Notes under the pieces: generated by a model | Seen by the model: only the letters and a program-made list of their open reading frames with translations | Database searches by the model: none | What the model was told of the DNA's origin: nothing | Source: an uncultured Celeribacter sp. | Lineage (GTDB): Bacteria; Pseudomonadota; Alphaproteobacteria; Rhodobacterales; Rhodobacteraceae | DNA length: 43,766 nt | Direction: 5' to 3' | Assembly: GCA_938008015.1 (NCBI GenBank) | Contig: CALLMA010000049.1 | Coordinates: forward strand, 1 to 43,766 | Translations under genes and position numbers: made by a program | Part shown: one piece after another, positions 1 through 43,766 of the stretch | Layout: every line of letters begins with the position of its first letter | Numbering within the stretch: the stretch's first letter is position 1

Positions 1-420
1 GATGTAGCCCATTCTTTAACACCACAAGATTGCCTTGTTGCGATTATGATCGCTCAATCAATGTCGGATGCCGATATTGGGACGGCAGAATTGATCACTA
101 TTGAGAATATTGTAAACCACCTGCCAGTTTTCGCTGGTTACGATGCTGATCGTATTAAAACAGTGTCAAATACAGTGTTTGATCTCTTTTCAGAAGAAGA
201 TGGTTTGGATGCGCTGTTTGGCTTGGTCCGTTCTAATCTTCCTGAAAACTTATATGAAACGGCATATGCGCTTGCTTGCGATGTGACGGCAGCAGATGGG
301 AAGACGCACCAAACTGAATTGAGACTTTTAAAAGAAATTAGATATGAGTTGAAAATTGATCGCCTGCACGGCGCAGCGATTGAGCGCGGCGCACGTGCGA
401 GATATATGCAATTAGGCTAG
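1..420 (+). CDS. TerB-like (tellurite resistance TerB family) protein, 5' end outside the window
   Basis: Frame stays open from base 1 (DVAHSLTPQDCLVAIMIAQSMSDADIGTAEL...), so the listed ATG at 46 is probably internal; acidic helical D-x-D-G pattern (SMSDADIGTAEL, DVTAADGKTHQTEL) resembles TerB domains. Confidence 0.7.
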   Translation, partial: DVAHSLTPQDCLVAIMIAQSMSDADIGTAELITIENIVNHLPVFAGYDADRIKTVSNTVFDLFSEEDGLDALFGLVRSNLPENLYETAYALACDVTAADGKTHQTELRLLKEIRYELKIDRLHGAAIERGARARYMQLG

Positions 421-917
421 TTTATATCTTGGCGAACTATTTCTGTAATTAAAATCTTTTTGATTGGTGGCCCAAATTGCTTATGGGCCACTTCCAAAAG
501 CGCCATGCGCAGATCATCCATTTTGACATGATTGGTGAAATCACCACGAAAGCCGCCTAAATTGGCATGATCAAAGAGAACTTGTAAAAATGCATCCCTA
601 AGCTTTGGTTCCAAACTATAAACGGCTTCAGAATTCCCAGGTTCTACTTCAAGACTTAAACTCATCACCAAAAGGGCAGTCACCTTCCCATCCGCGATAT
701 CTGGAATAACAAATTGATTGTTCATTTTGACATATTCATAATCGGATGATTTGGTGTCTTCCTCCTCCTTAGGCGCTTTTTCTTCTTTTTGAGTCATATC
801 TTTATCCGCCATAGTTTCAGGCGCCGGTTCTGGGCGCAGCATCAAGCCGGCCCCCAAACCTGCTGCGAGGCCAAAGATTGCTAAAATAACGGGGAGTAAT
901 TTTTTGATCATTCTCAA
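417..917 (-). CDS. fliL: Flagellar basal body-associated protein FliL
   Basis: N-terminal TM segment, charged linker, FliL-like C-terminal domain; located in flagellar cluster. Confidence 0.8.
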   Translation of the reverse strand: MRMIKKLLPVILAIFGLAAGLGAGLMLRPEPAPETMADKDMTQKEEKAPKEEEDTKSSDYEYVKMNNQFVIPDIADGKVTALLVMSLSLEVEPGNSEAVYSLEPKLRDAFLQVLFDHANLGGFRGDFTNHVKMDDLRMALLEVAHKQFGPPIKKILITEIVRQDIN

Positions 918-923
918 CTCGCT

Positions 924-1640
924 TTAAAAAGGCAATAAAATATCGGCTATTTGCTGGCCATACCTTGGCTGCTGCATTCTGGTTATTTGGCCTCGGCCAC
1001 CGTAAGAAATGCGTGCGGATGCTATCTTGTCGTATGTGATTTCATTTTTGCGCGATATATCCTCAGGGCGTACAAAACCCTCGACTAAGAGCTCGCGCAC
1101 CTCATAGTTGACGCGCACCTCTTGCGAACCTTGGATTTGCAGCACACCGTTTGGCAATACATCCGTGATTGTTGCGGCAACGATAAGCTCTAATTTTTCA
1201 TTCCGGCTCACACTGCCTTCACCAGATGAACTAGAGGAAGAATTGGTTGATACGGCGTCTGCTATCGTAGTTCCTCCACCAAGTTTCAAAATTTCGGGAA
1301 TGCCTAAAAGAGAAGGGATACCTAAGCTTTCACTTCCAGAGCGCCCTCTTTGAGAGCTGTTTGAAAACTCAGCACTTTCATCAATTTCAATCACAACAGT
1401 TAAGATATCCCCTCGATCTATGGCGCGCCTGTCGCCAAAAAGGGATTGCCTTGAAGCCGTCCATAAGGAAGCGCTATTTTGCCTTTTGTTGGGGGCATTG
1501 CGTCCGGTTGTCGCTTCGCGCATGGTAAAAGCCTCTGCGCCTGCATGGATCGGAGTGAGTTCGGGCACTTGGCCGACATGAGCCAAATCTGAGCATGCAG
1601 AAATAAATATGAGAGTAATGAATAGTATGAATTTTTTCAC
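924..1640 (-). CDS. flgH: Flagellar L-ring protein FlgH (lipoprotein)
   Basis: Lipobox ISACSD; FlgH motifs SLW, LFGDRRAIDRGDILTVVIEIDESAEFSNSS, GVLQIQGSQEVRVNYEVRELLVEGFVRPEDI. Confidence 0.95.
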   Translation of the reverse strand: MKKFILFITLIFISACSDLAHVGQVPELTPIHAGAEAFTMREATTGRNAPNKRQNSASLWTASRQSLFGDRRAIDRGDILTVVIEIDESAEFSNSSQRGRSGSESLGIPSLLGIPEILKLGGGTTIADAVSTNSSSSSSGEGSVSRNEKLELIVAATITDVLPNGVLQIQGSQEVRVNYEVRELLVEGFVRPEDISRKNEITYDKIASARISYGGRGQITRMQQPRYGQQIADILLPF

Positions 1641-1665
1641 TTTTTAAAACCTGTATTTTGTGAGG

Positions 1666-2007
1666 CTAGCCGCCTACATAAATCACTCCATCAACTGAAA
1701 CGTTGCCTGTAACTGTTGCTTTTGATGCTAGATTTAAGACATCAATCTCTTCACCAGGCTCAGCGCTGTGCAAAGACTTCCCGTCGGCACGAATAGACAA
1801 GCTTCCATAGGAGTAGATTATTGGAATTATGTCATCTTTCTTGACATAAGCAGTAGTGCTCACTTGTCTGTTTGGTGCAGGAATACGCATCTCAAAGGCA
1901 GCAAGCCCAGTTTGATCCGGTGCTGAGGCGTGGTTCTGTTCCATTTGTTTTGGCCCAGAACATGCAGAGATTAAGGGGCACAATGATAATAAAAGAAGTT
2001 GTTTCAT
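1666..2007 (-). CDS. FlgA-like C-terminal-domain lipoprotein (paralog of the adjacent flgA)
   Basis: Start moved to ATG at 2007 with AGGTG upstream; signal peptide MKQLLLLSLCPLISACSG with lipobox; C-terminal 57 aa identical at 34 positions (hand alignment) to the neighbouring FlgA. Confidence 0.8.
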   Translation of the reverse strand: MKQLLLLSLCPLISACSGPKQMEQNHASAPDQTGLAAFEMRIPAPNRQVSTTAYVKKDDIIPIIYSYGSLSIRADGKSLHSAEPGEEIDVLNLASKATVTGNVSVDGVIYVGG

Positions 2008-2026
2008 TTTTTTAACACCTATGAGC

Positions 2027-2464
2027 TTAGTGGGATAAACCACCAACATAAACCGCCCCACTTTGTGAAACCGTTCCGGTGATTGTTGTTTTGGAAGCTA
2101 GATTCATTACCCTAATGATTTCACCAAGGCCTGCGCGCTGAAGGGATCTTCCATCTGTGTGAATTGATAGGCCGCCATGTGAGTAAATCAGGGGTATAAT
2201 TTGATTGCGCTCGACTATGGCCGCCATACCCAAATCGTTTAACGAAATTGGCTTTCCTGCATAAATGACTTTTCGTGTTTCAAGGCCAATGGCTGTATCA
2301 AAATCTGAGAACATGCCTGGAATAGATTGATCAATTGTTTTTAGATCATCAGCTGTCACGATGGTATTTGCGCGCAAAGTGCGTGCTGCGATAAGGGTTT
2401 CGGCAATGGCATTATGATAAGGCCAAATAGCTAAAACGAGTAAGAATATACATCGCTTGATCAT
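2027..2464 (-). CDS. flgA: Flagellar P-ring assembly chaperone FlgA
   Basis: SAF-type N-terminus (LIAARTLRANTIVTADDL), NQIIPLIYSHGGLSIHTDGRSLQRAGLGEIIRVMNLASKTTITGTV; operon position next to flgG. Confidence 0.9.
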   Translation of the reverse strand: MIKRCIFLLVLAIWPYHNAIAETLIAARTLRANTIVTADDLKTIDQSIPGMFSDFDTAIGLETRKVIYAGKPISLNDLGMAAIVERNQIIPLIYSHGGLSIHTDGRSLQRAGLGEIIRVMNLASKTTITGTVSQSGAVYVGGLSH

Positions 2465-3246
2465 CGTATTTGTGCCGTTGCGGAGAGCATTTGATCTGCT
2501 GCGGTTATCACCTTTGCATTCAATTCATAGCCACGCTGAGCTTCAATCAATTCGGTGACTTCGCGAACGGCATCAACAGTACTATCCTCCAGATAACCCT
2601 GACGAAGCGTTCCAGCGCCATCAAGGCCAGGTGTATTCACAAAGGCTGGGCCTGAAGCATTGGTTTCTAAGAATAAATTCCCTCCAATGGCTTCAAGGCC
2701 TTTTGAGTTGGAAAAATTAGCAACTGTAAATTGACCTAGAAATTCAGGTTCAACCCGGTCTGTGAAATACGCATAAATTTCACCTTGGGCATTTACGGAG
2801 AGAGATCTTGCATCATCGGGGATCGTAATCCCAGGGACAACTTGATGACCATCGGAGGTCACAATTTCTCCATCGGCAGAGCGCTTTAATCCGCCATCGC
2901 GCGTATAGGCTGACTGGCCAGAAGGGAGGCTCACTTCAAAATACCCTGCGCCTTCGATTGCGAAATCTAAATCACCACCTGTATTAGAAAGAGATCCTTG
3001 TGCGAGCTGAACGGAGACAGATGTTGGACGCACACCAAGGCCGAGCTGAATGCCTGTTGGCAGGACGGATCCATTGGCTGAACTAATCGTGCCGGGCTGT
3101 GCCATTTGTTGATAATGTAAATCAGCAAATTCAGCGCGCCGTGCGTTATAGCCTGTTGTATTCATGTTCGCGAGGTTTTGTGAAATGGTTTCAACACGCA
3201 TTTGCTGCGCGCTCATTCCTGTGGCTGCAATTTTGAGTGCTCTCAT
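2461..3246 (-). CDS. flgG: Flagellar distal rod protein FlgG
   Basis: MRALKIAATGMSAQQMRVETISQNLANMNTTGYNARRAEFADLHYQ; C-terminal VDAVREVTELIEAQRGYELNAKVITAADQML. Confidence 0.95.
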   Translation of the reverse strand: MRALKIAATGMSAQQMRVETISQNLANMNTTGYNARRAEFADLHYQQMAQPGTISSANGSVLPTGIQLGLGVRPTSVSVQLAQGSLSNTGGDLDFAIEGAGYFEVSLPSGQSAYTRDGGLKRSADGEIVTSDGHQVVPGITIPDDARSLSVNAQGEIYAYFTDRVEPEFLGQFTVANFSNSKGLEAIGGNLFLETNASGPAFVNTPGLDGAGTLRQGYLEDSTVDAVREVTELIEAQRGYELNAKVITAADQMLSATAQIR

Positions 3247-3259
3247 TTTTAGGCCCTTT

Positions 3260-3976
3260 CTAGCGGCTTAGCGTGGAGATAACGGAGCGGATGCGCTCGT
3301 CTTCTTTTTCAATGAATTTTTGGCCCATAGTATAGGCATGCTGAACTTCGATCATGCGGGTGATTTCACTGATCGCATCGACATTCGAACTCTCAACAAA
3401 CCCTTGTAAAATAACCCCACCCTCAAAAGGCTCAAAACCAGCTTCGGATGTGAAGCGAACCCCATTTGTGCGATCTAAATTCTCAAGATCAGCGGGCATA
3501 TAGAGGCCGATTTGTGCGATGGGTTGGCCATCTGCGGACATCGTCCCATCATTGGCAACGGCAATATTTTGAGCGGTGGTAGGGATGAAAATCGCCGCTC
3601 CACCTGAGTCTAACAACCTCGCGCCATCAAGCGTGGCGAGTTCGCCTTGGTCATTGGGGGTGAAGGCGCCTGCGCGCGTGAGCGCTTCGCCATCCTCTGT
3701 TTCAATTAAAAAGAAACCATCGCCCTCAATTGCCAAATCAAAGGTTCCACCTGTGGGAGTGAGGGGGCCTTGGGCGCTATTGGTCATTTGAACATTGGCA
3801 TGGGCCATTGAAACGGAAGGCTGATTGTCGCCCGTTTCCGATATGAATTCGGAAAAGATAAGGCCCTCTTTGCGAAAGCCTGTTGTCGATACATTGGCGA
3901 TATTATTTGCAATAGCCTGCATTTCATTTTTGAGGCCTGAGATGCGTGTGAGTGTTGTGTAACCTGGCGTATCCAT
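3260..3976 (-). CDS. flgF: Flagellar proximal rod protein FlgF
   Basis: GYTTLTRISGLKNEMQAIANNIANVSTTGFRKEGLIFSEF; flagellar rod family. Confidence 0.92.
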   Translation of the reverse strand: MDTPGYTTLTRISGLKNEMQAIANNIANVSTTGFRKEGLIFSEFISETGDNQPSVSMAHANVQMTNSAQGPLTPTGGTFDLAIEGDGFFLIETEDGEALTRAGAFTPNDQGELATLDGARLLDSGGAAIFIPTTAQNIAVANDGTMSADGQPIAQIGLYMPADLENLDRTNGVRFTSEAGFEPFEGGVILQGFVESSNVDAISEITRMIEVQHAYTMGQKFIEKEDERIRSVISTLSR

Positions 3977-4242
3977 TACATGCCTCCAATGATTGGTATG
4001 ATTTGATCTTGGAAGAAGCTTGTGAGGGTTTGTGTCATGAAGCCCATGCTAATCCAAAAGACAACGACGATTGCTAAGAGCTTCGGAACAAAGGTTAATG
4101 TCATTTCTTGAATACTTGTTAGGGCTTGAAATAGGCCAACAGTGAGGCCTGCAATCAAAGCAACCGCCAAGATCGGGAAGGAAATGATGGTTGCAACCCA
4201 AAGCCCTTGTCGAAGTGTATCAAAAAAGATGAACTGATCCAT
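3976..4242 (-). CDS. fliQ: Flagellar export apparatus protein FliQ
   Basis: 88 aa, two TM helices, VGLFQALTSIQEMTLTFVPKLLAI motif; stop overlaps the flgF start. Confidence 0.95.
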   Translation of the reverse strand: MDQFIFFDTLRQGLWVATIISFPILAVALIAGLTVGLFQALTSIQEMTLTFVPKLLAIVVVFWISMGFMTQTLTSFFQDQIIPIIGGM

Positions 4243-4253
4243 TGCTATCGACT

Positions 4254-4550
4254 TTACACAGGCATTCTTAGAATTTCTTGATAAGCCTCGACAACTTTAT
4301 CTCGAATGGTGGCCGCTGCTTCAACGGCAAGCTCTGTTTGCGCGAGGGCTTGCACTAAGGCTTGGCTGTCTGCTGTGCCAATCATTGTGGCATGCGCTGC
4401 TGTATCGGCTTCATGGAGTGTTTGCGTGAAGTTTTGAAGCATTGAGGCAAATTCATTGCCCCCTTGATCAGCTCCAGCTGTTGGATGTGGTTCTGTTGCA
4501 TTTTTGGTGGCTGCATATCCTTGCAGCGCGATATTCGAATTGATGTCCAT
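4254..4550 (-). CDS. fliE: Flagellar hook-basal body protein FliE
   Basis: FliE-like C-terminus ELAVEAAATIRDKVVEAYQEILRMPV; start chosen at M6 of the listed ORF. Confidence 0.85.
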   Translation of the reverse strand: MDINSNIALQGYAATKNATEPHPTAGADQGGNEFASMLQNFTQTLHEADTAAHATMIGTADSQALVQALAQTELAVEAAATIRDKVVEAYQEILRMPV

Positions 4551-4579
4551 TCTGGTCTCCATCATTCAGGTTTCAGTTA

Positions 4580-4972
4580 TTATCTTCGTAAGAGATCAAG
4601 CAATGAGGAGGACATTTGCCGAGCTTGATCAAACATCTTCAAATTGGCCTCATAGCTACGCTGAGCTTCACGCGCGTCTGCAATCTCGATCATTAGATCA
4701 ACGTTTGAACCAGAATAATAACCCGCCTCATCGGCTAATGGGTGTCCTGGATCGTAAATTTGAGTGAGCTGTCGATCATCTAAGCTCACATCACTCGCGA
4801 CAACGCTGCCTGTATGCCTGCCGGCCTCTAATTCTTGCTCAAACGAAATCGATTTGCGTTGATATCCGGGTGTGTCTGCATTGGCGATATTCTCTGAAAC
4901 GTGCTGAAGTCTTTGCGTTTGCGCCTTCATGCCTGAGGCAGAGAGATTGAAGATGTTTAATAGATCACTCAT
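4580..4972 (-). CDS. flgC: Flagellar proximal rod protein FlgC
   Basis: LSASGMKAQTQRLQHVSENIANADTPGYQRKSISFE; C-terminal AQRSYEANLKMFDQA. Confidence 0.95.
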   Translation of the reverse strand: MSDLLNIFNLSASGMKAQTQRLQHVSENIANADTPGYQRKSISFEQELEAGRHTGSVVASDVSLDDRQLTQIYDPGHPLADEAGYYSGSNVDLMIEIADAREAQRSYEANLKMFDQARQMSSSLLDLLRR

Positions 4973-4980
4973 TATATTTC

Positions 4981-5370
4981 CTATCTTCGTCCTAAAGAGC
5001 TTCTCAAAATATTCATCGAACTTTTGTAAACGGCGAGGGCGAGATCATGATGGTGGCGCGCTTCAACCGATTTCATCATTTCATTTTCCAAAGACACACT
5101 ATTTCCATTTGGGGAATTGGCAGCTTCGGTCGTAATCGTTTCAAAGCGGCTTTGATCTTCGCTTGCGGCATGAAGATGGGTGCTTCGCGTTGCGATCATG
5201 CCCTCACTTTGGGTTTTGCGCTGAAATGTTTGCGCGAAAGAGGCAATGTCTTTCGCTTTATAATCTGGCGTATCTGCATTCGCGATGTTTTGCGCTACAT
5301 TCGCTTGCCGAGCAGCAGAATGGTTTGCCAACTCACCAGCCATATAAAATACGTTTAAATTTTTAAACAT
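4981..5370 (-). CDS. flgB: Flagellar proximal rod protein FlgB
   Basis: MAGELANHSAARQANVAQNIANADTPDYKAKDI; start set at M10 of the ORF (5370). Confidence 0.92.
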   Translation of the reverse strand: MFKNLNVFYMAGELANHSAARQANVAQNIANADTPDYKAKDIASFAQTFQRKTQSEGMIATRSTHLHAASEDQSRFETITTEAANSPNGNSVSLENEMMKSVEARHHHDLALAVYKSSMNILRSSLGRR

Positions 5371-5449
5371 CAGGGCTTCTCCCGTATGTGATTTCAATCA
5401 AGTATTAACCCTGATTCCTTTACAAAGTGTTTGCAAAGAGGAGAATCCT

Positions 5450-6781
5450 ATGACTTCGGTTGATTTACCACACCTGTCCGCAGCCATGAAATTGATCAAA
5501 ATGACCCATGAAATTGGGCGCATCGTGGAAATTTCTAAAACGACGATAGCCGTAAGTGGGCTTGAGCATATTTCATCGCTTGGTGATTTGGTTGAGGTTG
5601 AAACAGATGAAGGGGAACGGCGCGGAGAAATTCTGCAACTTACAGAACATCAAGCCATTATCTTGGTTGATGGGGGTGTGGATGGATTATCTATTGGAGA
5701 TTCGGTGATCCATATTGGCGCAAATACAATTGCGCCTGATAATAGCTGGGTTGGCCGCATTATAGATCCCTTTGGTAAATCATTAAATGGCAAACCTGTG
5801 ATCAGCGGATTGCAGCAAAAACCACTTCGCGCAAAATCGCCCAATCCCACTGCAAGGAAGCCTTGGGGCGAACGGCTGGAAACAGGTATGAAGGTCTTTA
5901 ATACCATGCTGCCGATCGTTCGAGGCCAAAGAATAGGGCTTTTTGCTGGGTCTGGCGTTGGAAAAACATCCCTTTTGGCAAAGCTCGCGCAGGGGCTGGA
6001 AGCGGATGTTGTTGTGATTGCGATGATTGGGGAGAGGGGCAGAGAGGTGCGTGAGTTTGCAGAGAATGTTTTGGGCCCCGAGGGGATGAAGCGCTCTGTT
6101 ATCGTCGCGGCGACTTCAGATCAATCTGCTATGATACGCCGCCGATGCGCTTGGAGTGCGATGTGCGTCGCAGAATATTTTCGCGATCAGGGCAAACAAG
6201 TCCTCTTTTTGGCGGATTCAATTACTAGGTTTGCTGAGGCGCACCGAGAAGTGGCTTTGGCAACAGGTGAAGAAAGCAGCCTGAGAGGATTTCCCCCCTC
6301 AACAGTTTCAATGATTACAGGGCTGTGTGAGAGAGCAGGGCCCGGGGAAGAAAATGCGGGAGATATTACGGCTGTCCTTTCCGTTTTAGTATCAGGATCT
6401 GATATGGATGAACCCGTTGCAGATATTTTGCGAGGGGTTTTGGATGGGCATATTGTACTCGATCGTAAAATTGCAGAGCGGGGTAGATTTCCCGCGATTG
6501 ACCTGCTTCGATCCGTGTCTCGATCCTTGCCAAAAGCGGCAAGCTTTTCAGAAAATGAGCTGATAAACGCTGCGCGAAAGTATCTTGGCGCGTATGATCG
6601 CAGCGAAATGATGATCCAAGCTGGCTTATATTCAAATGGCACCGATCCCATTTTGGATAAGGCGATCCAATTTTGGGCGGGATTGGATGAGTTTTTATCT
6701 CAAAATGAAACTCAAGATTCCCAGAAAAGCTTTCAAGATCTCGCTCATGTTATGGGGATGAAGTTTGTGAAAGGTAGATAG
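5450..6781 (+). CDS. fliI: Flagellum-specific ATPase FliI
   Basis: Walker A GLFAGSGVGKTSLLAKLA; IGERGREVREF; FLADSITRFAEAHREVALATGE; divergent from flgB. Confidence 0.95.
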   Translation: MTSVDLPHLSAAMKLIKMTHEIGRIVEISKTTIAVSGLEHISSLGDLVEVETDEGERRGEILQLTEHQAIILVDGGVDGLSIGDSVIHIGANTIAPDNSWVGRIIDPFGKSLNGKPVISGLQQKPLRAKSPNPTARKPWGERLETGMKVFNTMLPIVRGQRIGLFAGSGVGKTSLLAKLAQGLEADVVVIAMIGERGREVREFAENVLGPEGMKRSVIVAATSDQSAMIRRRCAWSAMCVAEYFRDQGKQVLFLADSITRFAEAHREVALATGEESSLRGFPPSTVSMITGLCERAGPGEENAGDITAVLSVLVSGSDMDEPVADILRGVLDGHIVLDRKIAERGRFPAIDLLRSVSRSLPKAASFSENELINAARKYLGAYDRSEMMIQAGLYSNGTDPILDKAIQFWAGLDEFLSQNETQDSQKSFQDLAHVMGMKFVKGR

Positions 6782-6783
6782 GC

Positions 6784-8235
6784 CTAAATATTCCCAAAAC
6801 ACATTGTTTTTATTTCAGTAAATTCGTCACACCCATATTTGGATCCCTCGCGTCCAAGCCCAGATTCCTTAACGCCGCCAAAAGGCACTGTCTCTGAGGA
6901 GATGCTGCCGGCATTGATCGCAACCATCCCAACCTCAAGCGCTTCGCCAAATCTAAAGGCTCGCGAGATATCTTGCGTGTAAAAATATCCAGCCAATCCG
7001 ACATTGCTGTCGTTGGCCATGTCCAAGACTTCCTCCTCAGTCTCAAATTTGATCAAAGGTGCGATAGGGCCAAATGTTTCCTCATGCGCTATCAGCATGT
7101 TGTGGGTGACATTTGAAAGAAGTGTGGGTTGGAAATATGTCCCCCCAAGGCCGTGCTTCTGCCCGCCAACGTCAACTTTAGCGCCTAAACTTACCGCGTC
7201 ACGAATGTGCCGTTCGACTTTTAATATCGCTTCTTGATCAATCAGAGGCCCTGTGTCGATATTTGGGGCAAAGGCATCGCCAACGCTGAGTGCGCTGATT
7301 TTATGCGAGAGCTTCTCTTTAAATCGCTCATAAATCGAAGATTGTACATAAATGCGATTGGCGCAAACGCAAGTTTGCCCAGAATTGCGGAATTTTGATG
7401 CCATTGCGCCTTCAACAGCAAGATCGATATCGGCGTCCTCAAAGACAACAAATGGGGCATTTCCTCCCAATTCAAGCGACATTTTCTTGATATGATCAGA
7501 GCAATTTTTCATCAAAATTTTGCCGACCCTCGTAGAGCCCGTGAAGGTCACTTTTGCAACCTTGGGGGAGGCGCATAAAAGCTCACCTGCGGCCTCAGGC
7601 GCATAGGTTGGTACAATGTTCAAAACGCCGTCCGGCAGCCCAGCTTGCTGAGCAATTTTACCAATCGCAAGGGCTGACAAAGGCGTCAGTTCAGATGGCC
7701 GCAAGACAACGGTGCACCCTGTCGCGAGTGCGGGAGCAATTTTGCGGGCAATCATGGCATTTGGAAAATTCCAAGGCGTAATGGCGGCAACAACGCCCAC
7801 AGGCTGTTTGATAACCATAATTCTTTTATCCCGAGTTGGCATCGGAATTATATCGCCGTAAAGCCGCTTTGCTTCTTCAGAAAACCAGTCGAAATATGAA
7901 GCGCCATAAAGCACTTCCTTTCGCGCTTCAGATAGTGGTTTTCCGTTTTCTGATGACAATATAGTAGCGAGATCATCGCTATTCTCAGTCAAAAGAGTGG
8001 CAATTTTTTTGAGGATTTGAGAGCGTTCTTTTGCCGTTTTCTGCGCCCATTTCTTTTTGGCGCAATGGGCTGAGGTGATCGCTTTTTCAATGCCCCATAG
8101 CCCTGCATCACCAACAGAAGAGATGACTTTTTGATCTGAAGGATTAGAGACATCAAATTGCTCGTCGCAGTTGATCCACTCCCCATTGATAAATGGAAAA
8201 GGCGTTAATAAGTGCGGATTTTTTAAGTGCAGCAT
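6784..8235 (-). CDS. NAD(P)-dependent aldehyde dehydrogenase, succinate-semialdehyde dehydrogenase-like
   Basis: ITPWNFPNAMIARKIAPALATGCTVVLRPSELTPLSA, MSLELGGNAPFVVFEDAD, NSGQTCVCANRIYV catalytic Cys, PFGGVKESGLGREGSKYG. Confidence 0.9.
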   Translation of the reverse strand: MLHLKNPHLLTPFPFINGEWINCDEQFDVSNPSDQKVISSVGDAGLWGIEKAITSAHCAKKKWAQKTAKERSQILKKIATLLTENSDDLATILSSENGKPLSEARKEVLYGASYFDWFSEEAKRLYGDIIPMPTRDKRIMVIKQPVGVVAAITPWNFPNAMIARKIAPALATGCTVVLRPSELTPLSALAIGKIAQQAGLPDGVLNIVPTYAPEAAGELLCASPKVAKVTFTGSTRVGKILMKNCSDHIKKMSLELGGNAPFVVFEDADIDLAVEGAMASKFRNSGQTCVCANRIYVQSSIYERFKEKLSHKISALSVGDAFAPNIDTGPLIDQEAILKVERHIRDAVSLGAKVDVGGQKHGLGGTYFQPTLLSNVTHNMLIAHEETFGPIAPLIKFETEEEVLDMANDSNVGLAGYFYTQDISRAFRFGEALEVGMVAINAGSISSETVPFGGVKESGLGREGSKYGCDEFTEIKTMCFGNI

Positions 8236-8435
8236 ATCATTCCCCTGAGCTCGGAATACCTTGTGGGTGCAAGGATTGAGGCAAGGAACATTTTATCAGA
8301 AGAATGTCAATTTGTTAAAAGGTCTTTATCGGTTGTTGTCTCGAACCTAGGTGCGCATGCGGTAAAACTATGTAACATTCTTGAAATCTTGCCGGCGGCA
8401 ATGTTATTACTTCCCTTAAGCTTTAAGGAATTAAG
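8236..8435. promoter_or_regulatory. Divergent promoter region (aldehyde dehydrogenase / LacI-type regulator) containing several short palindromes
   Basis: ACCTAGGT 8345-8352; CGCATGCG 8354-8361; TTGCCGGCGGCAA 8389-8401; CCTTAA-GCT-TTAAGG 8414-8428 just before the regulator start; AAGGA RBS. Confidence 0.5.
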
Positions 8436-9467
8436 ATGGGCAATGAGAGAATAACAACGATGGAAGAGTTCGCTGCCTTAAGTGGCATCTCTCGCCCGAC
8501 ATTGTCTAAATATTTTAATGATCCAGCCTCTGTTCGCAGCTCCACGCGGGAGAAAATCGAAGCTGCGCTCAAAAAATATGATTATACTCCAAACATTTAT
8601 GCAATAAATCAAAATAGAGAAACAACGCGGAATATAGGCATCGTACTTCCGAATTTATCGGATCCCTTCTTTGCTGAGATGGCGCGTGAAGCGGAGGTTG
8701 CCTGCTTTAAGGCGGGGTATACGCCGGTTGTTTTAAGTTCGCATGGCCAGCCCAAGCGCGAGATTGCAAATTTGGAGTTTTTAAGAACCCTCAAACCTGC
8801 AGGCGTCTTAATGGCGCCTTTTGGACGCAATTCAAAGAAAGAAGAAGTGCGCCGTTTGAGTAAGGAGTTCAAAATCGTATTTTTTGATTCCCAAGTAGAA
8901 GGCTGCGGATATGGCTACTTTGGAACGGACCGCGAGCAAACAATTGATTTGATGGTAGACTATCTGTGCCGCAGTGGGCAGCCACCTTGCTTTTTTGGAA
9001 TGGAGAAGCCTTTAAATCCAAATGCGCGCAAACTTCACAATGCTTATGTTGGTTATATGGAGCGCAATAATCTTGAGCCTCATGTTTACCTAGCGAAGGG
9101 GACGGGCTGGGATTTCGAAGAAATTGGCTTTAATGAAGGCGGCCGGATGATGGAAAACGGTCTTTTTGTGTCTAATACAGTGTTTTGCAGCAATGACCGC
9201 TTGGCAATTGGGATGCTGGCAGCGGCGTTTAAATTGGGCATTCGCGTGGGGATCGAAGCTGATTCCCAGATGCGCATTGCCGGCCACGATAATCACCCTT
9301 TTGCAAAATTCACCGGCCCGCGTTTGACAACTATAGCACAAGATTTCAAAACAATCGCGCATTCGGCGGTTAATCATCTGATTGATATTATGAATATCGA
9401 TCAGCCTGAAAACTCTTATAAAACAGTTGAATTCCCAGGTGAATTGATCATGCGGGACTCTGCATAA
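8436..9467 (+). CDS. LacI-family transcriptional regulator
   Basis: N-terminal HTH TTMEEFAALSGISRPTLSKYFNDPASVRSSTREKIEAALKKYDYTPN then periplasmic-binding-like domain NIGIVLPNLSDPFFAEMAREAE. Confidence 0.93.
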   Translation: MGNERITTMEEFAALSGISRPTLSKYFNDPASVRSSTREKIEAALKKYDYTPNIYAINQNRETTRNIGIVLPNLSDPFFAEMAREAEVACFKAGYTPVVLSSHGQPKREIANLEFLRTLKPAGVLMAPFGRNSKKEEVRRLSKEFKIVFFDSQVEGCGYGYFGTDREQTIDLMVDYLCRSGQPPCFFGMEKPLNPNARKLHNAYVGYMERNNLEPHVYLAKGTGWDFEEIGFNEGGRMMENGLFVSNTVFCSNDRLAIGMLAAAFKLGIRVGIEADSQMRIAGHDNHPFAKFTGPRLTTIAQDFKTIAHSAVNHLIDIMNIDQPENSYKTVEFPGELIMRDSA

Positions 9468-9483
9468 TTTTACGCGTGTAAAA
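9468..9483. promoter_or_regulatory. Candidate LacI-type operator TTTTACGCGTGTAAAA
   Basis: 7 of 8 base pairs symmetric around a central CG, directly upstream of a -35-like TTGACG; immediately follows the regulator's stop codon. Confidence 0.55.
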
Positions 9484-9489
9484 AATATA

Positions 9490-9519
9490 TTGACGCGAAT
9501 TAATTTTGTGGCCTATGCT
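9490..9519 (+). promoter_or_regulatory. Candidate sigma70-type promoter for the polyol operon (TTGACG-N18-TATGCT)
   Basis: TTGACG at 9490-9495, 18-nt spacer, TATGCT at 9514-9519; GGGAGG RBS and ATG (9552) downstream. Confidence 0.5.
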
Positions 9520-9551
9520 CTTCTCAATAGTTATCTTTGGGAGGAAAATTC

Positions 9552-10850
9552 ATGAGTATCAAAAAAACCATTTTATCAGCGACGGCCTTAACGGCGCTTG
9601 CTGGTGCGTTATCAGCGGAAACGATTACCATCGCGACTGTTAACAACGGTGATATGGTTCGTATGCAAGGCTATACGGATGAGTTTACAAAAGCGACTGG
9701 GCATGAAGTTGAATGGGTCACATTGGAAGAAAATGTGCTTCGTCAGCGTGTGACAACAGATATCACCACAAAAGGCGGTCAGTTCGATATCATGACAATT
9801 GGTATGTATGAAACGCCAATTTGGGGTGCGAATGGCTGGCTTGTCGCGCTAGACGACTTAAGCGAAGAATATGATGCTGATGATATTTTGCCGGCAATGT
9901 CTGGTGGTTTGAGCCATGACGGCACGCTTTATGCTGCGCCTTTCTATGGTGAAAGCTCGATGATTATGTACCGCACAGATCTGATGGAAAAAGCAGGTCT
10001 TGAAATGCCTGTGTCTCCAACTTGGGATTTCATTCGTGAAGCGGCCGCTGGCATGACAGACCGTGATGCGGATATCAACGGTGTATGTTTGCGCGGAAAA
10101 GCTGGCTGGGGTGAAGGCGGTGCTTTCATTACTGCAATGTCCAACTCATTTGGCGCACGTTGGTTTGATGAGAATTGGCAGCCTACATTTGATAGCCCAG
10201 AATGGTTCAATACTGTTTCATTCTTCAAAAGCTTGATGGATGATTACGGCCCTGCAGGCTATGCCACGAATGGTTTCAATGAAAACTTGAACCTCTTCCA
10301 GCAAGGCAAATGCGGCATGTGGATTGATGCGACTGTTGCGGCATCATTTGTAACAAATCCAACGGATTCAACTGTTGCAGATAGTGTTGGCTTTGCGCTT
10401 GCGCCAAACACAGGCCTTGGTAAAAACTCCAACTGGTTGTGGGCATGGGCGCTTGCAATTCCTGCAGGTACACAAAAAGAAGCTGCGGCAAAAGAATTTA
10501 TCGAATGGGCAACATCTAAAGATTATATCGATTTAGTTGCTGCGAATGAAGGCTGGGCAAATGTGCCTCCAGGCGCACGTCAGTCTCTATATGACAACCC
10601 GAACTATCAAGAAGTTCCTTTTGCTCAGATGACTTTGGATTCAATTCTTTCAGCAGATCCAAATAATCCAACTGTAAAGCCTGTCCCTTATGTTGGTGTT
10701 CAGTTTGCGGCTATTCCTGAATTTGCTGGCATCGCAAGCCAAGTGAGCCAAGAGTTCTCCGCGGCATATGCAGGGCAACAAACAGTAGAAGAAGCCCTTG
10801 AGAAAGCTCAAGCGATTACTTCTGAAGAGATGGAAGCAGCTGGTTACTAA
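9552..10850 (+). CDS. smoE: Polyol (sorbitol/mannitol-type) ABC transporter substrate-binding protein
   Basis: Signal peptide MSIKKTILSATALTALAGALSAE, family-1 solute-binding fold; followed by two permeases, ATPase and polyol dehydrogenases. Start set at ATG 9552 after GGGAGG. Confidence 0.9.
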   Translation: MSIKKTILSATALTALAGALSAETITIATVNNGDMVRMQGYTDEFTKATGHEVEWVTLEENVLRQRVTTDITTKGGQFDIMTIGMYETPIWGANGWLVALDDLSEEYDADDILPAMSGGLSHDGTLYAAPFYGESSMIMYRTDLMEKAGLEMPVSPTWDFIREAAAGMTDRDADINGVCLRGKAGWGEGGAFITAMSNSFGARWFDENWQPTFDSPEWFNTVSFFKSLMDDYGPAGYATNGFNENLNLFQQGKCGMWIDATVAASFVTNPTDSTVADSVGFALAPNTGLGKNSNWLWAWALAIPAGTQKEAAAKEFIEWATSKDYIDLVAANEGWANVPPGARQSLYDNPNYQEVPFAQMTLDSILSADPNNPTVKPVPYVGVQFAAIPEFAGIASQVSQEFSAAYAGQQTVEEALEKAQAITSEEMEAAGY

Positions 10851-10863
10851 GCTTCTAAAATTC

Positions 10864-10892
10864 TAGGGAGGCATGAAATTTATGCCTCCCTA
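10864..10892 (+). terminator. Intercistronic hairpin between smoE and smoF (TAGGGAGGCAT-gaaattt-ATGCCTCCCTA)
   Basis: Perfect 11-bp stem with 7-nt loop, 13 nt after the smoE stop; no long T-tract, so attenuator/mRNA stabiliser more likely than a strong terminator. Confidence 0.8.
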
Positions 10893-10952
10893 TCTTTAAT
10901 ACCCCATTCATCTGCAATTTATTTTAATTGTTTCGCATAAGGATTTGATGTC

Positions 10953-11819
10953 ATGGCGACTCAGCATTCTAGATCTGCGGCACGTATCATGATGGCTCCA
11001 GCAGTAGTTTTGCTACTAGGTTGGATGCTTGTCCCGCTAATTATGACTTTGATGTTCTCGTTCAAAAGATACCTTCCCCTTCGGGGTGGAGATTTAGGTT
11101 GGACAGGATTTGATAATTATATTCGCTTCGTGAGTTCTTCCGCATTTTGGCCCGCAGTTTCAACGACGTTGATTATCGTGGGGGCCGTATTAATTATAAC
11201 TATCGTATTGGGCGTTCTATTAGCGTTGCTATTAGATCAGCCGATGTGGGGGCAAGGTGTTGTACGCATTCTTGTTATCGCACCATTTTTTGTTATGCCG
11301 ACCGTATCATCGTTGGTGTGGAAAAATATGTTCATGGATCCCACGAACGGATTATTTGCCCATCTATGGCGCTTTTTTGGTGCTGATCCCGTTGCATGGT
11401 TATCAGAGGCATCTGTGCCGTCAATTATCATGATTGTTTCATGGCAGTGGTTGCCCTTCGCAACTTTGATTTTGCTAACAGCAGTACAATCACTTGATAG
11501 CGAACAGCTTGAAGCGGCTGAAATGGATGGTGCACCAGCACTTTCTAAGTTTGGCTATTTGATTTTACCACACCTGAGCCGCGCAATTACAATCGTTGTG
11601 CTTATACAAACTATTTTCTTACTTTCGATATTTGCAGAGATTTTTGTTACTACGGGCGGCGCATTTGGTAGCCGTACGCTGACATATCTAATTTTCCAAC
11701 GCGTCTTAGAGAGCCAAAACGTAGGTTTAGGGTCTGCTGGTGGCGTCTATGCGATCATTCTTGCTAATATTGTTGCCATTTTCTTAATGCGCATCGTCGG
11801 TAAGAATTTGGACGCATGA
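10953..11819 (+). CDS. smoF: Polyol ABC transporter permease
   Basis: Multi-TM protein with EAAxxDGA-type loop (LEAAEMDGAPALSKFGYLILPHL). Confidence 0.9.
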   Translation: MATQHSRSAARIMMAPAVVLLLGWMLVPLIMTLMFSFKRYLPLRGGDLGWTGFDNYIRFVSSSAFWPAVSTTLIIVGAVLIITIVLGVLLALLLDQPMWGQGVVRILVIAPFFVMPTVSSLVWKNMFMDPTNGLFAHLWRFFGADPVAWLSEASVPSIIMIVSWQWLPFATLILLTAVQSLDSEQLEAAEMDGAPALSKFGYLILPHLSRAITIVVLIQTIFLLSIFAEIFVTTGGAFGSRTLTYLIFQRVLESQNVGLGSAGGVYAIILANIVAIFLMRIVGKNLDA

Positions 11820-11831
11820 GGAGGATAGAAT

Positions 11832-12662
11832 ATGGCACGAGGAATTACCAATCAACGTAAAGCGATCAATACAGCTGCCGCATGGGCGGTAGGGTTGCTG
11901 ATCTTCTTTCCGATCCTTTGGACAATTTTGACAAGTTTCAAAACCGAAGCACAAGCAATTGCAGATCCACCGATTTTCTTAGGTTTTAACTGGACGCTAG
12001 AAAATTATGCGACTGTGTTAGAGCGTTCGAATTATGCACGTTTCTTATGGAATTCGATTTTCATTGCAGGCGGTTCGACAATCTTGGGTCTCATCATCGC
12101 TATTCCGGCTGCGTGGTCGATGGCATTTGTGCCCTCAAAACGCACAAAGGATATCCTTCTATGGATGCTCTCAACCAAAATGCTACCAGCAGTGGGTGTG
12201 CTTTACCCGATCTATTTGATCTTTATCAAAATGGGTTTGCTCGATAGCAAAATTGGCTTGGTCGTTGTTTTGATGTTGATCAACTTACCGATCATCATCT
12301 GGATGCTTTATACTTACTTTAAAGAAATTCCGGGTGAAATCTTAGAAGCAGCGCGGATGGATGGGGCTTCATTAAAAGAAGAAATCCTATTTGTTCTAAC
12401 GCCAATGGCGATACCAGGCATTGCGTCAACGCTTTTACTCAACTTCATCTTAGCATGGAATGAAGCATTCTGGACACTCAATCTCACAGCCGTCAACGCA
12501 GCGCCACTCACAGCGTTTATTGCAAGTTACTCAAGCCCTGAGGGCCTATTCTTTGCAAAGCTCAGTGCAGCATCAACTATGGCTATTGCTCCAATTCTTA
12601 TTCTTGGCTGGTTCAGCCAGAAACAACTTGTCCGCGGCCTCACGTTCGGCGCGGTGAAATAA
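11832..12662 (+). CDS. smoG: Polyol ABC transporter permease
   Basis: Multi-TM protein with [25 protein letters not shown] loop; MalG-like. Confidence 0.9.
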
Positions 12663-12673
12663 GGAATAATCAC

Positions 12674-13678
12674 ATGGGACAAATTCAACTGAACCAAGTC
12701 ACGAAAACTTTTGGCAACGTCAATGTGATCCCGCCTCTTGATTTAACAATTCATGATGGTGAGTTTACAGTCTTCGTTGGGCCTTCTGGATGCGGTAAAT
12801 CAACGCTCTTGCGTATGATCGCCGGATTAGAAGATCTCACAACTGGATCGATTTCAATTGATGGAGTTGATGCAACAGATACGCCACCGGCCAAACGCGG
12901 CCTTGCGATGGTCTTTCAGTCATATGCGCTTTATCCGCATATGTCTGTGCGCAAGAATATCGCATTCCCAATGCGCATGGCGAAAATGCCAGAAGATGAG
13001 CAAAATAGACGTATCGAAGCGGCTGCGAAGGCCCTTAATCTGACGGATTACTTAGATCGCCGCCCAGGCCAGCTTTCAGGCGGGCAGCGGCAGCGCGTTG
13101 CCATTGGGCGTGCGATTGTTCGTGAACCTTCGGCCTTTTTGTTTGATGAACCTTTATCAAACCTTGATGCAGCTCTGCGCGTTGGCATGCGCCTCGAGAT
13201 TACAGAGATGCATGAGCGCCTCAAAACCACCATGATTTATGTGACACATGATCAGGTGGAAGCGATGACAATGGCGGATAAGATCGTTGTGCTTCGCGCA
13301 GGCATCATCGAACAAGTCGGATCGCCTTTGGAGCTCTATCATTCGCCTCAAAATGAGTTTGTTGCGAGTTTTATCGGCTCGCCAAAGATGAACCTGATTA
13401 AGGGCGAAGAAGCGGCGAAACATGGTGCGGCGACAATTGGCATCCGTCCTGAGCATACAGGCGTTTCGATGACGGAAGGCATGTGGAAAGGCCGCGTAGG
13501 CGTTTCTGAGCACCTTGGCTCTGACACGTTTATCCACGTTCATGATACCGGCCTTGCTGACATGATCACGGTGCGTATTAACGGCGATGTTCAAGTCAAA
13601 CATGGCGATACGATATACCTGAATCCTGAACTAGATAAATTGCATAAATTTGGTGCAGACGGGAAGCGGATCGACTGA
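12674..13678 (+). CDS. smoK: Polyol ABC transporter ATP-binding protein
   Basis: Walker [12 protein letters not shown]; signature [17 protein letters not shown]; Walker [14 protein letters not shown]. Confidence 0.95.
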
Positions 13679-14448
13679 TGCGCCTTGAGGGTAAAATAGC
13701 ATTGATTACAGGAGCTGCCAGAGGCATAGGTTTCGCATTTGCGCAGCGTTATGTGGCAGAAGGGGCTCGTGTAATCATTGCGGATATCAATTTTGAGGGG
13801 GCTCAAGTGGCTGCCTCAAAACTCGGCGAAGCGGCCTTTGCAGTTGAGCTGGATGTGACGGATCAACAAAGTATTCATGCAGCTATAGATAAGGCTGTAG
13901 AAAAATGCGGTCATATCGATGTGTTAATCAATAATGCGGCCATTTTTACCGCCGCTGAATTGCAAAATATAAAGCGCGACGACTATGCGAGCGTTTTTGA
14001 TGTCAATGTTTCGGGCGTTTTGTTCATGATGCAAGCCGTCAGTAAGCACATGATTGAGACGAAAACCAAAGGCCGGATTATCAATATGGCATCGCAAGCA
14101 GGGCGCCGCGGCGAAGCGCTTGTTGCAGTATATTGCGCCTCAAAGGCTGCGGTGATTAGCCTCACGCAATCAGCGGGCCTAAGTTTAATAAAGCACGGTA
14201 TTAATGTGAATGCTATTTCACCCGGTGTTGTCGATGGCGAGCATTGGGATGGTGTGGATCAATATTTTTCACAACTAGAAAAAAAAGAAGTGGGACAAAA
14301 AAAGGCCGAGGTGGGCGAGGCCGTTCCATATGGGCGCATAGGAATTGCGGAAGATCTAACTGGGATGGCAGTTTTTCTGGCGTCAGATGACGCGGATTAT
14401 GTTGTCGCTCAAACATATAATGTGGATGGTGGGCAATGGATGAGTTAA
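13678..14448 (+). CDS. smoS: SDR-family sorbitol (polyol) dehydrogenase
   Basis: TGAARGIGFAFA, NNAAIF, YCASKAAVISLTQSAG; start overlaps smoK stop (TGATG). Confidence 0.88.
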   Translation: MRLEGKIALITGAARGIGFAFAQRYVAEGARVIIADINFEGAQVAASKLGEAAFAVELDVTDQQSIHAAIDKAVEKCGHIDVLINNAAIFTAAELQNIKRDDYASVFDVNVSGVLFMMQAVSKHMIETKTKGRIINMASQAGRRGEALVAVYCASKAAVISLTQSAGLSLIKHGINVNAISPGVVDGEHWDGVDQYFSQLEKKEVGQKKAEVGEAVPYGRIGIAEDLTGMAVFLASDDADYVVAQTYNVDGGQWMS

Positions 14449-15905
14449 TTCCTCTTTTAAATGCAAATTTAGACCAAATTAAATATGAAAAGCCGCGCTA
14501 TGATCGCTCTCAACTGACGGCTGGGATTGTGCATATTGGCGTTGGTAATTTTCATAGAGCGCATCAAGCTTGGTATTTGCACCGTTTGATGCAGCAGGGC
14601 TTGGCGCATGATTGGGCCATCATTGGCGCGGGCGTGCGCGCATATGATGGTGCGATGCGTGAAAAGCTCAAAAGCCAAGATTGTCTTACAACTTTGCTTT
14701 CTTTAGACCCCAAAGAACAAAGCATCGAAATCATCGGGCCGATGATTGATTACATAGAGATTGAAGCTGGAAATGCACCTCTTATTGAGGCGATGTCTCG
14801 GCCAGAAATTCGGATTGTTTCTTTAACAATAACGGAGGGTGGATATTATATTGATCCTGTAACAGGCCACTTTGATCTCCATCATGCAGATATTGTTCAT
14901 GATATCCAAAATCCAGATCAACCAAGCACGGCATTTGGTGCAATTATTGCGGCCTTAAAAATAAGAAGAGAAGAGGGCCGTGGGCCTTTGAGCTTGCAAT
15001 CATGTGATAATATTCAAGGAAATGGCAATGTCCTCAAGGCAACAATTCTTGGCTTGGCGCGTGCTATAGACTCTCAGTTGAGCGATTGGATCAATGAGAA
15101 CGTGAGTTTCCCTAATTCCATGGTTGACTGCATCGCGCCCTCGATTGGCGCAGATGAGATTGACCGCATATCAGATTTTGGGATCAAAGATGTCGCGCCT
15201 GTGATGCATGAGCCGTTTAGATTTTGGGTAAGCGAAGATAATTTCTGCGCCTCGCGGCCACCGTGGGAAAAATCGGGTATGATCTTGACGCAAGATGTCC
15301 ATACATATGAGGCGATGAAATTGCGTTTGCTCAATGGCGGTCATCAACTTCTCGCAAATGCAGGAGAACTCTTGGGGCTGGAGACAATAGCGGATTGTAT
15401 GTCTCACACACAAGTGAGCGCCTTCTTTAAAAAGGTCGCACAAAATGAAATCGCGCCCTATGTCCGTGCGGTGCCGCAAGTCACACCGTCAGACTATATC
15501 GAACAAATTTCTGTGCGCTTCATGAATCCACAAATCAAAGATTCGACGCGCCGCGTTGCTTTTGATGGCAGCTCTAGGCATCCTGGCTTTTTATTGCCTT
15601 CTATTAAAGAGGGCATAGAAGCAGGTACAAGCATTGAAGGGCTCGCCCTTTCTCAAGCGCTGTGGGCGCGTATGTGCGCAGGCGTGAGAGAAGATCAAAG
15701 CGCGATTGAAGCGAACGACCCAAATTGGAAATATCTGAACGAGGTTGCAAATCGGGCTATATTAGACCCTATTCAATGGCTTGAAGGGAATGATTGCTAT
15801 GCGCAGATTGCGCATCATCAAGACTTCCGTGAATCTTTTGTTAGGTGGATGCATTCTTTGCGTGATAAAGGCACATTGATCACTTTGAATGAATATCTAG
15901 CTTAA
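14436..15905 (+). CDS. mtlK: Mannitol 2-dehydrogenase family polyol dehydrogenase
   Basis: GIVHIGVGNFHRAHQAWYLHRLM; ITEGGYYID; SCDNIQGNG; KLRLLNGGHQLLA; overlaps smoS 3' end by 13 nt. Confidence 0.93.
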   Translation: MDELIPLLNANLDQIKYEKPRYDRSQLTAGIVHIGVGNFHRAHQAWYLHRLMQQGLAHDWAIIGAGVRAYDGAMREKLKSQDCLTTLLSLDPKEQSIEIIGPMIDYIEIEAGNAPLIEAMSRPEIRIVSLTITEGGYYIDPVTGHFDLHHADIVHDIQNPDQPSTAFGAIIAALKIRREEGRGPLSLQSCDNIQGNGNVLKATILGLARAIDSQLSDWINENVSFPNSMVDCIAPSIGADEIDRISDFGIKDVAPVMHEPFRFWVSEDNFCASRPPWEKSGMILTQDVHTYEAMKLRLLNGGHQLLANAGELLGLETIADCMSHTQVSAFFKKVAQNEIAPYVRAVPQVTPSDYIEQISVRFMNPQIKDSTRRVAFDGSSRHPGFLLPSIKEGIEAGTSIEGLALSQALWARMCAGVREDQSAIEANDPNWKYLNEVANRAILDPIQWLEGNDCYAQIAHHQDFRESFVRWMHSLRDKGTLITLNEYLA

Positions 15906-15940
15906 CGGCGATTTATGCACATGGCGTTGGAGGGGCAGAA

Positions 15941-17416
15941 ATGTTTCTGGGAATTGACTTAGGCACTTCAGCTATTAAGGCATGCATCCTTGATCACGGC
16001 GGTAAGATTGTCGGTACATCAACGGTCCCCCTAGAGGTTTCCCAGCCCATGAAGGGGGCAAGTGAGCAAAATTGCGAAGAGTGGTGGCAAGCCTGCTGCA
16101 AGGCGGTCAATGGGCTACAATCAGAGCTGCGAGGCAATATCCTGGGGATTGGCTTTTCGGGGCAAATGCATGGGGCGGTTGTTTTAGATCGGGAATATAA
16201 ACCCGTTCGTCCAGTTATGCTGTGGAATGATGCGCGATCATCGGCACAATGCGCGGCTTTAGAGACTAAATTTAAAAACTTAGGCGAAATAACAGGCGTT
16301 CCAACGATGGCAGGTTTTACTGCGCCAAAGTTGATGTGGATTAAAGAACATGAACCAGAGTTATTCACGAAAATAAAACATATTTTACTCCCGAAAGACT
16401 ATCTCGGCCTGCGTATGCATGGTCAGCTTGTCACTGATCCTTCTGATGCTGCTGGCACAAGCTTATTCGACCAAAAGAAACGCCAATGGTCAGATGAGAT
16501 CTGTCGGGCCTGTGGGATTGATATTCAATGTTTGCCGCGTGTTTTGAGTGGCAATGAAGCCGTTGGACCTCTTTTGAGCGTCCCCGCCAAAGAACTTGGG
16601 TTGAAAGAGGGAATTCCAATTGTTGCGGGTGCTGGGGATGCTGCGGCTGGGGCGATTGGAATTGGGGCCATTGCCGATGGGGATGGCTTTATTTCCTTGG
16701 GCACTTCTGGTCAGTTATTTTTAACGGTTGATGCGTATAAATCTGGATATAAAAATTGTATCCACAGCTACGCGCATACATTGCCTGATAAGTGGTTTTA
16801 TATGGCGGCCATGCTCAACGGAGCACGCCCTATTGCTTGGCTGTCTGAGCTTTTGAAGCGTCCAATTGATGAGCTTATGCGCGAAGCAGAAGCAGCTGAG
16901 GCTGGCCCTTTGTTTTTGCCTTATCTTACGGGAGAAAGGACGCCGCATGGAGATAGCGATATTCGAGCTGGTTTCGCACTTCTTGATGAGACAACAACCC
17001 ACGGCAATTTGATGTATTCTGTCGTAGAGGCGATTGCGTTTTCATTCGCGGATGCGATTGAAGCCTTATCAAAAACGCGCGTACCGCCGAAAAATTTGCT
17101 TGTTATAGGGGGTGGAACGCGTAGCGATTTCTTATTGCAAAAAATTGCGGACGCCATTGGTTGCACCCTTCATATCTCAAAAGAGGCGAATGTTGGCCCT
17201 GCGCTAGGGGCGGCGCGTTTGGCTGCATCTGGGGTTCAAGCCAATACGATAATGAGCTTTGAAAAGCCTAGCATCGTAAAGGTTTTCCGGCCAAGCGTGC
17301 AAGAAAACCAAAGAATGGCAAAGCGCTTTTTGGCTTACCGCGAGCTATACAGCGCTTTGAGATCTGTGCAAAAAAAACTCATGCACGAAGAAGATCTTCC
17401 TAACCCTAGCGCATAG
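15941..17416 (+). CDS. xylB: Xylulokinase (FGGY family)
   Basis: MFLGIDLGTSAIKACILD; GFSGQMHGAVVLD; MLWNDARS; GAGDAAAGAIGIG; GGGTRSDFLLQKIADAIG. Confidence 0.93.
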   Translation: MFLGIDLGTSAIKACILDHGGKIVGTSTVPLEVSQPMKGASEQNCEEWWQACCKAVNGLQSELRGNILGIGFSGQMHGAVVLDREYKPVRPVMLWNDARSSAQCAALETKFKNLGEITGVPTMAGFTAPKLMWIKEHEPELFTKIKHILLPKDYLGLRMHGQLVTDPSDAAGTSLFDQKKRQWSDEICRACGIDIQCLPRVLSGNEAVGPLLSVPAKELGLKEGIPIVAGAGDAAAGAIGIGAIADGDGFISLGTSGQLFLTVDAYKSGYKNCIHSYAHTLPDKWFYMAAMLNGARPIAWLSELLKRPIDELMREAEAAEAGPLFLPYLTGERTPHGDSDIRAGFALLDETTTHGNLMYSVVEAIAFSFADAIEALSKTRVPPKNLLVIGGGTRSDFLLQKIADAIGCTLHISKEANVGPALGAARLAASGVQANTIMSFEKPSIVKVFRPSVQENQRMAKRFLAYRELYSALRSVQKKLMHEEDLPNPSA

Positions 17417-17435
17417 GATTAGGCATTATTTTTAT
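17399..17435 (+). terminator. Candidate intrinsic terminator overlapping the xylB stop codon
   Basis: CCTAACCCTA-gcgca-TAGGATTAGG (one mismatch) followed by cattattttta; the TAG stop forms part of the stem. Confidence 0.55.
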
Positions 17436-18736
17436 AACATAAATCGGCTTACGTCCGTTTGCGTCGCCATATCTTTAATGTGCTTTTGGACATATTCAGC
17501 GTTGATTTCGACATTAGAGCCTGATTGATCAGGTGCGTCGAATGATAATTCCTCAAACACGCGCTCCATAATTGTATATAAGCGCCGCGCTCCGATGTTT
17601 TCGACCGTCGTATTCACGTTGGCAGCGATCTTCGCGATTGCCTCTATGCCTTCAGACGTAAAGCTGACTGTAATGTCTTCAGTGCCTAACAGAGCTGAAT
17701 ATTGCAATGTGAGTGCATTATCGGTTTGGCTTAAAATCTTGATGAAATCATCTTCAGTGAGCGCACGAAGTTCCACTCGGATCGGCAAGCGGCCTTGAAG
17801 CTCAGGAAGCAAATCAGATGGTTTTGCAACATGGAAAGCACCTGAGGCGATGAACAGAATATGGTCTGTTTTTACAGTGCCGTATTTTGTTGAAACACTT
17901 GTCCCCTCAATGAGCGGCAATAGATCACGTTGCACGCCCTCACGAGAGACTTCGCCACCGCGTGCATCACTGCGCGCACAAACTTTATCTATTTCGTCTA
18001 GAAACACAATGCCACGCGTTTCAACGGCTTGAAGTGCAGCCTGATTGACAGCGTCATCATCTAAGAGCTTATCAGCTTCTTCTGAAAGCAAAAGATCGTG
18101 GCTTTGAGCAACGGTCATTTTCTTTTTGACAGTGCGAGATCCGAAAGCCTTGCCGAAAATATCACTGATATTCATCGCGCCGCCCATTTGAGGTTGGCCA
18201 GGAATTTCAATCATCCCCACAGAAGGCGCGGCATCTTGAACTTCTAGTTCGATTTCAGTGTCGTCCAGCTCACCATTGCGCAGCTTGCGGCGGAACATTT
18301 CGCGCGTTTGCTCTCGCGCATCAGAGCCTGCAATCGCCTCAATGACACGGCTTTCGGCCTCTTCAAGGGCTTTGGCTTTGACATCCTCACGCATCTGCTC
18401 GCGCGTTTGAACGATAGCGGCTTCCATAAGATCGCGAATAATCTGCTCTACATCGCGGCCAACGTAGCCAACTTCCGTAAATTTTGTGGCCTCAACCTTC
18501 ACAAAGGGAGCTTTGGCCAGCTTCGCTAAACGGCGAGAAATTTCCGTTTTCCCAACGCCAGTTGGTCCAATCATCAAAATGTTTTTGGGGTAGATTTCTT
18601 CGCGTAGCTCTTCATCAAGTTGTTGATGGCGCCAGCGATTTCTTAAAGCAACGGCCACAGCGCGCTTTGCATCTTTTTGACCTATGATAAAGCGATCAAG
18701 CTCTGAGACAATTTCGCGGGGAGTTAATTCAGTCAT
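17432..18736 (-). CDS. hslU: ATP-dependent protease ATPase subunit HslU
   Basis: [34 protein letters not shown]-type start; [39 protein letters not shown]. Confidence 0.97.
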
Positions 18737-19302
18737 TTTGATATCTTTTCTACAGTCAAGTTACCATTTGTATACACACAAATATCAGAAGCAATTGCCA
18801 TAGCCGATCGCGCAATCTCTTCGGCGTCTTTGCCCGTTTCCAGCAAACCTCTTGCGGCTGCGAGGGCAAAATTTCCGCCTGATCCGATGGCGGCAACATC
18901 ATGCTCAGGCTCAAGCACATCACCTGCGCCAGTGACGACGAGCAAATCTGTTCCATCAGTCACAATCAACATCGCTTCGAGCTTGGAAAGATATTTATCG
19001 GTACGCCAATCCTTGGCAAGTTCTACGCAGGCGCGTGCAAGTTGGCCTGGCGTCGCTTCAAGCTTTGTCTCCAAGCGCTCTAGCAAGGTGAAAGCATCAG
19101 CTGTTGAACCAGCAAAGCCCGCGACAACCTCATGACCACCCGGATTGAGGCGCCGTACCTTGCGTGCTGATCCTTTGATGACGGTTTGCCCGAGGCTCAC
19201 TTGCCCATCACCAGCAATAACAACTTCGTTTCCACGGCGAACTCCAATGATTGTTGTGCCATGCCAACCCGGAAATGTATCACTATGCATAGATTGCCTC
19301 AT
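18733..19302 (-). CDS. hslV: ATP-dependent protease peptidase subunit HslV (start may be ATG 19290)
   Basis: [41 protein letters not shown]; overlaps hslU start by 4 nt. Confidence 0.97.
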
Positions 19303-19364
19303 TTTTATTTAGTGCTTTTATAATGCTGATTTTTATCATTCATTACGCAATCATGAAATTATAA

Positions 19365-19403
19365 AAAAGAGGCGTCTGAATATATCATCGAGACGCCTCT
19401 TTT
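19365..19403 (-). terminator. Rho-independent terminator of trxA (minus strand)
   Basis: Perfect 13-bp stem AAAAGAGGCGTCT...AGACGCCTCTTTT with a 6-T run on the minus strand, 11 nt past the trxA stop. Confidence 0.9.
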
Positions 19404-19414
19404 AGATTGAATGA

Positions 19415-19735
19415 TTAAACTTCGCCTTCAATCCAGTCTTTCAATGCCGCTTTTGGAGCAGCACCAATTTTCGATGATGTTACTTCGCCACCCTTAAACA
19501 TGAAAAGAGCAGGGATAGAGCGGACACCGTATTTTGAAGGGGAATTTGGATTTTCATCCACATTCACTTTCACGATTTTGACCTTGCCATCAAGCTCGTC
19601 TGAAAGCTCTTCAAGCGCTGGGCCGATTTGCTTACAAGGGCCACACCATTCTGCCCAAAAATCAACAACAACAGGTGCGTCAGAGTTAATTACTTCAGCT
19701 TCGAATTGATCATCAGATACTGCAATAGTTGCCAT
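19415..19735 (-). CDS. trxA: Thioredoxin
   Basis: [22 protein letters not shown] active site; [16 protein letters not shown]. Confidence 0.98.
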
Positions 19736-19790
19736 AATCTTTCTCCTAAATATGAACTTACCAAATAGGTAGTAACTGAGGTGGCTTGGG

Positions 19791-22700
19791 TCAAGCTGGA
19801 TAGGCTAAATTGAAGGATTGCATCACGAAATCGAGAGGAATTGGCATCAGCTTTGCCTCTTTTGTCCATAAAATAGCCACTTCAATTTGATGCTTGGGGT
19901 AAATGTTTCGAGCGGCAATCGCATATGCGGCGAGTTGGTTTAAAACCCCATCGGGGCATTGCGAATAATCCTCAGGCAAGACGCGGTTTGTTTTATAATC
20001 TATAATTTGGATTTTATCTTCGTGAATGAGTATTCGGTCAATAATCCCATGTATGATTTTAGAGCCTAATGCGGGGATTTTTGCTGAAAATGGCACCTCT
20101 ATGAGGGCATTTTCCTGAAAGACATTCCATTCATATGGCTCTAATATTACGTCACGCACTTCGCTCAGAAGTGCCGGAAGTTCTTCCTCGATGAGGGCAT
20201 CTTCGCTGTTGTTTAAAACGATGCGCGCCTCTTCTTCAAATGCATGTTCTTCCACATTGGGAAGGTATTCCAAAAGCGCGTGGATCTGTCTTCCACGGCG
20301 CATCGCGGCCTCACTATTACTTTCGCCTTCCTCACCCGCTAAAGCTTTTGCTCCTTGCAGCTGTGATGGAGAGATGTTGCGATCACTTTCGACATCTTGT
20401 GTCGGAATTTCTTTGTACCATTGAGGCAATTGGGCTTGTTGGCGTGTGGATGCATTGTTTGGTTCATGGCGCTCAGGCCACTCTCCAGATTGGTAGCGCA
20501 TCAGCCCAGTTTGATTGGCTTCAACACCTAGGTCTGTGAGCGCATCTTTGATAAGCGAGTACCATGTTGGATCATTTTTGCTTTCATTCCCAGCACCGCA
20601 AACAATCAGCCATTTTTCTGCACGCGTCATCGCAACGTAAAGGAGGCGGCGATCCTCTTCGATATCGGCTTGTTTGATACGATGTATTGCCTCTACAGCT
20701 TGTTCGGAGCGCTGATCCTTAGCACCACGCCAGACAATGCGTTTATCTCCAATATCAACAAGCGGATTACTTGGCTCTTTTGGGGTGCGCAATGTATCTG
20801 GTAAGATCACAATCGGCGCTTCTAATCCTTTTGAACCATGAGATGTCATCACGCGGACAAGATTTGCACTTTCTCCCAACACGCGTTTGACCTTAATTTC
20901 TTGGCTTGAAAACCAAGCTAAAAACCCCGTTAAACTTGGCGTTTCAACGCTTTCATATTGGCGCGCCTGATTGAGAAGCTCATTGATACCATCTTCGGCC
21001 TCTTCACCGAGGCGTGCGAGAAGGTTTGAACGCCCTTTATGCTCGATTAAAATACGCTCAAGCAGCTCATAGGGGCGCATATAGTCTGAATACTGCCGCA
21101 AATCATCGAGGATGTTTAAAGTTTGAGGCCATTGTTCCTTTTGTGAGCGCAGTGCTTGCCATAGGCTTGTGCTCGTCCGTCCATATGCGAGCCGATATAA
21201 ATCTTGTTCACTCCAGCCAAGCAGCGGCGATCTGAGGGCTTCTGCGAGGGAAAGATCATCATCTTGAAGAGATAGAAATGAGAGCAATGAAAGCAAGTCT
21301 TTGACGGCTAACTCCTCCCCTAGAGTTAACTGATCTGCGCCTGAAACAGGTATCTGAGCGGGATGCGACTTGAGGGCATTCAATAATGGCATAAAGAGGC
21401 CGGAACGATTGCGCACAAGAATGAGGATGTCACCAGCTTCAATTGCCGTTGGCTTTGGTTTTCCCTCTTTGTCTGTGCCTTTATCGATTGCGCCGTGTTT
21501 TATTAACTTGGCAACATGATCGGCAATTTTATCTGCGAGGCGGATGTTGTGATGTTCTGGTGCGACGAGATCTATGGGCTCATCCCAGGGCAAATCCGCT
21601 TGATCGTCTTTGACCCGCTCCATAAGCGGCCATAAATCTACGCGCCCAGGCATATCCTCAAAAAATGCGATGTGATTGGTTTGCCCTCCCACGCCTCGCC
21701 CATCTGTTTTTTTAAAGACATGGTCCGTTACGCCAAGAATGGCGGGAGAGGATCGAAAAGAATGCTCCATCGCTAAATCTTGCAAAGGTCGATCAATTGA
21801 TTCCAGACGTTTAGAAAACTCAGCCTTCATCTCGTTGAAAGCCTCAGGTGCTGCGCCTTGAAAGGAGTAAATGGATTGCTTTTGATCCCCAACCACAAAA
21901 ATCGTGCGCTCGACGTCCGATCTTGCACCTGCTCCTGCTGTAAATTCGCCAGCAAGATGTTCGACGACTTTCCATTGATCCGGGCTTGTATCTTGCGCCT
22001 CATCCACAAGAATATGATCAATTCCCCCATCAAGACGAAATAAAACCCATTCCGCTACATCAGAAATCGATAATAAGTCGCGCGCCTTCGTGATCATATC
22101 ATCAAAGTCTAAAAGCCCTAACACCTCTTTACGCCTATTATATTGTGGAAGAATTTCCGCGGCGAGTGCATGAAGTGCGATGGTGCGCTGGGCATCATAA
22201 TAACCCATCAGTTTTGGACGTGCGGCTTCAAGGCGTTGGATGAAGGCCTCAAGTTGGTGAAGGCCTGTTGGATGCGCTTTGATGGCCGCCTGACTTGGAA
22301 GCGGGCTATGCTTGGCGCCAAATTTTGAAATAAAAGGTATTTTACTTTTATCTGAAGAAAGGAGCTTTTTGCATAGGGTTCCAATGAGTTCTGACGATGG
22401 CTTTTGTTTTGAACAAAATTTCAGGAATGGCGCATTTTTTGCGTCGGTTTTCCCCCCCTGAGCAAAGGCGAGCGCGGCATCGGCAAGCATTTCATCTTCG
22501 CCTCCGATAAAGACCTCATGTATAAGAGCCTTCTCATTGAAATCCGCAGGCAGATTAAACCAGCTTAAAATCTCTGCTTTAGAGTATGTTTTAGAAAATT
22601 TAGAGCGGTTGCGAATGATTTGAGATGCTAAATCTGTTGCATCGAGATCCGTGATATATGCAGCTGCTTGATCTAATGAATTGTCTTGTGAGGTTTGAGC

Positions 22701-23192
22701 AATTTCATCCAAAACACCGCGCGTGAGCTCTTGCGATTTGGCTTCATCCATTTCTTTAAATTGTGCTGAAACGCCTGCTTCCATTGGAAAACGGCGTAGT
22801 AGTGCAGAGCAGAAGGAATGGATTGTTTGAATTTTGAGCCCACCTGGGGTTTCAACGGCGGTTGCAAAAAGCGTACGCGCTTTTTCAATCATCTCTTCGC
22901 TGAGTGTTTCTTCAGGATCTAAAGCTTGGAGTTCAATGCGTAGAGCCTCGGTTGGCTTCATCGACCATTCACCTAAGCGCTTGAAAAGCCGGTTTTGCAT
23001 CTCTGAGGCGGCGGCTTTTGTATAGGTTAGGCAAAGAATATGCTGAGGGGGTGTGCCTTGCAGCAAAAGCCTTGCGACGCGATCTGTGAGAACTTTTGTC
23101 TTGCCTGATCCCGCATTGGCTGAAAGCCATGTGGATACATTTGGTCGCGCAGCTAAGATTTGGCGATAGGTCGCCTCATTTGGAAATGTCAT
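19791..23192 (-). CDS. addA: Double-strand break repair helicase/nuclease AddA
   Basis: UvrD-type motifs [55 protein letters not shown]-terminal nuclease IIDYKTNR. Confidence 0.96.
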
Positions 23193-26140
23193 GATAAATC
23201 CTCGCTAAACGGCTCGTCTGAAAGCCCCCACTCACCAAAGCGAGACAAATGCTCATAATCACCTGTATACGTGGTGGATTTTAAAGCGCGCTTCGCTGTG
23301 TATCCAACATCAGGATCATCATAATGTGCTATCAGATTTATGAATTTCGTTTCAAAATCTTTGATTGTATCAAAATCAATATCAAGAATTGTCGTTGCAA
23401 GCGTCTCTTTCAAACTCAGATAAGCAGCCTGACTAACATGCCCCTTCCCAAGCCCATCAAATTTTCCATGAAACATAAGTATGGCTTCGAGATAAAGCTG
23501 AATATTGAAATATTTAGCCTGTTTGCCTGAGGGAGGATCGCCTGATTTATAATCATACAAAATGTAAGAACCATCATCAGCGGCATCAATGCGGTCTGCT
23601 TTACAAGTCAGCGAGAAATCTATTTCAGGAAAATGCATAGCGCCCTTTGCTTCCAGCGCTTTGACGCAGGCGTTTTGTGCGCGTGAGAGCTCGTCTTCAA
23701 TGAGATTGGAAGCAATGCGTTGGATGCGCGCCATCCAGACACGCTTCGCAGATTGCCAAATCACATCCTCATCAAGAACAGTCTTTGCAATCGTGAGAAA
23801 AAGATCGAGATTGAGATCAACGCGGCCATCAAGAGGCGTTGATAGAAATAACTCCATGATTTTATGGAGAGCCGTCCCGCGATCTGCAGGGGAAGGGGAT
23901 GTGATAATAGGGTCTAACTTTGATATTTTGAGAATTCTATTGGCATAGATTTCATAAGGGTCGCGGATGAGGGTTTCAATTTTTGTGACAGATAATTGAC
24001 GCGGACGTGCCTCAAGAGGGGGGCGAGGGCTTGGCCTTTGTGCAGGGGCAACTTCTGTTTCTGGGCGATCAACCAGATGCGCCAAATCTATCCAATATTG
24101 TCCGCGATGCGCCATATCTTCAAGGCAAGATTTCGCGTCTTCTGACATGCCGGATAATAGGTTTGTTAGGCGCAAAAGCCACCTTGATGGGATGGTTTCG
24201 GCCTCTGCATTGCGCTTTGCTCGCGATAAAATCACTTTGGGCGCAGCGACCGCTTGCTGAAAGTCATGCGCAGATAGGCCAATCAATTTCTCTGGTGTGG
24301 GCAGGCCCGCTTGCTGCCGCATGCCGCGACTGAGCCAAGGATCTTGCCCTGCAGCTTGAGGCCAAACGCCTTCATTTAAGCCTCCCAATATCACAAGATC
24401 AGCATTCAATGAGCGCGCCTCTAATGTGCCCCAAATCAGAATATTCGGATGCTTTGGGCTGGGATCTCGCGTGATGGCACGTGCAAAAATGGACAGAAAA
24501 ATATCAGCAAACTCACCTGCGCTCAGCAGACCTGCACTCTCAGAAACGCGCTTCATTTCTGTAATTTGGCGCAGAGCCTCACGCCCCGCAGCTTGCGCCC
24601 ATAGCTCATCCATCACACTGCTGTGCGGACCACGAACGAATTCTTGGGCGATGTTGATTGCTTGATCTAAATAGGTCTTAAAATCTGCTTTGAGGGGCGC
24701 ATCAAAAAGCGTCAGTATCTTTGAGACCCACTGCGCCCAATCTTGGCGGCGCAAAAGATCATCTTCATCTTTATAGCTGTGCTTGGCCCAGCTTGTCAGA
24801 TGAGTGGCTTCCAAGACAGGAAGGTTCTTCTTGCGAAGATAGACTTCGAGTTCTCTTGTCCATAATAGATGATAGCCTCTTTGCTCAAAGGCATCGTTTT
24901 TCCCGCGTGAACAAAGCGGGTGTTTGAGCATGATTAATATGTCTGAAGCGCTTAAATCGGCTCCAAATGCGCTTACGATATGGCGAAATAATCTGCCGGG
25001 GGGCGTCTGACCCAGTGGAATTCCTGCGCTATCATCTGGCGCAATCTGCCATTTTTTTAACAGGGCGCTCACGCGTCTCGCAAGGTCGCGATCAGGCGTG
25101 ATCAACGCAGCTTTCGTGTTCGTTTCGATGGCTTCACGCAGTGCTAAAGCGACAGAAATAGACTCTAATCTTGGGTCTGGTGCCTCTATCAAGGTGATAT
25201 CTTGCGTCGCTTTCGAGATGCCTTTGAATTTAGGTCCCTCTATCATCCATTGATTTGTGACGGGAGCGGGACGCAGAGATAGGGAGATGAGGGCGTTGCG
25301 CCGTTCTGAAGGTGGTGCCATATCATGCCAGCGCTTGATGTGCGCATTATCTTCTTTATGTTTAAGAAGATCAACAAAACGCGATTGTGGATGCTCATTT
25401 AGATTATTTTTTGCAATCCGGTTGATGATGTTTTCTGGATTATCAAAATCAACACCTGGCAATATCACGGCGCCATATTTTTGATTGGTGAGTAAATGGG
25501 CAAAGCGCGCTGTTGGTTTGCGAGAAGCCGTTGAGCCGACCAGTAAAATAGGTGCAGTTGGTGGCGTAGCGGTCCATTTTTGCTCAAGTAGATCGATGAT
25601 GATGTTCTGGCGCGCTTCAATGGAGATCAGATCTTTAGCGTCTGGATTAATATAATCGCAAGCGATGCGAACAAATTGCAACGCCTTTTCCCAATGCCCT
25701 GAGGCATCTTGAATGTTCAAATTCTCAAAATCTTCTATGAAGACGCCTTCTTCTTGCATCTCAGACATCAGCGCCGCAAGACTATCTGCCAAATCATAGA
25801 CGGAAGATTTAATCGAAAATCGCGGCTCTTTTTCAAGAAATAAACGTATGATTTGACTAAGTTCGAGACGAATTTTCAAACTCGAAGCAACATCGGGCAG
25901 CGCCTTTGCGTGCGAGCCTTTTCCAAGCTCTGAGATAAGTTTGACTTGAGGTAAAAACCGCGGCACGCCATCATTGAAAGCCGCAAGAATATCTTTCTTC
26001 ATGCGAGACGTGTTGACGAAAATCTGTGTGCGCGCCAGCATTTCAGGAGGCGCATCTTTTAAACGCTCCAATAGGCCGTTTTTAATGCCTTCAGGATAAT
26101 TTACACCGCACGGCAGGCCATAAAAACAGTTTTCAAACAT
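23189..26140 (-). CDS. addB: Double-strand break repair protein AddB
   Basis: MFENCFYGLPCGVNYPEG start; LGGLNEGVWP; C-terminal nuclease LYDYKSGDPPSGKQ; adjacent to addA. Confidence 0.93.
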   Translation of the reverse strand: MFENCFYGLPCGVNYPEGIKNGLLERLKDAPPEMLARTQIFVNTSRMKKDILAAFNDGVPRFLPQVKLISELGKGSHAKALPDVASSLKIRLELSQIIRLFLEKEPRFSIKSSVYDLADSLAALMSEMQEEGVFIEDFENLNIQDASGHWEKALQFVRIACDYINPDAKDLISIEARQNIIIDLLEQKWTATPPTAPILLVGSTASRKPTARFAHLLTNQKYGAVILPGVDFDNPENIINRIAKNNLNEHPQSRFVDLLKHKEDNAHIKRWHDMAPPSERRNALISLSLRPAPVTNQWMIEGPKFKGISKATQDITLIEAPDPRLESISVALALREAIETNTKAALITPDRDLARRVSALLKKWQIAPDDSAGIPLGQTPPGRLFRHIVSAFGADLSASDILIMLKHPLCSRGKNDAFEQRGYHLLWTRELEVYLRKKNLPVLEATHLTSWAKHSYKDEDDLLRRQDWAQWVSKILTLFDAPLKADFKTYLDQAINIAQEFVRGPHSSVMDELWAQAAGREALRQITEMKRVSESAGLLSAGEFADIFLSIFARAITRDPSPKHPNILIWGTLEARSLNADLVILGGLNEGVWPQAAGQDPWLSRGMRQQAGLPTPEKLIGLSAHDFQQAVAAPKVILSRAKRNAEAETIPSRWLLRLTNLLSGMSEDAKSCLEDMAHRGQYWIDLAHLVDRPETEVAPAQRPSPRPPLEARPRQLSVTKIETLIRDPYEIYANRILKISKLDPIITSPSPADRGTALHKIMELFLSTPLDGRVDLNLDLFLTIAKTVLDEDVIWQSAKRVWMARIQRIASNLIEDELSRAQNACVKALEAKGAMHFPEIDFSLTCKADRIDAADDGSYILYDYKSGDPPSGKQAKYFNIQLYLEAILMFHGKFDGLGKGHVSQAAYLSLKETLATTILDIDFDTIKDFETKFINLIAHYDDPDVGYTAKRALKSTTYTGDYEHLSRFGEWGLSDEPFSEDLS

Positions 26141-26816
26141 GACGTGCCTCAAGTTGTTTTTGTGCAATCACAAGGCCTTCAGGGTGACCAACATCGCACC
26201 AATGCCCTGTATATTGCGTGCCATAAATTCGCCCCTGTTCAAACAGCCGATTCCAAATCACATTCAATGAAAAATGCGTTTTATCAACGCCATCCAAAAC
26301 ATTCGTCTTGATGATTTGAAGCCCAGTATAAACAGTCCGATGGCCGCGGCGTAATCTCATATCAGCGTCTATATCAAAATCGCCATTTCCGAGATGCGCA
26401 TAGGTTTTCTCTATTGGAACGGTCAATAATAATGCATCCATTTTTTCTGGCTGCCAAGCTTTTAACAAGCTTTCGTATGCGCAAGGGCCTAGCCAGATTG
26501 CATCGGTGTTCATGGTATAGATCGCGTCTGATTTTAAAGCGGATAGTGCATTTTTAAGCCCGCCTCCCGTTTCCAATATCTCAGGCTCATATAAGCCGTG
26601 AATATTTAAGGTGTGAAAGGGGGCAGAAAATTGATCTGCAAGATAATGCGTATTGGCGACTTTTTTAATATCGCTTGGCAGCTGCGCAACAGCGTGTTCA
26701 AGTAGGGTCTTATCACCAACCTTGAGCAGTGGTTTCGGTGTGTCTTGAGTAAGCTTTCCCATTCGTGTGCCTAAACCTGCACAAAATATCATGGCAGCAG
26801 TGGGTAAGTTCCGCAT
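26133..26816 (-). CDS. murU: Nucleotidyltransferase family protein, MurU-like (MurNAc-1-P uridylyltransferase)
   Basis: MIFCAGLGTRMGKLTQDTPKPLLKVGDKTLLEHAV; next to amgK-like kinase. Start inferred at M39 of the listed ORF (26816), overlapping amgK. Confidence 0.8.
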   Translation of the reverse strand: MRNLPTAAMIFCAGLGTRMGKLTQDTPKPLLKVGDKTLLEHAVAQLPSDIKKVANTHYLADQFSAPFHTLNIHGLYEPEILETGGGLKNALSALKSDAIYTMNTDAIWLGPCAYESLLKAWQPEKMDALLLTVPIEKTYAHLGNGDFDIDADMRLRRGHRTVYTGLQIIKTNVLDGVDKTHFSLNVIWNRLFEQGRIYGTQYTGHWCDVGHPEGLVIAQKQLEARHV

Positions 26817-27829
26817 TTGTCTTTTAGCACTTTCAGGTTTGTATGGGTTGGTTGTGGCAAAGCCGTGTCTAAAAATTCTTTGAGGTTGACCAAATCTGGA
26901 TGTTGCAAATCTTGCTGTAAATGCCGCCAAACTTCGGGAATGAAATCGACATAATGCGGCTTCTTAAAATGCAGTGACATGCGAGAAAAAATCATCAGTA
27001 TTCGCAGATTGCGTTGCACTGAGCAGATTGCGAAATCACGTTCGAAAGCATCTTGATCCAATCGCAGCTGACGCTGAAATAGACGCTTACAATGCTCTTT
27101 GAGCTCGTTTGAGATAGGGCGTCTGCAATCTGTGACGAGGGAGACTAAATCATAAACGAGCGGACCAATCATAGCATCTTGAAAATCAAGCAGGCCCACG
27201 CGCTGATTTTCGGTTCTATTTGGGAGCCATATCAGATTTTGTGCATGGAAATCCCGAAGCATGGTGCATTGCTGTGTCGATAAGTTGTGGATTAATTCGT
27301 CGAGCATTTGAATACACGTTTCTCGATCAGAATCGACCCTAACCTTGGCAATTGGCTCTACATACCATTCAAAAACAGTCGCTGAGATGTCACTCATTTG
27401 TGGTCGAAAATCATGAGCCTGTGGAAGTGTTTTACAAGTGGCGAGATGCGCGAGCGCAAGCACCGCACTCTCATAAAGCTGGATTTCTTTAGCGGGTGAG
27501 TGCAAGCACATCTGATCAAAGAGGTTATCCCCAAAGTCTTCAAGAAGAAGGAAGCCATTTTTTGGATCGATTTTGTAGATGATGGGCGCAGTAAGGGCGC
27601 AATCGTTAAGATATTGTGCCACCTCGGCAAAGCGCGACACCTCTTGCCCTATCTCCGGCGCGGCATCCATTAAAACCGCCGTTTGCTTTGTTGTTGGGTC
27701 TTCAAGGCGGTAGTAAACACGCCCAGATGCGTCGCCTGCCAAAGGCGTTAGGCGCGCATTTTCATAAGGCGTTTTTTGTAAAAACCCTTGTTGCAATATT
27801 TGGCGGGAGTGAGCGCTAGTCGATATCAT
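26789..27829 (-). CDS. amgK: Aminoglycoside phosphotransferase-like sugar kinase, AmgK-like
   Basis: LAGDASGRVYYRLE; MLRDFHAQNLIWLP (HxxN catalytic motif); GLLDFQDAMIGPLVYDLVSL. Confidence 0.82.
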   Translation of the reverse strand: MISTSAHSRQILQQGFLQKTPYENARLTPLAGDASGRVYYRLEDPTTKQTAVLMDAAPEIGQEVSRFAEVAQYLNDCALTAPIIYKIDPKNGFLLLEDFGDNLFDQMCLHSPAKEIQLYESAVLALAHLATCKTLPQAHDFRPQMSDISATVFEWYVEPIAKVRVDSDRETCIQMLDELIHNLSTQQCTMLRDFHAQNLIWLPNRTENQRVGLLDFQDAMIGPLVYDLVSLVTDCRRPISNELKEHCKRLFQRQLRLDQDAFERDFAICSVQRNLRILMIFSRMSLHFKKPHYVDFIPEVWRHLQQDLQHPDLVNLKEFLDTALPQPTHTNLKVLKDKCGTYPLLP

Positions 27830-27890
27830 AGTGCAACATTAACATGCCTGAAGTGATAGGCAAGCAACACAGAAGCATTTTGAAATCAGA

Positions 27891-29072
27891 TTAGCGACGC
27901 GCAGCTTCTGCCTCGATTTGTTTGCGAGATTTTCTTTCGCGTTCCGTCGCTGATTTCAGCTGACCACATGCCGCCATAATATCTTCGCCGCGCGTGGCAC
28001 GGATTGGAGATGCATATCCGGCATTCATTAAGATAGAAGAAAAGGCTCTAATCCTATTGTTCGAGCTGCGTTTATATGCTGATCCTGGCCATTCATTGAA
28101 AGGAATGAGGTTCACTTTGGCGGGGATGCCTTCAAGAAGTTCGACCAATCTATGTGCGTCTTCATCCGTATCATTCACGCCGTGCAGCATCACGTATTCA
28201 AAGGTTATGCGCTCAGAATTGCTAACTTTTGGGTATTCACGCAGCGCCTCAAGAAGCGCTTCTATATTCCATTTTTTATTGATAGGAACAAGAATATCGC
28301 GTGTTTCATCATTTGTTGCGTGGAAAGAAACGGCCAAGAGGCAGCCAATCTCTTCTGCGGTGCGATGAATTTCTGGCACGATGCCTGATGTGGAGAGCGT
28401 GATGCGTCGTCGACCCAATTGAATGCCCTCAGGATCCATAACAATTTTCATCGCGTCGCGCACATTTTCAAAATTATAAAGAGGCTCGCCCATTCCCATC
28501 AAAACGATATTTGAAAGCAATCTCGGCGCACCTGTAACTGTGCCGCTTTTAGGCCATTCATCAAGATCATCGCGCGCCATCATAACTTGCCCAACGATCT
28601 CATCAGCCGTTAGGTTGCGAACCAGCTTTTGCGTTCCAGTATGACAGAAAGAGCAGGTGAGCGTGCAACCAACCTGCGAAGAGATACATAATGTGCCTCT
28701 ATTTTCTTCAGGAATATAAACAACTTCCACCTCATGACCGCCATTAATACGGACAAGATATTTGCGCGTACCATCCGTGGAAACTTGTTTTGAAACGACC
28801 TCTGGAATTCGAATTTCAAAGCTTTCTTCAAGCTGTGCGCGGAAGGCTTTTGAAAGATTTGTCATCTTATCAAAATCACGCACACCCCATTGATAAATCC
28901 ATTGCCAGATTTGCCCAGTGCGCATTTTGGCTTGCTTTTCAGGCGTGCCGCTTTCAATGAGCGCTTGGCGCATGCCATCGCGGGACAAACCGACAAGATT
29001 GATCTTGCCTGTCGTTTCGAGCTTTCTCGGGAATGTCATCACATCCTGCGTGATTGGTGCGCTGGGTTTCAT
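27891..29072 (-). CDS. rlmN: 23S rRNA/tRNA adenine-C2 methyltransferase RlmN
   Basis: Radical-SAM [50 protein letters not shown]. Start set at M14. Confidence 0.97.
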
Positions 29073-29203
29073 TAGAATACTCACTGACTGATATTGGCTT
29101 TGGCTCACCATATAGCGGTTTGTTCGCTCTTTGGAAAGCGGGAGGGGCTAGAATTGGGTATTAAACCAAAATCAACATTAACGTTTCATTTTTAGCTATG
29201 AGA

Positions 29204-30142
29204 TTACTTAAAGAAATCTGTATCAATTTCGCAAAGTATTTCTTGCGCCAGCGTTATGCCGCAGGCTTCTGCCTCAGAAATATGCGCAATAATCTCTTTG
29301 CTGACCTCTTCACTGCCATCTGTGCGAAGCACTTGACCTTTCAAATGAATTTGCTCGCCTTTGATGCGCGCAATGCCTGCAATGGGAGTTTGGCATGAGC
29401 CATCGAGCTCTTTTAAAAAAGCTCTTTCAGCTTGCATTTGCAGCGCAGTTTCTCGGTGATTTAAAGGGGCAATAATTTCTTTTGTAACGCGGTCATCTGT
29501 GCGCCGCTCGATGCTGATGACACCTTGGGCAACGGCAGGGAGCATGTCTTGCGAAAGAATTTCATGCGCGGGGGTATTCTCTTGGCCTAAACGATTTAAT
29601 CCCGCCATCGCGAGAAAAGTAGCCTCTGCAAGGCCTGCATCTAGCTTTTGCAAACGCGTTTGAACGGAACCGCGAAATTCAATGACGTTGAGGTCTGGGC
29701 GTTGATTTAAAAGCTGCGCTTTTCGGCGCAAACTAGACGTTCCCACAGTTGCCCCCATAGGGAGCTCTGGGATGGATTTATAGGATTTGCTGACAAAGGC
29801 ATCATGAGGATTTTCGCGCTTTAAGAAAACATCTAGGGTCAGCCCCTCAGGCTGCTCAACAGCCATATCCTTTGTTGAATGAACGGCGATATCAACATGG
29901 CCGTTGAGGAGATGCTCTTCAATTTCCTTCGAAAACAAACCCTTGCCGCCAAGAGCGCGCAAAGAACGATCTTGTACGCGATCTCCCAAAGTGGATTGAG
30001 GCACGATCTCAAAGGCATCCTCAGGCAAATTATGAGCACGCATGAGTAAGTTGCGCACTTCATATGCTTGAGCGAGCGCCAAAGGGGAGGCGCGTGTTCC
30101 AATTTTGAGCGGATTATCTGTTGTCGGTAGATTTTTTGTCAT
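29204..30142 (-). CDS. hemC: Porphobilinogen deaminase
   Basis: LKIGTRASPLALAQAYEVRNLL; HSTKDMAVEQPEGL; GTSSLRRKAQLL; GSCQTPIAGIARI cofactor Cys. Confidence 0.97.
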   Translation of the reverse strand: MTKNLPTTDNPLKIGTRASPLALAQAYEVRNLLMRAHNLPEDAFEIVPQSTLGDRVQDRSLRALGGKGLFSKEIEEHLLNGHVDIAVHSTKDMAVEQPEGLTLDVFLKRENPHDAFVSKSYKSIPELPMGATVGTSSLRRKAQLLNQRPDLNVIEFRGSVQTRLQKLDAGLAEATFLAMAGLNRLGQENTPAHEILSQDMLPAVAQGVISIERRTDDRVTKEIIAPLNHRETALQMQAERAFLKELDGSCQTPIAGIARIKGEQIHLKGQVLRTDGSEEVSKEIIAHISEAEACGITLAQEILCEIDTDFFK

Positions 30143-30221
30143 GATCTTTATTTATATAGGCAAAGCTACAGTGGCAAGCGCAGGGAGAAAAGCAAACGAA
30201 TCTAAATTTTTAATAGGTGCG

Positions 30222-30236
30222 TTAATTTTTGGTTAA
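30222..30236. promoter_or_regulatory. CtrA-type box TTAA-TTTTTGG-TTAA
   Basis: Exact match to TTAA-N7-TTAA; a further TTAA at 30210-30213 (N8 spacing). Confidence 0.5.
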
Positions 30237-30314
30237 AATGGAACAAATTTGATCTGCGCGGCTAAAATAACTTCTTCTACAAGGTTCTGGATCAAAAGAA
30301 GTTTTGAGATTCGT

Positions 30315-30323
30315 TGTGGATAA
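30315..30323 (-). promoter_or_regulatory. DnaA box (TTATCCACA on minus strand)
   Basis: TGTGGATAA on plus strand, exact reverse complement of the consensus TTATCCACA. Confidence 0.65.
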
Positions 30324-30443
30324 ATAAAGAGTCAAGCGAGAAGAACGATTGCGCGCCGCCTCACAAGCTTGTTATCTTCCTTTCTAGCGATTCATCCGAG
30401 TCCCTCATATAAGTCTAAATTTATATCATTTTTATTTTATGAT

Positions 30444-30469
30444 TCATTCATCATTTTATGTATGAATGA
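30444..30469. repeat. Inverted repeat TCATTCAT-N10-ATGAATGA upstream of dnaA
   Basis: Perfect 8-bp arms (30444-30451 and 30462-30469). Confidence 0.6.
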
Positions 30470-30553
30470 CAAATTCTTATGGGGTTTTTCGTGTTTGATC
30501 ACATTGCGCCTATGCGCCACAAAAATAGAAAATAAAATGCGGACAGCCGAACA

Positions 30554-31960
30554 ATGAATGCAAATATTTGGGAATTAGCGAAGGGACAGCTTGAAAAGAA
30601 AGTTGGTACTCATAATTTCACGAATTGGATTGAGCCAATTGAATTGAGTGATGTCCAAAATCGAACCGCATTTTTTTCAGTGCCGACCAATTTTATGGCC
30701 AATTGGCTCAATCGTAATTTTGCGGATGCAATTTTAGCTCAGCTCAAGGAAGTCGATGACTCAATCGCGCGTCTGGATTTTCAAGTTTTCAGCCAAAAGC
30801 CAAAAGCATCGGTGCAAAAATTTGAAACCGAGAGCGATGCAGATGTCGCCAAAGAAATAAACGACACACCGGCAGTTAAGCAGCCCGCTCCTAAAAAAAG
30901 CACAAGAAGAGATGAAAAGCTTCCTGGCGCTCCTTTAGATAAGCGCTTTACCTTTGATAACTTTGTTGTCGGGAAGCCAAACGAGCTTGCGCATGCAGCC
31001 GCAAAGCGTGTTGGGGAAGGTGGGGTTGTCACATTTAATCCGCTTTTCCTATATGGTGGTGTTGGCCTTGGTAAGACGCACTTAATGCATGCGATTGCGC
31101 ATGAATTGCAAACCAGCAGCCCTAATTTGAGAGTTGTATATCTCTCAGCTGAGCAATTTATGTATCGTTTTGTTCAGGCGCTTCGCGATAAGCAGATGAT
31201 TGATTTCAAACAAATCTTTAGATCTGTGGATGTGCTAATGGTGGATGATGTCCAATTCATCGCTGGTAAAGACAGTACGCAAGAAGAGTTTTTCCATACC
31301 TTCAATGCGCTTGTAGATCAGGGCAAGCAAATCATTATTTCCGCTGATCGCGCGCCTGGAGAAATTCAAGGCCTCGAAGAACGTATTAAATCGCGCCTGC
31401 AATGCGGCCTTGTTGTTGATTTGCACCCAACAGACTATGAGCTCCGCCTTGGCGTGCTTCAAACAAAGGCAGATAATTACCGCGAGCAATATCCAGAGCT
31501 TGCCTTTGCTGATGGCGTCTTAGAATTTTTGGCCCACCGTATTTCTAGCAACGTGCGTGTGCTTGAAGGCGCTTTGATGCGCTTATTCGCTTATGCCTCG
31601 CTTGTGGGGCGTGAAATTACATTAGATCTGACGCAAGAATGCCTTGCCGATATTCTAAAGGCCTCTGATCGCAAAGTAACCGTCGAAGAAATTCAGAGAA
31701 AAGTATCCGAGCATTTCTCTATTCGCCTTTCCGATATGATTGGCCCAAAACGCGCGAGAACGATCGCGCGCCCACGCCAAATGGCAATGTATCTTTCTAA
31801 GCAGCTAACATCGCGTTCTTTGCCTGAAATTGGGCGTAGATTTGGCGGGCGCGATCATACAACTGTGATGCATGGCGTGCGTAAAATTGAAGAGCTGATT
31901 GTGAGCGATAGTCAAATATCAGAAGATGTTGAAATGTTACGTCGCGCTTTGGAGGCGTGA
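30554..31960 (+). CDS. dnaA: Chromosomal replication initiator DnaA
   Basis: FTFDNFVVGKPNELAHAAAKRV; NPLFLYGGVGLGKTHLMHAI; GGRDHTTVMHGVRKIEEL. Confidence 0.98.
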   Translation: MNANIWELAKGQLEKKVGTHNFTNWIEPIELSDVQNRTAFFSVPTNFMANWLNRNFADAILAQLKEVDDSIARLDFQVFSQKPKASVQKFETESDADVAKEINDTPAVKQPAPKKSTRRDEKLPGAPLDKRFTFDNFVVGKPNELAHAAAKRVGEGGVVTFNPLFLYGGVGLGKTHLMHAIAHELQTSSPNLRVVYLSAEQFMYRFVQALRDKQMIDFKQIFRSVDVLMVDDVQFIAGKDSTQEEFFHTFNALVDQGKQIIISADRAPGEIQGLEERIKSRLQCGLVVDLHPTDYELRLGVLQTKADNYREQYPELAFADGVLEFLAHRISSNVRVLEGALMRLFAYASLVGREITLDLTQECLADILKASDRKVTVEEIQRKVSEHFSIRLSDMIGPKRARTIARPRQMAMYLSKQLTSRSLPEIGRRFGGRDHTTVMHGVRKIEELIVSDSQISEDVEMLRRALEA

Positions 31961-32093
31961 TCACATAGCTTGCGTATAATGCGCTTGACCTAGGCGTTGT
32001 TACTTCTATCAATAACATTAAAGAAAACTTGCGCTTTTAGAGGGATAGTTTACGATCATTCCTCCAAGCGAATTGAGACAGTATGAGGATCGC

Positions 32094-33212
32094 ATGAAAA
32101 TTAGTATCGAGCGCAGCGAGTTATTAAAGGCTGTTGGACAAGCACAATCGGTTGTTGAACGTCGTAATACCATCCCAATTCTTGCCAATGTTCTGATTGA
32201 AGCCGAAGGAGATTCCGTTTCTTTTCGGGCTACCGATTTGGATATTGAAGTGATTGATAAATCGCCTGCAATGGTAGAGCGCGCTGGCGCAACGACTGTT
32301 TCTGCAGTGACATTGCATGAAATTGTTCGAAAACTTCCAGATGGCGCGATGGTTGTGCTCAGTGATGACGCGGCCGCAGGACGCCTGAGTGTGGCGGCGG
32401 GGCGGTCCAACTTCTCCTTAGCAACACTTCCTAAAGAAGATTTTCCCGCAATGGCCTCGGCTGATTATGCGAGTAATTTTTCGATCGCAGCCCCTGCTTT
32501 GCGCCGCTTATTTGATAAATCAAAATTTGCCATGTCAACGGAAGAAACGCGCTACTATTTGAATGGTGTGTATCTGCATGTGTCAGACGGAGAAAATGGC
32601 AAGGTGCTTCGCTGTGTTGCCACGGATGGTCATAGATTGGCGCGCGTTGATGCGGATTTGCCTGAGAATGCACTTGATTTGCCGGGCGTGATTGTGCCGC
32701 GTAAAACGGTTGGCGAATTGCGCAAGCTGCTTGATGACGATGATATGGAGGTGGCTGTATCTGTGTCTGAAACGAAAATTCGTTTTGCAACGCCAGCTAT
32801 TACCCTAACTTCTAAAGTCATTGATGGCACATTCCCTGATTATACGCGCGTGATCCCAACAGGGAATACCAAGCAACTTGAAGTAGATGCATCAGAATTT
32901 GCCAAAGCGGTGGACCGTGTTGCAACTGTGTCTTCTGAGCGCTCTCGTGCTGTAAAATTGAGCTTATCTGAAGATAAGCTGACTTTGATTGTAAATGCAC
33001 CAGATGCTGGCACAGCGGAAGAAGAGCTCATTGTTGCCTATAATGATGAACCGCTTGAGATCGGATTTAATGCAAAATATTTGCTCGAATTGGCCTCTCA
33101 GGTCGACCGTGAAAATGCAACATTTATGTTTAATGCATCTGGCGATCCAGCCCTTATGCGCGAAGGAAATGATACGTCGTCTGTCTATGTTGTGATGCCA
33201 ATGCGTGTCTGA
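32094..33212 (+). CDS. dnaN: DNA polymerase III beta clamp
   Basis: MKISIERSELLKAVGQAQSVVERRNTIPILANVLIEA; C-terminal SSVYVVMPMRV; start set at ATG 32094. Confidence 0.97.
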   Translation: MKISIERSELLKAVGQAQSVVERRNTIPILANVLIEAEGDSVSFRATDLDIEVIDKSPAMVERAGATTVSAVTLHEIVRKLPDGAMVVLSDDAAAGRLSVAAGRSNFSLATLPKEDFPAMASADYASNFSIAAPALRRLFDKSKFAMSTEETRYYLNGVYLHVSDGENGKVLRCVATDGHRLARVDADLPENALDLPGVIVPRKTVGELRKLLDDDDMEVAVSVSETKIRFATPAITLTSKVIDGTFPDYTRVIPTGNTKQLEVDASEFAKAVDRVATVSSERSRAVKLSLSEDKLTLIVNAPDAGTAEEELIVAYNDEPLEIGFNAKYLLELASQVDRENATFMFNASGDPALMREGNDTSSVYVVMPMRV

Positions 33213-33231
33213 AGTTAAAACAGACAGTCGG

Positions 33232-34329
33232 ATGGCGTGCCTTTATATTGAACAGCTGAGCCTGTCGCATTTTCGCTCGCATAAAACAGCTCATTTAGAA
33301 TTTGACGGGCGCCCTGTTGCAATATGGGGCGCTAATGGCGTTGGTAAGACAAATATTTTAGAAGCCGTTTCAATGTTATCCCCTGGGCGCGGCATGCGGC
33401 GTTTGGCATCGGAGCATTTGGCATATAAGCCCGATAATATCGGCTGGAAAATCAAAGCGAACCTGCAAACGAAAAACCAATTTCATGAGCTGGAAACATG
33501 GGCGGAAACGAGCAAATCCCGCAATGTACGCATTGACGGCAAGCTTGGCCCTCAAGTTGCGCTTGCGCGTTTGTCGCGCGTGATTTGGCTGGTTCCTGCA
33601 ATGGATCGGCTTTGGATTGAAGGGGCGGAAGGGCGCAGGCGGTTTTTCGATCGGCTTGTGATGAGTTTTGAGCCTGCGCATGCTGATGCGATTTTATCTT
33701 ATGAAAAATCGATGCGAGAAAGAAATCGCCTGTTAAAAGAAGGTGTTCGAGATTCTCATTGGTACCGTGCCTTAGAGGTCAATATGGCGCAAAAAGGGGC
33801 TCTGATCATGCGCTATCGCATGGAGGTTTTGGCGCGTATTAGTGTTGCACAAAATGAAGTTCATGGGGATTTTCCGCGTGCAGATTTGAGTTTAAGTTCT
33901 TCTGATGCCATGGCGCTACCTGAAAGTGAAGCGGATCTAATGGCCGCGTTTTCAGACAATCGAATGCGCGACCTCGCAGCAGGGCGCACCTTAATTGGCC
34001 CTCACCGAGCTGATATTCATGCCATTTATAAGGCAAAAGGCATCGCAGCTGATCAGGCTTCTACGGGTGAGCAAAAAGCCCTTTTAATTTCGATGATCTT
34101 AGCAAATGGCAGAGCTTTATCTGCGGAAACAGGCGAAGCGCCTATCTACCTGCTTGATGAAGTCGCAGCGCATTTGGATGTGAACCGTCGTGGCGCTTTA
34201 TATGACGAAATTTGTTCTTTGAAAGCGCAAGCATTCATGACAGGTACAGAAGCAGATTTATTTTCAGATTTAAAAGATCGCGCTATGAAGTTTGAATTAA
34301 CTCAAACACAGATCAACCGCGCTCCTTAA
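33232..34329 (+). CDS. recF: DNA replication/repair protein RecF (alternative GTG start at 33205)
   Basis: IEQLSLSHFRSHKTAHLEF; IWGANGVGKTNILEAVSMLSPGRGMR; LLDEVAAHLD. Confidence 0.93.
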   Translation: MACLYIEQLSLSHFRSHKTAHLEFDGRPVAIWGANGVGKTNILEAVSMLSPGRGMRRLASEHLAYKPDNIGWKIKANLQTKNQFHELETWAETSKSRNVRIDGKLGPQVALARLSRVIWLVPAMDRLWIEGAEGRRRFFDRLVMSFEPAHADAILSYEKSMRERNRLLKEGVRDSHWYRALEVNMAQKGALIMRYRMEVLARISVAQNEVHGDFPRADLSLSSSDAMALPESEADLMAAFSDNRMRDLAAGRTLIGPHRADIHAIYKAKGIAADQASTGEQKALLISMILANGRALSAETGEAPIYLLDEVAAHLDVNRRGALYDEICSLKAQAFMTGTEADLFSDLKDRAMKFELTQTQINRAP

Positions 34330-34337
34330 GGTATAAA

Positions 34338-34961
34338 ATGACATTAGGATTTATAGAACTTAGCCTATATGCTATTGCATTGTTTGGATTATTTATGACG
34401 CCCGGCCCTGTATGGGTGGCCCTTTTAGCGCGGGCTTTATCGGGGGGCTTCCATTCCGCTTGGCCTTTGGCACTGGGCGTTGTGATCGGTGATGTCTTTT
34501 GGGCTTTATTTGCAATTTGGGGCGTAAGTTGGGTTCTTTCGGAGTTTAGCTGGTTTCTGACGGCTTTACAGTGGGGCGCTGTTGTCATGTTTTTGGCGAT
34601 GGGTGTTTTGTTGATAAAGAAATCAGATTCAGCCATCAGCGCAAATAGTCGCCTAACGCGCCCTGGAATGATGGCGGGGTTTATTGCAGGGCTGATTGTC
34701 ATCATAGGCAATCCAAAAGCCGTGCTATTTTATACGCTCATGCTACCAGGCTTTTTCAATATCAATGCTTTAACTGCTTTGGATGTGGTCGCTATTTGTG
34801 CCGTTTCGGGGCTTATTCCATTCTCGTGCAATCTAATATTGGCGGTATTTGTTGGAAAAATCCGCGCTCTTATGGCCTCTGATCGTGCTATAAGGCGCAT
34901 GAATGTGACAGCAGGCGTTTTGATGATACTTGTTGCAATTGTGATTGCCTTTAGCAAATAA
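34338..34961 (+). CDS. LysE/RhtB-family amino-acid exporter-like protein
   Basis: FMTPGPVWVALLARALSGGFHSAWPLALGVVIGD; NPKAVLFYTLMLPGF. Confidence 0.88.
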   Translation: MTLGFIELSLYAIALFGLFMTPGPVWVALLARALSGGFHSAWPLALGVVIGDVFWALFAIWGVSWVLSEFSWFLTALQWGAVVMFLAMGVLLIKKSDSAISANSRLTRPGMMAGFIAGLIVIIGNPKAVLFYTLMLPGFFNINALTALDVVAICAVSGLIPFSCNLILAVFVGKIRALMASDRAIRRMNVTAGVLMILVAIVIAFSK

Positions 34962-35050
34962 TTTTGTGGAATTATCTAGGGCTAATGGCATACAAGGCCA
35001 ATATTCAGTCTAAGGTGCATCGAGAGCGCCGTTAAAAGCAGGAGTTTGAA

Positions 35051-35881
35051 TTGGGTACAAAAATTCCTTTAGCAGGTGTTATTGGGGCGCCTATTTCGCA
35101 TTCAAAATCACCAAAACTTCACGGCTATTGGCTCAATAAATATGGCATAGATGGGCATTATGTTCATTTGCATATCGAGCAAAGTGATCTCAAAGATGCA
35201 TTAGCGCACATGCCGAAAATGGGGTTTGTTGGTGCGAATGTGACGATTCCGCATAAAGAAGCTGTGTTGGAATTGGCAGATGAAGTATCCGATCGCGCTG
35301 CGATGATTGGAGCGGCCAATACGCTTTCATTTAGGCCTGATGGCACAATTCATGCCGATAATACGGATGGCTACGGCTTTATTGAAAACTTAAAGGCTCA
35401 TTCAAATTGGGATCCAAAGGCGGGCGCGGCCGTGGTGCTTGGGGCTGGCGGTGCGGCGCGTGCGGTTGTTTATTCGTTGCTTGAGGAAGGTGTTCGTGAA
35501 ATTCGGCTCTTGAACCGAACGCGAGAGAGGGCGCAAGCGCTTCAATCCGAGTTTGGTGCTCGGATTATTGTCGAAGATTGGGAGCGCGTTGATCTATGCC
35601 TTGAGGGCGCCAGAACTATTGTAAATACGACATCTCTTGGGATGGTTGGAAATCATGATTTAACGCTTTCTCTTGATCTTTTAGACGCAGATGCCGTTGT
35701 CACGGATTTGGTTTATACCCCCCTTGAAACATCTTTATTGCGCCAAGCTAAAGCGCGCGGGTGTCAAACTGTCGATGGCCTTGGCATGCTTCTTTATCAA
35801 GCTGCGCCAGGGTTTGAACGGTGGTTTAAGCATATGCCTGAAGTTGATGAGGCTCTGCGCCAGCACATGTTATCGTCGTGA
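35051..35881 (+). CDS. aroE: Shikimate dehydrogenase
   Basis: GVIGAPISHSKSPKLHGYWL; GANVTIPHKEAVLELAD; NTDGYGFIENL; VLGAGGAARAVVYSL. Confidence 0.97.
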   Translation: MGTKIPLAGVIGAPISHSKSPKLHGYWLNKYGIDGHYVHLHIEQSDLKDALAHMPKMGFVGANVTIPHKEAVLELADEVSDRAAMIGAANTLSFRPDGTIHADNTDGYGFIENLKAHSNWDPKAGAAVVLGAGGAARAVVYSLLEEGVREIRLLNRTRERAQALQSEFGARIIVEDWERVDLCLEGARTIVNTTSLGMVGNHDLTLSLDLLDADAVVTDLVYTPLETSLLRQAKARGCQTVDGLGMLLYQAAPGFERWFKHMPEVDEALRQHMLSS

Positions 35882-36480
35882 AAAATAGACCCTATATCAT
35901 AGGTTTGACCGGCTCGATCGGTATGGGCAAGACGACAACGGCCTCTTTCTTCCGCGAGGCGGGCCTTCGCGTATGGGATGCCGATTGGGCTGTGAAGGAA
36001 TTGTACCAAGAGGGGGGCGCGGCTGTTGCGCCGATCCAGAAGATTTTCCCTGAAGTCGTGTTGGAGGGAAGGGTTTCAAGGCGATTACTCAAGGAGATGT
36101 TGAGGGCTTCGCCCGAGCTTTTATCGAAAATTGAAGAGATTGTTCACCCTCTTGTTGCTGAGCAAAGAAATGCATTCATCGCCACATCTCAGGCCGAGAT
36201 AATTGTGCTTGATATACCTTTGCTGTTTGAAGTGGGTATGGATCAAAATGTAGATTGCATTTTGGTTGTTTCTGTCGATGAACAGACCCAAAAGCAGCGC
36301 GTCATGGCACGCCCTGGGATGACGGAAATCCATTTTTCGACGATCTTGAAGAAGCAGATGCCCGATTGTGAAAAGAGGCAACGCGCGGATGTCGTCATTG
36401 AAACTTATGATAAAGCACATGTTCGGAAGAAAATTTTCGATCTTCTTGCTGAAATAAAGAGGAAGCTAGACCTTGCGTGA
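35878..36480 (+). CDS. coaE: Dephospho-CoA kinase
   Basis: IGLTGSIGMGKTTTASFFREAGLRVWDADWAV; LDIPLLFEVGMD. Confidence 0.95.
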   Translation: MKNRPYIIGLTGSIGMGKTTTASFFREAGLRVWDADWAVKELYQEGGAAVAPIQKIFPEVVLEGRVSRRLLKEMLRASPELLSKIEEIVHPLVAEQRNAFIATSQAEIIVLDIPLLFEVGMDQNVDCILVVSVDEQTQKQRVMARPGMTEIHFSTILKKQMPDCEKRQRADVVIETYDKAHVRKKIFDLLAEIKRKLDLA

Positions 36481-37222
36481 GATCGTATTAGACACTGAAA
36501 CGACTGGATTCGACCCTTTTAGCGGCGATCGCTTGGTTGAAATCGGGGCGATAGAACTTGTGAATCACGTTGCGACTGGGCGTGTCTATCACCAATATAT
36601 AAATCCTGAGAGAATGATGCCTGAAGGCGCGTTTTCAGTGCATGGTATTGGCCCTGATTTGCTTGAAACGCCGCGAGAGGCCAGAGAGGGAGAGGTGGTT
36701 TTAAAAGATAAACCGCTTTTTAAAGAAGTTGCCCAAGATTTCATTGATTTTATCGAAGACTCAAAATTAGTCATCCATAATGCCGCATTTGATATGAAGT
36801 TTTTGAATGCGGAATTGAGCTGGCTCAATATGGCGCAGATTTCTAAAACGCGCGCCATTGATACATTGATGATTGCGAGGCGAAAGTTTCCAGGTTCGCC
36901 TGCATCCCTAGATGCGCTTTGTCGACGTTTTAATATCGATAATAGCTCGCGTAGCCTTCATGGCGCTTTGCTTGATAGTGAAATTTTGGCCGAAGTTTAT
37001 TTGGAGCTTATCGGCGGTCGTCAGCCAGGGTTGGTGCTAGCGCCGTCAAATAGCGCCTCAAACTCTGCCAATGACGCATCTCGAGCGGCAATGGGGGCTG
37101 TCAAAAAAAGAGAGATACCTTTGCCTTCTCGCATCACAAAAGAAGAAGCCGCCGCCCATAGCGCTTTTGTAGAAGCATTGGGCGACGGCTCTGTTTGGAA
37201 TAAACTCAAATCAAGTGATTAG
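36473..37222 (+). CDS. dnaQ: DNA polymerase III epsilon subunit (TTG start)
   Basis: REIVLDTETTGFDPFSGDRLVEIGAIELVN; VIHNAAFDMKFLNAEL; SRSLHGALLDSEILAEVYL. Confidence 0.96.
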   Translation: MREIVLDTETTGFDPFSGDRLVEIGAIELVNHVATGRVYHQYINPERMMPEGAFSVHGIGPDLLETPREAREGEVVLKDKPLFKEVAQDFIDFIEDSKLVIHNAAFDMKFLNAELSWLNMAQISKTRAIDTLMIARRKFPGSPASLDALCRRFNIDNSSRSLHGALLDSEILAEVYLELIGGRQPGLVLAPSNSASNSANDASRAAMGAVKKREIPLPSRITKEEAAAHSAFVEALGDGSVWNKLKSSD

Positions 37223-37728
37223 TTTACTTTTTGCTCTTCAGCTTGTGCAGCAGCGCGGCGCTGAAGCTCTTGGCGGTAAAGACCAACGAAATCGATTTGA
37301 TCGAGATTAACAGGCATGAAACCACCATCACGCGTTACATCGTGTACAATGCGGCGCAAGAATGGGAAGAGCATGCGTGGGCATTCGATCAAGAGATATG
37401 GGTGCATTTGCTCATCTGGCACATTTTCAATGTGGAAAATTCCTACATAGTCTATTTCGAGGATGAAAAAGGTCTCACCGGCCTCAGATTTGCTCTCGAT
37501 CTTAACCTTTGTGCTCACATCAAAGCGATTCTCTTCTTCGCGTTTACGTGCATCCAAAGCCACTTGAACAGCAATATTTGGACGGCCTTCTGATTTAAGG
37601 CTTTTTTGCGCGTAGATGTTTTCAAACGACATATCGCGAATGAATTGGCCAACAATCTGCATTTTTACTTGCGGATTTGCTTCTGCTGCAGCTTCTTGTG
37701 TTGGTTCTTTTGTATCTGTATCAGCCAT
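37219..37728 (-). CDS. secB: Protein-export chaperone SecB
   Basis: QIVGQFIRDMSFENIYAQKSL; CPRMLFPFLRRIVHDVTRDGGFMPVNLDQIDFVGLY. Confidence 0.97.
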   Translation of the reverse strand: MADTDTKEPTQEAAAEANPQVKMQIVGQFIRDMSFENIYAQKSLKSEGRPNIAVQVALDARKREEENRFDVSTKVKIESKSEAGETFFILEIDYVGIFHIENVPDEQMHPYLLIECPRMLFPFLRRIVHDVTRDGGFMPVNLDQIDFVGLYRQELQRRAAAQAEEQKVN

Positions 37729-37786
37729 TTTTTATTTCCTTAAATATGCTGGTTTTTAAATTAGTAATTATGAACAAAATCTATTC

Positions 37787-38263
37787 TTATTCATTTTTAT
37801 CTAACGATTTATTAACTTCAACCTCTTTCCACTCACCATCGATCGTTGTGTCGCTTTGAGAGGTGCTTGTGCCTGTGTTATTATGGGTGAAATTGGTGTG
37901 AGTATGTAGTTTAACGTTTTTGATGTGTTGCTGGGCCAATTTCAACATTTTATCGCGAAACTTCGGGATGAGGAATAGAAAGCCAATCGTATCCGTGAAA
38001 AAACCAGGTGTGAGCATCAAAACGCCTGCAATGAGTATCATTGCGCCATGCGCAAGAGAGGTGCCTGGATCGTTTAGGTTGGAGAAAGACATTTGGATGT
38101 CGCGAAGCGCAGAGGCGCCTTGTTGGCGGACGAGATAAGTTCCAGCAATGGCGGTTAGAACAACAATAAGCAGTGTACTCCAAATCCCGATTGCGCCGCC
38201 AATTTGGATGAACAACCCAATTTCAATGATCGGAATTGCGACAAAAAGAATAAAAAGCCACAT
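37787..38263 (-). CDS. fxsA: FxsA family membrane protein
   Basis: IEIGLFIQIGGAIGIWSTLLIVVLTAIAGTYLVRQQG; LMLTPGFFTDTIGFLFLIP. Confidence 0.93.
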   Translation of the reverse strand: MWLFILFVAIPIIEIGLFIQIGGAIGIWSTLLIVVLTAIAGTYLVRQQGASALRDIQMSFSNLNDPGTSLAHGAMILIAGVLMLTPGFFTDTIGFLFLIPKFRDKMLKLAQQHIKNVKLHTHTNFTHNNTGTSTSQSDTTIDGEWKEVEVNKSLDKNE

Positions 38264-38369
38264 ATGTCCCCCTGTAAATATTTGCCACTATGCTAGAATT
38301 CATGCATATGCTCACCTACATAGTGATCAATAACACCGTTTTCTATGCCAATATGGAGAAACCTTTAAA

Positions 38370-39038
38370 ATGAACCAATCTTTTTTAACAATCTTGATCC
38401 TTGCAGGAGTAGCAATTTTTTTAATTTTGCGCTTGAAAGATGTTTTAGGAACAAGAGAGGGTTTTGAGCCAAATAAGGAAGATATGGCATCAAACGTATC
38501 AGCGAATAAAGCGACAAAGCAAAAGTTTGAAGTCATCGAAGGTGGGCCTGATCACGACATCATCGATAACGTAGAAGCTGGATCTGCTGCGGCAGATAGC
38601 TTAGCGGCGATTAAACGCATCGAGCCGAGTTTTAAGGTCTCCGAGTTTTTAGAAGGCGCGCGTGGGGCATATGAAATGATTTTGATGAGCTTTGAACGTG
38701 GCGAGCTTGATGAGATCAAAGATTTTCTTGCGGAAGATGTTTTGGCTGCCTTTGTCGATGTTGTTGCGGATCGCGAAGATAAGGGGCTCAAAGTTGAAAG
38801 CCAGTTTATCGGCATGCGCGAGGTGAAAATATTGAACGCAGCATTGGATCGAGCAACGGATGAGGCCGAAATTACGATTAGTTTCATTGCAGATGTGACC
38901 AATGTTGTAAAAGATCAAAATGGCGAGATTGTTGAGGGCAACCCAACAGCTGTTGTGAAGCAAAAAGATGTTTGGACGTTCTCAAGAGAATTGGGTGCCG
39001 ACGATCCAAATTGGCTTTTGGTTGCAACTGGGGCATAA
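38370..39038 (+). CDS. Tim44/TimA-family protein
   Basis: N-terminal TM helix, FKVSEFLEGARGAYEMILMSFERGELDEIKDFLAEDVLAAF Tim44-like domain. Confidence 0.92.
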   Translation: MNQSFLTILILAGVAIFLILRLKDVLGTREGFEPNKEDMASNVSANKATKQKFEVIEGGPDHDIIDNVEAGSAAADSLAAIKRIEPSFKVSEFLEGARGAYEMILMSFERGELDEIKDFLAEDVLAAFVDVVADREDKGLKVESQFIGMREVKILNAALDRATDEAEITISFIADVTNVVKDQNGEIVEGNPTAVVKQKDVWTFSRELGADDPNWLLVATGA

Positions 39039-39044
39039 AAACCT

Positions 39045-40076
39045 ATGTTTTTATCGAAGAAAATGTGCGCTGCCTTTTTGGCAGCGATACTTTTTATGAG
39101 CTCTTCAATCGCTCAAGCAGGCCATTTGGAGGTGCTTGGCTTTGAGGAGCTTGAGGGGTGGCATAATGATGATCATCAAGCAGCTCTAACGGCCTTTGCG
39201 GGAACTTGCGATCGGCTTGAGGGGGCGCAGTGGGAGTGGTTGTGCGATTTTGCAAAAAGTGACGTTGATGCAAAAACCTATTTTGAGCTTCTCTTCCGAC
39301 CCGTCAAAGAACATTCAGAAGAAGCGCTTTTCACAGGGTATTTTGAGCCTGAGCTAAGGGGATCTCGCACAAAGTCCGAAACCTACAAATACCCCCTTTA
39401 CCGCAAGCCAGAAAATGTCACCAAAAATGGAACATATTTTGATAGACGTGCAATCGCTAATGGCGCTTTGGAAGGGAAGGGCCTTGAGATCGCTTGGGTT
39501 GATGATCCCGTAGAGCTTTTCTTTCTACAAATTCAAGGTTCTGGGCGCATTCGTTTTGAAGATGATACTGTTTTGCGCGTTGGGTATGCTGGCAATAATG
39601 GGCATAAATATAAATCGGTTGGACGTGTTTTGGTTGCGAGGGGAATTTACAATCGCCATCAAGTCTCCGCGAAGGTGATTCAAAACTGGGTTAAAAGGAA
39701 TGGGCAAGCGGGGATTGAGCTTTTAAACGCAAACCCGTCGTATATCTTTTTTGTTGAAAGGCCTGAGTTGTCTGCAAGTTCTGGGCCGGTTGGGGCGATG
39801 AGCCGCGCTATTTTTCCCATGCGTACAATTGCAGTCGATCCTAAATTTATAGAGCTGGGTCTGCCTGTCTGGGTTCGGAAAGAAGGCAAAAATCCATTCG
39901 CACAGTTGATGGTGGCGCAAGATACGGGATCTGCGATTAAAGGTGCCAATAGGGCGGATATTTTCTATGGGAGCGGTGATCAGGCCGGCGTTTTGGCGGG
40001 TGCTGTAAAAGACGGTGGCGAAATGTTCGCGCTTATGCCGATTTTTGACTTAGTGAAAACGGGCCACCTAAAATGA
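39045..40076 (+). CDS. mltA: Membrane-bound lytic murein transglycosylase A
   Basis: LFTGYFEPELRGS; FLQIQGSGRIRFEDDTVLRVGYAGNNGHKYKSVGRVLVARG; AQDTGSAIKGANRADIFYGSGDQAG. Confidence 0.96.
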   Translation: MFLSKKMCAAFLAAILFMSSSIAQAGHLEVLGFEELEGWHNDDHQAALTAFAGTCDRLEGAQWEWLCDFAKSDVDAKTYFELLFRPVKEHSEEALFTGYFEPELRGSRTKSETYKYPLYRKPENVTKNGTYFDRRAIANGALEGKGLEIAWVDDPVELFFLQIQGSGRIRFEDDTVLRVGYAGNNGHKYKSVGRVLVARGIYNRHQVSAKVIQNWVKRNGQAGIELLNANPSYIFFVERPELSASSGPVGAMSRAIFPMRTIAVDPKFIELGLPVWVRKEGKNPFAQLMVAQDTGSAIKGANRADIFYGSGDQAGVLAGAVKDGGEMFALMPIFDLVKTGHLK

Positions 40077-40699
40077 CACGAAAAGGCCGCGATAAAGAGT
40101 TAAGCTTGGAAGATCGTGCGTTATGGGACGAGGTTAAAAAAACAACGAAGCCCATAAATCCGCGCCAACCTTTTAAATTCGACGCGGAAAAAAGCTTTAC
40201 AGAAGGAATGAGGCTTGAGCATTGCTCGATACCTCTCCCCCAACCTCAGTTGCGTGATGTTGAGGCCTTTACGATTGGAGGCACGGCGGTGCCGAAGCAA
40301 GGTCGTCATAATCTTGCCTCTTCAATTTCGGAAGAGGTAGCGCAGCTTTCGTTGCGCATGGACAAGAAGAAATTTACTAAAATGCGCAGCGGGAAATTAA
40401 TGCCTGAGCGCAAGTTGGATTTACACGGTATGACCGTTGCGCAAGCACATCCTGAGCTTATCCATTTCGTATTAGATGCTGTTCGCGATCATTTGAGGTT
40501 GGTTTTGGTTGTGACTGGGAAGGGCAAAATGCGCGATGATGGAGGGCCTATCCCTGTTAAAACAGGAATTTTAAAGCATAATGTGCCACAGTGGCTGCGC
40601 ATGGCGCCTCTTTCAGGCCATATTTTACAGATTGCGCAGGCACACCTCAGGCATGGTGGGGCTGGGGCTTATTACGTTTATTTGAAACGCAATAAATAA
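40073..40699 (+). CDS. Smr-domain protein
   Basis: KLDLHGMTVAQAHPELIHFV; LVVTGKGKMRDDGGPIPVKTGILKHNVPQWL; LRHGGAGAYYVYLKR. Confidence 0.93.
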   Translation: MTRKGRDKELSLEDRALWDEVKKTTKPINPRQPFKFDAEKSFTEGMRLEHCSIPLPQPQLRDVEAFTIGGTAVPKQGRHNLASSISEEVAQLSLRMDKKKFTKMRSGKLMPERKLDLHGMTVAQAHPELIHFVLDAVRDHLRLVLVVTGKGKMRDDGGPIPVKTGILKHNVPQWLRMAPLSGHILQIAQAHLRHGGAGAYYVYLKRNK

Positions 40700-40701
40700 G
40701 A

Positions 40702-41523
40702 TTATTTGCCGGCATTCCAACTGCTTGAGACGCGGTGACGTGTGAAAAATTCTCCCAGCATGCCGATGAACAAGAATACCAGCGTAAAATAAATTGAATA
40801 GGATACCGATGTGTGAACGGGTGTATAGTCTTTGAAAGCGAACCCGCGTGCCTGATCGATTGTGTGGAAAAGGGGGTTCCAGATGAAAAAAGGCAACATA
40901 AACCCGGGCAGTGTATTGGCCACAAACATTTTTCCAGATGTGATCATATTTGCGCGCATGTATAGCATTTTCAGCAAGCCGATGGTTTTTGGCGCCCAAG
41001 GCGTTGCGGCGAGGAAGACTGTGCCTATCGCAGCCCCAGATGCCCATGCCATCAAAAACATACCAAAAACACCTTTGATGCTTTGAATGGCAATGCCGCC
41101 GGTGAACATATAATAGCCAAAATAAATGACCAAAACGGATAAGACCTGAATATACAAGGCACCGAGGGCGGCCGAAACGATCCCAATGGCTGTATTCATA
41201 GGGCCGTGTAACATCATGGCGGATGTTGCTCCGCCAGCCCCAGCGACGGCTCCCATGGTTTTGTTGTGAGTTAGAAAGAGGAAAATGCCGGTCATTAGGT
41301 AGACAACAAAATCGCCTTTGATCGCCATTCCTCGCAGGCCTAAAATCGTAAACATGAAATAAAACACCACGACCATCATGATGATTTGTAGCATGCTGTT
41401 GATCAGGCCGAGGATGGGGTTTCCGTGTGATTTTCGAATATCGCGCACTGTATTTACAAAAATTAAGCGCAAGATTGACCATGCAACGAGGAAGTTATTC
41501 CTTTTATGTTTTGCAGCAAACAT
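40702..41523 (-). CDS. ABC-2 type polysaccharide exporter permease (KpsM-like)
   Basis: Six-TM pattern; RDIRKSHGNPILGLINSMLQIIMMVVVFYFMF; FIWNPLFHTIDQARGFAF. Confidence 0.85.
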   Translation of the reverse strand: MFAAKHKRNNFLVAWSILRLIFVNTVRDIRKSHGNPILGLINSMLQIIMMVVVFYFMFTILGLRGMAIKGDFVVYLMTGIFLFLTHNKTMGAVAGAGGATSAMMLHGPMNTAIGIVSAALGALYIQVLSVLVIYFGYYMFTGGIAIQSIKGVFGMFLMAWASGAAIGTVFLAATPWAPKTIGLLKMLYMRANMITSGKMFVANTLPGFMLPFFIWNPLFHTIDQARGFAFKDYTPVHTSVSYSIYFTLVFLFIGMLGEFFTRHRVSSSWNAGK

Positions 41524-41650
41524 CTTTCACCTCAAAAATCTCAGTGACGAATTTCGTTATAGAAATTGACAGCTTTTGTTATTATGAAGCCATTATAATT
41601 TGATAAAGGTATCCATTCAATGAATGTGTCGTTTAAATTTGGAGTTTTAT

Positions 41651-42448
41651 ATGGATTTTGATAAATTAGTACCGGAAATGCGCAGATTGGCTTTGTTGGC
41701 TGGCGATAAAATCATGGAAATATATAATTCCGCAGATTTTGACGTTAAGCTTAAATCTGATGCGAGCCCTGTGACCGTGGCCGATGAGGCGGCCGATGAG
41801 ATCATTTCTACAGGCCTGCGGAGCATTTTTCCGGATGTGACCTTAATTACTGAAGAGCAATCAAAATCGCATAGTTTGTCTGCTGATAATTTTTTGATTG
41901 TTGATCCCCTCGATGGCACAAAAGAATTCATCAAGCGCCGTGGCGATTTCACCGTCAATATTGCCTATGTTGAAAATGGTGTCCCTGTGCGCGGTGTGGT
42001 TTACGCACCGGCAAAAGAGCGTTTGTTTATCACGCTTGCGGATGGTCAAACGATCGAAGAGATTGGTCCGTTCGATAAAGATCAGATGGGAGCTTATAAG
42101 GAGCTTTCCGTGTCTGAGCCAGATAATGGAGCTTTGGTTGTCGTCGCTTCAAAGTCGCACCGTGATCAGGCAACAGATGATTATATTAATAAATACAGTG
42201 TAAAAGACAGCCGTTCTGCGGGCTCTTCGTTGAAGTTCTGCCTTGTTGCAACAGGTGAAGCAGATCTTTATCCCCGTGTTGGGCGCACGATGGAATGGGA
42301 TACAGCTGCCGGGCATGCCGTTTTAAATGGAGCGGGTGGTCAAGTTGTTCGATTTGACGATCACACTCCTTTGAAATATGGCAAAGATGAATATGCAAAC
42401 CCATTTTTTATAGCCTTTGCAAAAGGCGTCGAGTTAAAGGAAGCATAA
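41651..42448 (+). CDS. cysQ: 3'(2'),5'-bisphosphate nucleotidase CysQ
   Basis: SDASPVTVADEAADEII; LITEEQS; LIVDPLDGTKEFIKRRGDFTVNIAYVE; GRTMEWDTAAGHAVLNGAGG. Confidence 0.94.
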   Translation: MDFDKLVPEMRRLALLAGDKIMEIYNSADFDVKLKSDASPVTVADEAADEIISTGLRSIFPDVTLITEEQSKSHSLSADNFLIVDPLDGTKEFIKRRGDFTVNIAYVENGVPVRGVVYAPAKERLFITLADGQTIEEIGPFDKDQMGAYKELSVSEPDNGALVVVASKSHRDQATDDYINKYSVKDSRSAGSSLKFCLVATGEADLYPRVGRTMEWDTAAGHAVLNGAGGQVVRFDDHTPLKYGKDEYANPFFIAFAKGVELKEA

Positions 42449-43248
42449 TGTCTGTTTTACTTGTAATCCCTGCCCGTTACGCTTCAACGAGATATCCCGG
42501 TAAGCCACTTGTTGAGCTTGAGGGCGCGTCAGGGCAAAAAAAGAGCTTGATACAACGGAGTTGGGAAGCTGGAGTTTCGGTCAAAGGCGTTGATAGAGTG
42601 GTCGTTGCGACGGATGATGCGCGCATCAAAGAAGCCTGTGAAGCTTTCGGGGCTGAGGTCGTTATGACAGCTACATCATGCCGCAATGGGACAGAGCGTT
42701 GTGCTGAAGCGCTTGAAAATGTTGCGGAGGCATATGATCTGGTTGTCAACCTGCAAGGGGACGCTCCTTTGACGCCGCATTGGTTTGTGGAGGATCTTAT
42801 TCAAGCGATGAATGACGATCCAAGTGCGGCGATGGCAACGCCTGTTTTGCGCTGCGATGGGCGTGCTTTGAATGGTTTCTTAGAAGATCGTAAGGCTGGC
42901 CGCGTCGGGGGAACAACGGTTGTTTTCGACAAGAATAGACATGCTCTCTTTTTCTCCAAAGAAGTCATTCCATATACTACAAGAACGTATAATAACGATG
43001 AAGAGACACCTGTGTTTCACCATGTGGGGGCCTATGCTTATAGACCGCAAGCGCTGAAAGATTATCTTTCTTGGGAAGAATGCGAATTTGAAAAACTTGA
43101 AGGGCTAGAGCAGCTGCGCTTCCTTGAAAATGGAGCGAAAGTGCATTGTGTAGAAGTTGAAGCGCGAGGGCGCCAGTTTTGGGAATTGAATAATCCTGAA
43201 GATGTGCCGCGATTGCAGGAAATGATGTCTGAAATGGGCATTGAGTAA
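42448..43248 (+). CDS. kdsB: KdsB-like 3-deoxy-manno-octulosonate cytidylyltransferase (divergent)
   Basis: VIPARYASTRYPGKPLVEL; VVVATDDARIKEACEAFGAEVVMT; NGTERCAEAL; VVNLQGDAPLTP; WELNNPEDVPRLQEMM. Confidence 0.82.
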   Translation: MSVLLVIPARYASTRYPGKPLVELEGASGQKKSLIQRSWEAGVSVKGVDRVVVATDDARIKEACEAFGAEVVMTATSCRNGTERCAEALENVAEAYDLVVNLQGDAPLTPHWFVEDLIQAMNDDPSAAMATPVLRCDGRALNGFLEDRKAGRVGGTTVVFDKNRHALFFSKEVIPYTTRTYNNDEETPVFHHVGAYAYRPQALKDYLSWEECEFEKLEGLEQLRFLENGAKVHCVEVEARGRQFWELNNPEDVPRLQEMMSEMGIE

Positions 43249-43271
43249 GACAAAATAAAAGAGCTACAGGC

Positions 43272-43307
43272 GTAAATGCCGCTTCAATATTGAGGAGCGG
43301 CATTTGC
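43272..43307 (+). terminator. Hairpin after kdsB
   Basis: AAATGCCGCT-tcaatattgagg-AGCGGCATTT, perfect 10-bp stem; followed by a weak T-rich run (gcttctttc). Confidence 0.65.
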
Positions 43308-43354
43308 TTCTTTCAGCAAAAATAGTGTCGAAATACGAGTTTTGAGTATCAATT

Positions 43355-43766
43355 ATGAAAAAAGTGTTTGTAACGGGATCAGCAGGTTTTATTGGATTTC
43401 ATTTATCTAAGTTGCTGTTGAGTGAGGGATTTTCGGTCTGCGGCTTTGATGCGATGTCCGATTATTATGATGTGCGCCTCAAGCAAAGGCGGCATCAAAT
43501 TTTGCTACAAACAGAGAATTTTTCAGCCACTGAAGGCAGTCTGGAAGATAACGCGCTTCTTTCAGCAACTATTGAGGCTTATGATCCCGATGTAATTGTT
43601 CACTTAGCAGCGCAAGCTGGTGTTCGGTATTCTCTAGAGAATCCGAGAGCCTATTTAGAGTCAAATTTGATTGGTAGCTTTAATATCCTAGAAGCCGCGA
43701 AGGCCTGCGAAGTTGATCATTTGCTGATGGCTTCGACATCCTCTGTCTACGGCGCAAATGAAGAAA
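43355..43766 (+). CDS. NAD-dependent epimerase, UDP-glucuronate 4-epimerase-like, truncated by window end
   Basis: Read directly: [46 protein letters not shown]...[35 protein letters not shown]...STSSVYG; absent from the ORF track because it has no stop in the window. Confidence 0.9.

Follow-up and report, generated by a model that had tools for sequence, protein, structure and literature searches.

A putative FlgH–FlgA chimeric lipoprotein gene between flgA and flgH in an uncultured Celeribacter

The flgA–flgH interval and its additional gene

The window, i.e., the whole stretch of 43,766 nucleotides analysed here (contig CALLMA010000049.1 of assembly GCA_938008015.1, an uncultured Celeribacter sp.), carries a flagellar operon on its minus strand in the order flgB-flgC-fliE-fliQ-flgF-flgG-flgA-X-flgH-fliL, with fliI diverging. 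FlgA is the flagellar P-ring chaperone and FlgH is the flagellar L-ring lipoprotein; the gene lying between them, here called X, is a putative hybrid of the two. The features of this interval are:

924..1640, minus strand: flgH, intact putative parent gene, L-ring lipoprotein, 238 aa, GTG start (Pfam PF02107, 3.2e-54)
1641..1665, minus strand: X–flgH intergenic leader, matching copy of the flgA–X leader
1666..2007, minus strand: gene X, predicted chimeric FlgH(N-terminus)–FlgA(D3) lipoprotein, 113 aa, ATG start (from Pfam, BLASTP and the FlgH match)
1669..1869, minus strand: X residues 47–113, FlgA C-terminal D3 domain (PF13144, 8.9e-11)
1870..2007, minus strand: X residues 1–46, putatively FlgH-derived signal peptide, lipobox (Cys16 at 1960–1962) and mature linker; end of the FlgH part approximate
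2008..2026, minus strand: flgA–X intergenic leader with an AGG(T) ribosome-binding-like motif, apparent copy of the flgH leader
2027..2464, minus strand: flgA, intact putative parent gene, SAF and D3 domains, 145 aa, D3 at 2039–2239 (PF13144, 3.4e-23; SAF, 1.4e-6)

The X product consists of MKQLLLLSLCPLISA and CSGPKQMEQNHASAPDQTGLAAFEMRIPAPNRQ, followed by a 67-aa FlgA D3 domain with a YVGG end. Read by eye, its N-terminus has the layout of a lipoprotein signal, with an n-region, a hydrophobic core and the lipobox LISA followed by Cys16 (MKQLLLLSLCPLISA followed by CSG). A sequence-only reading of this DNA had proposed a signal peptide and lipobox in the 1666–2007 product, and the position of Cys16 after a predicted hydrophobic signal sequence bears this out.

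The Pfam ChapFlgA model (PF13144) matches X over residues 47–110, corresponding to profile positions 58–121 of 122 (E 8.9e-11, 42.3 bits, cut-off 23.8), and X falls below the cut-off of the NCBIfam FlgA equivalog (TIGR03170; 51.0 vs. 54.65 bits). No Pfam match to the SAF domain is found in X, while the neighbouring FlgA has both SAF and D3; this profile search agrees with the sequence-only reading that the SAF half is missing, and that reading's count of 34 matches to FlgA over a 57-aa C-terminal segment proved exact when the translated sequences were recounted. BLASTP aligns X with FlgA at 37 of 71 identical residues (E 4e-23). Over the D3 domain, 36 of 67 residues are identical to its own FlgA and at most 30 of 67 to any other FlgA, a nearest relationship that agrees with a lineage-specific duplication. 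In trees built from the 67-aa D3, X sits on a long branch with its placement not resolved, and a clade of X with FlgA is not rejected (AU p 0.54).

Structural comparisons yielded no matches of X to PDB sequences by phmmer, while a search with the FlgA profile retrieves 3frn and 3tee/3vjp/3vki. An AlphaFold model of X has a pLDDT of 54 and no meaningful PDB match, with a genuine FlgA run as a control on the same shallow 7-sequence alignment reaching 49.5; this depth was insufficient even for the genuine protein. X shares with FlgA (PF13144 ChapFlgA; TIGR03170; PDB 3tee/3vjp/3vki, 3frn) the C-terminal D3 domain and the operon, but differs in having no SAF half, in a predicted FlgH-type lipoprotein signal in place of a soluble one, and in several altered near-invariant residues.

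Origin of the additional gene

The N-terminal part of X resembles FlgH rather than FlgA. The signal peptides of X and FlgH are equally long (Cys16 in both, with Ser at +2 in both), and the ungapped match extends ~25 residues beyond them (MKQLLLLSLCPLISACSGPKQMEQNHASAPDQTGLAAFEMR vs. MKKFILFITLIFISACSDLAHVGQVPELTPIHAGAEAFTMR). A start-anchored, ungapped comparison over 42 codons gives 15 identities and a BLOSUM score of 50, against maxima of 9 and 23 among controls comprising 1,453 candidate starts from 421 genes of this genome; all gene starts were taken as controls, the strict lipoprotein control set amounting to 3 usable controls. For the mature part alone, the observed score is reached by 25 of 100,000 register-locked shuffles and by 16 of 130,766 proteome 25-mers of this genome. 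The match to FlgH proteins of relatives, with the window's own excluded, is weaker and points in the same direction (p 0.004–0.03), and X 17–50 shows no significant match to FlgA 22–80 (shuffle p 0.57). From these alignments, the first ~46 residues of X, lipobox included, are read as derived from FlgH. The shared part (from the leader and start through the signal peptide and lipobox to the first ~30 mature residues) does not extend to any of the L-ring beta-layers of FlgH: the PF02107 model, which begins at FlgH residue 54, beyond the part shared with X, has no match in X, and X ends short of the FlgH SLW and SLF motifs. By our own mapping of residues from the literature, the SLW and SLF(GDRR) of the window FlgH would be the counterparts of FlgI-contact residues.

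The same relationship is seen in the DNA. The best local alignment of the flgA-to-X region with the X-to-flgH region takes in, unforced, everything from the D3 codons to the lipobox (stop, leader, start and signal peptide included), with the intergenic leaders aligned as AGGTGTTAAAAAAATGAAA and AGGTTTTAAAAAGTGAAA. In a self-comparison of the DNA at shifts of 300–459 nt (n=160), the top shift is 370 nt (flgA onto X; score 61.2, 2215–2027, 62% identity) and the second is 367 nt (X leader and N-terminus onto flgH; score 16.8, 2015–1956, 60% identity), the remaining shifts having a mean of 6.0, a standard deviation of 1.3 and a maximum of 11.0. Two adjoining copies of a repeat unit can be delimited from these shifts and, for the second copy, also from spacing:

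1870..2239, minus strand: putative repeat unit copy 1, ~370 bp, flgA D3 codons, leader and X N-terminus; outer limits approximate
1500..1869, minus strand: putative repeat unit copy 2, ~370 bp, X D3 codons, leader and flgH N-terminus; outer limits approximate

In relatives flgA and flgH lie directly next to each other. There, 182–195 nt separate the flgA stop from the FlgH SLW within the genus and ~168–201 nt do so in nearly all other loci of the family, vs. 557 nt in the window. Subtraction of one repeat unit leaves 187–190 nt, so that the excess equals one unit.

Altogether, X is almost certainly, as judged from these sequence relationships, a FlgH–FlgA chimera produced by a single ~370-bp tandem duplication over the flgA/flgH junction with both parents left intact. 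The parsimonious history would be one duplication with ends in flgA (~codon 76) and flgH (~codon 46–52), converting the order A1A2-H1H2 into A1A2-(H1A2')-H1'H2, where flgA and flgH would remain whole and the new frame would open with FlgH sequence (start, signal peptide with lipobox, first ~30 mature residues) and continue into the FlgA D3. The sequence-only reading had invoked a tandem duplication as the source of a C-terminal FlgA module carrying a lipoprotein signal, which stands, and had taken flgA alone as the duplicated unit, which does not: besides the 3' half of flgA, the unit takes in the leader and the 5' end of flgH. Since it covers this last part, X would owe its signal peptide, lipobox and ~30-aa linker to FlgH.

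A larger duplication followed by a deletion would be expected to give the same outcome and would look the same as the one-step event. The picture implied by the sequence-only reading, in which a whole flgA was duplicated and the copy then shed the SAF half and acquired a lipobox of its own, is very improbable. It correctly derives the D3 of X from the neighbouring FlgA, and both mafft and BLAST can stretch X 27–46 onto the SAF/D3 boundary of FlgA, but gaps are needed to do so, the shuffle test on this part of the protein gave no significance, the N-terminus and leader of X match FlgH in register, and the surplus DNA amounts to one repeat unit. Fragmentation of the genome (137 contigs, 86% complete) might suggest an assembly artefact, an explanation that is barely credible because the two copies are just ~60% identical in DNA, with changes mostly at third positions, which misassembly cannot create.

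A comparable route is described for chimeric genes of Drosophila yakuba (PMC5460883), where tandem duplication likewise had breakpoints inside two neighbouring genes; the two cases share the route of birth, the intact parents and the new frame at the junction. The case of X differs in its setting, a bacterial flagellar operon, and in what would be combined, namely an export/anchor signal and a chaperone binding domain. X, whose parents, leader and repeat unit can all still be made out, is a clean example of hybrid-gene birth, indicating that one small tandem duplication within an operon can yield a new secreted hybrid protein with the parent genes spared. We regard X as a real, unusual and narrow finding, the evolutionary origin of which appears close to settled.

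Distribution, constraint and divergence

X is known so far from one fragmented genome. Searches of 19 further genomes in the same genus, 396 in the family (approximately one per genus) and 141 in the class gave no X. In a GTDB-based collection, X alone as a query retrieved no related loci and an X/FlgA alignment retrieved ordinary flgA–flgH loci only, and a search of plasmids yielded one ordinary flgA–flgH of Sulfitobacter and no X; some of the searched collections may omit records very near the genome of the window (sister strains). Eight genomes of the family have two FlgA hits, and these were ruled out as tandem pairs, the hits being on different contigs or far apart. The sequence-only reading had expected that a decaying duplicate might be recognised by a disrupted frame in relatives, which does not apply here, as no relative surveyed has X.

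Comparison of the D3 of X and FlgA as paralogues gave dN 0.41 and dS 1.57, i.e., a dN/dS of ~0.25 (bootstrap 95% 0.04–0.54), with 43 of 81 nucleotide differences at third codon positions; dN is at least half of dS, the range that would allow free drift of X, in 3.8% of bootstraps. Under simulated neutral drift at 0.8 substitutions per site (an endpoint count with substitutions only), the 113-codon frame was open in <1% of runs. This low dN/dS and the rarity of an open neutral frame indicate that X has probably been kept for most of its life.

At the same time, X has changed approximately four times faster than FlgA, with 15–17 unique residues vs. 3–4 (chi2 8–10), and it keeps 16 of 27 near-invariant D3 positions vs. 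23 of 27 in its own FlgA. Among residues characteristic of the FlgA family, the invariant R57, N58 and R77 are replaced by K, D and K, respectively, and the near-invariant R81 and R89 by S and D. The Gly/Leu/Ile/Val/Asn/Ser core of D3 is retained, and the net charge of the domain is -2 in X vs. a family mean of +1.3. The resulting picture is that of a fold that has been kept while its surface changed, suggestive of a relaxed or redirected function; because of the lost basic residues and the fast change, binding of FlgI by X may be weakened or replaced.

These observations bear on the main rival to a functional reading, partial decay, by which X would be a slowly decaying or nearly neutral by-product of the duplication, expressed through its operon position and doing little. 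We consider this a minority prospect, albeit a serious one: its occurrence in a single genome with no relative surveyed keeping it, the accelerated amino-acid change and the loss of conserved residues all speak for it, while the dN/dS value and the small share of bootstraps compatible with free drift speak against it, as do the frame, the lipobox and the conserved D3 positions that survive even though synonymous sites are near saturation. Should X be decaying, it would still document neatly how a chimeric gene arises in bacteria, with a narrow importance.

As a separate observation, the assembly measures 2.0 Mb at 86% completeness vs. 3.1–5.0 Mb for genomes of the same genus, suggesting that this member of the genus has a reduced genome, a trait that may be connected with fast evolution of its proteins.

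Possible role and genomic setting

In Salmonella, D3 of FlgA is needed for binding of the P-ring protein FlgI and for P-ring assembly, and a FlgA locked in the closed state binds FlgI but keeps the P ring from assembling, with a dominant-negative effect (PMC4895218). Given this role of D3, X is likeliest a FlgI-binding module. The predicted sequence of events is that X would leave the cytoplasm through Sec and receive its lipid at Cys16; its sorting would follow that of FlgH, as expected from the Ser at +2 in both proteins. This would leave a free D3 tethered by ~30 residues to what is probably the outer membrane, where it could retain or position FlgI beside the nascent L/P rings, alongside ordinary soluble FlgA. 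While the hybrid origin, the lipobox sequence, the identity of the domain and its constraint are observed, we infer from them lipidation, outer-membrane location, FlgI binding and an effect on ring assembly. An accessory, membrane-tethered and diverged FlgI-binding module near the forming P/L rings is thus proposed tentatively, at somewhat short of even chances, and the chimeric origin taken together with a tethered D3 role is, on balance, the best overall explanation of X.

A stronger version, in which X would be a new assembly factor, i.e., an outer-membrane lipoprotein handing FlgI to the growing L/P rings or holding it there and thereby coupling P- and L-ring formation, is unlikely. Such coupling becomes easier to imagine if a FlgI-binding domain carries the anchor of FlgH. 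Judging from its residues, X inherits the targeting, anchor and flexible linker of FlgH but none of its P-ring contacts, and this lack of the SLW/SLF FlgI-contact motifs, along with the change of several FlgA-invariant residues, possibly counts against coupling. A rather improbable alternative is a negative modulator that competes with FlgA for FlgI or never releases it, limiting P-ring formation or flagellar number. The behaviour of the locked Salmonella protein provides a precedent, and X does have a D3 without the SAF half against which D3 moves; nevertheless, a blocker encoded in the operon of its own target would be costly, and FlgI binding itself may be weaker owing to the altered basic residues. 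If the tethered-module reading is right and X is functional, it would represent a natural separation-of-function construct (a FlgI-binding D3 without SAF, tied to the membrane) and would bear on the FlgA/FlgI assembly of the P ring, a process that, to our knowledge, is still poorly understood.

The presumed partners are present in this genome: it has a single FlgI, encoded on a separate contig (C110, 18108–19136), and a single FlgH, and its basal-body operon is intact. Within the window the flagellar block ends at fliI (5450–6781); the region after it (~6784–17416) holds an aldehyde dehydrogenase gene followed by sugar-alcohol-type ABC transporter, dehydrogenase and kinase genes (names assigned by eye). 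At the other end, an open-ended ORF beside fliL (window positions 1–420), converging on it and with no Pfam match at 0.001, resembles by eye a TerB-like/tellurite-resistance-type helical protein.
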